Shown one piece after another: positions 1-64,000 of a DNA stretch of 64,000 bases. Origin of the DNA: Gillisia sp. CAL575 (GTDB lineage Bacteria > Bacteroidota > Bacteroidia > Flavobacteriales > Flavobacteriaceae). Both the position numbers and the translations under genes were made by a program. Under the pieces are notes generated by a model. That model was not told where the DNA came from. It worked only from the letters and a program-made list of their open reading frames with translations, and made no database searches. How positions within the stretch are numbered: the stretch's first letter is position 1; each line of letters starts with the position of its first letter. The stretch lies in contig NZ_APHJ01000021.1 in assembly GCF_000403785.1 (NCBI RefSeq), forward strand, positions 62,001 through 126,000. Reading direction: 5' to 3'.

Positions 1-1
1 A

Positions 2-412
2 TTACCCAAAAAGGCACAAAAAGAGCTTAATGAAGTTATCGAGAAGACCAAAAATAATAATAGAATGATCCTAACTTTAGCTTTAAGCTATGGTTCTAGA
101 GAAGAATTGATTCATGCAGTTAAGGATATTAGTCAAAAAGTAAAAAATGAGGAATTATCTTTAGATGCTATTGATGAATCAATTATAAATCAGCATCTTT
201 ACACCCAAAATTTACCAGACGTAGATTTACTGATTCGTACTAGTGGCGAACAACGAATAAGTAACTTTTTATTATGGCAAATAGCATACGCAGAATTATA
301 TTTTAGCAAGATTTTATGGCCGGATTTTCGTAGAGAAGATTTATATGAGGCCATTTATAATTATCAAACGAGAGAACGAAGATTTGGAAAAACCAGTGAG
401 CAGATTAGTTAA
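2..412 (+). CDS. uppS: Isoprenyl (undecaprenyl diphosphate) synthase, 3' part only
   Basis: This is the C-terminal part of a cis-prenyltransferase that makes the C55 lipid carrier for peptidoglycan and other envelope polymers at the inner face of the cytoplasmic membrane. The frame is open to the left window edge, so the start lies outside. The family signature near the end is clear: RTSGEQRISNFLLWQ followed by AYAELYF and WPDF, which contributes the diphosphate-binding arginines. The reading frame ends 7 bases before the bamA start, so the two are probably co-transcribed; uppS next to bamA is a common bacterial arrangement. Identity is firm; only the missing N terminus limits the call. Confidence 0.93.
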   Translation, partial: LPKKAQKELNEVIEKTKNNNRMILTLALSYGSREELIHAVKDISQKVKNEELSLDAIDESIINQHLYTQNLPDVDLLIRTSGEQRISNFLLWQIAYAELYFSKILWPDFRREDLYEAIYNYQTRERRFGKTSEQIS

Positions 413-419
413 TACAAAC

Positions 420-3056
420 ATGTCAAAAAAGTTTTTAAGCCTTTTGGCATTTTGTTTTTTGTATACCCTATCATTTCAGGCACAAGATTTACCGCTAGGT
501 GGAGGAAGTAAATATACAATAGGAAAGATTGAAGTAACAGGAACAGTTAGTTATAACGAACAAACTGTAGTAGCCTATACAGGCTTAAAATCTGGTGATG
601 AAATTTTTATTCCTGGCGATAAAATTAGTAAGGTCCTTAAGAAATTATGGGATCTTGGTCTATTTAGTGATATTAATTTTTACGTTACCAATATAGAGGG
701 AAATGTTGCAGATCTTGAACTTGAAATTCAGGAAGTTCCAGCTTTAGCAGAAGTGAGAATTCAAGGAATAAAGAAGAAATCCACTCAGGAGGAACTAATA
801 AAAGAGAATTCTTTAACTCCGGGTTCAAAGGTTACAGAAAATCTTACCACTACAACTAAGAACTTCATAGAGAACAAGTATAAAAAAGAAGGCTATTTTA
901 ATACCAAAGTAGTTATTAGTACTACACCAATTGTAGACACTACTGGTACCAACAAGGTTAACATGGTCGTTAATGTAGATCAAGGTGAGAAAGTTAAGGT
1001 TGGAGACATTGAATTTATTGGTAACGATGAGCTGAGTGATGCCAAACTTAAAGGTGCAATGAGCAACACTAAAGAGAAGAATTTCTTTAGAGTATGGAAA
1101 AGATCTAAGTTCAATTTTGATGATTTTGAAGCAGATAAGGTTGGAATCATAAACAAGTATAAAGAAAACGGATTTAGAGATGCAAGAATAGTATCTGACA
1201 CTCTATTAATTAAAGACCCTAAGACCGTTGCATTACAACTTCAGGTAGAAGAAGGAAACAAACATTATATTGGAAATATAGATTTCGTTGGAAATGTGGT
1301 GTATTCAGATGACCTATTAACAAGATTTCTTGGTATTAGCAAAGGGGATGTTTACAATGGGGTTTTGTTAGAAAAAAGAATCTCAGATCCATCCAAGCCG
1401 GATTCTCAGGACATCGCAAATCAATACAAAAACAACGGTTATTTATTTGCTCAAATAAATACCGTAGAAACTAAAGTTTATAATGACACTATAGATTTTG
1501 AAATAAGAATTGTAGAAGGAAAAGAAGCGTACTTCAATAAAATTAGCGTTGTTGGTAATACAAAAACGAAAGATCATGTAGTCTATCGTGAATTACGCAC
1601 TAAACCAGGTCAAAAATATAGTCAAGAAAACGTAGTTAGAACTATTAGAGAGATAGGTCAGCTTGGATTCTTTGATGCAGAAAACGTGCAGCCAAACTTT
1701 CTAAATGTAGATCCTAACAGTGGAACTTTAGATATGGAATACGCTGTTGTAGAGGCTGGAGCAAGCCAAATAGAACTACAAGGTGGTTATGGTGGTGGTG
1801 GTTTTATTGGAACTTTAGGTCTATCTTTTAATAACTTCTCTATAGCAGGGATACTTGACAAAGATGCTTATCAACCAATTCCAATGGGAGATGGTCAGAA
1901 ATTATCTTTAAGAGCACAAGCAAGTATTTATTATCAAACCTACAGTCTATCTTTTGTAGAACCATGGCTAGGTGGTAAAAAACCAAAGAGTTTATCTACA
2001 TCTTTTTCTTATACTAGACAGTTCCTTTATGACCCAACAAGAGGGAAAGCAGATAAGTCTAGAAGTTTTGATATTCTGGGGGTAAATGTTGGTCTTGCTA
2101 AGAGATTACAGTGGCCAGATGATTACTTTACATTATCTCAATCTGTAGGTTTCCAGAGATATGATTTAAATAATTATAACACTGGATTATTCACTTTTGG
2201 AGATGGTTTTTCTAACAACCTTACTTATACCATTGGATTAAGCAGAAATAGTAAAGGAATAAATCCAATATTCCCAACTGTAGGTTCAGAGTTTAATTTT
2301 ATAGCAAAATTTACTCCCCCTTATTCACTTTGGAATGGAACAGATTATAATGATCTTGAGAACCAAAGAGAATTTCAATTAGAAGATGATAATGGAAATC
2401 TTTTAAATTCAGATGGATTAAGGCTAAGAGAAGGAGATTTGCCTGTGGGTGATCAATCCAAAATAGATCAGGAAAAATTTAAATGGTTAGAGTTTTACAA
2501 AATAAAATTTGATGCTGCATGGTACACCACCCTATTTAATTTAGGACCTAAAGGACCTCTAGTATTGAAAACAGCTGTAGAATATGGTTTCTTAGGTGCT
2601 TACAATAATGATCGTGGAATTCCACCTTTCGAGCGTTTCTATCTAGGTGGAAATGGAATGGGAACTTACAGTTTAGATGGAAGAGAAAGTATCGCTCTAA
2701 GAGGTTACCCAGATCAATCCCTAGTGCCTTTAGATAGAACAAGTTTAAGCCAGGCTAGTAATGTAGATGGAGCAACTATCTATAACAAGTATTCCTTAGA
2801 ATTAAGATACCCAATAACTCTAAAACCCGCCGCATCTATTTACGGTTTAATGTTCATAGAAGGTGGAGCATCTTATGATAATTTTAGAGACTTTAATCCA
2901 TTCCAACTAAACAGATCTGCCGGTGCAGGGTTAAGGGTTTTTATGCCTCAATTTGGATTATTGGGAATTGACTTTGGATATGGTTTTGACCCTGTTCCTG
3001 GAGGATCATCACCAAATGGTTGGGAAACTCACTTTATAATCGGACAGCAATTCTAG
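420..3056 (+). CDS. bamA: Outer-membrane protein assembly factor BamA (Omp85)
   Basis: BamA is the central barrel of the machine that inserts beta-barrel proteins into the outer membrane. I chose ATG 420 (878 residues) over the in-frame ATG at 345: it follows the uppS stop and gives a normal signal peptide (MSKKFLSLLAFCFLYTLSFQ, then AQ). Residues about 30-430 hold repeated POTRA domains, visible as recurring motifs of the type IGxIxFxGN and VxEGxxxxxxxIxxxGN. From about 430 the barrel begins with a glycine-rich segment (GGYGGGG) and the protein ends in an aromatic residue (IIGQQF), typical of outer-membrane barrels. Two OmpH/Skp periplasmic chaperones follow directly, as in many Gram-negative bacteria. 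Confidence 0.95.
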   Translation: MSKKFLSLLAFCFLYTLSFQAQDLPLGGGSKYTIGKIEVTGTVSYNEQTVVAYTGLKSGDEIFIPGDKISKVLKKLWDLGLFSDINFYVTNIEGNVADLELEIQEVPALAEVRIQGIKKKSTQEELIKENSLTPGSKVTENLTTTTKNFIENKYKKEGYFNTKVVISTTPIVDTTGTNKVNMVVNVDQGEKVKVGDIEFIGNDELSDAKLKGAMSNTKEKNFFRVWKRSKFNFDDFEADKVGIINKYKENGFRDARIVSDTLLIKDPKTVALQLQVEEGNKHYIGNIDFVGNVVYSDDLLTRFLGISKGDVYNGVLLEKRISDPSKPDSQDIANQYKNNGYLFAQINTVETKVYNDTIDFEIRIVEGKEAYFNKISVVGNTKTKDHVVYRELRTKPGQKYSQENVVRTIREIGQLGFFDAENVQPNFLNVDPNSGTLDMEYAVVEAGASQIELQGGYGGGGFIGTLGLSFNNFSIAGILDKDAYQPIPMGDGQKLSLRAQASIYYQTYSLSFVEPWLGGKKPKSLSTSFSYTRQFLYDPTRGKADKSRSFDILGVNVGLAKRLQWPDDYFTLSQSVGFQRYDLNNYNTGLFTFGDGFSNNLTYTIGLSRNSKGINPIFPTVGSEFNFIAKFTPPYSLWNGTDYNDLENQREFQLEDDNGNLLNSDGLRLREGDLPVGDQSKIDQEKFKWLEFYKIKFDAAWYTTLFNLGPKGPLVLKTAVEYGFLGAYNNDRGIPPFERFYLGGNGMGTYSLDGRESIALRGYPDQSLVPLDRTSLSQASNVDGATIYNKYSLELRYPITLKPAASIYGLMFIEGGASYDNFRDFNPFQLNRSAGAGLRVFMPQFGLLGIDFGYGFDPVPGGSSPNGWETHFIIGQQF

Positions 3057-3075
3057 GTTTGGCACGATTATTTCT
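3054..3075 (+). promoter_or_regulatory. Possible promoter: TAGGTTTG overlapping a sigma-54-like -24 box
   Basis: The bamA stop codon is the start of TAGGTTTG, which fits the Bacteroidota -7 consensus TAnnTTTG. The same bases continue into TTGGCACG (3059-3066), a full match to the -24 element of sigma-54 promoters. At the correct spacing the -12 element reads TTTCT instead of TTGCA, so it is degenerate. Either reading would put transcription start close to the ompH start at 3088. No clear -33 box was seen. Confidence 0.35.
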
Positions 3076-3087
3076 AATAGCACTACT

Positions 3088-3912
3088 ATGAAACGTCAAG
3101 TTTTTATTCTACTAGTTTTTTTAGCAGGATTTCAGCCATTAGTTCAGGCTCAGAAACCTAACAGAATCGCTTATATAGATATGGAATTTATCTTGGCAAA
3201 CGTTCCTGAATATAATGAAGCTTCAGCTCAACTGGAAGAACGAGTTCAACAATGGAAAATGGAGTTGGACAGAGATCTAAAAAAAGTGGAAGCAATGCAA
3301 ATTGCTCTGGAACAAGAAAGACCTTTATTAACTAAGGAGCTTATTGAAGAAAGAGAAGCTACTATCGCTTTTGAAGAATCTAAAATTTCAGAATATCAAC
3401 AAAAACGTTTTGGATCTAATGGAGATTTTTTACTTCAGAAGAAACAATTGATAAAGCCAATCCAAGATCAGGTATTTAATGCGATCCAGGAAATAGGCAC
3501 TCAAAGAAATTACGACTATATTTTTGACAGAACATCTAATGTTGGTATGGTTTTTTCAGCAGAAAAACATAATATTAGTGATCAGGTTTTAAGGATAATT
3601 ACTAGAGCTTCTAAAAGAGAACAATTGAGTTCTAGAGGTGAGATTGCTGAAATGGAGATCGAAGAGAATCGTACTGTTGAGGAAGATGTGGAAATTGAAG
3701 AGAAAGCACAAGCAGTAAAAGAAGTTCAAGATGAACGTGAAGCTTTAATTGAAGCTAGAAAACAAGAAAAAGATTCGATTAGAGCTGTGAAGCAAAGAGA
3801 ATTTGACGAGAGAAGAGCTAAGATATTAGAAGATAGACAACGTAAGAAAGATTCTATAGATGATGTTCGGAAACGAAAAATTGAAGACATGAAAACTAAA
3901 GATAACGATTAA
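3088..3912 (+). CDS. OmpH/Skp family periplasmic chaperone with long charged C-terminal tail
   Basis: It has a signal peptide (residues 1-21, ending VQAQ) and then the OmpH/Skp fold: IAYIDMEFILANVPEY at the start, a long coiled coil, and the closing strand NYDYIFDRTSNVGMVF near residue 155. Skp-type proteins hold unfolded outer-membrane proteins in the periplasm and hand them to BamA, encoded just upstream. At 274 residues it is about 100 longer than the usual 160-170. The extra part (about 190-274) is almost entirely charged, rich in Glu, Lys and Arg with recurring RKKDSI-like segments, and probably helical. The function of this tail is unknown. A second, normal-length paralogue follows. Confidence 0.87.
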   Translation: MKRQVFILLVFLAGFQPLVQAQKPNRIAYIDMEFILANVPEYNEASAQLEERVQQWKMELDRDLKKVEAMQIALEQERPLLTKELIEEREATIAFEESKISEYQQKRFGSNGDFLLQKKQLIKPIQDQVFNAIQEIGTQRNYDYIFDRTSNVGMVFSAEKHNISDQVLRIITRASKREQLSSRGEIAEMEIEENRTVEEDVEIEEKAQAVKEVQDEREALIEARKQEKDSIRAVKQREFDERRAKILEDRQRKKDSIDDVRKRKIEDMKTKDND

Positions 3913-3956
3913 TAAATAACGCAAACCTTTAACACTTAACAATTAATACATTAAAA

Positions 3957-4466
3957 ATGAAACAATTCAGAACCCTTTTTATAGCAGTAGCTTTAATAAT
4001 CGGAGCAACAGCTTTTACAAATGCACAATCCAAGGTTGCTCACGTAGCATCTCAAGAACTAGTTGAAACTATGCCAGCTTACAAAGAAGCAATGAGTCAA
4101 TTAGAAAAATTACAAAAAACTTACGATGCTGAGATCAGAGATATGATGACTGAAGCACAAAAAACAATGCAACGTTACGAATCTGAAGCTGCTACTAAGA
4201 CAGAAGAAGAAAACGGAAAAAGAGCTCAAGAATTACAAGGAACTCAAAGAAGAATCCAAGAACACGGACAAAAAGCACAACAAGATCTTCAGAAAAAAGA
4301 ACTTGACCTTTTAAAGCCTGTTTATGAGAAAGCTCGTGTTGCAATCCAAAAAGTTGCAAGAGCTAAAGGATACGATTACGTTCTAGACTCTTCTAACGGA
4401 GCTGGTGTGATCATGGCAGATGGTTTTAATTTAATGCCAGATGTGAAGAAAGAATTAGGAATGTAA
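3957..4466 (+). CDS. OmpH/Skp family periplasmic chaperone
   Basis: A normal-length Skp family protein (169 residues) with a cleavable signal peptide ending TNAQ. The mature protein starts with SKVAHVASQELVETMPAY, has a central Gln/Glu/Lys-rich coiled coil, and ends with the conserved YDYVLDSSNGAGVIMADG segment. It is the second of two tandem Skp genes behind bamA and most likely assists outer-membrane protein folding. Forty-four bases separate it from its paralogue, and a strong intrinsic terminator lies 24 bases after its stop, so it is probably the last gene of the uppS-bamA unit. Confidence 0.9.
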   Translation: MKQFRTLFIAVALIIGATAFTNAQSKVAHVASQELVETMPAYKEAMSQLEKLQKTYDAEIRDMMTEAQKTMQRYESEAATKTEEENGKRAQELQGTQRRIQEHGQKAQQDLQKKELDLLKPVYEKARVAIQKVARAKGYDYVLDSSNGAGVIMADGFNLMPDVKKELGM

Positions 4467-4489
4467 TATTTTCTAAATAATAATTCATA

Positions 4490-4517
4490 AAACTGCGCTT
4501 CCTTGAAGCGCAGTTTT
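4490..4517 (+). terminator. Intrinsic terminator after the bamA-ompH unit
   Basis: A perfect 12-base stem (AAACTGCGCTTC, 4490-4501, pairing with GAAGCGCAGTTT, 4505-4516) with a 3-base loop is followed by a T-rich run. The run merges with the TAnnTTTG box of murI. Confidence 0.9.
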
Positions 4518-4525
4518 TATTTTTG
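4518..4525 (+). promoter_or_regulatory. Bacteroidota -7 box of murI
   Basis: TATTTTTG matches TAnnTTTG exactly and ends five bases before the murI ATG. Transcription would start at or next to the start codon, giving a leaderless or nearly leaderless message. The box is built from the T run of the preceding terminator. I saw no clear -33 element. Confidence 0.5.
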
Positions 4526-4530
4526 TACCA

Positions 4531-5325
4531 ATGAGTAATTCTAATCCCATTGGTTTTTTTGATTCTGGCGTAGGTGGTACTTCCATTTGGAAGGAAGTAA
4601 TACAACTATTACCAAATGAGAACAGCATCTATCTCTCAGATAGTATAAATGCTCCGTATGGAGAAAAGACAGTTCAAGAAATTATCGCTTTAAGTAAAAA
4701 AAATACTGAAAAGCTTATAGCCATGGGTTGTAAAATTATTGTTGTTGCCTGCAACACTGCCACCACTAATGCCATCCAAATTTTAAGAACTACTTATTCC
4801 CTCCCAATAATTGGTATAGAACCAGCAATTAAGCCTGCAGCTTTAAAATCTCAAACAAAATCTATTGGGATACTTGCTACAAAAGGAACACTTTCTAGCA
4901 AGCTTTTCTCTAAAACCTCTGAGTTATACTCCAAAAACATAAATATTATAGAGGTGGTTGGAAATGGATTGGTAAGCCTAATTGAACAAGGCAAACAGGA
5001 TTCTGCTGAAACTAAAGAACTTTTGTCCAAACTTCTAAAACCAATGTTGATTGCTAAAGTGGATTACCTTGTTTTAGGTTGCAGCCACTACCCCTATTTA
5101 CTTCCAGCTTTAAAAGAGATCTTACCTGCAGAGGTTAGCATAATAGATTCTGGTGAAGCCGTGGCAAGACAAACTAAAAAAGTGCTTTTAGAGAACGATC
5201 TCATGAATAATTCTATTGATAAACCTAAACACTTGCTTTTTAGCAATGCAAACCCAAAGGTATTAGCAAAGCTTGTAAATGGTGAAGCTGCAGAACTTAG
5301 TGAAGTTTCTTATCTGGAATTTTAA
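4531..5325 (+). CDS. murI: Glutamate racemase
   Basis: It interconverts L- and D-glutamate, supplying D-glutamate for peptidoglycan precursors in the cytoplasm. The Asp/Glu racemase motifs are all present: FFDSGVGGTS at the N terminus, the first catalytic cysteine in VVACNTATTNA (about residue 74), and the second in LGCSHYPYL with its adjacent histidine (about residue 185). Length (264) is normal. It sits behind the envelope-assembly genes but is separated from them by a terminator and has its own -7 box. Its 3' end overlaps the convergent porP-like gene by four bases. Confidence 0.95.
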   Translation: MSNSNPIGFFDSGVGGTSIWKEVIQLLPNENSIYLSDSINAPYGEKTVQEIIALSKKNTEKLIAMGCKIIVVACNTATTNAIQILRTTYSLPIIGIEPAIKPAALKSQTKSIGILATKGTLSSKLFSKTSELYSKNINIIEVVGNGLVSLIEQGKQDSAETKELLSKLLKPMLIAKVDYLVLGCSHYPYLLPALKEILPAEVSIIDSGEAVARQTKKVLLENDLMNNSIDKPKHLLFSNANPKVLAKLVNGEAAELSEVSYLEF

Positions 5326-6320
5326 TTGATAGCCGGGCACTTACAATCATATCTTCCTCGATCTCTACCAAAATCATAGCCTAAGGTAATTTGATGAAAT
5401 CCGCTGTTACTTAGAACGATCGAGTTAAGTTGATGTGAATAAGTATAGGCGAAAAGGAATTTTTTGTATTCTAACCCAATAAACGGAGTTACATATTGTA
5501 GTTGTTGATTTTCGATTTTTGAACCGTCCGTAGTATATTCTGCACCTTCAAAACTTCGTCTATAAGAAACACCTCCAAAAATATCACCAAAATCTAAAGT
5601 TTTATAAGCCTTTAAGTTGGCATCCAATGATTTTTCTGAAGTTTGCTCTCTAAGCTGAAATAAGAGTGATGGCTCAAAACTCCATTCACTATTATCCTTA
5701 GTATACACATAACCTGTAGAAAACAAATATTTACGCTGATTGTTAGGCACTGCATCAGAATAGAATAAATCTCTACTTACTGGAAGTATGTTTTTGGCAG
5801 TGGCATGTGCGAAAAAATCTAAATAATAATAAGAAATTCCAACATCCATATTGGCATAGATATCTGAAGGATTTCCTCCACCAATTAGTGGATCGAAGTC
5901 TGTGAATCCAGATTGATCCAGACTGTGTTGTATAACGCCGAGGCTTATCCCGAAAGAAAACTGATTAAGATCCAATTCACTTCGAGACAGCAATAGGTGA
6001 TAAGCCAAAGTCGCATAAGCACCTTGTTTAGAGTAGTTTCCATTCTTATCGTTGAACGCAATTGCTCCAATCCCTATTTTCTCCCCTACTCTCCCATTAA
6101 CACTTAAAGTTTGTAAACTTGGCGCGTCTTTCACGTCAAACCACTGTTGTCTAGCAGTAAGTCTAATTTTATTAAAGTTTGCGGCTCCCGCCATTGAGGG
6201 ATGTAGTAAATATAGGTTGTCTGTTAAATAATCTGAATAGGTTGGTATTACCTCTTGTGCTTTAGAGGAAGTAGCAACAAAGAATGACAAGAAAAAACTA
6301 AAGTAAAGACATAATTTCAT
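5322..6320 (-). CDS. PorP/SprF family outer-membrane protein (type IX secretion)
   Basis: A 332-residue predicted outer-membrane barrel with signal peptide (ending SSKAQ) and the family start YLLHPSMAGAANFNKIRLT followed by RQQW. Such proteins are often encoded with large type IX-secreted surface proteins or with the motility proteins and help attach or export a partner at the cell surface. The C-terminal half contains repeated aromatic, alternating strands, and the chain ends unusually with a Cys-containing tail (GRYDCKCPAIN). There is no partner adhesin gene next to it; the neighbours are murI and nfu. Several paralogues are normal in one genome, so I do not call it sprF itself. Confidence 0.85.
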   Translation of the reverse strand: MKLCLYFSFFLSFFVATSSKAQEVIPTYSDYLTDNLYLLHPSMAGAANFNKIRLTARQQWFDVKDAPSLQTLSVNGRVGEKIGIGAIAFNDKNGNYSKQGAYATLAYHLLLSRSELDLNQFSFGISLGVIQHSLDQSGFTDFDPLIGGGNPSDIYANMDVGISYYYLDFFAHATAKNILPVSRDLFYSDAVPNNQRKYLFSTGYVYTKDNSEWSFEPSLLFQLREQTSEKSLDANLKAYKTLDFGDIFGGVSYRRSFEGAEYTTDGSKIENQQLQYVTPFIGLEYKKFLFAYTYSHQLNSIVLSNSGFHQITLGYDFGRDRGRYDCKCPAIN

Positions 6321-6444
6321 TAAAATAAATCATTTTAAAAGCACTTATAGCTTTATGATTTCAGAATATAGAGATATAGGTTAAGACTATACGCTCAACC
6401 AGAATAACAATTGTAAATATAGAGATTACCGAACTTTGTTTTAG

Positions 6445-6452
6445 TAATTTTG
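6445..6452 (+). promoter_or_regulatory. -7 box upstream of the nfu-like gene
   Basis: TAATTTTG fits TAnnTTTG and lies 16 bases before ATG 6469, leaving a leader of about 10 bases. It supports 6469 rather than an upstream start. No good -33 box was found at normal spacing. Confidence 0.45.
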
Positions 6453-6468
6453 CAACAAAATATTGAAG

Positions 6469-7398
6469 ATGAATAAATATACTATTAATATAGAGCCTAC
6501 ATCAAATCCGGCGATCGTTAAGTTTGAAACAAATCAGTTTTTAACAAGACATGAAAGTTTTGAATTTGGAAACATTGAGGAAGCACAAAAATCCCCATTG
6601 GCACAGCAATTATTTCATTTACCTTTTGTAAAGACTGTTTTTATAGCTCAGAATTTTATTGCTATAGAAAAATATAATATCATTGAATGGGCAGATGTAC
6701 AAGAAGAAGTTTCAGAGCAATTATTGGATTTTTTAAATAATGATGGAGTTATATTAAAAACTGAGGACAATACAACTTCAACTTCAAAAAAAGTACCTGT
6801 AACTGTTTACGCTGAAACTACTCCAAATCCATCGGTAATGAGATTTGTAGCGAACAAAAAATTAGTGATCGCTCCTACTGAATTCAAAAATATAGATGCG
6901 ACTGCAAATGCACCTATTGCAAGAGAATTATTCAATTTTCCATTCGTAAAAGAAATTTTTATAGATGAGAATTATATTTCTATCAATAAGTACGATATCG
7001 CAAACTGGGATGAGATCGCAATGGAGTTGCGTGAATTTATCACTAAGTACATTCAAGATGGGAAAGACATCGTTCTAAAAGAGACTTTAAAAACTCCTGC
7101 TGAAGCGGACCAAGGTTCAGAACAAACAAACCCATCTGTATCAACGGAAAATCTGGATCCTGTCTCCAAGCAAGTGATAGACATTTTAGAAGAATATATA
7201 AAACCCGCAGTAGCAAGTGATGGTGGAAATATAATGTTCGATTCTTATAATGAAGAAACCAAAACCGTAAAAGTTGTATTACAAGGCGCTTGTAGTGGAT
7301 GCCCATCTTCTACTGCTACTTTAAAAAATGGAATTGAAACCATGATGCGTGATATGCTAGCAGGCAAAGTAGAATATGTTGAAGCAGTGAACGGATAA
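6469..7398 (+). CDS. NifU/Nfu-type Fe-S cluster scaffold with two N-terminal Nfu domains
   Basis: Nfu proteins carry Fe-S clusters to apo-proteins in the cytoplasm. This 309-residue protein has two consecutive Nfu N-terminal domains (about 1-95 and 110-205; each shows a PTxNPxxxxF start, a PLAQQLF or PIARELF helix and FPFVKxxFIxxNxI), then a linker, then the C-terminal NifU domain with the cluster-binding CSGCPSS motif (CxxC). The ATG at 6469 is preferred over a TTG two codons upstream. A single N-terminal domain is usual in mitochondrial and many bacterial Nfu proteins, so the tandem copy is notable. The target proteins cannot be told from context. Confidence 0.9.
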   Translation: MNKYTINIEPTSNPAIVKFETNQFLTRHESFEFGNIEEAQKSPLAQQLFHLPFVKTVFIAQNFIAIEKYNIIEWADVQEEVSEQLLDFLNNDGVILKTEDNTTSTSKKVPVTVYAETTPNPSVMRFVANKKLVIAPTEFKNIDATANAPIARELFNFPFVKEIFIDENYISINKYDIANWDEIAMELREFITKYIQDGKDIVLKETLKTPAEADQGSEQTNPSVSTENLDPVSKQVIDILEEYIKPAVASDGGNIMFDSYNEETKTVKVVLQGACSGCPSSTATLKNGIETMMRDMLAGKVEYVEAVNG

Positions 7399-7510
7399 TA
7401 TTTTCATTCTCTAATCAAGGATTTTCATTTAACAAAGCTTTATAAACAAGATCTACATAATTTAGTAACTTAGGTAGGTATTTAGTAATAATCTATTTAA
7501 AAGAAATATT

Positions 7511-7711
7511 ATGCCAATAATTAAAGTGATTGAAGTAATGGCAACCTCAAGCGATGGTTGGGAAGACGCAGCAAAAAATGCTGTAAAGCATGCAGCAAAA
7601 ACAGTAAAAAATATTAAATCTGTTTATATAAAAGATCAGAGCGCACGAGTACAAGGTGAAAATCTAACCGAATATCGTGTCAACGTGAAAATCTCCTTTG
7701 AAGTGAGCTAA
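7511..7711 (+). CDS. Dodecin family flavin-binding protein
   Basis: A 66-residue protein matching dodecins, which form hollow dodecamers that store or buffer flavins. The diagnostic start VIKVIEV-like segment (IIKVIEVMATSSDGWEDA), the central NIKSVYIKDQ strand and the end YRVNVKISFEV are present. Dodecins are small soluble cytosolic proteins, and the length is normal. The spacing to the upstream nfu gene (112 bases) suggests separate transcription, and a long hairpin follows. Confidence 0.9.
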   Translation: MPIIKVIEVMATSSDGWEDAAKNAVKHAAKTVKNIKSVYIKDQSARVQGENLTEYRVNVKISFEVS

Positions 7712-7734
7712 AGTTTTCTTTCAAAAAAAATAGT

Positions 7735-7803
7735 AGAGCTAATAACAAGTAATTTTAATTGCCTTTTGGACTGAAATACTTGTTATTAGCTCTGTTTGTT
7801 TTA
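7735..7803 (+). terminator. Long hairpin, probable terminator after the dodecin gene
   Basis: AGAGCTAATAACAAGTA (7735-7751) pairs perfectly over 17 bases with TACTTGTTATTAGCTCT (7777-7793); the loop is 25 bases. The following bases are T-rich (GTTTGTTTT) but not a pure run, so termination strength is uncertain. Confidence 0.5.
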
Positions 7804-7835
7804 AACAATTCTTTTATTTCATTATATTATTCTTT

Positions 7836-9869
7836 ATGAAATCAGAAAAGCATACCAACTCCCTTAGCCAAGAAAGCAGCCCTTATCTTTTACAACATGC
7901 CCACAATCCTGTAAACTGGCATCCTTGGGGGTCTAAGATCCTGGAGAAAGCTCTAGCAGACAATAAACTAATCATTATTAGTGTGGGTTATGCAGCTTGC
8001 CATTGGTGTCATGTTATGGAACATGAGAGTTTTGAAGATGAAGATGTTGCAGAGATCATGAATTCCAATTACTATAATGTTAAAGTAGACAGAGAAGAAC
8101 GTCCAGATGTAGACATGGTGTACATGAGCGCTGTACAAATAATGACGGGCAGCGGCGGTTGGCCTATGAATATTGTGGCCTTACCAGATGGACGACCAGT
8201 TTGGGGTGGTACCTATTTTAAGAAAGAAGCTTGGAAAAGTTCCCTATTACAAATTGCAAGACTTTATAAAGAGGAACCTGACAAACTACTTGAATATGCA
8301 GATAAATTGAATGAAGGACTCATTAGCATGCAGCTTATACCACAGTCCTCTGATTCAGAAAATGAGATATCTTTAGATTTTATCTCAGAAAAATTAGAAC
8401 AGAATTTTGATTGGAGATATGGAGGAACAAAACAGGTTCCCAAGTTCGTAATTCCTTCTAATTTTGAGTTTTTACTTAAATATGCTCAACTATATAAGAA
8501 GGAAAAAGTTGAAGAATTTGTAAAATTGAGTCTCACCAAAATTTCCTTTGGTGGAATTTACGATCATATAGAAGGAGGTTTTTCAAGATATTCTGTAGAC
8601 GAAAAATGGCATATTCCTCATTTTGAGAAAATGTTGTACGATAATGCTCAAATGGTGAGTTTGTATAGTAAAGCTTATGCATTAACCAATATAGATTGGT
8701 ATAAAGAAGTGGTGGGGCAAAGCTTAGAGTTCATCAAGAACAATCTCACGACTAAAGAAGGTTCTTTTTACTCTTCGTTAGATGCAGACAGCATAAATAA
8801 AAAGGGACAACTTAAAGAGGGGGCCTTTTATACCTGGGAAATAGATGAATTAAAAGAACTTTTAAATGAAGAGTTTTCCGTTTTTAAAGAATACTACAAT
8901 GTCAATTCTTATGGAAAATGGGAAAACAATGAGTATGTTTTAATAAGAAACCAAGAAGATGCTACTTTTTTAGAAGAACATAAATTAAATTCGGCTGAAT
9001 TTAGAAAGATGAAAGACGATTGGACTACCACTCTTTCTTCAAAAAGGAATACTCGAGAAAAACCAAGATTAGACGATAAGCAATTAACCTCCTGGAATGC
9101 TTTAATGCTCTCCGGTTATGTGGATGCTTATAAGATTACCCATAATGAAGATTATTTAGCAATCGCGCTTAAAAACGCTTCCTTTATCAAGAAGCACCTA
9201 TGTAAGTCCGAAGGAAATCTTCAGCGCTCTTTTAAAAATGGAGAAAGCTCTATTAATGGCTATTTGGAAGATTATGCGCTTTTAATTGAAGCTTGCATTA
9301 AGCTATATGAAGTTAGCTTCGATTTTGAGTGGCTTAATTTTTCAAAAGACCTCCTAGATTATTGTATTCAAAATTACCATGATCCAAAAACGGGTCTATT
9401 TTATTTTACATCTAAAAAAGACCAGCCGCTTATTACTAGAAACTATGAACTTTCAGATAATGTGATTCCAGCTTCAAATTCTGTAATGGCTCAAAATCTA
9501 TTCAAACTTTCTAAATATTTTGGGGAGGAAGATTTTCTGACTATTTCAGAAAAAATGCTAACTGCGGTGACACCTCAGCTAGAAGATTATCCACAAGGTT
9601 ATTCCAATTGGCTTTCTTTAAAACTTAATTTCAGTCATAGTTTTTATGAAGTTGTAATTATGGGACCTAATGCAAAAGACTTATTAGCAAAACTCAACAA
9701 GGAGTATCTTCCGAATATTCTAATTGCAGGTTCAACTGTGGAGAACAATAGTTCTCCCCTATTCCAACATCGATTTAAAAAAGACGAAAATCTTATTTAC
9801 GTATGTTCCAATGGAGCTTGCCAACTTCCTGTAAAAACAATAACTTCAGCATTAGAGTTAATAAAATAG
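7836..9869 (+). CDS. Thioredoxin-domain protein of the YyaL/SSP411 (DUF255) family
   Basis: This 677-residue cytosolic protein has an N-terminal thioredoxin-like domain with the family motif ACHWCHVMEHESF (about residues 50-62) and the preceding NPVNWHPWG, followed by a long alpha/alpha-barrel region of the six-hairpin glycosidase fold (GGIYDHIEGGFSRYSVDE, WHIPHFEKMLYDNAQ). Length is typical. The biochemical role of the bacterial family is unproven; homologues have been linked to redox or carbohydrate functions only by fold. No signal peptide is visible. It stands alone between the dodecin terminator and an MscS gene. Confidence 0.88.
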   Translation: MKSEKHTNSLSQESSPYLLQHAHNPVNWHPWGSKILEKALADNKLIIISVGYAACHWCHVMEHESFEDEDVAEIMNSNYYNVKVDREERPDVDMVYMSAVQIMTGSGGWPMNIVALPDGRPVWGGTYFKKEAWKSSLLQIARLYKEEPDKLLEYADKLNEGLISMQLIPQSSDSENEISLDFISEKLEQNFDWRYGGTKQVPKFVIPSNFEFLLKYAQLYKKEKVEEFVKLSLTKISFGGIYDHIEGGFSRYSVDEKWHIPHFEKMLYDNAQMVSLYSKAYALTNIDWYKEVVGQSLEFIKNNLTTKEGSFYSSLDADSINKKGQLKEGAFYTWEIDELKELLNEEFSVFKEYYNVNSYGKWENNEYVLIRNQEDATFLEEHKLNSAEFRKMKDDWTTTLSSKRNTREKPRLDDKQLTSWNALMLSGYVDAYKITHNEDYLAIALKNASFIKKHLCKSEGNLQRSFKNGESSINGYLEDYALLIEACIKLYEVSFDFEWLNFSKDLLDYCIQNYHDPKTGLFYFTSKKDQPLITRNYELSDNVIPASNSVMAQNLFKLSKYFGEEDFLTISEKMLTAVTPQLEDYPQGYSNWLSLKLNFSHSFYEVVIMGPNAKDLLAKLNKEYLPNILIAGSTVENNSSPLFQHRFKKDENLIYVCSNGACQLPVKTITSALELIK

Positions 9870-9945
9870 ATTTAACAATACTTAAACAGCAAAAATTATT
9901 AATTCCACAACAAATACCTTTTTTTTGCAAAAAATTTAAAGTCAC

Positions 9946-10881
9946 ATGAAATACTTAGACAACTGGGAAAAATACGCTACAGAATACACCGATAAATTTA
10001 TCGACTTTCTACCAAGTCTTCTTTTTGCGCTTTTCTTATTAATTTTTGGATTATGGGTGATAAATATATTCGTGAAATATATTCGTAAGTATTTTGATAA
10101 GAAAGATTATGATCCAACATTAGAGAACTTTGCTGTAACCCTTACAAACTGGACATTAAAGATAATTCTATTTATTTTGGTAATCACTAAATTAGGTGTA
10201 GAAACCACCTCTTTAGTTGCGATTATTGGTGCTGCAGGCTTAGCAATAGGTCTTGCATTACAAGGTTCTTTATCTAATTTTGCCGGGGGTGTACTTATTA
10301 TTGTCTTAAAACCATTTAAGGTTGGAGACTTTATTGAAGCTCAAGGCGTATCTGGAACAGTAAAAGAAACCACTTTGTTTTATACTAAATTAACAACTTT
10401 TGGAAACCAATTAGCAGTGATCCCAAATGGGCAGCTCACCAACGATAATATCATAAATTATACTGTAGAAGGTAAGAGAAAAGATGCAATTACTATTGGT
10501 ATTTCCTATGATAGCGATATTAAACTAGCAAAGGATATCTTAATAAATCTTATGGCAGAACAAGAACAAATTTTCACAGATCCTGCGCCACAGGTTGTTG
10601 TAACAGAATTAGCAGATAGTGCTGTAAATCTATCCTTGCGTTTTTGGGCTTTAAATGAAGATTTTTGGAATTGTCACTGGTACACCATTGAAGAAGCTAA
10701 AACGAGATTAGAAGCTGCAGGAGTTGGAATTCCGTTCCCACAAAGAGATGTTCATTTCTATAATCATTCTGAAAATATTAGGGAAGAGAATAATAAAGAC
10801 AACAAAGAAGACAATAGAAAAGAAAATAAGGAAGTGGAAAATAGTGAAGATAATGAGGAAGGTTATAAAGAAAATAACTAG
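9946..10881 (+). CDS. Small-conductance mechanosensitive channel (MscS family)
   Basis: MscS channels open under membrane tension during hypo-osmotic shock and release solutes. Three membrane segments occupy about residues 20-125. The third has the Gly/Ala-rich pore helix GAAGLAIGLALQGSLSN. The cytoplasmic beta domain begins with KVGDFIEAQGVSGTV, and VIPNGQLTND is the conserved loop. Beyond residue about 275 a low-complexity tail made almost only of Asn, Lys, Glu and Asp has been added. The gene converges on tsaB with three bases between them. Confidence 0.92.
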   Translation: MKYLDNWEKYATEYTDKFIDFLPSLLFALFLLIFGLWVINIFVKYIRKYFDKKDYDPTLENFAVTLTNWTLKIILFILVITKLGVETTSLVAIIGAAGLAIGLALQGSLSNFAGGVLIIVLKPFKVGDFIEAQGVSGTVKETTLFYTKLTTFGNQLAVIPNGQLTNDNIINYTVEGKRKDAITIGISYDSDIKLAKDILINLMAEQEQIFTDPAPQVVVTELADSAVNLSLRFWALNEDFWNCHWYTIEEAKTRLEAAGVGIPFPQRDVHFYNHSENIREENNKDNKEDNRKENKEVENSEDNEEGYKENN

Positions 10882-10884
10882 AAG

Positions 10885-11541
10885 TTAACCCACCATAAAA
10901 TCCTTTAAATAATAGGGTTCAAAATAAGCGACATCTTCAAAGTCGCTTTTTTTGTGCTTTATATTCGCCAAATCTACCATTTGTGAGGAAGAAGGTAATT
11001 TACCTTCAATATATTGCGCATTGGGATGTTCACAGATTTTTTTAAACTTCTCTACCCCGCTTCCAATAAAGTAGACAACCTGTTCATCCAGATATTCCTT
11101 GTAAGAGTCTACATCTAATATTTTAGCAGAAGTTTCTTCAATCTGATTTTTATCCTTATCGAATACAGCAGTATAAACCTCCATACGACGAGCATCCATC
11201 ATAGGAATAATAGTTCCCTCATTTTCAACCTGATTGGCTAAGGAAGTAAGCGTTGCTACAGAAATTAACGGGAGGTCTAATGAAAAACATAAACCCTTAG
11301 CGGCAGAAACGCCAATTCTTAATCCAGTATATGATCCTGGGCCTTTACTTACAGCAATTGCGTCCAGATCTGAAAGCGCTAAATTATTCTCTGCAAGAAT
11401 TTCCTTTATAAAAATATGAAGCCTTTCTGCATGAGAGTAGCTAGAATCATAATCTTCTTTTAAGGCAAGTAACTTTCCGTTCACACCAATTGCAACAGAG
11501 CAATTAGTGGAAGCGGTTTCTATACAAAGTATGGTAGACAA
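10885..11541 (-). CDS. tsaB: tRNA N6-threonylcarbamoyladenosine synthesis protein TsaB
   Basis: TsaB is the non-catalytic partner of TsaD in making the t6A modification at position 37 of ANN-decoding tRNAs. The ASKHA-fold start ILCIETASTNCSVAI, the core AVSKGPGSYTGLRIG and the following MDARRMEVYTAVFD are diagnostic. Length (218) is normal. It lies 11 bases after an efflux adaptor gene on the same strand and may be the last gene of that operon, an accidental rather than functional link. Confidence 0.93.
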   Translation of the reverse strand: MSTILCIETASTNCSVAIGVNGKLLALKEDYDSSYSHAERLHIFIKEILAENNLALSDLDAIAVSKGPGSYTGLRIGVSAAKGLCFSLDLPLISVATLTSLANQVENEGTIIPMMDARRMEVYTAVFDKDKNQIEETSAKILDVDSYKEYLDEQVVYFIGSGVEKFKKICEHPNAQYIEGKLPSSSQMVDLANIKHKKSDFEDVAYFEPYYLKDFMVG

Positions 11542-11552
11542 TTTTATTTTAT

Positions 11553-12830
11553 TTATTCTGTAGGTTTTTCCTCTTTAAGCAAAATTACATCATCTCCAGA
11601 TTTTAAAGATTTTGTAACTGTATTATAAGGCCCGGTTATCACAGTTTCGCCAGATTTTAAACCTGAAAGAATTTCGATATTTCTATCGTCCTGGATCCCG
11701 GTCTTAACTACACGCAATTTAGCCTTATCTCCGACTTTTACAAAGACAGTTTCAAATTTTTGATCCAAGTTTTCTTTAAGTTCCTCATTCTTGGCTGAAG
11801 ATTTTGCTGTAGTAGTATCATTTTTAATAACAATAGCACTAATGGGCACTCCAATTACATTGCTTTTTCTACGAGTAATAATATCTACAGTCGCGGTCAT
11901 TCCTGGTCTAAACGGGGAATAATTTTCCTTCTTACCATCTAAAAGATCTTGGTAAGAAGACTCTAATATTCTAACTTTTACTTTAAAATTGGTAACCTGA
12001 TCTGCAGTTAAGCCCTGGATCGCAGAATTAGAAATTTCTGTAACCACCCCTTTAAATTCTCTTTTTAAATAAGCATCAACTTCTACTTTAGTGCTATCTC
12101 CAACAGAGACCTTTACAATATCATTTTCATTAACGTCTACTTCTACTTCCATTTTAGAAAGATTGGCAACACGCATAATTTCGGTACCAGCCATTTGTTG
12201 AGTTCCAACCACTCGTTCCCCTAATTCTACATCTAACTTAGAGATCGTTCCACGCATTGGTGCGTAAATAGTTGTTCTCGCAAGGTTATCTGTGGCCTCA
12301 GTAACTGTTGCTGCAGCACTTTGCATACTATAATAACTTGCATTTTTAGAGGCTTCAGAACGCTCGTAAGCAGCTACTATTTGATCCCATTCAGCTTTAG
12401 AAATTATTCCTTTATCAAATAAGGTTTTATTTCTATCATAATTAGATTTCGCTTCTTTTAAGCTTGCTTCAGATTGTGCAAAATTTGCTCGTACATTCTG
12501 AAGTCCTGCTCTGGAACGTTGCAAACTAGATTGATAAATATCTGGATTAACTCGGGCTAAAAGATCACCCTTTTCTACCATCTGTCCTTCTACAATTGGA
12601 AGATCTATAATTTCTCCAGACACTTCAGAAGAAAGCTTTACTTCGATCTCTGGTTGAATTTTTCCAGTGGCCGAAACAGTTTCAATTATTTCTAAAGGTT
12701 CAATCTTTGTGATCTCCACCTCCTTAAAGTTTCCTGAAGCGCCAAACCAACCAGCTTTTTTACCTACTACAAGGACCACTATTAATAAAACTGCAATTAC
12801 ACCAATAATTATAAGTGTTTTTTTCTTCAT
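11553..12830 (-). CDS. Periplasmic adaptor (membrane fusion) protein, MacA/HlyD type
   Basis: A 425-residue adaptor anchored by one N-terminal membrane helix (residues about 4-23). The lipoyl half-motifs are visible (SATGKIQPEIEVKLSSEVSG and IVEGQMVEKGDLLARVNPD), with a helical hairpin between about 95 and 185 and a beta-barrel region after (GERVVGTQQMAG). Such proteins link an inner-membrane transporter to a TolC channel. It is the second adaptor of this operon, placed after tolC. The substrate cannot be read from the sequence. Confidence 0.88.
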   Translation of the reverse strand: MKKKTLIIIGVIAVLLIVVLVVGKKAGWFGASGNFKEVEITKIEPLEIIETVSATGKIQPEIEVKLSSEVSGEIIDLPIVEGQMVEKGDLLARVNPDIYQSSLQRSRAGLQNVRANFAQSEASLKEAKSNYDRNKTLFDKGIISKAEWDQIVAAYERSEASKNASYYSMQSAAATVTEATDNLARTTIYAPMRGTISKLDVELGERVVGTQQMAGTEIMRVANLSKMEVEVDVNENDIVKVSVGDSTKVEVDAYLKREFKGVVTEISNSAIQGLTADQVTNFKVKVRILESSYQDLLDGKKENYSPFRPGMTATVDIITRRKSNVIGVPISAIVIKNDTTTAKSSAKNEELKENLDQKFETVFVKVGDKAKLRVVKTGIQDDRNIEILSGLKSGETVITGPYNTVTKSLKSGDDVILLKEEKPTE

Positions 12831-12833
12831 GAT

Positions 12834-14165
12834 TTAAAATTTAAGATCGGTTACTGGGATTCCAAAATATAACTCGATCACTTTTAATTTGAATATATAA
12901 TCGTATTTAGTTCGCAATAATTCTGTTTGCGCATTTTCTAATCTCACTTTAGATTGACTAAAATCGAAGGCATTAGTTAATCCTACATCAAAACGTTCTG
13001 TAGCATATAAATAGGCTTGGTCTTGCGCATCTAAAGCAGACTGTGCAGCCTCAAAAGCCTTTAATGCACCCTGAGCATCCACATAAGCCTGATACACATT
13101 TGCCTCCAGGTCTAACTCTGCTTGTTCCAAACGAAACTCTGCTCTTTCTACATTTATCATATTTCGCTTCACCTGATTTCTAGTAGCAAAACCATTTAAT
13201 ATTGGAATACTAAGTTGAAGCCCATAAGAAGTTCCATCATTTTCATACAGTTGTTGTGTGAAATCTCTGTTGAAAGCATCATTATCTGCATAACGTGTAT
13301 TATAATTATAGAAAGCTGAAAGCGTTGGATAATAGGCACCTTTTGAAATTTGCACATCTTTCTCTGCAATCAACTTTTGCTCTTCAGCAATTTTAATTTC
13401 ATAGCGCTCCTCTTTAGCTTTCTCGATAAGTTCATAAGGAGAATTCACTAAAATTTCATTTTCTACCACATCATAATCAGTTTCTACGATATCGAAATTT
13501 TGATAATCCTTGATCAACAATAATTGAGCAAGGCTAATTAGTGAAATTTGTATATTGTTTTCAGCAACTATAATTCGTTGTTGCTCATTAGCAGCAGTAG
13601 CCTGAATTTCTAAAAGATCTCCTTTTGGTAAAACTCCTGCCTCTACAAGATCTTGAGTTCTTTTTAATTGATCGCTAGTAATGCCACTTTGTGACTTTAA
13701 TACTTCTAAATTTTGCTTATTGAATAAAACCTGCAAATATGAATTAGCAACAAAAAGAGCAATATCATCCTTCATTTGTTCTAATGAATATTGACTAGCA
13801 AGTTTAGAAAGCTTAGCTCTCTCAAACTGTCTTAAATTTCTAAGACCATCAAAAAGTGTCAACGAGGTGGAAGCTCCTCCCGAAAGGGAAGTAAACCTTG
13901 TGTTTTCAAACCTGTTATTAGTTGGATTGATACTTAAACCTCCATTACTAGATGCAGATACTTGTGCATTTAAAGATGGAATAAAATTCCCTATGGCGTC
14001 TAATCGTTCTATTTCTGCAGATTCTACATCTAGAGCCGACTGCTTAATAGATATATTATTTTCTAAAGCATAAGCTACGCATTCTTGCAATGTCCATTTT
14101 TTAGTTTGCGCAGTTAGCCCTGCGGAAATCAAAAAAAGACAAGCCAGTAAAATTGATTTTTTCAT
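12834..14165 (-). CDS. TolC family outer-membrane efflux protein
   Basis: A 443-residue outer-membrane factor with a signal peptide ending LTAQ. The mature N terminus WTLQECVAYALENNISI is typical for the family, and the two-fold repeat structure is visible from the second WTLxEx-like helix set around residue 240 and the late FDVGLTNAFDFSQSK. TolC trimers form the exit duct for tripartite efflux systems. The gene lies between the two adaptor genes of the MacAB-like cluster, so it is very likely the dedicated channel for that pump. Confidence 0.92.
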   Translation of the reverse strand: MKKSILLACLFLISAGLTAQTKKWTLQECVAYALENNISIKQSALDVESAEIERLDAIGNFIPSLNAQVSASSNGGLSINPTNNRFENTRFTSLSGGASTSLTLFDGLRNLRQFERAKLSKLASQYSLEQMKDDIALFVANSYLQVLFNKQNLEVLKSQSGITSDQLKRTQDLVEAGVLPKGDLLEIQATAANEQQRIIVAENNIQISLISLAQLLLIKDYQNFDIVETDYDVVENEILVNSPYELIEKAKEERYEIKIAEEQKLIAEKDVQISKGAYYPTLSAFYNYNTRYADNDAFNRDFTQQLYENDGTSYGLQLSIPILNGFATRNQVKRNMINVERAEFRLEQAELDLEANVYQAYVDAQGALKAFEAAQSALDAQDQAYLYATERFDVGLTNAFDFSQSKVRLENAQTELLRTKYDYIFKLKVIELYFGIPVTDLKF

Positions 14166-14224
14166 AATTAAGATTGTGAAGGATTGGTCTAAGAAATTAG
14201 AAAGTTGTTACACTAAAAATGAAA

Positions 14225-15343
14225 CTAGTTATTGTTCATGGCCTGAACTGCTTTGATCTGGTTCCATACCTTGATCTTGTCGTTCTCTGAAATTCCTTTT
14301 AAAACCTGAACATAAATACCATCACTCACTCCAAGTTCGATATCTTTCTTTGTGAATTCCTGATCGCCAGTCATTACTTCTACAAATGGTTTTTGGGTCT
14401 TTGGATCAAACTGAACCAAAGCTTCTTTGATTGCCAAAGCATCTACTACTTTAGCCAGAATAATAGAGGCGTTTGCACTTAAACCCGCTCTAATAAATGT
14501 GGTATCTGCTTTATTAAGAGTTCCTTTTATATTAAATTGAATTGCTCCATTCTCACTGATTCCTTTAGGTGCGATATAATCTAAAATCGCATCAAATTTT
14601 TTGTTCTCTATTGCTCCAATGGTAATTTCTAATGGAAGATTTTCTTTAATCTTACCAACTTCACTTTCATCTACTTTTCCTTCAAAGATCATATTATTAA
14701 CATCTGCTAAGGTGGCTAATGTTGTTCCGTCATTAAAATTGTTGCTTTCAATCACTTGGTTTCCTTCTTTTACTGGAACATCTAACACCATTCCATCTAT
14801 CGTAGATCTAATAAGCGTATTTGCAGAGCTTCCTAAACCACTTGTTGTTCCGGTTCTTACAATCTCATAATTCTGCTGCGCCGACCGGTAATTCTGAAGT
14901 GATCTTTGGTAAGCAACTTGTGCATTGTCCCAATCGTTTGTAGAGATCACCCCTTTATCAAAAAGTGATTTTTGACGATCATATAATTTTTTCTCAGTAT
15001 CTAAATTGATCTTAGCAGTTGCTACTCCATCTTTTCCACTTTGCAAAGAGGACACATTTGGGATCACTCTTATTTTCGCAATAAGGTCGCCAGATTTTAT
15101 AGCATCTCCAGCTTCAATATAGATCTCGTCTATAATCCCAGAAATGTTTGGTTTAATTAGCACCTCTTCCTTAGGAACGATGCTTCCTGTAGCTACAGTT
15201 TTCTTTACAATATCTTGCTTGCTCGGAGTTTCGGTCTCATAAACCACCGGATCCTCCTGATTTTTTTGAAATAAATAATACAAAGCACCAACGAATGAAA
15301 TCGCGATAACTATTAGAATTATTACTGTAACTACTTTTTTCAT
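14225..15343 (-). CDS. Periplasmic adaptor (membrane fusion) protein, MacA/HlyD type
   Basis: A 372-residue adaptor with one N-terminal membrane helix (about 5-24), lipoyl halves (KKTVATGSIVPKEEVLIKPN and AGDAIKSGDLIAKIRVIP), a coiled-coil hairpin (about 85-165) and a beta-barrel region. It is encoded directly behind the two permease genes, making it the likeliest partner of the ABC permeases. It differs clearly from the second adaptor further downstream, so the pair is not a recent duplication. Confidence 0.88.
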   Translation of the reverse strand: MKKVVTVIILIVIAISFVGALYYLFQKNQEDPVVYETETPSKQDIVKKTVATGSIVPKEEVLIKPNISGIIDEIYIEAGDAIKSGDLIAKIRVIPNVSSLQSGKDGVATAKINLDTEKKLYDRQKSLFDKGVISTNDWDNAQVAYQRSLQNYRSAQQNYEIVRTGTTSGLGSSANTLIRSTIDGMVLDVPVKEGNQVIESNNFNDGTTLATLADVNNMIFEGKVDESEVGKIKENLPLEITIGAIENKKFDAILDYIAPKGISENGAIQFNIKGTLNKADTTFIRAGLSANASIILAKVVDALAIKEALVQFDPKTQKPFVEVMTGDQEFTKKDIELGVSDGIYVQVLKGISENDKIKVWNQIKAVQAMNNN

Positions 15344-15370
15344 TTTAAAATGGTATTAATCAATTTGTTG

Positions 15371-16633
15371 TTATTCTGTTCTTAAAGCGTCTACGGGCTG
15401 GATCTTAATAGCATTTTGCGCTGGAATTAACCCTGCCAAAAGACCAGATATTATTAAAATACTAAGTGCAATAAATACTACTCCAAGATCTACACTTGGG
15501 TTGGCAAACATCATTTCTGAAGTATCTACGCCATCCAACTGCATATTCACCAGTGCTATTATTCCAGTTGCTAAAGCGATCCCACACATTCCGGAAATGA
15601 TGGTAAGAAAAATAGATTCCATTAAAATTTGACCTCTTATATCCCAAGGCGTAGCTCCTAATGCTCTGCGAACTCCAATTTCATTGGTACGTTCTTTTAC
15701 AACGATAAGCATGATATTAGAAATACCAATAATCCCAGATAATAAAACCAAGATGCCTACAAAATAGGCCACTGCTTTTAAGGCTACGAATAAACCATTA
15801 ATCTTGCTGAATTCCTGAAAAAGATCAAAATTACCAATAGCTCTATCATCTTCTGGATGGATAGTATGTCTAGCCTTTATAACATCGAATATTTGAGTTT
15901 TTAAATCGGTGATAGAATATCCATCTTCTGCAGTTATAGACATCCAACCTACGGTTTCTCCCATATTAAATGCTTGAGAAAAAGCGGTGAATGGGACATA
16001 GATCTGTTTTTGATTCTCTTCTGGGTTTCCGTTATTCCCCTTTTTCTTATAGGTCCCAATCACCATAAAGTTTACTCCGTTAACCTTAATATAAGAGCCA
16101 ATAATTTCTTCCCCGGGATCATACATATCATTGATCACTCCTGCACCAAGAATCGCAACTTTTCTACTTTGTTCTATATCGGAATAATTTACAAACCGTC
16201 CCGAAGTAATATCCATAGGTTCTTGTTTAATCACCTCTGGATAATCTCCATAAACGTTAAAAGCTCCGCTTTTTAGCCCTCGAACTACATTATTGGCTCC
16301 TCCAAAACCACCTAACTGATTTCTAGGAGACACATATTTTAAATTTGGTACATTTTGCTTTATTGCGGCGACGTCACTTATTTTAAAATTGTAACGCCTC
16401 CCTTTTGGTAATCCCTTGTAAGGTTTAGATGGGGTTTGTGCCCACATAAACATTGAATTGGTTGCGATGCCACCAAAGCCTTGCTTAACACCGTTCTCCA
16501 AGCCCTTCCCTGCGGCTAAAAGAATAACCAATATGAAGATTCCCCAAAGCACACCGAAGGCAGTAAGGAGGGTTCTAAACCAATTCGAGGTTAAGGCTTC
16601 TAATATTTCGCTCCATTTATCTCTACTAAACAT
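15371..16633 (-). CDS. ABC transporter permease, MacB/FtsX type
   Basis: A 420-residue permease of the type VII ABC fold: one N-terminal helix (LTAFGVLWGIFILVILLAAG), a large periplasmic MacB core domain (about 45-270) and three C-terminal helices starting with VAYFVGILVLLSGIIGISNI. The coupling segment VKERTNEIGVRRALGATPWD and the C-terminal AGLIPAQNAIKIQPVDALRTE are conserved. These proteins move substrates by mechanotransmission across the periplasm rather than through a membrane channel. One base separates it from the preceding permease gene, to which it is a divergent paralogue. Confidence 0.92.
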   Translation of the reverse strand: MFSRDKWSEILEALTSNWFRTLLTAFGVLWGIFILVILLAAGKGLENGVKQGFGGIATNSMFMWAQTPSKPYKGLPKGRRYNFKISDVAAIKQNVPNLKYVSPRNQLGGFGGANNVVRGLKSGAFNVYGDYPEVIKQEPMDITSGRFVNYSDIEQSRKVAILGAGVINDMYDPGEEIIGSYIKVNGVNFMVIGTYKKKGNNGNPEENQKQIYVPFTAFSQAFNMGETVGWMSITAEDGYSITDLKTQIFDVIKARHTIHPEDDRAIGNFDLFQEFSKINGLFVALKAVAYFVGILVLLSGIIGISNIMLIVVKERTNEIGVRRALGATPWDIRGQILMESIFLTIISGMCGIALATGIIALVNMQLDGVDTSEMMFANPSVDLGVVFIALSILIISGLLAGLIPAQNAIKIQPVDALRTE

Positions 16634-16634
16634 A

Positions 16635-17882
16635 TTATTCGTCTCTTAAAGCGATTATAGGTTTGATTCTGGCAGCTCGCCACGCTGGAAAAAATCCGGC
16701 TATAGCTCCAGCTAATACCAAAATAAATACGGTAGTTAATGCTACATTAAAATTTACAGATGGATTGGCAATATATTCCGTTTCAATAAGGGGTCCAACA
16801 AATTCCAAAAGAGCTAAACTCGTAATGAGTCCAATAAAACCTGAAATAGTTGTAACAAAAATAGATTCATGAAGGATCATCCCTATAATGCTAAGCGGTT
16901 GGGCACCCAAAGCTTTTCTAATTCCAATTTCTTTAGTACGCTCTTTAACAATAATGAGCATAATATTACTTACCCCCACAATTCCCGCTATAATGGTGCA
17001 GATACCAACTCCCCAGAAAAAGATCTTGATCATTTTATTAAGATCATAGAATCGTTTCATATTCTCTAAGCTATTATTTACAGTGATAGCCCGAGTATCA
17101 TCTGGCGCAACAGAGTGTTTCTCTTTTAAATAAGTTACTAGTTCCTCAGAAAATTTTTCAGACTCTGCTAATGCTTGTTCAAAATTTTCTCTTTTTGGAA
17201 GTGTAAAAGCAAGGTTTCTTACATCATTCCCTCCATTAAATACTTTTTGAGCGGTAGAGATTGGTATAAACACACGTGACTCTTCTCGTTCTCCTCCTGG
17301 ATCTGAAAACACTCCAATAACTTTAAAATTAATATTAGAGATCTGCACATATTTTCCAATTACATCTTCTCCATTCTTAAACAAATCGTTCTTAACCTTA
17401 TTCCCAAGAACAACCACTTTTTCTACGTTATCATTATCTTTATAATTAACAAAACGTCCTAGAGTCATGTCGGCATTTTCCAAGAATTGAAAATCAGGCC
17501 AAACTCCCTCTACTCTATAATTCCCAGACTCTTTCTTGTAATTCACAAGTCCACTCCAGATTCTAAAAACAGAAGATTTATACTCTAGCTGATCCGCATA
17601 TTTATTTACAGTGTGATTATAATCATCATTTTTTAAAGTGATCTGTCTCCCTGGATTTAAACCCTTATATTCTTTAGAAGTAACATTGGTCCATACAGAT
17701 AACATGTTAGAAGCATCTCGTTCAAATTCATTTGAGATTCCATTTTGCATCCCCTGCCCAATTCCTAATAGAATTACCAATATAAAGATTCCCGATGCTA
17801 CAGAAAGCCCGGTTAGAAACGTACGCAATTTGTTTTTGCTTATCGTTTCAAATATCTCTTGCCATCTTTCTAGATCAAACAT
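16635..17882 (-). CDS. ABC transporter permease, MacB/FtsX type
   Basis: A 415-residue permease with the same layout as its neighbour: N-terminal helix (TFLTGLSVASGIFILVILLG), periplasmic domain to about 270, three C-terminal helices, the VKERTKEIGIRKALGAQP coupling motif and the C-terminal AGFFPAWRAARIKPIIALRDE. MacB normally works as a homodimer with fused ATPase; here ATPase and permease are separate and two different permeases are made, so the pump is probably a permease heterodimer. The start overlaps the ATPase gene by eight bases, indicating coupled translation. Confidence 0.92.
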   Translation of the reverse strand: MFDLERWQEIFETISKNKLRTFLTGLSVASGIFILVILLGIGQGMQNGISNEFERDASNMLSVWTNVTSKEYKGLNPGRQITLKNDDYNHTVNKYADQLEYKSSVFRIWSGLVNYKKESGNYRVEGVWPDFQFLENADMTLGRFVNYKDNDNVEKVVVLGNKVKNDLFKNGEDVIGKYVQISNINFKVIGVFSDPGGEREESRVFIPISTAQKVFNGGNDVRNLAFTLPKRENFEQALAESEKFSEELVTYLKEKHSVAPDDTRAITVNNSLENMKRFYDLNKMIKIFFWGVGICTIIAGIVGVSNIMLIIVKERTKEIGIRKALGAQPLSIIGMILHESIFVTTISGFIGLITSLALLEFVGPLIETEYIANPSVNFNVALTTVFILVLAGAIAGFFPAWRAARIKPIIALRDE

Positions 17883-18576
17883 TACTTAATGCTCTTACTT
17901 GGTTCACTTTAGAATCGTCTATGATCACTCCATCCTTTAAGTTCACAATCCTTTTAGTCATTTCTGCAATATCATGCTCATGAGTAACAATTAGAATTGT
18001 TCTTCCTTCATCATTTATTCCCTGAATTAAATCCATAACTTCATAAGAAGTTTTGGTATCTAAGGCTCCAGTAGGTTCATCTGCTAATAATACTTTTGGA
18101 TTAGATGCTAAAGCTCGTGCAATAGCTACACGCTGTTTTTGTCCTCCAGAAAGTTCGTTAGGTAAGTGTCCGGCCCAATCTGCCAGACCAACTTTTTCAA
18201 GATAGCTCATCGCTATTTCTACACGCTCTTTATGTTTTATTCCTTGATAGTATAACGGTAAAGCCACATTATCTAAGGCATTTTTGTAAGATATGAGGTT
18301 GAAAGATTGAAATATAAATCCAAGAAATTTATTGCGATATTGAGCAGCGATCTTCTCATTTAAATTTTTTATGGGAAGACCATCCAATGTATAAGAGCCA
18401 GAGTCGGCTTCATCTAGCATCCCAAGAATATTTAAAAGAGTAGATTTTCCAGAGCCTGAAGACCCCATAATTGAAACTAACTCCCCCTCTGCAACGCTAA
18501 AATTTATTCCTTTGAGAACATGAAGAGAATTACTCCCCATCTTATAAGATTTGTGCAAATTTTTAATTTCGATCAT
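17875..18576 (-). CDS. ABC transporter ATP-binding protein, MacB/LolD type
   Basis: A 233-residue ATPase with Walker A GSSGSGKSTLLN, Q-loop FIFQSFNLI, signature LSGGQKQRVAIARALA, Walker B VLLADEPTGALD and H-loop VTHEHD. It is the first gene of the efflux cluster and drives the two permeases that follow. The LolD/MacB subfamily assignment comes from the spacing of motifs and the FtsX-type permeases. Because there is only one ATPase gene, both permeases must share it. No classical promoter could be set with confidence in the 130 bases upstream. Confidence 0.94.
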   Translation of the reverse strand: MIEIKNLHKSYKMGSNSLHVLKGINFSVAEGELVSIMGSSGSGKSTLLNILGMLDEADSGSYTLDGLPIKNLNEKIAAQYRNKFLGFIFQSFNLISYKNALDNVALPLYYQGIKHKERVEIAMSYLEKVGLADWAGHLPNELSGGQKQRVAIARALASNPKVLLADEPTGALDTKTSYEVMDLIQGINDEGRTILIVTHEHDIAEMTKRIVNLKDGVIIDDSKVNQVRALSNV

Positions 18577-18708
18577 ACTTCTAAGTTAGAATTACTTGAT
18601 CAAGACTTAAGTTCTATTCACAAGTATACGCATAAGACCCCTACAAGAAGAATTTGTTACAGTCCTATTTGTTATGAAATTGTTAAAATTTAACTGAATA
18701 TTAAGATG

Positions 18709-18936
18709 CTACTTAGTAGTCTTTTTATTCCGAAGAGATCTATAAATAAAAAAACCGATTCCACCAATGAGAATATATGGGAAGATCATTAGATAAACGA
18801 TGCCATCATTTATCCCTTTTGCGGCAGCTTCCGAGCCTTCGCTTTCTAACACAGCTCTACACATGGCACACTGAGCATTAGATAATACTGGCATTAATGC
18901 TAATAAGAAAAAAATTATTGCCGACTTTATTTTCAT
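18709..18936 (-). CDS. Small membrane protein with signal peptide and CxxC motif
   Basis: A 75-residue protein I do not recognise by name. Residues 1-21 form a signal peptide (ending SNAQ); immediately after it comes CAMCR, then a short polar part (LESEGSEAAAKGINDGI) and one membrane helix (about 44-66) with a basic end (RNKKTTK). A CxxC pair right at the mature N terminus, facing the periplasm, suits metal or disulfide handling. Position behind the DUF420 and SCO genes suggests a role in cytochrome oxidase assembly; this is inference from context. Confidence 0.75.
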   Translation of the reverse strand: MKIKSAIIFFLLALMPVLSNAQCAMCRAVLESEGSEAAAKGINDGIVYLMIFPYILIGGIGFFIYRSLRNKKTTK

Positions 18937-18987
18937 TTTGTAACTTTAAATTTAACGCAGTATATGTAGACTATAAATTTATAAAAT

Positions 18988-19521
18988 TTAATAGTAAGGC
19001 CACATAAATAAATACACCAAAACACCTGTTACTGCTACATATAACCAAATTGGAAAAGTCCAACGAGCAATTCTTGCATGCTTCTCATATTGCCCACTAA
19101 GTCCACGATACATAGTAAATAAAACTAAGGGAACTATAATTGCCGAAAGCATAATATGAGTTATCAGAATAAAGAAATAGATATAACGCAACGCACCATC
19201 TCCCCCATAAGGAACAGGTTCGTTACTGATCTTGGAGATCACATAGCTCACAAGAAATACTGAGGATAGCACAAATGCCATGATCATTACATTTCTATGC
19301 CATTTGTATTCTTTAATGCTCATAAAAAAATAACCAATGGTAAGTAGTAAGGCCGTACTACCATTTAAAACAGCGTGAAAAAATGGAAAAGTTCCAGATT
19401 GTGTTCCAAAAATATTATAACGTTCTGGTAGATACATTAAAATAATAACTACAATAGGGATCAGGATAGACAATGCGATGATTATAGGAACCGCAATTTT
19501 ATCGGTCTTTATATTTCCCAT
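18988..19521 (-). CDS. DUF420 family membrane protein
   Basis: A 177-residue protein with five predicted membrane helices and histidines placed at helix ends (FFHAVLNGSTALLL, EYKWHRNVM, ITHIMLSAI, YEKHARIARWTFPIWLYVAVTG), the hallmark of DUF420. Homologues (CtaM in Staphylococcus) are needed for maturation of heme-copper oxidases. Its start shares one base with the stop of the SCO gene (TAATG), so translation is coupled. The context with SCO, subunits III and IV and heme O synthase supports an oxidase assembly role. Confidence 0.88.
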   Translation of the reverse strand: MGNIKTDKIAVPIIIALSILIPIVVIILMYLPERYNIFGTQSGTFPFFHAVLNGSTALLLTIGYFFMSIKEYKWHRNVMIMAFVLSSVFLVSYVISKISNEPVPYGGDGALRYIYFFILITHIMLSAIIVPLVLFTMYRGLSGQYEKHARIARWTFPIWLYVAVTGVLVYLFMWPYY

Positions 19522-20246
19522 TATAAAAGTTTTTTAAGATCTTCTATTAAAATATCTATTTGAGGTTCTTCTTCCCCTTCTAAGACAGAAAGCCCTCTCT
19601 CTATAGAACCTTTATAATAAATAATAGGGTTTCCAAATTGGTCTATTCTAGAGCGTATATAGCCTTCTCTATCTACAAGTGCAAACATTCCAGAATGCGC
19701 AAAACCTCCAGGTACAGATTCATCTATATTTGCAAAAATCCCAAATCCCTGATTAGCCAAAATGTAAATATCTTCCTTATTTCCAGTTAGAAAATTCCAG
19801 TTAGGATTATCTATTCCGTAATTAATAGCATACTCTTTAAGAACTGCAGGAGTATCGTGCTGCGGGTCTATAGATATAGAAACAATACCGAAATCTTTAT
19901 TTCTACCTAATTCCTTTTCGACTTCTACCAAATTCTTATTCATTATAGGGCAGATAGAAGGACAGGTAGTAAAGAAGAATTCTACAATATATACTTTTCC
20001 TAAATAATCATTATTAGAAATGCTATCTCCATTTTGATTTACAAATTGAAAATCTGGAACTTTTTTATTTTCCCCATATAATTCTATATATCCAAGATCC
20101 CCAGATTTAGAAGGCAAACTGGCATTATTCAATCTGTCATTTTCCACAACTTCACCATTAGAGATCCTATCTATGATCTTAGGTATAAAGATGATACCAA
20201 AAACTAATATCACTAAGGATATCCCTATATAAGATTTGTTGTTCAT
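19521..20246 (-). CDS. SCO1/SenC family copper chaperone
   Basis: SCO proteins deliver copper to the CuA site of cytochrome oxidase subunit II, on the outer face of the cytoplasmic membrane. The 241-residue protein has an N-terminal anchor (about 4-22), a thioredoxin fold, the copper-binding CxxxC in FFFTTCPSICPIMN, and the distal histidine in GGFAHSGMFALVDREG. All three copper ligands are therefore present. It is coupled by one-base overlaps (TAATG) to the genes on both sides. The CuA-bearing subunit II lies in the separate operon at 47.1-48.3 kb. Confidence 0.93.
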   Translation of the reverse strand: MNNKSYIGISLVILVFGIIFIPKIIDRISNGEVVENDRLNNASLPSKSGDLGYIELYGENKKVPDFQFVNQNGDSISNNDYLGKVYIVEFFFTTCPSICPIMNKNLVEVEKELGRNKDFGIVSISIDPQHDTPAVLKEYAINYGIDNPNWNFLTGNKEDIYILANQGFGIFANIDESVPGGFAHSGMFALVDREGYIRSRIDQFGNPIIYYKGSIERGLSVLEGEEEPQIDILIEDLKKLL

Positions 20247-20890
20247 TACTTCTTATTTAATTTCGAGTTGTATTTTTTAAGCGCTAATCTATATTCTGCC
20301 AGAATCACTTTAATATCATCATTCATCTTGTTTCCAAGTTCTGAAACAGACCTAGAATCATATCCATAAAGTGTTCCCTCTTCTTCATCATCTCTACCTC
20401 TTAGATTAGAATCCTTATCTATTATAAAAACATAAGGAGTTTGCAAATTCGAATCTAGCTCTAGATTGGTTTTGAAGCTATTAAAAACATCCTTTATCTC
20501 GGATGGTTCAGCATAGACAAAACTCCAATAATCGGAATTGGTTATATTATTAAATTCTGAAACAAATTGTAAAGCTTTAGGCTTTGCTTCCTTTGGAAGA
20601 ATGATTACAAATTGAAAATCGTCAAATTTGTAAAATTTTTCTAAAATCTTCTTATCTAAATTAAAAGTATTTCCTTTTAAGGCGGCAAGATCATTTCCGA
20701 AGAAGGCTACTATATTGATCTTATTCTGAAAGCTGACAATAGTATCTCGATTATTCTCTAGATCTCTTATATCTTTCACCTTCTCTGTAAGTACAGGAAG
20801 TTTTGCGAAATTATTTATTCCTGAAGAAAAGAATAAATAGGCAACTATTGGTAATAAAAATAAAACTCCAAGTACTAAAAATTTCTTCAT
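20246..20890 (-). CDS. Membrane-anchored protein of unknown function in the oxidase cluster
   Basis: A 214-residue protein with an N-terminal membrane anchor (about 4-20) and a soluble part that looks like a distant thioredoxin-like fold without active-site cysteines (VSFQNKINIVAFFGNDL, DDFQFVIILPKEAKPKALQF, TPYVFIIDKDSNLRGRDDEE). I do not recognise it with a name. It is the first gene of a unit with SCO and DUF420 and shares one base with the SCO start, so a part in copper delivery or oxidase assembly is a reasonable inference. Confidence 0.7.
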   Translation of the reverse strand: MKKFLVLGVLFLLPIVAYLFFSSGINNFAKLPVLTEKVKDIRDLENNRDTIVSFQNKINIVAFFGNDLAALKGNTFNLDKKILEKFYKFDDFQFVIILPKEAKPKALQFVSEFNNITNSDYWSFVYAEPSEIKDVFNSFKTNLELDSNLQTPYVFIIDKDSNLRGRDDEEEGTLYGYDSRSVSELGNKMNDDIKVILAEYRLALKKYNSKLNKK

Positions 20891-20912
20891 AATTCCGTGT
20901 TGTTACGGGTTA

Positions 20913-20920
20913 CAAAAGTA
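20913..20920 (-). promoter_or_regulatory. -7 box for the SCO/DUF420 unit
   Basis: On the minus strand the bases read TACTTTTG, an exact TAnnTTTG match, 22 bases before the start codon at 20890. It begins right where the T run of the upstream terminator ends. No -33 box was recognised. Confidence 0.5.
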
Positions 20921-20948
20921 AAAAGACGGTTTTGAATAACCGTCTTTT
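20921..20948 (-). terminator. Intrinsic terminator after the oxidase subunit IV gene
   Basis: An 11-base perfect stem (AAAAGACGGTT pairing with AACCGTCTTTT) around a 6-base loop. On the minus strand the T-rich right arm leads straight into the TACTTTTG box of the next unit. Confidence 0.85.
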
Positions 20949-20975
20949 CTTATGCTTTTAACTTATAGTAGAATA

Positions 20976-21338
20976 TTAAAAATCCCAAGCTACTTGACCG
21001 TTCTTAAAAACATCAAAGATATAGTCACCTTCTGTTAATAAAATGAACATTAAGTAACTTATTAAAAAGATTGCAGACCAAACAACTGCTCTACGCAGAC
21101 CTTTGGATTCGCCCTCTAAGTGCATAAATGCCCAAGCGATATAATATGCTTTATAAATTGTAAGGATTATAAAGATCCAGTTAAGAAGTCTCATCGCAAG
21201 AAAATGCGTATCCACTAAAAATTCAGGTTTAATTATCCCTAAAAATACCTCTACTATTGTTACAAAAGAAAGTAAAGCAAATACGAACCAAATTCTTTTG
21301 GTATTAGACTCGTGGTGATGTGTAGTACTATGTGCCAT
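20976..21338 (-). CDS. Cytochrome c oxidase subunit IV (CyoD/CtaF-like)
   Basis: A 120-residue protein with three membrane helices and the family core FALLSFVTIVEVFLGI, followed by KAYYIAWAFMHLEGE; this matches prokaryotic cytochrome oxidase subunit IV. It stabilises the oxidase rather than taking part in catalysis. A short histidine cluster (HSTTHHHESN) lies at the N terminus. It is the last gene of the ctaB-subunit III unit, 18 bases after the subunit III gene, and is followed by an intrinsic terminator. Confidence 0.92.
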   Translation of the reverse strand: MAHSTTHHHESNTKRIWFVFALLSFVTIVEVFLGIIKPEFLVDTHFLAMRLLNWIFIILTIYKAYYIAWAFMHLEGESKGLRRAVVWSAIFLISYLMFILLTEGDYIFDVFKNGQVAWDF

Positions 21339-21355
21339 TTTTATTTATTTCAGAA

Positions 21356-22336
21356 TTAAACCAGGTAAAAGAATGTAAATACAAATACCCAAACTAAATC
21401 TACAAAGTGCCAGTATAAACCAACCTTTTCAACCATTTCATAACTTCCTCGACGCTCGTAAGTTCCTAAGATTACGTTGAAAAAAATAATGATATTAATA
21501 ATAACTCCAGATAATACGTGGAAACCGTGAAATCCAGTAATAAAGAAGAAGAAATCTGCAAACAAAGGCGGACCATATTCATTATGAGTAAGATTGGCAC
21601 CTTGAACTACGCCAATTGCTTCAGCATTTAATTTACTAAGAGATTCCTCTCTAGAAAGAATAGTTTTCTGGCCATTCTCATCGAACATTTTGGTTCTAAT
21701 TAGAATATCTTCATTGGCTGCAAAACCTGCTTTTACTTCTTCAATAGTATATTCAGATACAGTTTCATTTTCAGAAAACCAGATCCCATTATTTCTTTGA
21801 TTAGCAACTCTGGTTACAGGTAGTTCAGCAACAAAATCTTCAATTGCAACCCGTTCTCCTTCTGCATCAACAAACTGAAGAACATTTCCTCCCATTGTAG
21901 TTACTGCTCCATATTCTCCCTGTATAAAATTTTTCCATTCCCAAGCCTGAGAACCCACGAAGATTGCTCCACCAATAATGGTTAAAAACATATACAAAGT
22001 TACTTTTCCTTTCTTCATATGATGACCAGCATCTACCGCAAGCACCATAGTTACAGAAGAGAAAATAAGTATAAACGTCATAAACGCTACATAATACATA
22101 GGAGCGTCTACTCCATGCAAAAATGGGAAGTGATTAAACACCTCATCGGCAATAGGCCAAGAATCAATGAATTTAAATCTTGAAAAACCGTAAGCAGCTA
22201 AGAATCCTGAAAATGTGAGTGCATCAGAAACGATGAAGAACCACATCATCATTTTACCGTAACTAGCCTTTAATGGCTCATTTCCACCGCCCCAAGTTTT
22301 ACCTTCGGTGCCTGTTCTAATAACAGTAGCTTCCAT
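21356..22336 (-). CDS. Cytochrome c oxidase subunit III, with large internal insert
   Basis: Helices and motifs of heme-copper oxidase subunit III are clear: FSGFLAAYGFSRF, VTMVLAVDAGHHMKKGK, SQAWEWKNFI, then FFFITGFHGFHVLSG and GLYWHFVDLVWVFVFTFFYL. The protein has 326 residues, longer than simple bacterial homologues (about 190-270). The extra length is a soluble stretch of about 90 residues between WEWKNFI and GPPLFADF, rich in Glu, Asn and Val. The insert lies between membrane helices. A smaller subunit III relative is encoded directly upstream. Confidence 0.93.
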   Translation of the reverse strand: MEATVIRTGTEGKTWGGGNEPLKASYGKMMMWFFIVSDALTFSGFLAAYGFSRFKFIDSWPIADEVFNHFPFLHGVDAPMYYVAFMTFILIFSSVTMVLAVDAGHHMKKGKVTLYMFLTIIGGAIFVGSQAWEWKNFIQGEYGAVTTMGGNVLQFVDAEGERVAIEDFVAELPVTRVANQRNNGIWFSENETVSEYTIEEVKAGFAANEDILIRTKMFDENGQKTILSREESLSKLNAEAIGVVQGANLTHNEYGPPLFADFFFFITGFHGFHVLSGVIINIIIFFNVILGTYERRGSYEMVEKVGLYWHFVDLVWVFVFTFFYLV

Positions 22337-22381
22337 ATGAAGAATTTGATTTTATATGATGGGCAAAAATACGCAAATTTA

Positions 22382-22963
22382 TTATCTAAAGAAATATAAA
22401 AACACAAACAGGTAAACCCAGAGAGCATCAAGAAAATGCCAAAAGGTGGCACCTAGCTCAATTCCAAGCATTTGACCCTTTTTGTATCGTTGTTTAAAAT
22501 GGTTATAAATTACAACCAAAAGCACTATCAGGCCTGCCGTAAGGTGGGCAAGATGCAATAGAACAACCACATAAATAAATGAAGTAGTAATTGTACTCTC
22601 GCTTCCTGTAAAGTAATATCCAGAAGCTATAATTTCTGAAAAACTTCTGAATTGCAGATCCACAAAAACGATCCCCAATGCTAAAGTGCTTAATAGAAAT
22701 GCAGTTGCTTGTGACCTACTCCCATTTAGAATAGCTCTTTTGGCAAGTATAAAAGTGATACTACTAACTATAATAACCAAAGTGCTCCAGTATAAAGTCT
22801 CTGGTAATTCAAAATCCGAGATCCAATCTGGCCTGTTCTTACTAACAACATAAGCACTGGTAATACCCGCAAACATCATTACCATACTGGCAATACCAAA
22901 CCAAAGCATCATTTTTTTAGCTCTGCCAATTTTAAAGCTTTGGGTTTCTTGTGTTATATCCAT
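22382..22963 (-). CDS. Cytochrome c oxidase subunit III-like protein (short)
   Basis: A 193-residue protein with five predicted membrane helices. It carries subunit III features (WFGIASMVMMFAGITSAYVV near the start, LHLAHLTAGLIVLL, and the C-terminal GATFWHFLDALWVYLFVFLY). Bacteroidota commonly encode a short and a long subunit III side by side; which one occupies the classical position in the oxidase is not clear from sequence. The gene overlaps ctaB by ten bases and is followed by the long subunit III gene after 45 bases. Confidence 0.9.
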   Translation of the reverse strand: MDITQETQSFKIGRAKKMMLWFGIASMVMMFAGITSAYVVSKNRPDWISDFELPETLYWSTLVIIVSSITFILAKRAILNGSRSQATAFLLSTLALGIVFVDLQFRSFSEIIASGYYFTGSESTITTSFIYVVVLLHLAHLTAGLIVLLVVIYNHFKQRYKKGQMLGIELGATFWHFLDALWVYLFVFLYFFR

Positions 22964-23856
22964 TCTCTTAAAAATTTATCTAATACATAAACAATCTGCA
23001 AAAGTGTGATGTAGGATACACTTGCAAACATTAATTTTTTAGCTGAAATCGCATCGCGATTCTTATATAATTTGAAGGCATAATATAGCATCCCTAAACC
23101 AAGAACTAGAATTATAGCACCTGCATAAGGTGTTAAAAACAGTCTGCCCGTCACTCCAAATACAGGGATCAAAGAAACTAATATCGTCCAAACGGTATAT
23201 AATATAACCTGAATAGCTGTGCCCTTGTCTCTTTTGCCTGTAGGAAGCATGAAGAATCCGCCTTTTTTGTAATCGTCGAATAACCACCAGCCAATAGCCC
23301 AAAAGTGAGGGAATTGCCAGAAGAACTGAATCATAAATAGAGTTCCCGGCTCTATACTAAATTCATTAGTTGCAGCCACCCAGCCTAACATAAAAGGAAT
23401 AGCTCCAGGGAAAGCTCCAACAAATACAGATAATGGAGTTCTAGTTTTAAGTGGTGTATAAACACTCACATATAAAAAGATGCTGATGGCCCCAAACATT
23501 GCTGTTTTAGGATTAATAATATATAGAACTACCAAGCCAATGACAGTTAAGGTACTCGCAATTATAAAAGCTGTATTTACAGACATTCTTCCCGCAGGAA
23601 TCGGTCTATTTTTGGTGCGATCCATCAAGACATCAAGATCTTTCTCAATAATTTGGTTATATGCGTTAGAAGCGCCAACCATGCAATAACCTCCAATAGC
23701 TAATAACAACACAGTGACAAAATTCACTACTTCTGCCCCAAGAAAATAACCTGCAACAGACGAAAAAACCACACTTATGGCCAGTCGCATTTTAGTGATC
23801 TCCTTAAAATCTGAAAGTACTGATACAGAAGGGGTATGTACGCTTGTATTACTCAA
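22954..23856 (-). CDS. ctaB: Heme O synthase (protoheme IX farnesyltransferase)
   Basis: It attaches a farnesyl group to protoheme, the first step towards heme A for the aa3 oxidase. The 300-residue UbiA-fold membrane protein has eight to nine helices. The prenyl-diphosphate-binding motif is NAYNQIIEKDLDVLMDRT followed by KNRPIPAGR; the second Asp-rich loop lies at WWLFDDYKKGGFFMLP. It opens the unit with the two subunit III genes and subunit IV, behind a well-formed promoter. No heme A synthase gene is in the window. Confidence 0.95.
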   Translation of the reverse strand: MSNTSVHTPSVSVLSDFKEITKMRLAISVVFSSVAGYFLGAEVVNFVTVLLLAIGGYCMVGASNAYNQIIEKDLDVLMDRTKNRPIPAGRMSVNTAFIIASTLTVIGLVVLYIINPKTAMFGAISIFLYVSVYTPLKTRTPLSVFVGAFPGAIPFMLGWVAATNEFSIEPGTLFMIQFFWQFPHFWAIGWWLFDDYKKGGFFMLPTGKRDKGTAIQVILYTVWTILVSLIPVFGVTGRLFLTPYAGAIILVLGLGMLYYAFKLYKNRDAISAKKLMFASVSYITLLQIVYVLDKFLREWI

Positions 23857-23879
23857 AAAACGCGATTTTATATTTGGCG

Positions 23880-23909
23880 CAAAGATACTTCTTAATTGCG
23901 TTTTAACAA
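23880..23909 (-). promoter_or_regulatory. Promoter of the ctaB-oxidase unit
   Basis: On the minus strand: TTG (23907-23909), 19 bases, then TATCTTTG (23880-23887). This is the Bacteroidota -33/-7 arrangement with normal spacing, leaving a leader of about 20 bases to the start at 23856. Confidence 0.65.
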
Positions 23910-24086
23910 GAATGTAAAAAACTTAATTTTTAGAACATCTACTACTTAAATAAAATTAACCTTTATCGTTTTATGAAAAATAAAGACCAGAATAATCGTG
24001 CTTTATTAAATTTTATGATAAACCCTGATAACTAATGAAATAAACTAACAGAATAACCTTATTTACATCACCAGATAGGCTCCGTG

Positions 24087-26189
24087 TTAATATTCGTAAT
24101 ACCAGTTAAATATATCTGTTCGAAGCCCCACATTAAACCAAACTGTACTTTCTTTTGAAATAAGGTTGGTAGATACTTGAGGATTAAAATCTCTATAAAT
24201 AAGGCTTCCAAAGACTTTAAGATTAGTCACAGGATTAATGATATAACCTGCTTCCACTTCAGAAAACAAAGTAGTTGTTGTATTTCCTTGTCCAATTTTT
24301 ACACCATCCTCAAAAGCTCTATCACGCTCGCTCCTGTAAATATTTCCACCATAATACCTGTCATCGCTTCCATCATCAAAATCAAATCCGCGTTTTCCAT
24401 AGATCACTTTTGCACTTCCAAAAATACGATCTCGTCTATACCTAGCAATCCCAATAATCTCCCTAAAATTAGAACCCCATAAATGCGCTAAAGATTGGTT
24501 GTTATGACCATAATTTAATACAATAGAATTATGAGAATAAGTATAAGGTCTTACCTGATTATATTCTGCTTGCAGATAAAGATCTGGAACATCAAAAGCA
24601 TCAAAATATTTCACTCCTAGCTGATAGCCTAATTTATTTTTCCAACTCTGGTTTCCACCAAAGATCTTTTCAGTAGAAAATTCGTCTATGATCCATTGTC
24701 CATAAAGGTTGATTTGATCACTCAATTTATATTTCCCTGTAATTCCAATTATAGCATTTCCTCCTCTAGCACCAGTAGAGAATTCTATAGATCTATAAAA
24801 GATAACAGGATTTAAATAATTTACGTCAAAACCACGACCGTTATCATTTTGCCAGATCACAGATTCAAACAATCCAAGATTAAATCTTTTAGTAAGATTC
24901 AAACTCAAATAATGATTTGCCATATATTTTGTTCTATAGGATCCTTCTGCAGACACCTCTTCCCTTACATCTCTTAAAGACATAAACGTATTGGTATATT
25001 TAAGCTTCCAAAAACTCGTGTTTAATTTGAAATATGGATACGGACTAGCAATATCACTCATCAACAAAGAGCGATAACCATCTCCAATAAAGTTCTTTCC
25101 ATGACCAAACTGCACATTAAAGAAATCTGAAACTTTATAAGACAAATAACCTTCGGCTACAGGAAAATCATATCCATCTTCTAAAAATTCCTTTGCAATA
25201 CCTCTTCCCGGAATAATTGCTGGATTTCCTCCAAATGGATCAATACTCTCTGCATATCTATTAAAATAATCAGCAAAGCGACCCTGACTTTCAAAGACTA
25301 CCGTATAGAAATTAAAATTCTTTCCCAATCCTCCTTGAAAAATTGCTCCGCGTGTATTATTATATGTAAAAGCGACATCGCTCTGAAAATCCTTTCCTAT
25401 TTGCAGATCTACGACCACATCACCTGTAAACCAGTAATTCTCTCCTTGAAAAGTTACCAAATGCTCATCCCATATTTTTCTTCCTGTCCAAGTCTTACGG
25501 GTTCTCCCTTTTTCAAACTCAGCATCAAAATCGTAATATTTAGAAACTTCATTATATAAATAAGGTTTGGTAGCAGTATGACTATTATTCCCAATCCTAT
25601 TCATTTCAGCATCAAATCTATTGTAACGTTCGTGAGAAAGGGGCACAAATAGATTGCTTGAATTTATTTGACTAATAAAGGGCTTGGAAACTATACTATC
25701 GTATTCAGTAAGTGTGTTTTTCTTTTGAACCGAGCTGGTTTCCTTTGCAATTTTAACCCCATCGGTTAGGGACAACATTTCAGAATATCCAATAGGAATC
25801 TTAAGTGGAAAACGGAATTGAGCATATGCAGGCTTCCCATTATAGGTTGCTGGTGAAATAGTAGGTAATTTTTCAAATACCCGTTGGATCTCTTCTTTTA
25901 ATTCTGAATAGATTGCGTCTATATAAAGCACTTTGAACTTTCCTTCTTTGGTAACTTCAAAAAGAATGATGGCTTCCCCTCTATAATTTTCTTCCGAAAC
26001 CTTTGCAGGAAGCTGAAAATTAGTGGTGAATATTTTCATCAAGGTATTCTTAAAACAAGCTTCTTCTCCACTAAAATCTATTTCTGAGCATTCAGAAAAA
26101 GATGGATAGGTTTCGAATTCAGAAAGTCCGTCTTGCGAAAAAGAGTTGTAGGAAATAAAACAGAGAAGTAGGAATCCAATGTATTTCAT
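24087..26189 (-). CDS. RemB-like outer-membrane protein with N-terminal TonB-C-like domain
   Basis: A 700-residue exported protein (signal peptide ending NSFSQ). Residues about 65-135 resemble the TonB C-terminal domain: GEAIILFEVTKEGKF, then VFEKLPTISPATYNGKPAY and FRFPLKIPIG, matching the corresponding strands and helix of the TonB protein encoded upstream. The rest (about 200-700) is rich in alternating aromatic strands and reads as a beta-barrel, ending FNVGLRTDIFNWYYEY. Size and position fit proteins annotated as gliding motility protein RemB in Flavobacteria, but I cannot align them here. A terminator separates it from tonB. Confidence 0.65.
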   Translation of the reverse strand: MKYIGFLLLCFISYNSFSQDGLSEFETYPSFSECSEIDFSGEEACFKNTLMKIFTTNFQLPAKVSEENYRGEAIILFEVTKEGKFKVLYIDAIYSELKEEIQRVFEKLPTISPATYNGKPAYAQFRFPLKIPIGYSEMLSLTDGVKIAKETSSVQKKNTLTEYDSIVSKPFISQINSSNLFVPLSHERYNRFDAEMNRIGNNSHTATKPYLYNEVSKYYDFDAEFEKGRTRKTWTGRKIWDEHLVTFQGENYWFTGDVVVDLQIGKDFQSDVAFTYNNTRGAIFQGGLGKNFNFYTVVFESQGRFADYFNRYAESIDPFGGNPAIIPGRGIAKEFLEDGYDFPVAEGYLSYKVSDFFNVQFGHGKNFIGDGYRSLLMSDIASPYPYFKLNTSFWKLKYTNTFMSLRDVREEVSAEGSYRTKYMANHYLSLNLTKRFNLGLFESVIWQNDNGRGFDVNYLNPVIFYRSIEFSTGARGGNAIIGITGKYKLSDQINLYGQWIIDEFSTEKIFGGNQSWKNKLGYQLGVKYFDAFDVPDLYLQAEYNQVRPYTYSHNSIVLNYGHNNQSLAHLWGSNFREIIGIARYRRDRIFGSAKVIYGKRGFDFDDGSDDRYYGGNIYRSERDRAFEDGVKIGQGNTTTTLFSEVEAGYIINPVTNLKVFGSLIYRDFNPQVSTNLISKESTVWFNVGLRTDIFNWYYEY

Positions 26190-26265
26190 AAAAGAGGCCG
26201 AGATAATAGTTTGAAACAGCCGAAAGATACCAAAATTTTTATTCTTCCATTTAAAACCTCTCTAA

Positions 26266-26303
26266 ACAAAAAAATTCCCAAACTGCTAAGCAATTTGGGA
26301 ATT
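26266..26303 (-). terminator. Intrinsic terminator after tonB
   Basis: On the minus strand AATTCCCAAA (from 26303) pairs with TTTGGGAATT around an inner TGC/GCA pairing, and a run of seven T residues follows. It lies between the tonB stop and the RemB-like gene. Confidence 0.85.
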
Positions 26304-26323
26304 ATATATAATATTAAAATGTT

Positions 26324-27046
26324 TTAATCCTGAACTTGGAATACAATTGGTAAAGAGTACATAACTCCTACTGGTTTCCCTCTTTGCTTACCTGGTTGCA
26401 TTTTAGGTAATGCATTAATAACTCTAGCAGCTTCCTGCTCTAATCTTGGGTGTGGTGCACGAGAACGAACATCTGTAATGTTACCATTCTTATCAATCTT
26501 AAATTGAACAATAATTCTATTTACTCCACTAAGACCTAACTGGCTCCCTAAATCTGTATTAAACTTTCTGTTTACAAACTCTTGAACCTTTTCACTCATA
26601 CATTTCTTACGCTGATCATTATTACTCAAGTTTTCACAACCTGGGAAAATCGGCACGTTTTCAATAACAGCAAATGGTACATCTGCAATTACCTCTTCAA
26701 CAGGCGCTTCAACAACCTCTTTAACCTCAACGATCTCGTCTTGATTAGTTTCGGTAGACTCAATAATAGTCTCCTCTACTTCTTCCTCATCTTCAACAAC
26801 CTCAATTATTTCTGGGGCTGGTGGCGGTGGTGGCGGTGGTGGTGGTGTATTAAGAATTTCCGTAATTGGAATTTCTTCATCATCTAAATCACCTAGGTCT
26901 AGTTGACCCATATCTAAATTACTTTTATCGTAAGTTTTCCATTCTATACCTTGCCAAGCAAGGAATAAGACTAAAATAAGTCCTAATTGAAGAAAGAGAA
27001 CGCTTCGTTTTGTTAAATCGGCTTTCGGATTTTTCTTGGGTTTCAT
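26324..27046 (-). CDS. Energy transducer TonB
   Basis: TonB passes proton-motive energy from the inner membrane to outer-membrane receptors. The 240-residue protein has one membrane helix (about 15-35), a periplasm-spanning linker with a run of nine prolines (after ITEILNT) and acidic stretches rich in Glu and Val, and a C-terminal TonB domain (IIVQFKIDKNGNITDVR, VINALPKMQPGKQRGKPVG, SLPIVFQV). The linker also holds PIFPGCENL and a second Cys (KKCMSEK), a motif common in Bacteroidota TonB proteins. Many TonB paralogues occur per genome, so no partner receptor can be named. Confidence 0.92.
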   Translation of the reverse strand: MKPKKNPKADLTKRSVLFLQLGLILVLFLAWQGIEWKTYDKSNLDMGQLDLGDLDDEEIPITEILNTPPPPPPPPPAPEIIEVVEDEEEVEETIIESTETNQDEIVEVKEVVEAPVEEVIADVPFAVIENVPIFPGCENLSNNDQRKKCMSEKVQEFVNRKFNTDLGSQLGLSGVNRIIVQFKIDKNGNITDVRSRAPHPRLEQEAARVINALPKMQPGKQRGKPVGVMYSLPIVFQVQD

Positions 27047-27090
27047 AATTCGATACTAATTAATAAGGGTTGCTAAAGTAAAATATTTTT

Positions 27091-27495
27091 TCATAAAAAT
27101 GAATTAATCTTATGTTTTAAGCGTTTAAAGAATTTTAAAAATCCCAAACATATGCTCAACGCCAACAAAACTCCGATACTATTTGCCAGTATATCAGCCC
27201 AATCCGGGTCTCGATAATCTGTAAGAGCTCCTTGTAAAACCTCAATTAACATACCAAAAAGTATGATTAAGATTGTAATGTTAAAAAAACCCTTAATCTT
27301 TAGGTTATTATCTTGATTTCTAAATAGATAATAAAAAAACCACATAAAACCAAGCACAAAATATGCACCTAAGTGCATCATTTTATCTGTAGGATTAAAT
27401 TCTCCGAGAGAAATTTTTCCCAATTGTATTAAAGACAAACAGGTGATTAAAACGGTATAAAGAACCGCGAAAATTAAAAACAATCTAGCCCCCAA
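27091..27495 (-). CDS. VanZ family membrane protein
   Basis: A 134-residue protein with four membrane helices. The VanZ-like features are the conserved DKMMHLGAYFVLGF segment and DWADILANSIGVLLALSI near the C terminus. VanZ is linked to teicoplanin resistance in enterococci, but these Bacteroidota homologues have no established role and resistance should not be inferred. The start overlaps the end of gcvH by 11 bases, so the two are translated together; this pairing is common in flavobacteria. Confidence 0.85.
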   Translation of the reverse strand: MGARLFLIFAVLYTVLITCLSLIQLGKISLGEFNPTDKMMHLGAYFVLGFMWFFYYLFRNQDNNLKIKGFFNITILIILFGMLIEVLQGALTDYRDPDWADILANSIGVLLALSICLGFLKFFKRLKHKINSFL

Positions 27496-27865
27496 TAAGT
27501 TCTTTATATTCTTCCGGACTCATTAAACCCGCAAGTTCATCTTCATCAGAAATCTTCATCTTAACCATCCAACCATCTCCATAAGGGTCTGTATTAACTT
27601 TTTCTGGAGTATCCTCAAGGCTTTCATTAAATTCAATGATTTCTCCAGTAAGAGGTAAAAATAGATCTGAAACAGTTTTTACGGCTTCTACAGTCCCAAA
27701 AACTTCTTCTCTCTCCATCGATTCACCAACAGTTTCCACTTCAACATAAACTATATCACCAAGTTCCCCCTGTGCGAAATCTGTTACGCCAATTGTGGCA
27801 ATGTTTCCATCGATTTTCACCCATTCGTGATCTTTGGTGTACTTTAATTCTTGTGGTATATTCAT
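27485..27865 (-). CDS. gcvH: Glycine cleavage system H protein
   Basis: The H protein carries the lipoyl arm between the P, T and L proteins of glycine decarboxylation. I start it at 27865 (126 residues, MNIPQELKYTKDHEWV) and not at the in-frame ATG eight codons upstream (27889), because the promoter -7 box overlaps that upstream codon. The lipoylated lysine is in EEVFGTVEAVKTVSDL, and the C-terminal ends MSPEEYKELIGG. The gene lies apart from any P or T protein gene in this window, between sprA and a VanZ-like gene. Confidence 0.95.
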   Translation of the reverse strand: MNIPQELKYTKDHEWVKIDGNIATIGVTDFAQGELGDIVYVEVETVGESMEREEVFGTVEAVKTVSDLFLPLTGEIIEFNESLEDTPEKVNTDPYGDGWMVKMKISDEDELAGLMSPEEYKELIGG

Positions 27866-27888
27866 AAATTTATTTTTTTCTAGGTGCA

Positions 27889-27919
27889 CAAAGTTAATTT
27901 ATTCTTAGGTCTGTTCAAA
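27889..27919 (-). promoter_or_regulatory. Promoter of gcvH
   Basis: On the minus strand: TTTG (27916-27919), 19 bases, TAACTTTG (27889-27896). Both boxes match the Bacteroidota consensus with ideal spacing. The leader would be under 20 bases, supporting the gcvH start at 27865. Confidence 0.75.
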
Positions 27920-27929
27920 CAGCTATCAA

Positions 27930-30900
27930 TTAATTTCCAAAATTATATCTCAAAGTGAATCCCGAACGAATAGTTGTTTGAGGGAACGCTGTAGAAATAG
28001 CATATTCAGAGAAGGTATGATCATAATAAAACAAGGCCGTTAGGTTTTTAGATACCGCATAGTCTGCAACAAAATTAATTGCCCATAAGTCTTGCCCTGC
28101 GATCACTTGATTATTATCAAGATCTAGATATCTAATAATATTAATATTTTTTCTATAAGCAACATCTGCTTTAAAATTAAGATCACTACTTAGCACGCGT
28201 TGTTTTCCACCAAAATTAGTCCCAATCTTAAGATCCTTAATTCTATAGCCAAGGCCTAAAATATACTCATTCCCTTTCACCTCTGTTAGCAAGTTATTAT
28301 CAAAGCTTAAGGACATTGTTCTGTCTTTCTTAATTTCAGCTAATATTCTAATCGCTTCAGTGGTTTCCAGGTCTATCCTAATCAATGGGCTAAATAGTTC
28401 TGTTAGATTGATATTTGCAAACAGAAGCTTATTCTTAAAGTTATTAGCCTGATTAAATTCAAAAGGAACGTTATCGTTATAATCTAAATTAGTTTGAAAC
28501 TGATTTATCGTATATCCTGCTCGATAACCGTGACTTAAGGAGAATCTTCTAAAATTCTTTTTAAACCAATCCAGTCTCATTAAACCTGTATATTTTAAAT
28601 CCCAATTTGGCAAGGGAACATTTCTAAAAGCCCCTAATTTTACTGATGATGCACTTTGCCCTGTATATGCAGCAAGAAATGCAGGTAATAAAACAGCTTG
28701 ATTGGTTTTTCCATAACCTACTGGGAATCCATCTGCATCTAGATCATTAGAATCCCTGCCATTTTCTGAAGCCAACCTTTGTGCAACCTCCAATCTATTA
28801 TCTCTGAAGTTCTGAAAGGTTTCAGATGATTCTTGATCATTTTTCTGAAATGCACTCTTAATAAGCACGGTTGAAATATTGAAATTTCCGAAGTTGTAAG
28901 GACTCAAAGACTGATACTCCAGAGTACTTTGATCTACTCTATAGTTTTCATTAAATGTTTCTGAATAAATTCTGCTGGCATTTAGATCTATTACAAGATC
29001 TGGGATCAAACTTAAAGAAGCTTGCATATCCAATTGCTTATTTTGAACCGCAGTGTACTGCTGATTGAATTCCTGATACATTGTTAACCATCCATTTCTA
29101 GCCGCAATTCCCCTTACATCATTCTGGCTTCCCAGAGTAAATCCTGTTGTAGGTTTCAACGTTCCCAGAAACCCTATACTTGGAGTGTAACCGGGCAAAA
29201 AGATCCCTCTATTTTCTCTATATGTTACTTGCACTCTCTTTAATGCAGTAACAAGTCCTAACATGGTATTATAGGCTTTATCAGATTTTGGCTTTGTGGC
29301 CTGCACCTCTTCCTTTGTCTCACCTGGGGATTGGGGTACACTGGCACTACGAGCTTTTATGGAATTGGCTGTAGATTTTCTTGGCACAAGGTTTAGATAT
29401 TTATATAAACCTTGCATGTCCATATTTGCATTGATCTGATGAATGCTTGAATTTTGTACCGAATTACCTAAATCTGGAACCCCTTCTAATTGATCGAAAA
29501 TCTGAGATCCACGTTGCCATTGAAAATCACCAGTGTAGGAATACGTAGTTTTAATGAATTCCAAAACTGGAATCTTAGCGAATGGAAGTTCATAGTTTAC
29601 TTGTAACGATTGAAAATGCTGATTAGGAGTTCCTGTTTCAAAAAATTCATCCCAAATACCAATGCTGTTATCCACAAAATTATCTTCAGTAAAATAATTT
29701 CTCACCAATCTATTGTTGGTTGCACTAAAACTAAATTGAAGAGATTTTGTTAAATTATAATTCACCCGATATTGCCAATCAAACATAAAATTACGTTGGT
29801 ATAATGTCGGGATTCCTATGTCATTTTCATTTAAAGATAACTCTCTAAATTTTTGTTCGTTATACTGTCTAAAAATATTAGATCCTAAAGATATATTTGT
29901 TGGTAATAGATTTAAATTAAAATCCTTTACCAAGGAATAATAATCACTACTATCTAAAGCTTTTATATTTTTAAAAGGCTCCAGCGTCAATGGTAAAAAT
30001 CCATAATCGTAAGTTGCTCCAACTCTCACATTCTGACTCAAGGCATCTTCAATTTCAAAATCCCGATGATCTACTTGGTTATATGAACTAGAAAAGGCGA
30101 AATTTTCAATATCATAAGGCATAGGTTTCTTATCTCCTATTCTCTCTTTTCTCAAACCAATAACATTTATACTCTGTCTTTTAGTATAAGATTCAGATTG
30201 CTCTCTCACTAGATCTCGCTCACCTGCATCTGTGATCTCATCTAATCTTGTTTGAAGCTCTAGATCTAAGTACTCTTGGTCATATTTAGGAGTGATCAAC
30301 TCTTCTCCTCTACTATAATTTAATGGAATTTGAACTCCCCATTTTTTAGGTAATAATAGCCCAGCATTTACATTGGTTACTACATCATATTGCTGAAGGT
30401 CTTCTCTACTTCTTTGATTTGGACCTTCTTCTAAGGCTCCAAAGCCAATGGTGCTTTTTCTCCCTGTTGCAGAAACAGTTGCAAAATCGGCAATATTGGT
30501 ATCCATATTAACAATAGCAGCCCAACCTCCTTGATTATCCAAATCAGATAATCTCAATTCATTAAACCATACTTCTCCACAAATATCTGAAGCTGTATTT
30601 TCTGGGCTTCCATTTTTCACCCCTAGCATCATTAATCTTACATTTCCAAAACTTGGGTTACCTTTAATTCCAATTCTTAACTTTCCTACTTCATAAGGAT
30701 CATTAAGATTTGCAATACTAAGGTCTTCATTAAAATAATTCAATTCTGTAGGAACTAGAGAAGGATTACCCAAAACTTTTGTTTTCACTTTTTGTAGTAA
30801 TTCCAATTGCAATAAAAGCCTATTCGCATCTGGCCAAATTTCATCTGCAGAAGTAGCGCCAGGTAAAGTAGCTGTTAGCGGGATTTCAATTTGATAATAA

Positions 30901-33900
30901 TTATCTGTAAAATCTGTTCCTATTCTTATAAATGCGATTAATTGCCCATCTTTTAGAGCAATTTCGTTAACAAAAGATTCCGCATGCAAGAACATTTCCA
31001 AATTCTTATACTGACGCATATCCACCTGAAAATTCTTGTAAACAGCACGAGCATCTTGTGGCTCTAAATCGCAAGTTCTAATAGACAGTGATTGCTCATT
31101 CTGGCGAATATTAGAATTATTATTAAACAATTCTTCTCTATTAACCCCTGGAGGTAATACATAAGGAATTGGCTCTCTGTTTGCATTCTCCTCAATATTC
31201 ACTGCAGAAACTTCGAATAAAGTTCCATCTTCCACCGGCTGATTAGGCTTATCTGGATCTAAGCTTTGATTATATCTTCTATAGTCTCCACGAACCAAAT
31301 CCATTGTTCCAAATCTTAAAACGGTTTCCTGCTGAAAGTCAGATAAGAAAAGTCGCATAAACCTAATAGATCTAAAATCTGCAATACCACCTTTAGTATC
31401 TGTGGGTTCAAAAATTGGCACTTTAAACTGTATCCATCTAACCGGAATGTCTTGACCATTAGGAAGTGGTGCATCCAATTCTCGCACATCTGTAATATAT
31501 GGACTATTAGCTGCATTCATCCCAGGGAAGATCTTCACATCATACTGGAAATAACTATTAATAGTATTCATAGTATTATCTCTATTGAGATCCTCGGTAG
31601 TTGGCAAAGTGGTATTTCCTCTATTAGTATCAGATAATTCTGTTGGAGAATTTCCCTGCGTTCCATTATAATTCCTGTAACGATCTAGAATACTTCCAGT
31701 TCTGTTTAGAAAATATTCGTAATTATCTGCAGATGGATCTGGAAGATTACCAAAAGCTGAAAATTTCAGTGCTTCTTCCGCATCTCCTAATCCATCAAAT
31801 CCTGCATCCTGATTTACTCGCTCTTGACCCTGAGTATCAAAAGCATATATTAAAGACTGATCTGCTGGTACTTTAGCATAAGCCGTACTTACAGTATTTT
31901 GCTCCCCACCATCTTGCGGAAGTCCATTTTCATATTGTTTTCTACCATCCTTAAGTACATCTTCAGAAATATTTCCTAAGTTAAAACTGATAGTTCCCCC
32001 AGTATTCCCAGCATTTTCTGAATAAATAAATGGATCCATGATCCAGAATTCAATAAATTCTACATTGGTCTGCTCAAAATTGGTAGAAGTAATTGCTCTG
32101 GAAATACCCGCAAAATTATTTTTAGGGTTATTTAATGTATTTCCCCCAGCGGCAGCCGGATTATAATTAAAGGGCCCACGCATAGTCGGAGAAAAAGTAA
32201 GATCCATGGTATAGATAACCTGCGGTTGTCCCTGGATCACATCGGTATTAGGAAAAATTTCATTCAGAAAGACCCGCCTTGTCGCAAAATTAGAGAGGTC
32301 TGCATCTGTAATTCCGTCTGGTCTTCTACTGCTATAAAAAATAGGATCTATAGTATACCATGATAAATTTGCTCTTTTATAACCTACAGCTAAATCGCCA
32401 TTACTTAGCTCGCCTCCAAAATCCAAAGGCACGCTAGAAAGTTCCCAGCTTAAAGGATTATTTATCGAGATAGAAGTTTGAGATGCTTCAAAATCGTCTA
32501 TATAAGTAGTTGCTTTTTGATCAAAATCATTTACTTGTGGCGCTCCCGGTTGTAAATAAGCAAATTCTCCACGAATAGAGAAATTAGAGGCAACATCTGT
32601 ATCTATATTTGGTAATTTATTTACTAGCCTAGTTAAAAATGGCACTTCAGTGCTATAAGAAGCGTTTAATCCATAAATAGAGTTGTTAACAGGCTCATAG
32701 CTATAATTAGCCTTTTGAGTAAGTGGACGTTCTTTTAAATTCAAAAATGTTCCTCCAACTAATAATTTTTCATTGAACTGATGTTCTACATTAATCCCCG
32801 TGAATCTTTTAGATTGCTGTCCAAACAATGCGTTATTCTCTGTAGAAACCTGAATTGGAATATCTGAAGCTAGTAAAGCATCGTCTATAATTTGTACCCG
32901 ACCTAACTGGTAATTAACTACATAATCTACTCCTTCCTGTAAAACTCTTCCGCCGGCTGTAACAGTTACGGAGCCTTGAGGCAAATTAAAACCTACTGGA
33001 ATTCCATCTACCTGAGATGATTTATACCTCCCTTTTAACTGAAATTTATTTTTATCGGCGTCTTCTTGCTCTGCCTGAATCTTAGTAGTTCGATATAAAG
33101 ACCTGAACACATATTCCCGCTGATTATCATTATATGTTTCTGGTAAATTATAATCTTCGCCTCCCCCATTAGCTGTATTATCAAGTTTATCAAACAAATA
33201 CTCTCCAAAGGGCTCTACAGTTGTGAAGATTACTAAGCCATTTTGTGGGTTTATAGTAATCCCGGGTACGTAATCAAAAAAGCCATCTCCCCCATTTACA
33301 GGGTCGTTATTGGTATTTAGTTTATCAAGATTAAATACACGCAGCAACGTAGTTTCTGCAACATCTTCTGGCAATGGAACCCCAGATCCCGGAGCTGGAG
33401 ATAAATAATTTTGTGGCTGCGGATCGGTATATAAAATATTTAATCTAAAGTCATCTGCCTCTAATTGAAAAGCACCCAAAGCATAGATGTTTTTCATCAT
33501 TAAATCCCAAACTGGTTCACTCACGTTAGTGACAGTGCTTTTTAACATTTTAACTACCAAGTTCTGGTTGATTCTGGCACCATTATCTTCTGCCTGAGTA
33601 TTTGCGTCTACTCCATCATTGGCAAATTCACCCACCTGATAGACTTGCCCATTTACGGTATATTGAAAAGCAACTCCTAAAACCTCATCATTACTTAATC
33701 GCTGATTAAGACTTATATAACCAAGTCTCTGATCGAAAGTAAATTCATTAGACTTTAATTGTCGGGCATTCTCAAGCTTTGCATAATCCTCACCTTCAGA
33801 AACTACAACTCCGCCAAATCCACTTTGAACTGTAGAAATATCTCTAATGGCAGGAGTTAAAATAGATTCTCCGGGACTGCTAATTCCAAATGGGTTAAAA

Positions 33901-35066
33901 TCGTTGTTCGGGTTATTCGGAAAAGCTCCTTCAGGCACATTAAAAAAACCTCCAGGAGGATTATTTATACCAATGTTCCCAGGAATATTAGTTTCTCCAA
34001 GATCTTGGATAGCAACTATATTTCGAGTATCGTTTAAATTCTGAATATTATTGGTGCGGTTGGTAACCCAAACCTGAATTCGCTGAATTTGTATATTGCT
34101 ATTGATAAATGGATAATTCTGAAGGGACTTATTGTAGTTATCCCTGAAATAATGAGCTAAAAAAAAGTGTCTATCCTGATCATAATCTATAGCAAATTTC
34201 TCAAACTCTTCAACAGTTGCTCCTCCTTCTACATTTACTGTCCTTCTCTCCGATTTTTGTTCAGAAAAAACACCTGTAACCCGCGTTTTTCCAAATTGCA
34301 ATTCAGTCTTAAAACCGAATAAACTTTGAGCTCCCTGAATGAGGGCGCTATTTAAAGGCATATTTACATTCCCGACTTCAATTTTCTGAACGATATCATC
34401 TTCATTAGGAGTATATTCTAACTTCAATTGATTCTGAAAATCAAAGGTAGACTCCGTATCATAATTTGCCAGCACCTTTAGCTTGGTTCCAACATTACCC
34501 AGCAAACTAAGTTGGATTCTTTGGTCGAAATCAAATGTGAGATTACTTCTATTCCTTGGAGAAAAAGAAGGATTATCCTGTTTTGTAAATAGCAAACCAA
34601 GGTCCATAGCAACACTTCCCTGTGGCACCACTTCTATTTCCTTTCCGCCAAAAACACTTTCAAAAAACCCAGAATTCACATAATAACTTGGGAGAAGATC
34701 TTGCTGGGCTTCTGGATCTCCTTCTCTATTTTCAGAAATAGCATTATTTTTTTCCTTGAAATAATTCCGTATTTCCTCCTGAATGATTAACTCTTGATAT
34801 TCCTCTGGACTAAGAATTAAAGGAATGGACAAATTATAAGACCCGAGTTTTTCAGTATAAATATATCTGTTAAGAATAGGATCATACTCATAACTCGCTA
34901 CAATACTCGCAGGATTGGGTAATGACAAGGTTCCTGTTGCATAACCGCTACGGATAGAATCCTGAGCCACAAGAGTATCTTGTGCATATAAACTAGGAGA
35001 AGAGGCAAATAAACAGAAAATCCCAAGCAGGCTTGTTAATTGCAGTTTCAAGTAATTATTCCTCAA
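27930..35066 (-). CDS. sprA: Cell-surface protein SprA, type IX secretion translocon
   Basis: SprA forms the very large outer-membrane pore of the type IX secretion system and is also needed for gliding in Flavobacterium johnsoniae. The 2378-residue length and signal peptide (ending SLYAQ) are as expected. Family features seen include SVAMDLGLLFTKQDNPSFSP near residue 155, ANYDTESTFDFQNQLKLEY, and many aromatic alternating strands with long loops, ending TIRSGFTLRYNFGN. An Asn/Gln-rich, partly disordered stretch with a proline- and lysine-rich piece lies around residues 1880-1930. It is 17 bases after ruvA, an arrangement conserved in flavobacteria, and shares the ruvA promoter. Confidence 0.96.
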   Translation of the reverse strand: MRNNYLKLQLTSLLGIFCLFASSPSLYAQDTLVAQDSIRSGYATGTLSLPNPASIVASYEYDPILNRYIYTEKLGSYNLSIPLILSPEEYQELIIQEEIRNYFKEKNNAISENREGDPEAQQDLLPSYYVNSGFFESVFGGKEIEVVPQGSVAMDLGLLFTKQDNPSFSPRNRSNLTFDFDQRIQLSLLGNVGTKLKVLANYDTESTFDFQNQLKLEYTPNEDDIVQKIEVGNVNMPLNSALIQGAQSLFGFKTELQFGKTRVTGVFSEQKSERRTVNVEGGATVEEFEKFAIDYDQDRHFFLAHYFRDNYNKSLQNYPFINSNIQIQRIQVWVTNRTNNIQNLNDTRNIVAIQDLGETNIPGNIGINNPPGGFFNVPEGAFPNNPNNDFNPFGISSPGESILTPAIRDISTVQSGFGGVVVSEGEDYAKLENARQLKSNEFTFDQRLGYISLNQRLSNDEVLGVAFQYTVNGQVYQVGEFANDGVDANTQAEDNGARINQNLVVKMLKSTVTNVSEPVWDLMMKNIYALGAFQLEADDFRLNILYTDPQPQNYLSPAPGSGVPLPEDVAETTLLRVFNLDKLNTNNDPVNGGDGFFDYVPGITINPQNGLVIFTTVEPFGEYLFDKLDNTANGGGEDYNLPETYNDNQREYVFRSLYRTTKIQAEQEDADKNKFQLKGRYKSSQVDGIPVGFNLPQGSVTVTAGGRVLQEGVDYVVNYQLGRVQIIDDALLASDIPIQVSTENNALFGQQSKRFTGINVEHQFNEKLLVGGTFLNLKERPLTQKANYSYEPVNNSIYGLNASYSTEVPFLTRLVNKLPNIDTDVASNFSIRGEFAYLQPGAPQVNDFDQKATTYIDDFEASQTSISINNPLSWELSSVPLDFGGELSNGDLAVGYKRANLSWYTIDPIFYSSRRPDGITDADLSNFATRRVFLNEIFPNTDVIQGQPQVIYTMDLTFSPTMRGPFNYNPAAAGGNTLNNPKNNFAGISRAITSTNFEQTNVEFIEFWIMDPFIYSENAGNTGGTISFNLGNISEDVLKDGRKQYENGLPQDGGEQNTVSTAYAKVPADQSLIYAFDTQGQERVNQDAGFDGLGDAEEALKFSAFGNLPDPSADNYEYFLNRTGSILDRYRNYNGTQGNSPTELSDTNRGNTTLPTTEDLNRDNTMNTINSYFQYDVKIFPGMNAANSPYITDVRELDAPLPNGQDIPVRWIQFKVPIFEPTDTKGGIADFRSIRFMRLFLSDFQQETVLRFGTMDLVRGDYRRYNQSLDPDKPNQPVEDGTLFEVSAVNIEENANREPIPYVLPPGVNREELFNNNSNIRQNEQSLSIRTCDLEPQDARAVYKNFQVDMRQYKNLEMFLHAESFVNEIALKDGQLIAFIRIGTDFTDNYYQIEIPLTATLPGATSADEIWPDANRLLLQLELLQKVKTKVLGNPSLVPTELNYFNEDLSIANLNDPYEVGKLRIGIKGNPSFGNVRLMMLGVKNGSPENTASDICGEVWFNELRLSDLDNQGGWAAIVNMDTNIADFATVSATGRKSTIGFGALEEGPNQRSREDLQQYDVVTNVNAGLLLPKKWGVQIPLNYSRGEELITPKYDQEYLDLELQTRLDEITDAGERDLVREQSESYTKRQSINVIGLRKERIGDKKPMPYDIENFAFSSSYNQVDHRDFEIEDALSQNVRVGATYDYGFLPLTLEPFKNIKALDSSDYYSLVKDFNLNLLPTNISLGSNIFRQYNEQKFRELSLNENDIGIPTLYQRNFMFDWQYRVNYNLTKSLQFSFSATNNRLVRNYFTEDNFVDNSIGIWDEFFETGTPNQHFQSLQVNYELPFAKIPVLEFIKTTYSYTGDFQWQRGSQIFDQLEGVPDLGNSVQNSSIHQINANMDMQGLYKYLNLVPRKSTANSIKARSASVPQSPGETKEEVQATKPKSDKAYNTMLGLVTALKRVQVTYRENRGIFLPGYTPSIGFLGTLKPTTGFTLGSQNDVRGIAARNGWLTMYQEFNQQYTAVQNKQLDMQASLSLIPDLVIDLNASRIYSETFNENYRVDQSTLEYQSLSPYNFGNFNISTVLIKSAFQKNDQESSETFQNFRDNRLEVAQRLASENGRDSNDLDADGFPVGYGKTNQAVLLPAFLAAYTGQSASSVKLGAFRNVPLPNWDLKYTGLMRLDWFKKNFRRFSLSHGYRAGYTINQFQTNLDYNDNVPFEFNQANNFKNKLLFANINLTELFSPLIRIDLETTEAIRILAEIKKDRTMSLSFDNNLLTEVKGNEYILGLGYRIKDLKIGTNFGGKQRVLSSDLNFKADVAYRKNINIIRYLDLDNNQVIAGQDLWAINFVADYAVSKNLTALFYYDHTFSEYAISTAFPQTTIRSGFTLRYNFGN

Positions 35067-35083
35067 GATTAGTTAGTATGAAA

Positions 35084-35671
35084 TTATAAATTCTTTAATG
35101 CTAATTTTATTATTGTTTCTACGGTAGGGTCTTCTGTAGCGTCTTTCATAATACGGTCTACCACCTTCTCGGCAGGTTTTCTCGCAAAACCTAAAGTCTC
35201 TAAAGCAGATAACGCTTCTTCTTTATTTGTATTGCTCTGAGAGATAAAAACCTCTCCTTCTCCAAATACTTTTAATACTTTATCCTTTAGATCTAAAATA
35301 ACTCGTTGAGAAGTCTTTGCTCCAATGCCCTTAATACTTTGAATCGTGGCAACATCACCAGACGCAATTGCATCCATTATTTGTTTGGGATCTAAAGATG
35401 ATAACATGGTACGCGCAATACTTGCACCAATACCAGAAACAGATATCAATAACCTAAACAATTCCCGCTCAGATTTCTCCATAAAACCAAATAAAGTATG
35501 TGAGTCTTCTTTTACTTGTAAATGAGTATAAAGGCTTATGGCCTCTGATGCATTTTTAAGTAACGCGAAAGTATGGAGAGAAATGTGTAAAAAATATCCT
35601 ACTCCGTTGCATTCTATAACAACATAAGTAGGATTTTTTTCTATTAACTGTCCCTTAAGATGATGGATCAT
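35084..35671 (-). CDS. ruvA: Holliday junction branch migration protein RuvA
   Basis: RuvA binds Holliday junctions as a tetramer and loads the RuvB motor. The 195-residue protein has the N-terminal OB domain (MIHHLKGQLIEKNPTYVVIE), helix-hairpin-helix motifs (VSGIGASIARTML, IKGIGAKTSQRVILDLKDK) and the flexible C-terminal domain that contacts RuvB (EALSALETLGFARKPAEKVV). ruvB is found about 9 kb away at 44.1-45.2 kb on the same strand, so the two are not co-transcribed. A good promoter stands just upstream. Confidence 0.96.
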   Translation of the reverse strand: MIHHLKGQLIEKNPTYVVIECNGVGYFLHISLHTFALLKNASEAISLYTHLQVKEDSHTLFGFMEKSERELFRLLISVSGIGASIARTMLSSLDPKQIMDAIASGDVATIQSIKGIGAKTSQRVILDLKDKVLKVFGEGEVFISQSNTNKEEALSALETLGFARKPAEKVVDRIMKDATEDPTVETIIKLALKNL

Positions 35672-35694
35672 TGAATTAAAAAAATGTTAATTTT

Positions 35695-35724
35695 CAAATG
35701 TACTAAAATAATGCAGAGCTCCAA
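35695..35724 (-). promoter_or_regulatory. Promoter of ruvA-sprA
   Basis: On the minus strand: TTG (35722-35724), 19 bases, TACATTTG (35695-35702), then about 20 bases to the ruvA ATG. It is a full Bacteroidota-type match and probably also drives sprA. Confidence 0.7.
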
Positions 35725-35749
35725 GTCTATAAAAGACTTCAAAACAAAG

Positions 35750-38041
35750 CTATTTTACCGTTTTTACTTTTTTGCCTTTTTCTTGTGCATCTACAACGGC
35801 AACTGCTGCCATATTTACAATTTCTTCTACACTAGCACCAAGCTGTAATATATGAACCGGCTTTCTCATTCCCATCATGATAGGACCAATAGAGTCGGCA
35901 TTATTCATCTCCTTAAGAAGTTTATATGTACCATTAGCCGATTCTAAATTAGGGTATATCAAGGTATTTACCTTTTTACCAACTAATTTTGAAAAAGGAA
36001 ACTTGCTTTGAAGCATTTCTTTATTCAAAGCGAAATCTGTTTGGATCTCTCCATCTACAATAAGCTCTGGATTGGATCTATGCAAAATTGCAACTGCCTC
36101 TTTCACTTTTCTAGCTCGTTCATTTTTAGAAGAACCAAAATTAGCATAAGAGATCATGGCCACTACCGGTTCCATTCCAAACAATTTTACTGTTTTGGCT
36201 GTCATCATTGCTATTTTAGCAAGATCTTTGGCAGAAGGATCTATATTTATAGAAGTGTCACTTATAAAAAGTGGTCCTCGGGACGTGTTCATTAGGTTGG
36301 TTGCGGCTATTCTATCTACACCTTTAGCCATACCAATTAATTCTAGCATTGGTTTTACAACAGTAGGATAAGCTCTGGAATATCCAGAAAGCAATGCATC
36401 TGCATCACCTTCATTCACCATCATAGCTGCAAAGTAATTACGTTCTCGCAATAAATTTTGAGCATCGTATTTGGTTACTCCACTTCGGTATCTAGATTTC
36501 CAATAAACATCTGCATATCTGTCACGACGAGGCTGCTCTTCATCTGATTTTGGATCGATGATCGTTACAAGATCCTCGTGAAAATCTATCTCATTCATCA
36601 ATTCTAAAATCACATCTTTCCTACCCAAAAGAATTGGAATAGCGATTCCTTCTTCCTGAGTGATCTGTGCAGCTTTAAGGACGTCTAACTGATCTGCTTC
36701 AGCAAAGACCACTTTTTTAGGGTCCATTTTTGCACGATTCATCAATAAACGGGAGATCTTGTTATCATTCCCCATTCTATTTAGTAATTCTTCCTCATAA
36801 CGTTCCCAATCCAGTATTGGGTTTTTAGCTACACCACTTTCCATAGCTGCTTTTGCAACCGCAGGAGGAACTTGAGATATCAATCTAGGATCAAAAGGTT
36901 TTGGGATTATATATTCTGGCCCAAAATTAAGTTTTGTTTCTCCATAAGCTATATTCACTTGTTCTGGCACTGGTTCTTTTGCTAATTCTGCTAAAGCCTT
37001 AACAGCTGCCATTTTCATGGCTTCATTAATTTTTGTTGCACGAACATCTAAAGCTCCCCTAAAAATGAACGGAAAACCAAGCACGTTATTCACCTGATTT
37101 GGATGATCACTTCTACCGGTTGCCATAATAAGATCTTTACGAGCAGAAACAGCAAGATCATATTGAATTTCAGGATCGGGATTTGCCATTGCAAAAACTA
37201 TTGGGCGTTTAGCCATACTCTTTAGCATTGCAACATCCACTATATTAGCAATGGAAAGACCTACAAATACATCGGCATCTTTCATCGCTTCTTTAAGAGT
37301 ATCTATTTTTCTTTTAGTTGCAAATTCAAGTTTCTCTACAGATAGATTAGCCCTATCTGAACGAATAACTCCTTTACTATCCAACATCACGATATTTTCT
37401 GACTTTGCACCGAAAGCTTTATAAAGTTTGGTACATGAAACTGCAGCTGCTCCAGCTCCACTTATCACTATCTTAACCTTTTCTATTTTCTTTTTGGAAA
37501 TCTGTAAAGCATTAAGCAAGGCTGCCGCGGAGATGATGGCTGTACCATGCTGGTCGTCATGCATAACAGGGATATCTAATTCTTCCTTTAATCTACGCTC
37601 AATTTCGAAAGCTTCCGGAGCTTTTATATCTTCTAAATTGATCCCTCCAAAAGTAGGAGCAATATTTTTTACTGTTTGAATAAAAGATTCTATATCCTTG
37701 GTGTCTACTTCAATATCAAATACATCTATATCTGCAAAGATCTTGAAAAGTAGACCCTTACCCTCCATTACTGGTTTTGAAGCTAACGGACCTATATCTC
37801 CAAGTCCAAGAACTGCAGTCCCGTTAGATATAACAGCTACTAAATTCCCCTTTGCTGTATATTTATAGGCATTCTCTTTATCTTTTTCTATTTCTAAACA
37901 CGGTATGGCAACTCCTGGGGAATATGCCAAGGAAAGATCTCTTTGCGTTGCATATTTCTTGGTTGGAACAACTTCTATCTTCCCTGGTTTTGGTTTTGCA
38001 TGATAAACTAGCGCTTCTCTCCTTTTACTATCCGTACTCAT
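35750..38041 (-). CDS. maeB: NADP-dependent malic enzyme with phosphotransacetylase-like C-terminal domain
   Basis: It decarboxylates malate to pyruvate with reduction of NADP, linking the TCA cycle to biosynthetic reducing power. I use ATG 38041 (763 residues, [14 protein letters not shown]) because a TAnnTTTG box lies within the alternative 22-codon upstream extension. The malic enzyme part (about 1-430) shows [31 protein letters not shown] and GAGAAAVSC (nucleotide binding). The C-terminal part (about 435-763) resembles phosphate acetyltransferase and in homologues binds acetyl-CoA for regulation ([18 protein letters not shown]). Confidence 0.95.
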
Positions 38042-38064
38042 ATTCAAATTTATTGGATGAGTAG

Positions 38065-38072
38065 CAAAGGTA
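38065..38072 (-). promoter_or_regulatory. -7 box of maeB
   Basis: TACCTTTG on the minus strand, an exact TAnnTTTG match, 23 bases before ATG 38041. It decides the maeB start against the upstream in-frame ATG at 38107. No -33 box at standard spacing. Confidence 0.5.
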
Positions 38073-38152
38073 GTAAGCTTTACTTTTTTCGGGTATATAA
38101 ATATCAAATACTTTAAACTTGATTTAAACCTATAAATTAGAATAAAACACCC

Positions 38153-38770
38153 TTAAAACTTTGATTTTTGCAGCTCTTCCATATCCTTAATAATTTCCTC
38201 AATCCTCATTATTAATTTTCCGTAAAGCACATGAGTACTTATTTTGTAACTAAATATTCCTATCCCAGATAGCACTATTGCTGTAACTACTATTATAAGA
38301 ATTTGGAAATAGATGTCTAATCCCCTAAAACCTGACATCACAGAAGTTCCCTGAAAATACATCCAATATGCTGGAATGATTAAGATTGGTGGGCCTATCG
38401 CTAATAATTTGATATAAAACTTTTGGATTGATTTTAACTGCGAAACATAATTAATTAAATATTGATAAGTATTCGAACTTGGATTAAACATATCCAAGTT
38501 ATTCAACATTTTTTTATTCAGAAAGAATAATAAAACCAATAAAGTACCTATATAGAACCCTAACAGCATCTTATCTAAAAAAATAAATACTCCAAACAAA
38601 ACGATTGCCATTGGAATTAGGCTAAGGTTATCCCATTTTGATGTAGACTTAATCTTATCAATTATTAGCTTGGATTTTCTCGTATAGAGATCCCTAACTA
38701 CAGGCAATTCGAAACTTTTATTAGATTCAAATCCTTCTTTCCATATATTTTCAATAGATCTTTCCATCAA
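38153..38770 (-). CDS. Membrane protein co-encoded with an ECF sigma factor
   Basis: A 205-residue protein I do not recognise by name. The N-terminal half is soluble and helical (about 1-50), then two helices (about 50-90: SLIPMAIVLFGVFIFLDKML, GFYIGTLLVLLFFL) and two more (about 120-185: LLAIGPPILIIPAYWM, IYFQILIIVVTAIVLSGIGI). The gene overlaps the sigma factor gene by 20 bases, so translation is coupled. The layout suggests a membrane anti-sigma factor, but no ASD or zinc-binding HxxxCxxC motif is visible, so the role is inference. Confidence 0.78.
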   Translation of the reverse strand: MMERSIENIWKEGFESNKSFELPVVRDLYTRKSKLIIDKIKSTSKWDNLSLIPMAIVLFGVFIFLDKMLLGFYIGTLLVLLFFLNKKMLNNLDMFNPSSNTYQYLINYVSQLKSIQKFYIKLLAIGPPILIIPAYWMYFQGTSVMSGFRGLDIYFQILIIVVTAIVLSGIGIFSYKISTHVLYGKLIMRIEEIIKDMEELQKSKF

Positions 38771-39245
38771 GTAATATTTTTAGTTTTTTCTTAATTCGAG
38801 TGATTTTAACTCCGATATTATTTGGCAATAAGCCGATGATCTCTGCGATTTCTTGATACGAATTCTCTTCTAAGTAAAGAAGTATAATGGCCCGATCTAG
38901 CTCGGGAAGCTGCTTTATAGCCAAATAAAGAAGTTTAAGTGATTCATCATTGAAGGGATTCGATTCCTGTGGTACAACAGTAGCAAGATTTTGTAATTCA
39001 ACACTTTTCTTATTTACTTTCTTATCCTTCTTAAGTAATGAGAGTGAAATATTTAAAGATATTCGGTAAACCCAAGTAGACCATTTGGAATCACCCTTAA
39101 AATTCTCCCGACTTTTCCATAACTGAAGACAAACTTCTTGATAGTAATCCTGAAAATCTTCTTCATTGTCAGTATATGCACGGCAAATCTTAATGATTAT
39201 TCCGGCGTAAGGCAAAATAAACTGTGTATAGAAATCTTTACTCAA
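38751..39245 (-). CDS. ECF-type RNA polymerase sigma factor
   Basis: A 164-residue sigma-70 family factor with region 2 (YTDNEEDFQDYYQEVCLQLWKS, then GDSKWSTWVYRISLNISL) and region 4 (LPELDRAIILLYLEENSYQE followed by IAEIIGLLPNNIGVKITRIK). It is normal in size for an ECF factor and is followed, with overlap, by a four-helix membrane protein that may be its regulator. There is no adjacent TonB-dependent receptor, unlike FecI-type systems. Targets cannot be guessed; no repeated promoter motif was found near it. Confidence 0.92.
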   Translation of the reverse strand: MSKDFYTQFILPYAGIIIKICRAYTDNEEDFQDYYQEVCLQLWKSRENFKGDSKWSTWVYRISLNISLSLLKKDKKVNKKSVELQNLATVVPQESNPFNDESLKLLYLAIKQLPELDRAIILLYLEENSYQEIAEIIGLLPNNIGVKITRIKKKLKILLDGKIY

Positions 39246-39314
39246 AGCTTCTTTTAATTCATTAGTTTCAAAAAGATGAGATTATTACAGGCAGGAATAA
39301 TAAAATTTTAAAAC

Positions 39315-40238
39315 TTACTTCTTTAAGAAATCAATATTCCTTTTGAGTCCTTCGAACTTGGTTCTCTTTACGGCAGATTTTTTAAAAATTTCATTGAAAG
39401 TTTCCTTAGTAAGTTCTTCCCAATCCTTTCTAGAATTGTTCAATAACTGCGGATTTGGATCGAATAAGGGCTCGTTATGAGATTTTGAAAATTTATTCCA
39501 AGGGCAAACATCTTGGCAAACATCGCAGCCAAACATCCAATCATCAAATTGATCTTTATAAGAATTTGGCAGATCATTCTTCAATTCAATAGTAAAATAG
39601 GAAATACATTTGCTGCCATCCACTTTATAAGGTTCTACAATGGCCTGAGTCGGGCAAGCATCTATGCAGGCAGTGCAACTTCCGCAATGATCGGTCACCG
39701 GAGTATCATAATCCAATTCCAGATCTACTATTAGTTCTGCAATAAAATAGAAGGATCCTACTTGTTTAGTTAATAGGTTCGAATGTTTACCTATCCAACC
39801 CAACCCGCTTTTCGCTGCCCATGCTTTATCTAATACTGGTGCAGAATCTACAAAGGCTCTTCCCTCTACTTCTCCTATTTCTTGCTGAATAAATTGAAGT
39901 AAATGCTTCAGCTTTTCCTTAATTACAAAATGATAATCGGTACCATAGGCATATTTGCTGATCTTGTAAGTTTCGACTTTTTGAAAATCTGAAGGATAAT
40001 AATTAAGAAGTAAGGAGATTACACTTTTAGAGCCATCTACTAACTTAGTAGGATCAAGCCTTTTATCGAAATGGTTCTCCATATAACTCATTTCGCCATA
40101 CATATTCTGATTTAACCAATTTTCTAAACGTGGAGCTTCTACTTCTAAAAATTCAGCTTTGGATATCCCACAAGACATAAAGCCGAGGCGTTTGGCTTCG
40201 GATTTAATGATTTCAGAATATTTAGAATTTTGTAACAT
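39315..40238 (-). CDS. queG: Epoxyqueuosine reductase
   Basis: QueG reduces epoxyqueuosine to queuosine in the wobble position of GUN tRNAs, using cobalamin and two [4Fe-4S] clusters. The 307-residue protein has the early [20 protein letters not shown] region, the [20 protein letters not shown] segment, and two ferredoxin-like sites: [16 protein letters not shown] and [13 protein letters not shown], plus a Cys before YFTIELK. All eight cluster cysteines are in place. It follows the P450 gene by five bases, so both are probably transcribed together from the P450 promoter; no functional link is known. Confidence 0.95.
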
Positions 40239-40243
40239 TGACC

Positions 40244-41575
40244 CTATCTTTTTTCAAACCTTAAAATCGCGTTTTTCGGTTTTAAGGTGATCATAGGAAG
40301 TATTTCAATAGGCGTTGTTTTCGGAGCGATCTTATAGAGTGTTACCATTTCTGCAACCGCAATTATCATCTCAAACATTGCAAAATTATTACCTATACAT
40401 TTCCTAGGTCCAGCTCCAAAAGGGGCATAAAACGGAGTATGCAAATAGGGGTCTGAATCTGAAAATCTTTCTGGTTTGAATCTCTCAGGTTCTTCCCAAT
40501 GTGATTTATGTCTATGGATTTCATTAAAAGAAAACAATAAATTAGAGCCTTTTGGTATCTCCATACCTTGAAAAGAATCGGCTTCTTTATTGATACGATC
40601 TATAAAATAAGCCGGGGGATAAAGTCGCATAGTTTCTTCAACCACCTTTTTTGTATAACTACAAGATTGGATAAACTCCATTAAGGAATTTGTTTCCTTT
40701 TTTGCCTTAACAACCTCCTCTAAAATCTTTTGCTGAGACTCTGGATTTCTAGCTAATAACTCGGCTGCAAATGTGAGCGCATTAGATGTTGTCTCGTGAC
40801 CTGCTGTAAATAAAATCAGGATCTCATCTATTAGCTGCTCTTCATCCATCTCATTCCCATCCTCATAACGAGCATCTAAAAGCATATCTAACAGATCTTC
40901 TTCTCTTTTCCCACTTTCTTTTCTTGCCTTTACCAGTTTTTTAAGGATCACTCTGGCTTCATCTGTTAGATCTGTGTGTTTCTTAATTTCCCCACCATAT
41001 TTAAACCAAAGACTTAAAAAGGGTTGTCTTAATTCCCTAACCAACATTTTTTGAGCTGCTTCGGTAATATATTGCAATCTGGTAATATCTTTATCTCCTA
41101 CAGCACTGCTGAATAAAGATTTCACTACCGTTTGAAAAGCCAGATCATTAAAGATTGGAAAAATATCTATCTCGGTTTCGGTTTCAATTTTATCCAGCTC
41201 AGTAAGAATTGCTTTATGGATACTCTCCAACAACAAAGTGAGTTGTTTTTTATGGAACGCAGGTTGTATCAGTTTCCTCTGTTTTTTCCAATGTTCCCCT
41301 TCAGCAGTTAACAGACCACGACCAACATATTTCACAAGATCTTTAGTCTGTATAGGAGATTTTGTATAATTCTTCTGGTTTTTCTGAAGTACATATTCTG
41401 CTAAATAGGCATCTCTGGAAAAAATTACAGATTTTCCTGGACCAATAATTAACCTGAAGGTATCGCCATGTTTCTCAAAATTACTATGATGAAAAGGCAA
41501 TGGATTCTTAAGAATATTTGAGGCATGCTTCAAAAATTTGAAAAATGAAACCTTTGGAATTTCTTTCTGACCCAT
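40244..41575 (-). CDS. Cytochrome P450
   Basis: A 443-residue soluble heme monooxygenase. The heme ligand cysteine lies in [17 protein letters not shown], the I-helix oxygen-binding motif is [11 protein letters not shown], and the K-helix ExxR is ETMRLYPP. These put it among the class that resembles CYP102/CYP4-type bacterial P450s. The substrate is unknown and no ferredoxin or ferredoxin reductase gene lies nearby, so its electron donor must come from elsewhere. The start codon follows a TACTTTTG box by about 80 bases. Confidence 0.93.
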
Positions 41576-41919
41576 TGTTCTTGTTTGATTTATGAATTTA
41601 GTAAAATCGAATTTGTCATAACGCTCTAAAGTCTAGTATTTTCTTTAGTATTACAAAAGTACATAATTGAAAACCATTAAAATTAGTTCAACTTTTATCT
41701 AGAGTTTGGTTTTTCAAACCCTATTATAATTAGGTGCTGAAATTCCCGAGGTTCAGGAGTATCGATTTTTTCAATAGTTGTTCCGTGAGAGTTGTAGAAA
41801 CTGAAGATGAATTTAAATGATGCCCCACAACCAAATCCCTTTTTTGAATTAACAAAGAGCACTGAATTAAATTGATTTCATAGTTATTATCATAAGCTGA
41901 ATTTCAGTACATAAAAATT
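41576..41919 (+). other. Non-coding stretch of about 340 bases
   Basis: AT-rich intergenic DNA between the P450 gene and the ice-binding protein gene. It contains the probable P450 -7 box (41654-41661, minus) and the short palindrome CTGAAATTTCAG-like at about 41894-41905. I saw no open frame with family features, no RNA gene and no transposon ends. Confidence 0.5.
41654..41661 (-). promoter_or_regulatory. -7 box upstream of the P450-queG pair
   Basis: TACTTTTG on the minus strand, an exact TAnnTTTG match, about 80 bases before the P450 start at 41575. No -33 element at the standard 19-base spacing. Confidence 0.45.
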
Positions 41920-42747
41920 TTATTTAGGCTGGGTAACCGTATTTTTTTGAAGAGTTGCAGCAGTTTGCGCCAATAATCTTCCGTTTATAGAAGCTCCAGT
42001 TTTTAGATTAATTCCAGTCTGACCTAAAATATTTCCTTCAAAATGACTGGTAGTTCCAAAATTAACCGCTCCGGCTACTTGCCAGAAGATATTCTTAGCT
42101 TGTGCACCACCACTCAAAGTAACTCTTACTGCAGAACTCATATCAAGATTTCCGGAAACTTGGAAAATCCAAACATCATCTGGTCCACCGGCAAGTGCAA
42201 TATCAGTTGGAATAACTACAGAACTTGTAAATTTATAAAGTCCGGGAGTTAGTGTTTTTCCTCCAATATTTCCGGCTCCTAAATTAACAAAATCCGGTGT
42301 AGTTCGCCCGGCTGCATCAGTGTATGCTGTTTCCATATTACTAATTGCAGTTGTTAACATACTTGCGCTTGTAGTTATACATGCAGGACCTGCTGCATCA
42401 ACCGAGTATACATTTCCTGTTACTTCTCCACAGTCTAAAACCATTGCGGCCCCAGTAATTGGGCTTGTTCCAATATCCCCTGTAATAGAAGATTTATAGA
42501 CACTAGTGATTCCAGTTTTTGTTAGAATTGCAAAATCTCCAGCAACACCAAGATTTACAACCTTTAATGTTCCTTGTTCTTTTGTATCATCCGATTTTTT
42601 TGAAGAAATATCACTAGATAGATCTACGGTATTTTCTGCAGATGCTTTCATATCTGCTGAATTGTCATTTAATTCATCCTTTTCACAACTGGAAAATAGT
42701 CCAATAAATACGAATACTAAGGCTGGTAATATTATTTTAAATTTCAT
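41920..42747 (-). CDS. Ice-binding-like lipoprotein (DUF3494)
   Basis: A 275-residue protein with a lipoprotein signal (VFIGLFSSC, lipidated Cys about 21), a polar linker (about 22-65) and a complete DUF3494 domain: NLGVAGDFAILTKTGIT, SSITGDIGTSPITGAA, GNVYSVDAAGPACITTSASM, LGAGNIGGKTLTPGLYKF, DDVWIFQVSGNLDMSSAVRV, and NIFWQVAGAVNFGTTSHFEG followed by NILGQTGINLKTGASINGRL. This beta-solenoid fold binds ice in sea-ice algae and bacteria and lowers recrystallisation; not all DUF3494 proteins bind ice, so activity is not proven. The lipid anchor would hold it on the cell rather than secrete it. An AraC-type regulator lies upstream. Confidence 0.92.
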   Translation of the reverse strand: MKFKIILPALVFVFIGLFSSCEKDELNDNSADMKASAENTVDLSSDISSKKSDDTKEQGTLKVVNLGVAGDFAILTKTGITSVYKSSITGDIGTSPITGAAMVLDCGEVTGNVYSVDAAGPACITTSASMLTTAISNMETAYTDAAGRTTPDFVNLGAGNIGGKTLTPGLYKFTSSVVIPTDIALAGGPDDVWIFQVSGNLDMSSAVRVTLSGGAQAKNIFWQVAGAVNFGTTSHFEGNILGQTGINLKTGASINGRLLAQTAATLQKNTVTQPK

Positions 42748-43025
42748 AAATAATTACAATTGTTTTGCGACTTTATTATCACCTAGTAAATGTTAGCCTT
42801 TAGAGAATCTAATGTGTTATATAATTATTGGCTTATATTATATATTTCCCACGTTTTATTGAGGTAATAATATATAGTGAAGAGTGATTAATGAAGAGTA
42901 AATTAAATTAAAGAACTGAAAATTTCAACTTAAAAACATGAAATGTGAGATAGCAAGGGAAAATAAAGACTTTTGCGTCCCTAATAATGAGTATTGCCAA
43001 TATCTTTCACAATCAGCTTTTCACA

Positions 43026-43595
43026 TTAAATAGCAACTGCGCTTAGTTTTTGATCTTCTTGATTTTGCCTCATTTCCTTATAAATGGATGGGGAATAGCC
43101 GGTAACCTTTTTAAATTGACCAGATAAATGTGCCATACTACTATAATGGAGTTTATAGGAAATTTCAGTTAGATTGAGTTCATTATACGCAAGTAATTCC
43201 TTTACCCTTTCAATTTTATTGACAATAATATATTGCTGTATGGTAATGCCTTTTACTTCTGAAAACGTATTAGCCAGATAAGTGTAATCATAGTTTAACT
43301 TCTCACTGATATATTCAGAATCATTCATTGTAGGACATCCATTAGGATACTTGATCATTTCGAGAATTGTGTTTTTTATCTTTTCAATAAGAATGCTCTT
43401 TTTATCCTTGTGAAGCCTCAGTCCAAATCTTAAAAGATTCCTTCTAAGTTCAATCCTCTGTTTGATAGATATTTCTTCAAGAAGTTCCACCACACCCAAA
43501 TCAATTAACCCAAAGGATATATCAAGCCGTTTCAACTCTTCTTTAACTAGAATTTTACACCTTAGACTAACCATATATTTAATATATAACTTCAT
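43026..43595 (-). CDS. AraC-family regulator with HMA-like N-terminal domain
   Basis: The C-terminal 100 residues are a two-motif AraC DNA-binding domain (YTYLANTFSEVKGITIQQYI, ELNLTEISYKLHYSSMAHLS followed by GQFKKVTGYSPSIYKEMR). The N-terminal part (MKLYIKYMVSLRCKILVKEE, VVELLEEISIKQRIEL) resembles the small metal-binding (HMA-like) fold found in a flavobacterial group of such regulators, where MVCxRC is usual; here the first cysteine of the pair is replaced (MVSLRC), so metal binding may be lost. It is transcribed in the same direction as, and 278 bases upstream of, the ice-binding gene, and could control it. Confidence 0.87.
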   Translation of the reverse strand: MKLYIKYMVSLRCKILVKEELKRLDISFGLIDLGVVELLEEISIKQRIELRRNLLRFGLRLHKDKKSILIEKIKNTILEMIKYPNGCPTMNDSEYISEKLNYDYTYLANTFSEVKGITIQQYIIVNKIERVKELLAYNELNLTEISYKLHYSSMAHLSGQFKKVTGYSPSIYKEMRQNQEDQKLSAVAI

Positions 43596-44132
43596 ACTAA
43601 TTTTATTAAGTCTGTAGTATAGATCTTCAAACTAAGTACTATAACGATTATAATTACAGTATATGTTTTAAAAACATCAGAATTATTGAAAACAACAAAA
43701 AAGCATTGAAAGAATTTTCGCACTTTAAGTATGCTTATAAACACCTCAAATCTATACCATATATATTAAATTAGCTCTTTGATTGTAATATACTTTAAAT
43801 AAAATAGTGTAATTCATCGTGTTTATTCACTTTTAAACCGATACTAGTTGTTGGATCTTATGGGTTTTGTTAGATAGCTACCCAGAAATTGAATATTATT
43901 TAGAATGTTAAAAAATTTCTCTTACCTATAGATTTAAAGAATCACTAAACTTTATAGGTTTCAATTTTTATTTTGGAAAATTTTTTCATTCAAAAAAAGA
44001 ATACTTATGTATTGCAGAATAGAAAACACTATAAATCACCTGAAAAAATTAACATAAAGCCTACCCAGAAACCTTGGATTCTTATTTGAGATTTTTTTTG
44101 CAAAAAAACTTTGTTTCTAGGTAATTGCCGAT
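43596..44132 (+). other. Long AT-rich intergenic region (about 540 bases)
   Basis: Nothing coding or RNA-like was recognised. It is strongly AT-rich with multiple stops in all frames. Two small structures are visible: an inverted repeat ACCTATA (43924-43930) and TATAGGT (43953-43959), and a direct repeat CTACCCAGAAA at 43877-43887 and 44061-44071. It separates the regulator from ruvB and probably carries the regulator's promoter, although no clean TAnnTTTG box was found. Confidence 0.5.
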
Positions 44133-45155
44133 TTAAAAAAGCCCACTTTGGGTAGCCCCTTTTATTCGACCTAAGTGTTTATAAGCTGCTTCAGTCACCT
44201 CTCTACCTCTTGGAGTTCTAAAAATAAAACCTTGTTGTATTAGGAAAGGCTCATAAACTTCTTCGATGGTTTCAGCATTTTCACTTACTGCTGTTGCTAA
44301 AGTAGAAATCCCCACCGGACCACCTTTAAATTTATCTATAATTGTAGTCAGGATCTTATTATCCATTTCATCTAATCCATGAGCATCTACATTTAATGCC
44401 TTAAGACTGTATTTAGCAATCTCCATGTCTATCTTTCCATTCCCCTTAATCTGGGCAAAATCACGAACTCTACGTAATAAAGCATTCGCAATCCTTGGAG
44501 TTCCTCTACTTCTACCAGCAATCTCAATTGCTGCATCCAAAGCTAATGGTACTTTCAAAATATCTGCACTTCGTTGAAGAATGGTGGAAAGTAATTCTGT
44601 GGTATAATATTGCAACCGACTAGAAATCCCAAACCTCGCTCTCATAGGCGAAGTAAGCAATCCAGATCTAGTTGTTGCTCCAATGAGTGTAAATGGATTA
44701 AGATTTATCTGAACTGTACGGGCATTTGGACCTGTCTCTATCATGATATCTATCTTATAATCTTCCATTGCAGAATATAGATATTCCTCTACAATAGGAC
44801 TTAACCTATGGATCTCATCTATAAATAACACATCACGCTCATCCAAATTAGTAAGCAAACCTGCCAGATCCCCTGGTTTATCGATTACAGGACCAGAAGT
44901 AACTTTTATTCCCACCTGCAACTCATTAGCTAAGATATGCGCTAAAGTTGTTTTCCCAAGTCCCGGAGGGCCATGAAATAAGGTATGATCTAAAGCTTCC
45001 CCACGTTGGTTGGCAGCTTCAACAAAAATCTTAAGATTCTCCAGCACTTGATCCTGACCTGCAAAATCATCGAAACTGAGGGGACGTAATGCTCTGTCTA
45101 TATCTAATTCTTCTGAAGAAAAGTTTTCACCGGTGGGGTCTAGATGCTCGTTCAT
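44133..45155 (-). CDS. ruvB: Holliday junction branch migration helicase RuvB
   Basis: RuvB is the hexameric AAA+ motor that drives branch migration with RuvA. The 340-residue protein has the RuvB start ([19 protein letters not shown]), Walker [12 protein letters not shown], Walker [20 protein letters not shown], sensor 1 [20 protein letters not shown] and the C-terminal winged-helix part ending [16 protein letters not shown]. It is transcribed alone from a promoter that touches the oxidase operon's terminator. Confidence 0.97.
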
Positions 45156-45204
45156 GAGATTTATAAAATTCTATTAATGGAAATTATAGCAAAACTGATA
45201 GAAA

Positions 45205-45233
45205 CAAAGATAAAAGAAAAAAGCCTCTTCAAA
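45205..45233 (-). promoter_or_regulatory. Promoter of ruvB, overlapping the oxidase operon terminator
   Basis: On the minus strand: TTTG (45230-45233), 17 bases, TATCTTTG (45205-45212), about 50 bases before the start at 45155. The -33 box lies in the loop of the preceding terminator hairpin. Confidence 0.55.
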
Positions 45234-45248
45234 TGAAAAGGCTTTTTT
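45217..45248 (-). terminator. Intrinsic terminator of the act-cox operon
   Basis: AAAAAAGCCTCTTC (45217-45230) pairs with GAAAAGGCTTTTTT (45235-45248) with one mismatch and a 4-base loop. On the minus strand it ends in a run of T residues, 19 bases after the coxA stop. Confidence 0.85.
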
Positions 45249-45266
45249 AAATATGTTAGGTCTTGC

Positions 45267-47093
45267 TTAATGATTCATTTCTTCTTCACCATCCTGAAGT
45301 GGTACGTTTTGCGGAACAAAATCTTGTCCTGTAATAACATACTCTCCATTTTCATTGGTCTTACTGTAATCGTAAGGCCATCTGTACACTGTTGGAATTT
45401 CTCCGTACCAGTTTCCATGTATATGTTCTACCGGAGCAGTCCATTCTAAAGTTGTTGCATTCCAAGGGTTCATTGTTGCTTTCTTTCCGAAGAAAATAGA
45501 GCTAAAGAAATTCCATAAGAACACCAATTGTACCGCTGCGGTTATAATAGCAAATACAGTAATAACGACATTCACATCCTGAAGATCATCAAAATATGGG
45601 AAAGCTGTGTTTGTATAATATCTACGAGGTAAACCTGCCATTCCAATAAAGTGCATTGGGAAGAAAACCCCGTATGCTCCAATTGCAGTTACCCAGAAGT
45701 GAACAAAACCAAGGTTTTTATTCATCATTCTACCAAACATCTTAGGGAACCAGTGGTAAACACCGGCTAACAATCCGTAAAGTGCAGAGATACCCATTAC
45801 CAAGTGAAAGTGAGCAATTACAAAATAAGTGTCGTGAACGTTAATATCTAATGTACTATCTCCTAAAATAATTCCTGTTAATCCACCAGTAATAAAGGTA
45901 GAAACGAAACCAATAGAAAATAACATCGCTGGATTAAATTGTATGTTACCTTTCCATAAGGTAGTGATCCAGTTAAATGCTTTTACTGCAGATGGAATTG
46001 CAATCAACAAAGTTGTAAAAGTAAACACAGATCCCAAGAATGGATTCATTCCTGAAACGAACATGTGGTGACCCCATACAATTGTAGATAAAAATGCAAT
46101 TGCCAAAACAGAAGCAATCATCGCTCTATATCCAAAAATTGGTTTACGAGAGTTTGTTGCCATAATTTCTGAAACCAGACCCATTGCAGGTAAGATCACA
46201 ATATATACTTCCGGGTGTCCTAAGAACCAGAATAAATGTTCAAACAATACTGGAGAACCTCCTTGATGACTTAAAACTTCACCTTGGATAAAGATATCAC
46301 TTAAGAAGAAGGATGTACCAAAACTTCTATCCATGATAAGAAGTAAAGCTGCAGAAAGCAATACAGGGAAAGAAATCACCCCGATAATAGCTGTTACAAA
46401 GAATGTCCAAATTGTTAATGGTAACCTTGTCATAGACATCCCCTTAGTTCTAAGGTTGATTACAGTTACTATATAGTTCAAAGATCCCATTAAAGAAGAT
46501 GCAATGAAAATAGCCATAGCAGTTAACCAAAGCGTCATACCCATTCCAGATCCACCAATTGCCTGAGGCAAGGCACTCAAAGGAGGATATATAGTCCATC
46601 CTGCCGATGCTGGTCCCGCTTCAACAAATAAAGAACTTAACATAATTACACTAGATAAAAAGAACAACCAGTAAGACACCATGTTCAAGAATCCAGAAGC
46701 CATATCTCTTGCTCCAATTTGCAATGGAATTAATAGGTTACTAAATGTACCACTAAGTCCTGCAGTAAGTACAAAGAATACCATGATAGTACCGTGAATA
46801 GTAACTAAAGCTAAATAAATCTCAGGAGTCATAACTCCTCCTGGAGCCCATTTTCCAAGAAGTGCTTCGAAGATCCAGAAAGATTGTTCTGGCCATGCTA
46901 ATTGCATTCTAAAAAGAACCGACATTCCGATTCCGATGATACCCATTAAAAGTCCAGTAATAAGATATTGCTTGGCAATCATCTTATGATCTGTACTAAA
47001 AATATATTTAGTTATAAAGGTTTGCTTATGATGATGGTCATGACCATGGTCATCATGTGCATGAGCTACCGTTGCGTGTCCTACTGCTGACAT
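45267..47093 (-). CDS. Cytochrome c oxidase subunit I (aa3-type)
   Basis: The catalytic subunit with heme a, heme a3 and CuB that reduces oxygen and pumps protons. The 608-residue protein has 12 or more membrane helices. The CuB/Tyr region reads FLGHPEVYIVILP (with the D-channel glutamate), HHMFVSGMNP, and the heme ligand region HDTYFVIAHFHLVMG. The Glu in GHPEVY points to an A1-type oxidase. The N terminus carries an unusual histidine-rich stretch (HATVAHAHDDHGHDHHHK). It is the last gene of the alternative complex III operon. Confidence 0.96.
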   Translation of the reverse strand: MSAVGHATVAHAHDDHGHDHHHKQTFITKYIFSTDHKMIAKQYLITGLLMGIIGIGMSVLFRMQLAWPEQSFWIFEALLGKWAPGGVMTPEIYLALVTIHGTIMVFFVLTAGLSGTFSNLLIPLQIGARDMASGFLNMVSYWLFFLSSVIMLSSLFVEAGPASAGWTIYPPLSALPQAIGGSGMGMTLWLTAMAIFIASSLMGSLNYIVTVINLRTKGMSMTRLPLTIWTFFVTAIIGVISFPVLLSAALLLIMDRSFGTSFFLSDIFIQGEVLSHQGGSPVLFEHLFWFLGHPEVYIVILPAMGLVSEIMATNSRKPIFGYRAMIASVLAIAFLSTIVWGHHMFVSGMNPFLGSVFTFTTLLIAIPSAVKAFNWITTLWKGNIQFNPAMLFSIGFVSTFITGGLTGIILGDSTLDINVHDTYFVIAHFHLVMGISALYGLLAGVYHWFPKMFGRMMNKNLGFVHFWVTAIGAYGVFFPMHFIGMAGLPRRYYTNTAFPYFDDLQDVNVVITVFAIITAAVQLVFLWNFFSSIFFGKKATMNPWNATTLEWTAPVEHIHGNWYGEIPTVYRWPYDYSKTNENGEYVITGQDFVPQNVPLQDGEEEMNH

Positions 47094-47111
47094 ATCTCTT
47101 AATCTTTACTT

Positions 47112-48263
47112 TTAATTGTTCTTATTATCAACCACTGCTACCTCTTCCGCTTCCATTGCAGCCTCTTCTAAGTCTACAGGAACATCTTCCTTAGTTTCTT
47201 TCTGTGCTGCCATAGTTTCACCAAAGGTTTGTTGTTCTTTAATCCAAGCATTATAATCTTCTTCGCTTTCAACAACTATCTTCATTTGCATGTTATAGTG
47301 ACCTTGTCCACAAATCTTATTACACAACAAGAAATATTCAAATTCATAAGAGTCTAAAGGCACTTCTCCAGCAGCCATTAATTCTTTAGATTTGTCTTTT
47401 CTAATCCCGTTAATTCTTCCAACTTTCTCCACCATGTATTCACTTTCTCTCATTTCTTCTGATGTGAGAGATGGAGTAAATCCAAACTGAGTGATCATCC
47501 CTGGAACAACATTCATTTGAGCTCTAAAGTGCGGGAAATATGCAGAGTGCAATACATCTTGAGATCTAAATTTGAATAATACTGGTCTTCCAACTGGTAA
47601 ATGTAGTTCTGTTGTTATCACATCATCACTACCGTAGGAATCACTTTCATCTACTCCTAATTGATTCACACCTTGAATAAAACGAACATTCGCTTTTCCA
47701 AGTGTATTATCGTCTCCAGAATAACGAGCCCTCCATGCAAATTGGTAGGCATATACTTCAACAACTAAAGGATCTTCTTCTTCGTTGATATTCATAATAT
47801 CAGACCAAGTAAATAATCCGTAAATAATTAAACCTGCTAAAACAATTACAGGAATAATAGTCCAGATAAATTCCAACTTGTCATTATCTGCGAAGAATAA
47901 AGCTTTCTTACCTTTTTCACCACGATACTTATATGCGAACCAGTGCAGTAATCCTTGAGTAAGAACTTGCACAAACATAATAAGCCCAATAGAGATAAAC
48001 ATTAAAGTATCTACTTCACTACCGTGTTCAGACGCAGCTTCTGGCAAATAAAATTTGCTATAAAACCAGAAACAGTAAATAGAAATAACATATAAAAAGA
48101 TAACAAACATGAGCATTAAATACCCATTTATTTTATTGTCTCTTTCACTTGCAACTTGTGAAGAATCTGTATGAGTACCGCGAGATAAATCGAATATCTT
48201 GGACATTTGCCATACAGTTACGGCAAAAAGTGCTATTACAATGATTATTAAAAATACAGTCAT
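47112..48263 (-). CDS. Cytochrome c oxidase subunit II
   Basis: Subunit II carries the binuclear CuA centre that receives electrons from cytochrome c. The 383-residue protein has an extra N-terminal helix (about 1-20) before the two or three membrane helices, then the cupredoxin domain with the ligands in HSAYFPHFRAQMNVVPG and CNKICGQGHYNMQM (CxxxCxxxHxxM). The C-terminal tail (about 350-383) is rich in Glu, Ala and Val. No cytochrome c domain is fused. It lies between actF and coxA. Confidence 0.95.
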   Translation of the reverse strand: MTVFLIIIVIALFAVTVWQMSKIFDLSRGTHTDSSQVASERDNKINGYLMLMFVIFLYVISIYCFWFYSKFYLPEAASEHGSEVDTLMFISIGLIMFVQVLTQGLLHWFAYKYRGEKGKKALFFADNDKLEFIWTIIPVIVLAGLIIYGLFTWSDIMNINEEEDPLVVEVYAYQFAWRARYSGDDNTLGKANVRFIQGVNQLGVDESDSYGSDDVITTELHLPVGRPVLFKFRSQDVLHSAYFPHFRAQMNVVPGMITQFGFTPSLTSEEMRESEYMVEKVGRINGIRKDKSKELMAAGEVPLDSYEFEYFLLCNKICGQGHYNMQMKIVVESEEDYNAWIKEQQTFGETMAAQKETKEDVPVDLEEAAMEAEEVAVVDNKNN

Positions 48264-48293
48264 TTTTTTATTTCTTCTTTAAACAATCTTTTA

Positions 48294-49685
48294 TTAATAA
48301 TGAAAATGCTTGCTCTCCTTAATAAACGGATTGCGTTTTGGTAACAATGGTGCTTTTGTAAGACCACTAAACACAATAAATACAAACAATCCTGCAAACA
48401 TCAATAAAGCACTAATTTCAGGTATTCCTATAAACCATGACTCGCCAACTGTAGATGGCATAATCATTACAAAAATATCTAAATAATGACCACATAGAAT
48501 AATAATTCCAGCCATAATTACAAACAAATTAAGTCTCTTATAATCACTATTCATAAGTAACAATACCGGGAATACAAAGTTCATTACAACCATCCCAAAG
48601 AATGGTAAGGTATAGTCATCTATTCTTGTAATAAAATAGGTCACCTCTTCTGGAATATTAGAATACCAGATCAACATAAATTGGGAGAACCAAAGATACG
48701 TCCAGAAAATACTGAATCCAAACATGAATTTAGCTAAATCGTGGATATGAGAGTCATTTACATATTCTAAGAAACCTCTAGATTTAAGGTAAATAGTAAC
48801 TAAAGCAATCATAGTAACGGCAGAAACAATCATACTTGCAAACACATACCATCCAAACAAAGTACTAAACCAGTGCGGATCTACACTCATAATCCAGTCC
48901 CAAGACATCATAGATTCTGAAACTAAGAAGAATACTAAGAATCCTGCAGCTAGTTTAAAGTTTGTTTTGTGTAGTCTATCGTCTGTAGCTTCATCTAATC
49001 TCAAAGAATTTCTTCTTATTAAGTACCTAAAAATGTTCCAACCAGCAATATAGATAGCAGCTCTAATCAATAAAAATGGTACGTTTAGGTATGCCGTTTT
49101 ATTCTGAATAAGTTCATCGTGGGCTACAACCTCTGGATCCATCCAAATAAATAGATGATTTAAATGCATCCCAGATAATGCAAGAAGTATAAACATAATA
49201 ATACTTCCTGGTAATAAATAAGCCGTAATTCCATCCATTACTCTAAATAATACTGGAGACCATCCCGCCTGTGAAGCTTGTTGAATAGCATAAAATGCCA
49301 TTGTTCCAAGAGCAATCATAAAAAAGAAAAATGCAGCAACATAAACAGCGGCCCAAGGCTTGTTTTGCAATTGGTGCAGTAAATGTTCATAATGTTCATT
49401 ATCATGACCTGCTTCCTCACCGTGAGCCATTTCTCCCTGAGCATCTTCTCCAGCATGCTCTTCAGCAATTATATGCTCGTCTTCCGCATGTTCTGGATTA
49501 GCAAGGTGAATATCATTTTCTACAACTGCAACATCCTCAGAACCATGATGCTCATCTGCAGCCATCATTTCCTTTACATCTTCTATAGTATCTGGGGCAG
49601 CAATAAATGCATAAACAAGGCCAATAGCTCCTACAATCATGAAAATGATTGCAGTTAATTTTAATCTACTTGATAGCGTGTACAT
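48294..49685 (-). CDS. actF: Alternative complex III subunit ActF
   Basis: An integral membrane subunit (463 residues, about ten helices) of the quinol:cytochrome c oxidoreductase, related to ActC/NrfD. After the first helix comes a soluble segment (about 35-105) extremely rich in Glu, His and Ala (DEHHGSEDVAVVENDIHLAN, then EHAEDEHIIAEEHAGED), which is not needed for the fold. Core motifs include SESMMSWDWIMSVDPHWFST and FGWYVFASM, typical of ActF. The gene stands between actE and cox subunit II. Confidence 0.92.
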   Translation of the reverse strand: MYTLSSRLKLTAIIFMIVGAIGLVYAFIAAPDTIEDVKEMMAADEHHGSEDVAVVENDIHLANPEHAEDEHIIAEEHAGEDAQGEMAHGEEAGHDNEHYEHLLHQLQNKPWAAVYVAAFFFFMIALGTMAFYAIQQASQAGWSPVLFRVMDGITAYLLPGSIIMFILLALSGMHLNHLFIWMDPEVVAHDELIQNKTAYLNVPFLLIRAAIYIAGWNIFRYLIRRNSLRLDEATDDRLHKTNFKLAAGFLVFFLVSESMMSWDWIMSVDPHWFSTLFGWYVFASMIVSAVTMIALVTIYLKSRGFLEYVNDSHIHDLAKFMFGFSIFWTYLWFSQFMLIWYSNIPEEVTYFITRIDDYTLPFFGMVVMNFVFPVLLLMNSDYKRLNLFVIMAGIIILCGHYLDIFVMIMPSTVGESWFIGIPEISALLMFAGLFVFIVFSGLTKAPLLPKRNPFIKESKHFHY

Positions 49686-49711
49686 ATTAATATATCTAAG
49701 TGCAGTTATTT

Positions 49712-50398
49712 CTAGTTTGTACTTTCTTGGTCTAATTCCGTATTAGCATCTGCTCCTAAAATGGTAGCATCAGCATTTACAGCCGGAACTAAATTCTTTT
49801 TAACGGAAGTAGTATCACTTTCGAAAGCTCTTTCTGGGTTCCCTAATAAGGTTCCTTTTAATTTCATTACATAGTGATCTATCTGCCAGCGTTCTTCGAT
49901 AGTTGTTTGAGAAGCATAAGAACCCATAGAGTTTAATCCATAATACATTACATGGTAAACGCTACCTTCAGTAATTGCTCGTCCAGCATCATCATAACTT
50001 GGCACTCCTAATATTTTCTCACGTTCTACCAAGATTCCTTTACCATTCCCTTGATCTCCGTGACATACAGCACAGTAGATTGTGTACAATTGTTGACCTG
50101 CAGCAATATTCTTTTCAGAATAAGGCAACGGGTTAGTCAATTGTGCTTTTGCTTGCGTATAAGCTTCATTAGTGTTTTCGTATCCATAAGGAGACCATCC
50201 ACGTGGAATAGTTCCTTCTACTGGCAATTTAGCTTCCTGCCCATTGGCAAAAACCTCGTATTCTCCGTAAGCCTCGTAAGAAACCGGCGCATACATATCT
50301 GGAAAATATTGATAGTTTGGCTTATCCTTATTAAAACAAGAGGTAGCGGTAACTACAACTAAGAATAAAACTATTGATTTATGAAATAAACTTTTCAT
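49712..50398 (-). CDS. actE: Alternative complex III subunit ActE, monoheme cytochrome c lipoprotein
   Basis: A 228-residue periplasmic lipoprotein (lipobox TATSC, Cys about 21). One c-type heme site is present: CAVCHGDQGNGKG, and a distal methionine is likely in the YGLNSMGSY segment. ActE passes electrons from the ActA hemes towards the oxidase in the characterised F. johnsoniae complex. The C-terminal region (from about 190) is low-complexity. Its neighbours actD and actF and the operon order confirm the call. Confidence 0.93.
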   Translation of the reverse strand: MKSLFHKSIVLFLVVVTATSCFNKDKPNYQYFPDMYAPVSYEAYGEYEVFANGQEAKLPVEGTIPRGWSPYGYENTNEAYTQAKAQLTNPLPYSEKNIAAGQQLYTIYCAVCHGDQGNGKGILVEREKILGVPSYDDAGRAITEGSVYHVMYYGLNSMGSYASQTTIEERWQIDHYVMKLKGTLLGNPERAFESDTTSVKKNLVPAVNADATILGADANTELDQESTN

Positions 50399-50406
50399 TC
50401 TTCTAA

Positions 50407-50931
50407 TTAATTTTCAATTAATTTAATTTCAAGAGCTCCAGTGTCATACAAAAACTTAGAAAGTTCTTCTACACTATGGTTCGAAGCATCAATTTCCATT
50501 AGGAAATGATCATCTGTAGTTCTTACATCCGGATTTTCAGCAGCTTTAAATGGCCATAATTTACTTCTCATATAAAAAGTAATAACCATAAGGTGAGCTG
50601 CAAAAAATACTGTTAGTTCAAATATAATTGGCACAAAGGCTGGAAGGTTCTGCAAAAAGCTGAAACTTGGTTTCCCACCGATATCCTGTGGCCAGTCTTC
50701 TATCATTATAAAGTTCATCATTACAATCGCAACAGACAGTCCTATTAATCCGTAGATAAAAGAAGCTATTGCCAAACGTGTTGGCTCTAGTCCCATTGCT
50801 TTATCCAGGCCGTGAACAGGAAATGGTGAATAAATCTCTGCGATGTGGTAACGGGCGTCACGAACTTGCTTTACTGCTTGAAGCAATAAATCATCATCGG
50901 TATAAATAGCGTGTATTACTTTTGATGCCAT
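50407..50931 (-). CDS. actD: Alternative complex III subunit ActD (DUF3341)
   Basis: A 174-residue membrane subunit with a soluble N-terminal part (IHAIYTDDDLLLQAVKQVRD, YSPFPVHGLDKAMGL) and two membrane helices (about 58-80 and 98-120). DUF3341 proteins are always found with ActC-type subunits and contribute to the membrane part of alternative complex III. It follows actC with five bases between. Confidence 0.93.
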   Translation of the reverse strand: MASKVIHAIYTDDDLLLQAVKQVRDARYHIAEIYSPFPVHGLDKAMGLEPTRLAIASFIYGLIGLSVAIVMMNFIMIEDWPQDIGGKPSFSFLQNLPAFVPIIFELTVFFAAHLMVITFYMRSKLWPFKAAENPDVRTTDDHFLMEIDASNHSVEELSKFLYDTGALEIKLIEN

Positions 50932-50936
50932 CCTAG

Positions 50937-52730
50937 TTAGTTATTATTAAGTTTAATTGCCTGAGCAATCCAATCTTCTCTCATAGTTTCTGAAGGGAAA
51001 TTCTCGATAAGCTCATTCAATAATTCAAAATCAATTGACTCTAATCTACTTACCTGAGCAAAAGTGTAAATTCCTACTTGATGTAAACGTTGTTGTAAGA
51101 ATGGTCCAACAGCTTTCAGTTTAGTAAGATCACTTGCGGTTTGAGTTGCAGGATCGTAAACGCCAATTCTGGAAAGCATTTGATCTAATCGATCTTTTTG
51201 AACTTCAGAAGTTGTTAATGCATCTGCATTTACAGTTTCTTCATGCTGAGTATTAACTTCTTCATCTACGATGCGATTGTGTAACCCATGAGCTTCATTT
51301 GCTGCTGGCTCTGCCATAAATGCAACATTTCGATGATCTGCATGATCTCCATGATCTTCACGCAATTTCTTATACATAGCTCCAGAGGATTTTAAGATCG
51401 TTTTTACCTCTGCTTGTGCGATCACTGGGAACGAACGAGCATATAATAAGAACAATACAAAGAAGAATCCAATGGTTCCAATAAAGATCCCGATATCTAC
51501 AAAAGTAGGTGAGAACATTGTCCAAGAAGATGGTAAGTAATCACGGTGCAATGAAGTAACGATAATTACAAAACGTTCAAACCACATCCCGATATTTACA
51601 ACAATAGAGATAAAGAAAGAGAACATAATACTTCTTCTCAATTTTGGGAACCACATAAATTGTGGAGAGAAAACGTTACACGTCATCATCGCCCAATAAG
51701 CCCACCAATAAGGTCCTGTTGCTCTGTTAAGGAATGCATATTGTTCGTATTCTACTCCAGAATACCACGCAACAAACAGTTCTGTAATATAGGCACATCC
51801 CACAATAGAACCCGTAATCATAATTACAATATTCATTAATTCGATATGCTGTATTGTAATATAGTCTTCTAGATTAGACACTTTTCTCATAATGATCAAA
51901 AGTGTATTCACCATTGCAAATCCAGAGAATACCGCCCCAGCAACAAAGTATGGAGGGAAGATAGTGGTGTGCCATCCCGGGATTACCGAAGTAGCAAAAT
52001 CAAATGATACAATAGTATGTACCGAAAGTACTAAAGGAGTTGCCAAACCGGCAAGTACCAAAGACACTTCCTCGAAACGTTGCCAATCTTTTGCACGTCC
52101 ACTCCATCCAAATGATAGAATTCCGTAAATCCTTTTATTAAAAGGTGTGATTGCTCTATCTCTAATCATTGCAAAATCTGGAAGTAAACCTGTCCACCAG
52201 AATACTAAAGAAACAGATAAATAAGTAGAAATTGCGAATACATCCCAAAGCAATGGAGAGTTAAAGTTTACCCATAAAGAACCAAATTGGTTTGGTATAG
52301 GCAATACCCAATATGCCAACCATGGACGACCCATGTGAATAATTGGGAATAATCCTGCTTGCATAACAGAGAAAATAGTCATGGCTTCTGCTGACCGGTT
52401 AATTGCCATTCTCCATTTTTGACGGAATAATAGAAGTACTGCAGAAATAAGTGTTCCTGCGTGTCCAATTCCTACCCACCAAACAAAGTTAGTAATATCC
52501 CAAGCCCAACCAACGGTCTTGTTCAATCCCCAAGTTCCAATTCCAGTAGAAACGGTATAAATTATACAACCTATTCCCCAAAGAAAAGCAATAAGGGAGA
52601 TGGAAAAAACTATCCACCAGTGTTTATTCGCCCGACCTTCAACCGGTGCAGCCACGTCTACGGTTACATCGTGATAGGACTTATGTCCGGTAATTAAAGG
52701 CTTTCTAATAGGTGCTTCGTAATGAGACAT
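50937..52730 (-). CDS. actC: Alternative complex III subunit ActC (NrfD family) with C-terminal HhH-like tail
   Basis: The NrfD-type membrane subunit that holds the quinol site next to the ActB iron-sulfur domain. About ten helices fill residues 30-460 (WWIVFSISLIAFLWGIGCII, TNFVWWVGIGHAGTLISAVL, FWWTGLLPDFAMIRDRA, WFERFVIIVTSLHRDYLPSS). At 597 residues it is about 110 longer than a minimal NrfD/ActC. The extra cytoplasmic tail ends with LTKLKAVGPFLQQRLHQVGI followed by YTFAQVSRLESIDFELLNEL, which looks like a helix-hairpin-helix (DUF4332-like) domain of the kind seen in ribosomal and nuclease proteins. Confidence 0.93.
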   Translation of the reverse strand: MSHYEAPIRKPLITGHKSYHDVTVDVAAPVEGRANKHWWIVFSISLIAFLWGIGCIIYTVSTGIGTWGLNKTVGWAWDITNFVWWVGIGHAGTLISAVLLLFRQKWRMAINRSAEAMTIFSVMQAGLFPIIHMGRPWLAYWVLPIPNQFGSLWVNFNSPLLWDVFAISTYLSVSLVFWWTGLLPDFAMIRDRAITPFNKRIYGILSFGWSGRAKDWQRFEEVSLVLAGLATPLVLSVHTIVSFDFATSVIPGWHTTIFPPYFVAGAVFSGFAMVNTLLIIMRKVSNLEDYITIQHIELMNIVIMITGSIVGCAYITELFVAWYSGVEYEQYAFLNRATGPYWWAYWAMMTCNVFSPQFMWFPKLRRSIMFSFFISIVVNIGMWFERFVIIVTSLHRDYLPSSWTMFSPTFVDIGIFIGTIGFFFVLFLLYARSFPVIAQAEVKTILKSSGAMYKKLREDHGDHADHRNVAFMAEPAANEAHGLHNRIVDEEVNTQHEETVNADALTTSEVQKDRLDQMLSRIGVYDPATQTASDLTKLKAVGPFLQQRLHQVGIYTFAQVSRLESIDFELLNELIENFPSETMREDWIAQAIKLNNN

Positions 52731-52766
52731 ATCCTTTTATAATTGATTCTTTACTAATATTAATTT

Positions 52767-55700
52767 TTAAGCTTCTGAAGTATTTCTAACTTTAGTTTGA
52801 TACATCACATTTGGCTTAGTTCCAACAGATTCCAATAAGTGATACATTCTCTTATCTTCAACCTTATTAACGATCTTCGCAGACTTATCATTCACATCTC
52901 CAAAGACCATAGCGCCTTTATCGCATGCTGCAGAACAAGCTGTATGGAATTCACCGTCTTCTATAACTCTTCCGTCACGTTTAGCGTCAAGGATCGTTTT
53001 TTGTGTTTTCTGAATACACATAGAACATTTTTCCATAACCCCTCTAGAACGTACAGTAACATCTGGATTCAATACCATTCTACCAAGGTCATTATTCATA
53101 TGGTAGTCAAACTCATCGTTCTTGGTATAGTTAAACCAGTTAAAACGACGCACTTTATAAGGACAGTTGTTAGCACAATATCTTGTACCTACACATCTGT
53201 TATAAATCATCTGATTTTGACCTTGACGACCGTGTGAAGTTGCAGCAACCGGACATACAGTTTCACATGGTGCATGGTTACAGTGCTGACACATTACCGG
53301 TTGAAAAACCACTTGAGGATTATCTGCCGGAGATTCCATTTCAGCTAACTGAGTCAATGACTCACCTAATCCTGAAATATCTTCTTTCTTTTCAATGTCT
53401 TCAGTAAAACTATCTTCAGAAGAATAGTATCTATCTATACGCAACCAATGCATATCTCTAGATTTTCTAATCTCTTCTTTTCCAACAACAGGAACGTTAT
53501 TTTCAGAATGACAAGCAATTACACAAGCTCCACATCCAGTACATGAATTAAGATCTATAGACAAGTTAAAATGATGACCCACTTCTCTATCAAAACTTTC
53601 CCAAAGATCTACTTCTGGAGAAGTAACCATGGTTTCAACATGATTTAAAGAAACTTCTGGAGTCTTGTTATATGCATTCTTGTCTTTAGTATTGAATACT
53701 TCCAAGGTAGTTTCCTTGATAATATCCCCACGTCCCATAAGCGTGTTCTGTAACTGAACACATGCAAACTCATGCACTCCACTCGCTTTTTCAATATTTA
53801 CATATTGAACAGAACTAAAATCTTTATATAAAGGATAGGCATTTACACCTACCTGCATTTCTTCTTGAATTGCCTCTTTCTTACCATAACCTAAAGCAAG
53901 ACCTACAGATCCTTTTGCTTGACCCGGCTGAATAAGAACAGGAACCTTCTTCACTTCAACACCATCCATTGTAATATTTACGTAACTACCATCCAAGGCA
54001 CCATTCGCAACATTCTCATTGATAAGACCCAGTTTATCTGCATCTTCTCTAGACATTGTTAAGTAATTATCCCAAGATGCTCTAGTTAGAGGATCTGGCA
54101 TTTCCTGTAACCAAGGGTTATTGGCTTGTTGCCCATCTCCCATTGCTACTTTTGTATAAAGGCTTAATTGAAAACCTTTAGCTTCTGAAGTTGCACTTAA
54201 ATTTCGAACTGCAGAACTTGTATTTATTGTACTACCTACAAATTCTGAAGCAGAAGTCTCAGCTGTAGCAGGAGAAGCTCCTTCAAAAACACCGTCATGC
54301 AAAGCAGTGTTCCATGCATCTGTACCTAAAGAGCTCCAAGTTTCCTTGATATACTCATAATAAGATTTATCAGAGCCATTCCACTTCAACAAACAATCTT
54401 GAAACTGTCTAGTATCAAACAAAGGTCTGATAGTAGGTTGCATCAAGCTGAAATTATTCTTTGTGAATTGAACATCACCCCAGCTCTCTAAATAATGAGG
54501 CGTAGCTGCAATGAACTTACACAACTTAGCAGTTTCATCTTCTTTCATAGAGAAAGCGACAGAAACATCAATATCTTTTAATGCTTTTACAAATTCTTTT
54601 GAATTTGGCAAACTATACGCTGGATTTACCCCTGCAATTAATATTGCACCGATACTTCCATTTTGCATATCCTCTACCAATTTGGTAACTGCAGCAGCAT
54701 TACCCTGACGGGTCATTTTTGGATTAGCAGAATCCATCACCTGACTACCTAAAGCCTGATTAATCTCTAAAACTAAAGTCTGAGCATCTGCATCTGGAAG
54801 TCCAGAAACAACTACTCCTTTACTTCCCGCTTTTCTTAATTGTGAAGCAGCTTTTACAACTGCATCATCTAATTTCCCTGGCAGATCCCCACTAGTTGAA
54901 GCTCCAGAAATATATCCGTATAATGCTGCTAATACCGCACGTTGCTGTGCTGGAGTAACAGGAATACGCTTATCTGCATTTGCTCCAGATAAAGACATAT
55001 TAGATTCAAACTGAATATGACGAGACATTTTTCCGTTTTCTGGAAGTCTTGTCTTTGCAAAAGCAGCATCGTATCCACCGCCTTGCCAATCTCCTAAGAA
55101 ATCTGCACCAACAGAAACAACAGTTCCAACTTTAGAAAAATCGTAATTTGGTAACGCTCTAGTTCCGTATTTAGCCTGATAAGCTGTTAATGCGGCATCT
55201 TCAGAAACTGTATCGTACACAACGTGACGAACATTCCCAAATTTACTAGAAAATTCATTTATTAATTTAGATGTAGAAGGACTTGCAAAAGTTTGGGTTA
55301 AAAGAACAACCTCACCAGTTACTCCTTCTAAAGCCGTTCCTACTTGCTTATCAAAATCCTCCCAAGACACATTCTGGCCATTCGCCATTGGTCTTTTTAC
55401 CCTCTTACTATCATATAATGAAAGTACAGAAGCATTCACTCTCGCGTTTGCACCAGCTCTTCCTGCAGATAGTGTATTGTTATCAATTTTTATTGGACGT
55501 CCTTCGCGAGTCTTCACCAATACACTAGAGAAATCAAAACCATCTGCAATTGTAGTTGCATAATAGTTTGCAATTCCAGGTACAATTCTTTCTGGCTGCA
55601 CTAAATAAGGAATGGATTTAATAACCGGACCTTCACATGCTGCCAAAGAAGCAGCTGCCGTACTAAAACCAACATATTTAAGGAAATCACGACGAGTTGT

Positions 55701-55847
55701 GGAAGAACTACTTAAAGAATCTTTATCACCTAAAAATTCATCGGTAGGGATCTCTTCTGCAAACTCTTTTTGTTGGATCGTCTCAACAATAGAGCTATTT
55801 TCATTTAGCTCTTCAACACTTTTCCAGTATTTCTTGTTTGATGACAT
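52767..55847 (-). CDS. actB: Alternative complex III subunit ActB (molybdopterin-oxidoreductase-like plus ferredoxin domain)
   Basis: A 1026-residue periplasmic subunit with a Tat-type signal (TTRRDFLKYVGFSTAAASLA followed by ACEGP, giving a probable lipid anchor). Residues about 60-720 have the fold of a molybdopterin oxidoreductase but, as in characterised alternative complex III, no molybdenum cofactor is expected. The C-terminal part carries four cluster motifs: CTGCGACVIACHSEN, CQHCNHAPCETVCP, CVGTRYCANNCPYKVR, and CSMCIQK with a distant CSAACDKGA. These would hold three [4Fe-4S] and one [3Fe-4S] cluster in the known complex. Confidence 0.95.
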   Translation of the reverse strand: MSSNKKYWKSVEELNENSSIVETIQQKEFAEEIPTDEFLGDKDSLSSSSTTRRDFLKYVGFSTAAASLAACEGPVIKSIPYLVQPERIVPGIANYYATTIADGFDFSSVLVKTREGRPIKIDNNTLSAGRAGANARVNASVLSLYDSKRVKRPMANGQNVSWEDFDKQVGTALEGVTGEVVLLTQTFASPSTSKLINEFSSKFGNVRHVVYDTVSEDAALTAYQAKYGTRALPNYDFSKVGTVVSVGADFLGDWQGGGYDAAFAKTRLPENGKMSRHIQFESNMSLSGANADKRIPVTPAQQRAVLAALYGYISGASTSGDLPGKLDDAVVKAASQLRKAGSKGVVVSGLPDADAQTLVLEINQALGSQVMDSANPKMTRQGNAAAVTKLVEDMQNGSIGAILIAGVNPAYSLPNSKEFVKALKDIDVSVAFSMKEDETAKLCKFIAATPHYLESWGDVQFTKNNFSLMQPTIRPLFDTRQFQDCLLKWNGSDKSYYEYIKETWSSLGTDAWNTALHDGVFEGASPATAETSASEFVGSTINTSSAVRNLSATSEAKGFQLSLYTKVAMGDGQQANNPWLQEMPDPLTRASWDNYLTMSREDADKLGLINENVANGALDGSYVNITMDGVEVKKVPVLIQPGQAKGSVGLALGYGKKEAIQEEMQVGVNAYPLYKDFSSVQYVNIEKASGVHEFACVQLQNTLMGRGDIIKETTLEVFNTKDKNAYNKTPEVSLNHVETMVTSPEVDLWESFDREVGHHFNLSIDLNSCTGCGACVIACHSENNVPVVGKEEIRKSRDMHWLRIDRYYSSEDSFTEDIEKKEDISGLGESLTQLAEMESPADNPQVVFQPVMCQHCNHAPCETVCPVAATSHGRQGQNQMIYNRCVGTRYCANNCPYKVRRFNWFNYTKNDEFDYHMNNDLGRMVLNPDVTVRSRGVMEKCSMCIQKTQKTILDAKRDGRVIEDGEFHTACSAACDKGAMVFGDVNDKSAKIVNKVEDKRMYHLLESVGTKPNVMYQTKVRNTSEA

Positions 55848-55905
55848 ATATATCTAGATATTACTTCTTAATTAATTACCCAATTACTCAGGCCTGACTT
55901 TTATA

Positions 55906-57243
55906 TTAATAGTGGCATTTACCACATTCCAAACCACCTAACTGAGCAGCAGTCAATTCCTCTACTCCGTATTTTTTAGATAACTCTTCGTGAATCTTTT
56001 CGTAATACTCATTACCAGCCATTTTCACATTAGTTTCTCGGTGACAGTTAATACACCATCCCATAGTTAATGGAGCATCTTGATAGACTACTTCCATTTC
56101 CTGAATTGGACCGTGACATTTCTGACATTCTATTCCTGCAACAGACACGTGTTGTGAGTGATTGAAATATGCGAAATCTGGTAGGTTATGAATTCTAACC
56201 CATTTAACTGGCTTAGTTTCTCCAGTATAAGCCTGATTCGCAGGATCCCAACCAGTTGCTTCATATAATTTCTTGATCTCTTTATCGTAGAATTCTTTTG
56301 AATACTCTTCAGTAGCTGTAGATTCTGCAACTTCACCAATAGATTTGTGACAATTCATACAAACATTTAGAGAAGGAATCCCTGAATGTTTTGAAGTTCT
56401 TGCTGAAGAGTGGCAATATTTACATTCTATCTGGTTATCTCCGGCATGAATTCTATGTGAATAATGAATAGGCTGAATAGGCTGATACCCTTGATCTACC
56501 CCAACCTGCATAAAGAATCCGTAAACCATATATCCACTGGCAAGCAATACAATTATTGCTGTAACCAATACTAAGAATTGATTTTCTACAAAGGATTTAT
56601 ATAATGGTTTTCTTTTTTCTTTAACTGGAAGCTCAACCCCACTTGCTGCAGCAAATTTCCTAAGTGTCTTGTTCACTAAAAACAAAACAAGCAAAAGCAT
56701 TACCAGAACAAATGCCAATATCATTAGAATAACGTTATTCGAAACTCCTCCGCCAGTTGATGAACCAGCTTCTGAACCACCGCCCCCCGCAGCAACAGGA
56801 GCCGTTGGTTTTGGTTGTTCCACATAAGCAAGAATATCTCCAATCTCAACCTGAGTTAATTGTGGAAATGCCGGCATTGCCGTTTTGTTGTACTCCTCAT
56901 AAATAGCAACTGCCTGAGCATCACCAGAGGCGATCATTGCAGCTGAATTTTGAATCCAAGATTCTATCCAAGCTAAAGAATGTCTTTCGCTAACTCCATT
57001 AAGAGCTGGACCGATAGACTTAGAATATGGCTTGTGACATGCAGCACACAAAGAATTGAATAATGATTTACCATTTGCTACATCGCCAGAACTAGATTCT
57101 GCAGCAACGGCTTCTGTAGCCTGCTCATCTCCAATCGCAGCTGGATCTTCTTGAGCAAAGTTAACATTGGTAAATGAAAGTAGAAACACTACTGATAAGA
57201 GTAGTAATCTGGATGTTGAATGGCGGAATTTCACCTTTTTCAT
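55906..57243 (-). CDS. actA: Alternative complex III subunit ActA, multiheme cytochrome c
   Basis: The 445-residue first gene product of the operon has a signal peptide (ending NVNFAQ), an N-terminal monoheme domain with CAACHKPYSKSIGPALNG, a Gly/Ser-rich linker, one membrane helix (about 170-192), then a second helix (about 220-245) and a C-terminal multiheme domain with CKYCH, CMNCH, CQKCH, CINCH and CGKCHY. That gives six CxxCH motifs in total, five in the C-terminal part as in known pentaheme ActA and one in the N-terminal domain. It transfers electrons from ActB to ActE. Confidence 0.93.
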   Translation of the reverse strand: MKKVKFRHSTSRLLLLSVVFLLSFTNVNFAQEDPAAIGDEQATEAVAAESSSGDVANGKSLFNSLCAACHKPYSKSIGPALNGVSERHSLAWIESWIQNSAAMIASGDAQAVAIYEEYNKTAMPAFPQLTQVEIGDILAYVEQPKPTAPVAAGGGGSEAGSSTGGGVSNNVILMILAFVLVMLLLVLFLVNKTLRKFAAASGVELPVKEKRKPLYKSFVENQFLVLVTAIIVLLASGYMVYGFFMQVGVDQGYQPIQPIHYSHRIHAGDNQIECKYCHSSARTSKHSGIPSLNVCMNCHKSIGEVAESTATEEYSKEFYDKEIKKLYEATGWDPANQAYTGETKPVKWVRIHNLPDFAYFNHSQHVSVAGIECQKCHGPIQEMEVVYQDAPLTMGWCINCHRETNVKMAGNEYYEKIHEELSKKYGVEELTAAQLGGLECGKCHY

Positions 57244-57265
57244 ATTGTAAGTTGAATTAACGTCT

Positions 57266-57283
57266 TATGTTTGGCACGATATT
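57266..57283 (+). promoter_or_regulatory. TATGTTTGGCACG element, possible promoter
   Basis: TATGTTTG matches TAnnTTTG and runs into TTGGCACG (57271-57278), a perfect sigma-54 -24 box; the -12 position reads TTTAT, not TTGCA. The element resembles the one after bamA (3054-3075). It points towards the SPOR gene about 195 bases downstream. Confidence 0.3.
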
Positions 57284-57346
57284 TTATAACTATTAATAAT
57301 AAATAATTACTAAAAAATACATGTATCGCACCCCTAAATTCAGGCA

Positions 57347-57354
57347 CAAAAGTA
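57347..57354 (-). promoter_or_regulatory. -7 box of the act-cox operon
   Basis: TACTTTTG on the minus strand, an exact TAnnTTTG match. It would give a leader of about 100 bases before actA (start 57243), longer than at the other genes here. No good -33 box was found at standard spacing. Confidence 0.5.
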
Positions 57355-57477
57355 ACACTTAAAGTCGATTTTAGAAATGTTGCATATATGTTAACACGTA
57401 ATTTATATTAGTTCTAAATAATAAATTCACTCCCCAATCAGTTATTTAATTTTACTTTTACATCAAACCATTTTATA

Positions 57478-57870
57478 ATGAGAATATTAAAAATAAAAGA
57501 TTGTTTTTTTATAGGACTTTTCCTCTTTGGGATGCAACAATTTGCAGTAGGACAAACAGGAAAAGTAAGCATACAACAGGATGCTAATATCCCTAATTTA
57601 CTGGAAATGAAATCGGAAATGACCAAAGACGGAAAATTTGGTGAACGATACAACATTCAGCTGTATTATGGTGACAACAATTCAGCAAGCAACGTGATAA
57701 AGAAATTCAGATCACTTTATTCTGAATGGCCATCACAAATTATTTATGAAACACCTAACTATAAAGTTTGGATCGGGAATTTTAGAAACCGACTGGAAGC
57801 AGATCGTGCACTTATGAAGGTGAAAGGAGATTTTCCTTCCGCATTTATTCCAAAACCTCAGAGAGGTTAA
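57478..57870 (+). CDS. SPOR-domain protein
   Basis: A 130-residue exported protein: signal peptide (residues about 1-23, ending VGQT), then a short N-terminal stretch and a SPOR domain (YNIQLYYGDNNSASNVIKKF, then ETPNYKVWIGNFRNRLEADR and ALMKVKGDFPSAF). SPOR domains bind peptidoglycan with denuded glycan strands, often at the division site. No membrane anchor beyond the signal peptide is visible. It is divergently oriented from actA and followed by an intrinsic terminator. Its exact role in the cell wall cannot be told. Confidence 0.88.
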   Translation: MRILKIKDCFFIGLFLFGMQQFAVGQTGKVSIQQDANIPNLLEMKSEMTKDGKFGERYNIQLYYGDNNSASNVIKKFRSLYSEWPSQIIYETPNYKVWIGNFRNRLEADRALMKVKGDFPSAFIPKPQRG

Positions 57871-57893
57871 TTGTTTTTTGTTTCGCAAAACTC

Positions 57894-57925
57894 AAGTCTC
57901 ATAGAAATATGGGGCTTTTTTTATT
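57894..57925 (+). terminator. Intrinsic terminator after the SPOR gene
   Basis: AAGTCTCATA (57894-57903) pairs over ten bases, including two G-U pairs, with TATGGGGCTT (57908-57917) around a GAAA tetraloop. A run of T residues follows. Confidence 0.85.
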
Positions 57926-57942
57926 GAAGAGATTCTTCCCTT

Positions 57943-58050
57943 CGTTCAGAATGACACTTACATGTTATTAAAATTAGTTTAAAATCCTTCGGCAGTCAGG
58001 ATGACATTTTAAAGGTCTTGTCAGGCTGATCCTCTCGAAGACTCTTAAAA
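57943..58050 (+). repeat. Intergenic repeat, copy 1
   Basis: A unit of about 107 bases: a start like CGTTCAGAATGACACTTACA, then TGTTATTAAAATTAGTTTAA, CCTTCGGCAGTCAGGATGAC and a TGTCAGGCTGATCCT end. It agrees with copy 2 at almost every position. TGACA and TGTCA, together with CAGGAT and ATCCT, can pair into an imperfect hairpin. Confidence 0.9.
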
Positions 58051-58216
58051 AATAACAAGTTCTTTTCGCAAATACTGGAATTAGGATAGCCATGAATTAA
58101 GATCATGTAATGAATTTAGGATGACGTTTTACACATTAGCCTCATTTGCTATTCCGACGAAAGGAGGAATCTTGATTCTTTTTATCACCAAAAATATTCT
58201 TCACTACACTAGGCTA

Positions 58217-58323
58217 CGTTCAAAAATGACACTTTCATGTTATTAAAATTAGTTTAAATCCTTCGGCAGTCAGGATGACATTTTGAAGGTTTTGTCAGGC
58301 TGATCCTGTCGATGCCTCTTAAA
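58217..58323 (+). repeat. Intergenic repeat, copy 2
   Basis: The second direct copy, starting CGTTCAAAAATGACACTTTC. Differences from copy 1 are scattered single bases and a one-base length change. The hairpin-forming bases CAGGAT and ATCCTG are kept and here pair fully. Confidence 0.9.
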
Positions 58324-58381
58324 TCACAAGGAGCCCCTTTGAGAATTTCTTATGTTTGTTTTGAAAGAGTGAGATTAAGAT

Positions 58382-58456
58382 CCTGAAATGAATTTAAAAT
58401 GAAACTTTCATATTTTGCGTTGCTTAAAATCCTTCGACAGGCTCAGGGAGTCATAG
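58382..58456 (+). repeat. Intergenic repeat, partial third copy
   Basis: A diverged, shortened copy: AATGAAACTTTCATATTTTG, then AAAATCCTTCGACAGGCTCA and GGGAGTCAT. The second half matches the inverted-repeat part of the other copies only loosely. Confidence 0.65.
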
Positions 58457-58492
58457 ATTAAACTACAAGAACAAAACAGAAATGTAGAAACA

Positions 58493-58534
58493 AAAAAAAG
58501 GCTGTCTGGATAAAATCCGAACAGCCTTTTTATA
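58493..58534 (-). terminator. Intrinsic terminator after infB
   Basis: AAAAAGGCTGT...GGA and TCC...ACAGCCTTTTT form a stem of about 16 pairs with one mismatch, loop TAAAA. On the minus strand a T run follows, about 20 bases after the infB stop. Confidence 0.85.
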
Positions 58535-58551
58535 TTAATAAGAAATTACTT

Positions 58552-61452
58552 TTACTTCTTCATTTTCTTCTTCACAGCAATCTCTCTATATCCTTCTATT
58601 ATATCGCCTTCTTTAATATCATTATAGTTTTTAATTTGCATACCACAATCATATCCTTTAGCAACTTCTTTCACATCATCTTTAAATCTACGTAAAGCAA
58701 TTAGATCACCTGTGTGAACTACAACTCCATCACGAATCAATCTAACACCTTCATTTCGGTAGATCTTACCAGCTGTAACCATACATCCTGCAATCGTTCC
58801 AATTTTAGATATCTTGAATAACTCTCTAATTTCTGCAGTACCTGTGATCTCTTCTTTCATCTCTGGAGATAACATTCCCTCCATCGCATCTCTAAGATCA
58901 TTGATCGCATCGTAGATAATAGAATATGTTCTGATATCAATTTCTTCCTTATCTGCTATTTGTCTTGCATTTCCTGCAGGACGAACATTAAATCCGATGA
59001 TAACCGCATCTGAAGCCGAAGCTAATAACACATCACTCTCTGTAATTGGACCAACTCCTTTATGTATAATATTAACCTGAATCTCTTCAGTAGATAATTT
59101 CTGGAAACTATCTGTTAATGCTTCTACAGAACCATCCACATCACCTTTCAAGATAATATTGATCTCTTTAAATTCACCTAAAGCAATACGTCTTCCAATT
59201 TCATCTAACGTAATATGACGTTGAGTACGAACGGACTGCTCTCTTTGTAGCTGAGTACGTTTTGCAGCGATATCTTTAGCTTCACGCTCATCGAGCATTA
59301 CTCTAAACTTATCACCCGCTTGTGGAGCTCCATCTAATCCTAAGATTGAAACTGGAGTAGAAGGTGTAGCAATTTCTACATCTTTACCACGCTCATCCTG
59401 CATTGCCTTGATCTTACCACTATGGCGACCAGCCAATACATAATCTCCTACTTTTAAAGAACCATCTTGAACCAAGATAGTAGACACATATCCTCTTCCT
59501 TTATCTAAGAAAGCCTCTACAACTGTACCTCTAGCAGGTTTGTCTGGATTCGCAGTTAATTCTAAGATCTCTGCTTCCAACAATACCTTTTCAAGTAATT
59601 CTTTAACACCATCTCCTGTTTTAGCAGAAATATCGTGAGATTGAATTTTTCCTCCCCAGTCTTCTACAAGAAGATTCATTTGAGCTAATTGCTCTTTTAT
59701 CTTTTCTGGATTCGCCGCTGGCAAATCAGATTTATTTATTGCAAAAACAATAGGAACTCCCGCTGCCTGAGCATGAGAAATCGCTTCTTTTGTTTGAGGC
59801 ATCACATCATCATCTGCTGCAATTACAATAATTGCAATATCTGTAACTTGTGCACCCCTAGCACGCATCGCGGTAAAGGCCTCGTGACCTGGAGTATCCA
59901 AAAATGCCATTTTTTGACCTCCACTTAATTCTACTCCGTATGCACCAATATGTTGTGTAATTCCACCGCTTTCACCGGCAATTACATTTTCTTCACGTAT
60001 ATAATCCAATAAAGATGTCTTACCGTGATCTACGTGCCCCATCACCGTAACAATTGGTGCTCTAGGTTTAAGATCTTCCGGATTATCTTTTTCTTCTTCT
60101 GCTGCTTCTTCAATATCTGCGGAAACAAACTCCACTTCATAATCAAATTCACTCGCAACAATAGACAAGGTCTCAGCATCCAATCGCTGATTCATCGTTA
60201 CCATCATTCCAAGAGACATACATGCTGAGATAATTTTTGTTACTGGCACATCCATCATCGTAGCAACTTCACTTACAGTAACAAATTCAGTTACCTTTAG
60301 GATCTTGTTATCTAATTCTTGTTGTGCAGCATCATCTTCTGTACGTTGACGGTGTTGATCACGCTTACCTCTTCTATATTTAGCTCCTTTTCCTTTGCTA
60401 GATTTCCCCTGAAGCTTCTCTAAGGTTTCCCTTACTTGTTTTTGTACTTCTTCTTCGCTAGGTTCTTCCTTAACAATAGCAGGCCTTGCTGGTCTTTTAC
60501 CTCCAGGCCCTCCTCCAGCACGCGACTTGCTGAATGTTCCAGCAGGTGCTGCCGTTCCGGGCTTAACATCTTTACTTATTCTACGACGACGTTTTTTATT
60601 CTTGTCATCTGTAGCTTTTTTATCATCCTTCTTTTTAACTGGTTTCTTGAACTTAGAAAGATCAATTTTTTGTCCAGTAAAGTTGGGACCATTTAATTTG
60701 GTGTAATTCGTCTTAAGAGTAGCAGATTCAGGATCCTTCTCAGCTCCCTCTTCTCCTTCAACTTTAGCAGCCGCAGGTTCTCCACCAATCTTACCAGAGG
60801 CAACTTTCTCTTCGGTCTTTTCGGTTTCAACTTTTGGAGCTTCTGTCTTTGGAGTTTCTACTTTAGGTGCTTCCTTAGATTCTTTTACTACTTCCTTTTC
60901 CTCAGATTTAGCTTCAGTTTTAGGAGTTTCTACAACAGGTTTTTCAGTTTCAACAGCTTTAGGCTTTTCAGCTTCCTCTTTTACAGGAGCTTCTTGAGCT
61001 TTTTCTGCCTTTGGAGCTTCAACCTCGGGAACTTTAGCCTCAGTTTTTTCAACTTCAGGCTTTTTCTCTTCAGCTTTCTTATCTGTTCCAGGTTTTTTAT
61101 CCAAGTCGATCTTACCAACTTGCTTAGGTCCTTCTAATTTAGCTCTAGCACTTACAACTTCTTGCTTCTTAACTTCATCCTTCCTTTTGTCGTCAAGCTC
61201 TTTCTCACGAGCTAAACGCAATTCCTCCTTCTCCTTGCGCTTTTCTTCCCCAACTTCTTTGGACTGTACCTTTTTACTCTTATCTGTCTGAAATTGATCA
61301 GCTAAGACTTGATAGATACCCTCAGAAATTTTGGTGGTAGGACGTGCCTCTATTTCGTGTCCTTTGGAATTCAAAAATTCCACAGCACGATCTAGCGAAA
61401 TATTGAATTCACGTAGTACCTTGTTTAATCGCATTGTTTTTGCTTCAGCCAT
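58552..61452 (-). CDS. infB: Translation initiation factor IF-2
   Basis: The GTPase that brings fMet-tRNA to the ribosome. The 966-residue protein has an N-terminal IF2N domain ([20 protein letters not shown]), then a very long low-complexity region (about 60-330) made of Lys, Glu, Ala, Pro and Val with repeats such as [20 protein letters not shown], a second IF2N-type domain ([20 protein letters not shown]) and the G domain ([26 protein letters not shown]), and the C-terminal domains. The long charged spacer is common in Bacteroidota IF-2. It ends the rimP-nusA-infB operon. Confidence 0.96.
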
Positions 61453-61510
61453 AAATTGCCTCTAATTTAACCTCTTATTTTATTATTATCAATTTAAAAA
61501 AAATTGATAT

Positions 61511-62740
61511 TTATTCAAATTCATTTCTTAACACCTGAATCACTTGGAGTACAGTCTCTTCTTCAAGATCTGTTCTTCTAACAAGATCATTCACATCTTG
61601 TTCCAAAATACTCTTTGCAGTATCTAAACCAATTTTCGCAAATTCCGCGATCACCCAGTCTTCAATCTCATCAGAGAATTCTGTAAGCTCTACATCTTCT
61701 TCGCCACCGTCTCTAAACACATCAATCTCATAGCCAGTAAGCTGACCCGCAAGCCTAATGTTGTGACCTCCACGACCAATAGCTTTAGAAACTTCCTCTG
61801 GTTTAAGTATAACTTCTGCACGTTTTGTCTCTTCATCTAATTTGATAGAAACAATTTTTGCAGGACTTAAAGCCCTAGTGATAAATAGTTGATCGTTACT
61901 GGTGTAATTAATAACGTCTATATTTTCATTGCCCAATTCACGCACAATACTGTGGATTCTTGAACCTTTCATCCCCACACATGCTCCAACAGGATCTATT
62001 CTGTCATCATAAGAATCTACCGCTACCTTAGCTTTTTCACCTGGAATACGGACCACTTTTTTAACTGTGATCAATCCATCAAAAACTTCAGGGATTTCCT
62101 GTTCAAATAATTTCTCAAGGAAAACAGGAGCAGTACGCGACATAATAATCTGCGGCTTACTACCTTTTAATTCAACACTTTCAATAATTCCTCTTACGTT
62201 TTCTCCTTTTCTGAAGAAATCTGAAGGGATTTGTCGATCTTTAGGAAGTATGATCTCGTTTCCTTCATCATCTAACAATATGATTGCTCTATGACGAATA
62301 TGGTGAACTTCTGCAGTATAAATCTCTCCTTCAAGTTCCTTAAACTGCTTGTAAATATTTGTATTATCATGCTCATGAATCTTAGCAATCAAATTTTGAC
62401 GTAACGCCAAAATAGATCTTCTTCCAAGATCCATTAGTTTAACTTCTTCAGAAACATCTTCACCAACTTCAAAATCTGGTTCAATTTTTCTTGCTTGCGC
62501 TAGTGATATTTCCTGATTTGGATCTTCAACTTCTCCATCTGCAACCACAATACGGTTTCTCCAAATCTCTAAATCCCCTTTATCAGGATTTACAATGATA
62601 TCAAAGTTATCATCTTCACCATATTTTTTCTTTAAAGCACTTCTGAAAACATCTTCCAAAATTGCCATTAAAGTTACTCGATCTATCAGCTTATCGTCTT
62701 TAAATTCTGAAAAAGACTCTATTAAAGCGATATTTTCCAT
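61511..62740 (-). CDS. nusA: Transcription termination/antitermination factor NusA
   Basis: NusA binds RNA polymerase and the transcript. The 409-residue protein has the N-terminal RNAP-binding domain (about 1-125), an S1 domain (about 130-205) and KH domains (GACVGMKGSRIHSIVREL, IGRGGHNIRLAGQLTG). It lacks the long acidic repeats at the C terminus of Escherichia coli NusA, as is normal in Bacteroidota. The gene is 12 bases after rimP. In E. coli NusA controls its own operon; a terminator-like hairpin before rimP here makes such a loop plausible. Confidence 0.95.
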   Translation of the reverse strand: MENIALIESFSEFKDDKLIDRVTLMAILEDVFRSALKKKYGEDDNFDIIVNPDKGDLEIWRNRIVVADGEVEDPNQEISLAQARKIEPDFEVGEDVSEEVKLMDLGRRSILALRQNLIAKIHEHDNTNIYKQFKELEGEIYTAEVHHIRHRAIILLDDEGNEIILPKDRQIPSDFFRKGENVRGIIESVELKGSKPQIIMSRTAPVFLEKLFEQEIPEVFDGLITVKKVVRIPGEKAKVAVDSYDDRIDPVGACVGMKGSRIHSIVRELGNENIDVINYTSNDQLFITRALSPAKIVSIKLDEETKRAEVILKPEEVSKAIGRGGHNIRLAGQLTGYEIDVFRDGGEEDVELTEFSDEIEDWVIAEFAKIGLDTAKSILEQDVNDLVRRTDLEEETVLQVIQVLRNEFE

Positions 62741-62752
62741 ATCAAATTATTA

Positions 62753-63214
62753 TTAAAATGTTATCACAACTTTAGCTTCCAAAACATCTTGAAATGCTAT
62801 CGTAGCTTCTTTATCTACGGTCACTTTTCCTTTACCAACAGGCTTAGGCTCTCTTGCCTGCCATGTTATGGTAATTCCATCTTCTGAAACCTGCTGTAAT
62901 TTCCCTTCAAATTTATTAGAATTTGTTTGGACAGCCAGTGTTCTTCCGATATTTTTTTTATACTGCCTAGGGAATTTTAAAGGTTCAGTAGCTCCTGCAG
63001 AAGCGACTTCTAATGAAAATTCTATTTCATCTTCGTCTAACTCTCCTTCAACTTTTCTACTTACCGCCACACAATCACTTACTGTAACCCCATTATCCCC
63101 ATCAATTATCACAGTTATGTGATTTTGATCGTTGATATTTAAGGCTATTAAAAATAAGGAATTATTTTCGTGAAAGGCTTCTTCCAATAAATTTTCTACT
63201 CTCTCCTGCAACAT
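62753..63214 (-). CDS. rimP: Ribosome maturation factor RimP
   Basis: RimP acts in 30S subunit assembly. The 153-residue protein has the conserved VIIDGDNGVTVSDCVAVSR and EFSLEVASAGATEPLKFPRQ segments of the family and the C-terminal SH3-like domain (GKLQQVSEDGITITWQAREP). It opens the operon with nusA and infB. Its start codon lies only 15 bases downstream of a terminator-like hairpin. Confidence 0.94.
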   Translation of the reverse strand: MLQERVENLLEEAFHENNSLFLIALNINDQNHITVIIDGDNGVTVSDCVAVSRKVEGELDEDEIEFSLEVASAGATEPLKFPRQYKKNIGRTLAVQTNSNKFEGKLQQVSEDGITITWQAREPKPVGKGKVTVDKEATIAFQDVLEAKVVITF

Positions 63215-63220
63215 AATGGT

Positions 63221-63249
63221 TATAAAAAGAGGGGACTTTTCGTCCCCTC
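63221..63249 (-). promoter_or_regulatory. Terminator-like hairpin in the rimP leader
   Basis: On the minus strand GAGGGGAC (from 63249) pairs perfectly with GTCCCCTC (to 63229), loop GAAAA, followed by five T residues. It lies between the likely promoter and the rimP start, so it is in the leader of the operon. It has the form of an attenuator. Confidence 0.6.
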
Positions 63250-63276
63250 GCTGTATTTATTTTCGTTTCAACGCTG

Positions 63277-63284
63277 CAAATATA
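63277..63284 (-). promoter_or_regulatory. -7 box of the rimP-nusA-infB operon
   Basis: TATATTTG on the minus strand, an exact TAnnTTTG match. Transcription would start near 63270, giving a leader of about 55 bases that contains the GC-rich hairpin at 63229-63249. Confidence 0.5.
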
Positions 63285-63370
63285 ATAAAAATAATTGAAG
63301 AATTGAAACAGCTTAGTAAATGAAATATAATTCGTAAATTTAATAAGACAATCATTCTTAAAGCTTTACC

Positions 63371-64000
63371 ATGAAAAGAATCCTCGTTCCTACTGACTTT
63401 TCCGTACAAGCGGAAAACGCATTAAAAGTTGCTGTTGAATTTGCTAAGCGTTTCGATGGAGAAATATTCCTACTACATATGTTGGAATTACCTTTACAAC
63501 TTGTAAATCCCGTAAGCGGAAGTAGCACCCAAGACTTGCCTGAAGCATTGTTTTTCATGAAGTTAGCAAGACAAAAATTCAAAAAACTAATAGACTCCCC
63601 ATTTTTAGAAGGAATAATAGTTCATGATATTGTAGAATTTCATCAAGCTTTTGATGGAATTATGGAAGTGAGCAAAGAACATAATTGTGATTTTATTGTC
63701 ATGGGTTCTAATGGTTCCAGCGGATTTAAGGAAGTCTTTATTGGATCTAATACAGAAAAAGTTGTTCGAAATTCCACCATTCCGGTGTTGGTAATAAAAA
63801 ACGAACACGAGAAATTCGACATTAATAACTTCGTTTTCGCTACAGATTGTGATCTGGAACATAAACATACTCTAAATAAAGCGATCCAATTTGCAAAAAA
63901 GATCAATGCCCATTTACATCTTGTCTATATAAACACCGCTAATAATTTTAAAACCTCGATAGAGGCTAATCAATGTTTAGAAGATTTTGTAAAAGGTGAA
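63371..64000 (+). CDS. Universal stress protein (UspA) family, 5' part
   Basis: The frame runs from ATG 63371 to the window edge without a stop (210 residues visible). It starts MKRILVPTDFSVQAENALKV, and the first Usp domain shows the nucleotide-binding GSNGSSGFKEVFIGSNTEKV followed by VRNSTIPVLVIKN (about residues 115-145). A second Usp domain begins around residue 155 (NFVFATDCDLEHKHTLNKAI). Tandem two-domain Usp proteins of about 280 residues are common in Bacteroidota, so the missing part is probably the end of domain two. The role in stress survival is by family only. Confidence 0.9.
   Translation, partial: MKRILVPTDFSVQAENALKVAVEFAKRFDGEIFLLHMLELPLQLVNPVSGSSTQDLPEALFFMKLARQKFKKLIDSPFLEGIIVHDIVEFHQAFDGIMEVSKEHNCDFIVMGSNGSSGFKEVFIGSNTEKVVRNSTIPVLVIKNEHEKFDINNFVFATDCDLEHKHTLNKAIQFAKKINAHLHLVYINTANNFKTSIEANQCLEDFVKGE

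Follow-up and report, generated by a model that had tools for sequence, protein, structure and literature searches.

A TonB C-terminal-like domain on a predicted RemB-like outer-membrane barrel of the Flavobacteriaceae

A gene for a predicted outer-membrane barrel protein lies next to tonB and close to sprA in a stretch of 64,000 nucleotides from Gillisia sp. CAL575 (the window; family Flavobacteriaceae, order Flavobacteriales in the GTDB lineage of the source). Does its product carry a TonB C-terminal domain (CTD) at the N terminus, and what could such a domain do on an outer-membrane protein?

The remB locus

All genes discussed lie on the minus strand. The features, with the evidence for each, are:

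22954..23856 (-), ctaB/cyoE heme o synthase, conserved downstream neighbour (TIGR01473, 4.6e-75; synteny)
24087..26189 (-), RemB-like outer-membrane protein, 700 amino acids (ORF, orthologue alignments, AlphaFold2 model)
24087..25457 (-), barrel region of the same protein, residues 245-700, about 18 strands in the element list (AlphaFold2, Foldseek)
25701..25790 (-), low-confidence linker, residues 134-163 (AlphaFold2 pLDDT below 50 at 135-163)
25791..26114 (-), TonB-CTD-like domain, residues about 26-133 (hhalign, model, PDB matches, conservation)
26136..26189 (-), signal-peptide-like N terminus, residues 1-18 (sequence by eye; helix 2-17 in the AlphaFold2 model)
26324..27046 (-), tonB, 240 amino acids, CTD at the C terminus (Pfam TonB_C, 9.8e-11)
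27091..27495 (-), small gene, presumably VanZ-like, conserved neighbour (synteny)
27485..27889 (-), gene which we take to be gcvH-like, conserved neighbour (synteny)
27930..35066 (-), sprA of the type IX translocon (TIGR04189, 2791.9 bits)

The position of the barrel gene relative to sprA agrees with that of RemB (Fjoh_1657) of Flavobacterium in the parts of the published tables consulted; both lie a few genes from sprA, and the name is given by this position. In those parts remB is listed with the gliding genes, grouped as adhesin-like under type IX secretion, and is not marked essential (PMC4572689, PMC4891872).

In 84 of 86 loci that bear the domain, tonB lies upstream of the barrel gene and has the same orientation; in the other two the contig starts just before remB. 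This adjacency is weak evidence of a functional tie, since ctaB and the gcvH-like and VanZ-like genes are conserved as neighbours too, and it may reflect inherited gene order.

Sequence evidence for the domain

The preliminary description placed a domain resembling the CTD of the adjoining TonB at about residues 65-135 of the barrel protein and quoted the pattern RVxxxLPxxxPxxxxGKP, which is exact in both the barrel protein (RVFEKLPTISPATYNGKP) and TonB (RVINALPKMQPGKQRGKP). The domain stands but its extent does not; it covers residues 26-133 approximately, including a first helix and the cysteines C34 and C45.

For the single sequence the evidence of homology to the TonB CTD is modest. A BLASTP comparison of the barrel protein with the adjoining TonB gave an E-value of 6e-7 (single comparison; 29% identity over 56 amino acids), and Pfam TonB_C reached only E 0.1 and 13.5 bits, under the cut-off of 24.6. 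At the level of the family the sequence evidence is strong. Of the 46 RemB orthologues, 34 have a TonB_C match at E<=1 (best 7e-6), and profile-profile alignment (hhalign) of the 46 RemB N-terminal domains with 28 TonBs gave a probability of 98.6 and an E-value of 1e-15 (single comparison) over 109 columns. When the barrel protein was scanned in windows of 120 residues, the five starting at residues 1, 20, 31, 61 and 91 matched with E-values from 4e-8 to 1e-15, while the 16 windows starting at residue 121 or later in the barrel protein gave probabilities of at most 1.2%. The profile comparison proposed in the preliminary description bore out the similarity and confined it to the N-terminal part. 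The alignments hold 45, 45 and 27 sequences plus the window, picked from 80 loci that are the closest relatives rather than a random sample.

The NCBIfam TonB model (TIGR01352) matched none of the 46 RemB orthologues at E<=10; it also falls under its cut-off on the TonB of the window itself (22 bits against 27.1). Searched against PDB sequences, the domain profile found only unrelated proteins (best E 0.029). C34 (26088-26090) and C45 (26055-26057) are invariant in all 46 orthologues and the pair is shared with the neighbouring TonBs. From the profiles, together with the predicted fold, residues 26-133 approximately are read as a divergent TonB C-terminal domain.

Predicted fold of the domain

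Residues 20-139 were modelled by AlphaFold2 with a pLDDT of 92.0 and a pTM of 0.83. In a Foldseek search of the PDB the first 15 rows were all CTDs of TonB, FusB or HasB; only the first row had an E-value below 0.001 (6i97_D, E 3.1e-4, TM 0.51 by query), and it is the C-terminal part of TonB in complex with FoxA. VIA-align superimposed 88 residues on 6i97_D at 2.5 A with a Z-score of 8.7. The predicted structure has the TonB-CTD fold. The next VIA-align match was domain III of TolA (Z 7.9), and TonB and TolA can therefore not be told apart by the fold alone; of the two, it is TonB that the sequence profile favours. The domain shares with the TonB CTD (PF03544) its predicted fold, element order, scaffold residues and cysteine pair. 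In TonB, however, the CTD is C-terminal on an anchored inner-membrane protein, whereas in RemB it is N-terminal on a predicted outer-membrane barrel.

The predicted barrel

The full-length protein consists of the signal-peptide-like start, the TonB-CTD-like domain, the linker, a helical segment and about 18 barrel strands, the final strand closing on an aromatic residue in both the alignment and the AlphaFold2 model. The Foldseek matches of the predicted barrel are OccD2, Wzi, OprD and AlgE, plus general porins; Wzi (2ynk) matched with TM 0.40 by query and 0.60 by target. The strand number and these matches suggest a barrel of the OprD/Wzi/AlgE type, but the model is only moderately confident (mean pLDDT 71.3) and general porins also match. 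The likeness to the 18-strand barrels of OprD, Wzi and AlgE lies in the predicted fold and in the polysaccharide-gene context of relatives that have no domain, and does not extend to a Pfam sequence match; no Pfam barrel family matched the RemB-like protein or its 46 orthologues. OprD, Wzi and AlgE proteins are not known to carry a TonB-CTD. Plug and receptor domains of TonB-dependent transporters were absent from the Pfam matches of the 46 orthologues at E<=1, and the whole protein had no relatives among PDB sequences.

An integral barrel fits poorly with the grouping of remB as an adhesin. If RemB were a surface adhesin secreted by the type IX system, as the parts of the tables consulted class it (PMC4572689, PMC4891872), the resemblance to TonB would be incidental. 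Fjoh_1657 and the window protein are compared here by table description alone, and the latter looks like an integral barrel with a last strand ending in an aromatic residue. No type IX C-terminal model in NCBIfam matched any of the 46 orthologues at E<=10, and hhalign shows a significant similarity to TonB. An adhesin is thus hardly credible.

Conserved residues and the domain tree

R196, P198, H199, P200, G219 and F236 are invariant in the 27 neighbouring TonBs and are not kept in the 46 RemB domains, while the remaining TonB-invariant positions belong to the scaffold and are retained (the comparison omits one TonB row, L078, with an odd C terminus, and the small secreted L002). R196 is mostly replaced by aspartate (D91, 87%) and K183, present in 85% of the TonBs, by an invariant glutamate, E78. 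The domain has an invariant or near-invariant set of its own (E78, Y89, A92, Y94, K98, F105, Y116, N117, Q124 and P132), which suggests a partner of its own. The last strand of the TonB-CTD is the edge expected to take a peptide; in RemB it is less conserved than in TonB, except for Q124, I131 and P132.

The preliminary description suggested that the domain could mimic or compete with TonB at receptors, or receive force directly. As a mimic or competitor it would bind the TonB boxes of transporters and block, store or regulate access of TonB to them. Its fold is that of TonB bound to a receptor, as in the FoxA complex, and the gene adjoins tonB, but the R-x-P-H-P motif, G219 and F236 are lost, K183 has become glutamate and the domains sit on a separate long branch. 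The residue losses do not by themselves exclude mimicry because strand pairing is largely main-chain, but such a role is unlikely and the suggestion is not supported.

The replaced residues have also a reading in terms of charge. The basic K183 and R196 of TonB stand against the acidic E78 (all sequences) and D91 of RemB, TonB-CTDs are able to dimerise, and tonB is adjacent and on the same strand in all 84 loci with upstream DNA. The domain might then pair with the CTD of TonB, or with the periplasmic domain of another motor, and pass force to the barrel. The charge change was, however, found post hoc and may be due to chance, the adjacency is possibly gene-order inertia, and we consider this pairing quite unlikely. 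A long shot is that TonB drives the barrel without recourse to a TonB box, the two CTDs pairing with E78 and D91 opposite K183 and R196; ExbBD-TonB would then pull or gate the polysaccharide-type barrel on the surface of the gliding cell.

The domain is under purifying selection. In the closest pair (window and L038, dS about 1) domain, barrel and linker had dN/dS values of 0.10, 0.03 and 0.19, the linker region 134-175 changing faster than the other two; in other pairs the estimates are partly or wholly saturated.

In the domain tree the RemB domains form one clade with a long stem (SH-aLRT 100). The neighbouring TonBs form a separate clade (SH-aLRT 99) that includes two other rows and none of the RemB domains. 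The tree was made by a quick method from 120 columns and 114 rows with a midpoint root; many of its forks are unresolved, and L002 and L133 have long branches. Of 33 extra loci, 5 yielded no domain, a wrong ORF having been taken as the central one. F46 and P61 of RemB are common to other TonB_C groups and absent from the neighbouring TonBs. The separate clades and these two residues do not support an origin of the domain by recent local duplication of tonB. A small secreted TonB_C protein was considered as another possible donor and did not stand out either.

Distribution of the domain

The domain was found in 95 of the 96 barrel-bearing genomes of the family; 91 have domain and barrel in one frame, 4 have them split across contigs and 1 has no domain. 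The two points of conservation raised in the preliminary description, the domain and its pairing with tonB, both held in the family. For the rest of the order 84 genomes with the barrel were covered, and in them no match extends below residue 167, some being fragments (G432, G326 and G214 have barrel fragments only, cut by the contig start). All 14 domain-less loci read directly encode proteins of 526-575 amino acids with no TonB_C match and no tonB in the flanks examined, and 11 of the 14 have a polysaccharide-synthesis gene directly upstream. With filters switched off and a limit of E<=10, TonB_C matched none of a further 14 barrel ORFs, which come from 11 loci picked outside the family for their long frames, while the window protein scored 147.6 bits in the same test; the 847 amino acid frame of G269 is a read-through from another gene in front. 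Among the genomes sampled RemB would thus be a family-specific fusion of a TonB-CTD and a polysaccharide-type barrel, a reading that, taken jointly with the docking role given below, we hold with even confidence.

TonB_C is found at 7 places in the genome of the window, and four of these, RemB included, are not classical TonBs; besides RemB these comprise a membrane protein that resembles a peptidase, and two small secreted proteins of a kind that also occurs in related genomes. The fold alone therefore says little on function. Small secreted TonB_C proteins of the family, such as L003 and L139, resemble RemB in having a signal-peptide-like start followed by TonB_C with the cysteine pair, but they have no barrel and branch elsewhere in the domain tree. 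TonB_C could accordingly be a generic periplasmic module, serving in RemB as a folding aid or in self-association, barrel gating or peptidoglycan contact. Its use outside TonB and the residues F46 and P61 agree with this, but the invariant positions particular to RemB and the retention in nearly all barrel-bearing genomes of the family favour a specific role, and a generic module is possible though doubtful.

A proposed docking role for the domain

The reading to which we give an even chance is that the CTD-like domain holds the polysaccharide-type barrel to a partner in the periplasm or outer membrane. An outer-membrane barrel of the kind found in polysaccharide loci, with an OprD/Wzi/AlgE-like predicted fold, would carry the domain directly after the signal peptide. 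A flexible linker would hold the domain on the periplasmic side. In known complexes of the CTD fold a partner peptide is added to the edge of the sheet, and RemB may use the fold similarly, to tether its barrel to a specific partner. Whole TonB has an inner-membrane anchor, a proline-rich span and a C-terminal CTD; RemB has none of these, its domain being N-terminal, and for want of anchor and span it cannot transmit force as TonB does, nor pass on proton-motive force by itself. A periplasmic docking domain rather than an energy transducer is therefore what we infer as most likely, and both the partner and any role in gliding are likewise inferred.

The adhesin-like gliding label of RemB is in this way turned into a testable anatomy of TonB-CTD-like domain, linker and polysaccharide-type barrel. 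This anatomy suggests that, in one family, a surface-polysaccharide barrel ended up beside the genes for TonB and the type IX system. Should the domain dock to TonB or to proteins with a TonB box, a barrel of the outer membrane would be coupled to the inner membrane in a way that is new. The combination was found in a single bacterial family among the genomes sampled and offers a clear target for studying how a barrel is tied to the cell envelope.

Association with gliding genes

In the literature searched, with most subscription papers outside reach, no paper describing a TonB-like domain in RemB was found. The link to motility comes from the published gene tables and from a presence/absence association. 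In the family, 92 of the 96 barrel-bearing genomes and 37 of the 53 barrel-less ones have a GldG match (149 genomes in all; Fisher p 1.7e-5, with no correction for kinship, reduced genomes or incompleteness). That RemB is needed for gliding was set aside as a firm claim, as this association ignores kinship and the tables do not mark the gene essential. Four barrel-bearing genomes have no GldG match, and only one of them is at least 90% complete.

Locus and TonB C-terminal-like domain

The genes sprA, gcvH-like, VanZ-like, tonB, the barrel gene and ctaB follow each other in that order on the minus strand, the two of main concern being:

26324-27046, minus strand, tonB
24087-26189, minus strand, barrel gene (700 residues encoded)

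Published tables for F. johnsoniae list remB under Fjoh_1657 and sprA under Fjoh_1653 (PMC4572689); for two Gramella strains, the tabulated locus tags place remB near sprA (PMC4891872). The position of the barrel gene agrees with that of remB in these tables, and the name RemB is used here by position. Elsewhere in the window, 40244-41575 encodes a cytochrome P450 like pentalenene oxygenase (NF045812, 6.6e-57, below cut-off).

The N terminus of RemB carries a real stretch resembling the C-terminal domain (CTD) of TonB, as the preliminary description had proposed. The TonB of the window matches RemB directly with an E-value of 6e-7, and profile-profile comparison of 46 RemB N-terminal domains with 28 TonBs gave 98.6% probability over 109 columns (E 1e-15, single comparison). 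Control windows along RemB match the TonBs only if they overlap the domain, the 16 that start at residue 121 or later reaching at most 1.2% probability. The Pfam TonB_C model matches 34 of the 46 RemB orthologues (best 7e-6), with only 13.5 bits, below cut-off, for RemB of the window; the NCBIfam TonB model matches none of the 46.

Predicted alone, the domain has a pLDDT of 92, with helix, short helix, strand, strand, helix and strand as main elements. In the Foldseek search against the PDB, every one of rows 1-15 is a CTD of TonB, FusB or HasB, and only row 1 has E below 0.001. VIA-align gave Z 8.7 to the TonB part in complex with FoxA and Z 7.9 to TolA domain III. The extent had been put at about residues 65-135 and is corrected to about 26-133, so that a helix and the cysteine pair C34/C45 belong to the domain. 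Both cysteines are invariant in all 46 RemB rows, and the same pair is invariant in 28 of 28 TonB rows.

Barrel part

In the full-length model (pLDDT 71.3) the domain is followed by a linker of low confidence at 135-163, then by a helical stretch and finally by about 18 barrel strands. The best Foldseek matches to this model include OccD2 (E 2.1e-9) and Wzi (E 2.7e-8), the latter with the highest TM by query (0.40) in the best 50 rows; OprD, AlgE and also general porins match. No Pfam barrel family was matched. The domain would lie in the periplasm, since the protein has a signal-peptide-like start and the predicted strand number is even.

Distribution of the fusion

In the survey of 149 Flavobacteriaceae genomes the barrel was found in 96 among the matches listed; the domain was present in one frame in 91, split over contigs in four and absent in one (G128). 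The remaining 53 had no barrel among the matches listed. The order survey (296 genomes) gave 84 genomes outside the family with a barrel match, none extending below residue 167 among the matches listed; at least three of these are fragments with the N terminus missing. In the class survey (149 genomes) the listed matches outside the family begin at residue 149 or later.

Fourteen domain-less loci were read directly (L118-L130 and L136, with L130 from G128). Their proteins of 526-575 amino acids gave no TonB_C match, and no tonB was found in flanks of 0.3 to 10 kb per side. Fourteen further barrel ORFs with long frames outside the family, from 11 loci, also gave no TonB_C match; RemB of the window scored 147.6 bits in the same test. 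The domain is known and the barrel is of a known kind; what is new is their combination, which the sampled genomes show for a single family.

Genes around the barrel

The gene pair is conserved: tonB lies upstream of remB in 84 of 86 domain-bearing loci (80 and 6 from two surveys; L038-L117, L131-L135 and L137), and in the exceptions, L059 and L077, the contig starts just before remB. There are two tonB copies in tandem in 69 of the 86 loci, one in 12 and three in 3; the window has a single copy. The nearest tonB is always on the strand of remB (84/84), at a median gap of 123 bases (largest 4086). Adjacency alone proves no functional pair, because the gcvH-like gene, the VanZ-like gene and ctaB are conserved neighbours too.

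Directly upstream of the domain-less barrel, gene lists and Pfam show a polysaccharide-synthesis gene in 11 of the 14 loci.

Gene directly upstream of the domain-less barrel (L121, L122 and L136 read via the overlapping loci L168, L169 and L174)
Polysacc_synt_2: L119, L120, L125, L127, L128, L136
Glycos_transf_4: L122, L123, L124, L129
Glycos_transf_1: L121

L118 has a hexapeptide transferase upstream of the barrel; L126 and L130 have neither this nor a polysaccharide-synthesis gene there. Exosortase XrtF (TIGR04128) is next downstream of the barrel in L120, L127 and L128, where a polysaccharide-synthesis gene precedes it, and L120 also has an XrtF-associated membrane protein (TIGR04127) downstream.

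In genome G155 (L168) tonB and the barrel are 9 kb apart: sprA, gcvH, vanZ and tonB come first, then an aldolase-like gene and a polysaccharide cluster, and after these the barrel and ctaB. Four RemB-less genomes of the family (L184, L186, L187 and L189) have sprA, gcvH, vanZ, one or two tonB genes and ctaB. Of four other stretches from RemB-less genomes, three are other TonB places and L188 has gcvH, vanZ and tonB without adjoining sprA or ctaB. In a simple history, loss of the intervening polysaccharide genes may have brought tonB and the barrel together. The tree gives no sign that the domain derives from the neighbouring tonB.

Residue comparison and function

The domain is retained, and purifying selection acts on it: its dN/dS is 0.10, with 0.03 in the barrel and 0.19 in the linker, all for the closest pair compared (dS about 1). 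A column-wise comparison with 27 TonBs shows that RemB keeps the scaffold (P29, C34, C45, F58, G71, F77, G83, L97, E100, P109 and P113) and lacks the TonB residues R196, P198, H199, P200, G219 and F236. Its own invariant positions are E78 and Q124, and Y89, A92, Y94, K98, F105, Y116, N117 and P132 are nearly invariant. RemB is acidic where TonB is basic at E78 (K183 in TonB) and D91 (87%; R196 in TonB). Because the scaffold is kept, the TonB residues are lost and RemB has an invariant set of its own, the N-terminal domain would dock to a partner of its own. Acting alone, the domain cannot transmit force from the inner membrane. The observation of a TonB-CTD-like domain stands more firmly than sequence alone had shown; the roles first proposed for it, mimicry of or competition with TonB at receptors or direct receipt of force linking energy transduction and motility, are candidate readings.

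RemB is tabulated with adhesins, as adhesin-like, and under type IX secretion in PMC4572689 and PMC4891872; the latter tabulates both remB-bearing Gramella strains as gliding. For two non-gliding Flavobacterium species, PMC6801697 reports remA, remB and sprB as absent. The type IX secretion label misfits RemB, because no type IX C-terminal model is among the NCBIfam matches of the 46 orthologues, and the adhesin and type IX listing does not fit the predicted barrel architecture. GldG matches occur in 92 of the 96 barrel-bearing genomes and in 37 of the other 53 (raw counts, uncorrected for kinship and genome reduction).

It is not rare for proteins other than TonB to carry TonB_C modules, so the fold weighs less for function: the seven TonB_C places in the same genome include a peptidase-like membrane protein, two small secreted proteins and RemB. 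The small secreted proteins are at L002 (C36:14948) and L003 (C36:17396), one with a lipoprotein-like start. The peptidase-like membrane protein, at L005 (C20:189702), has 492 aa, resembles an M56-type peptidase and carries its TonB_C domain at the C terminus.
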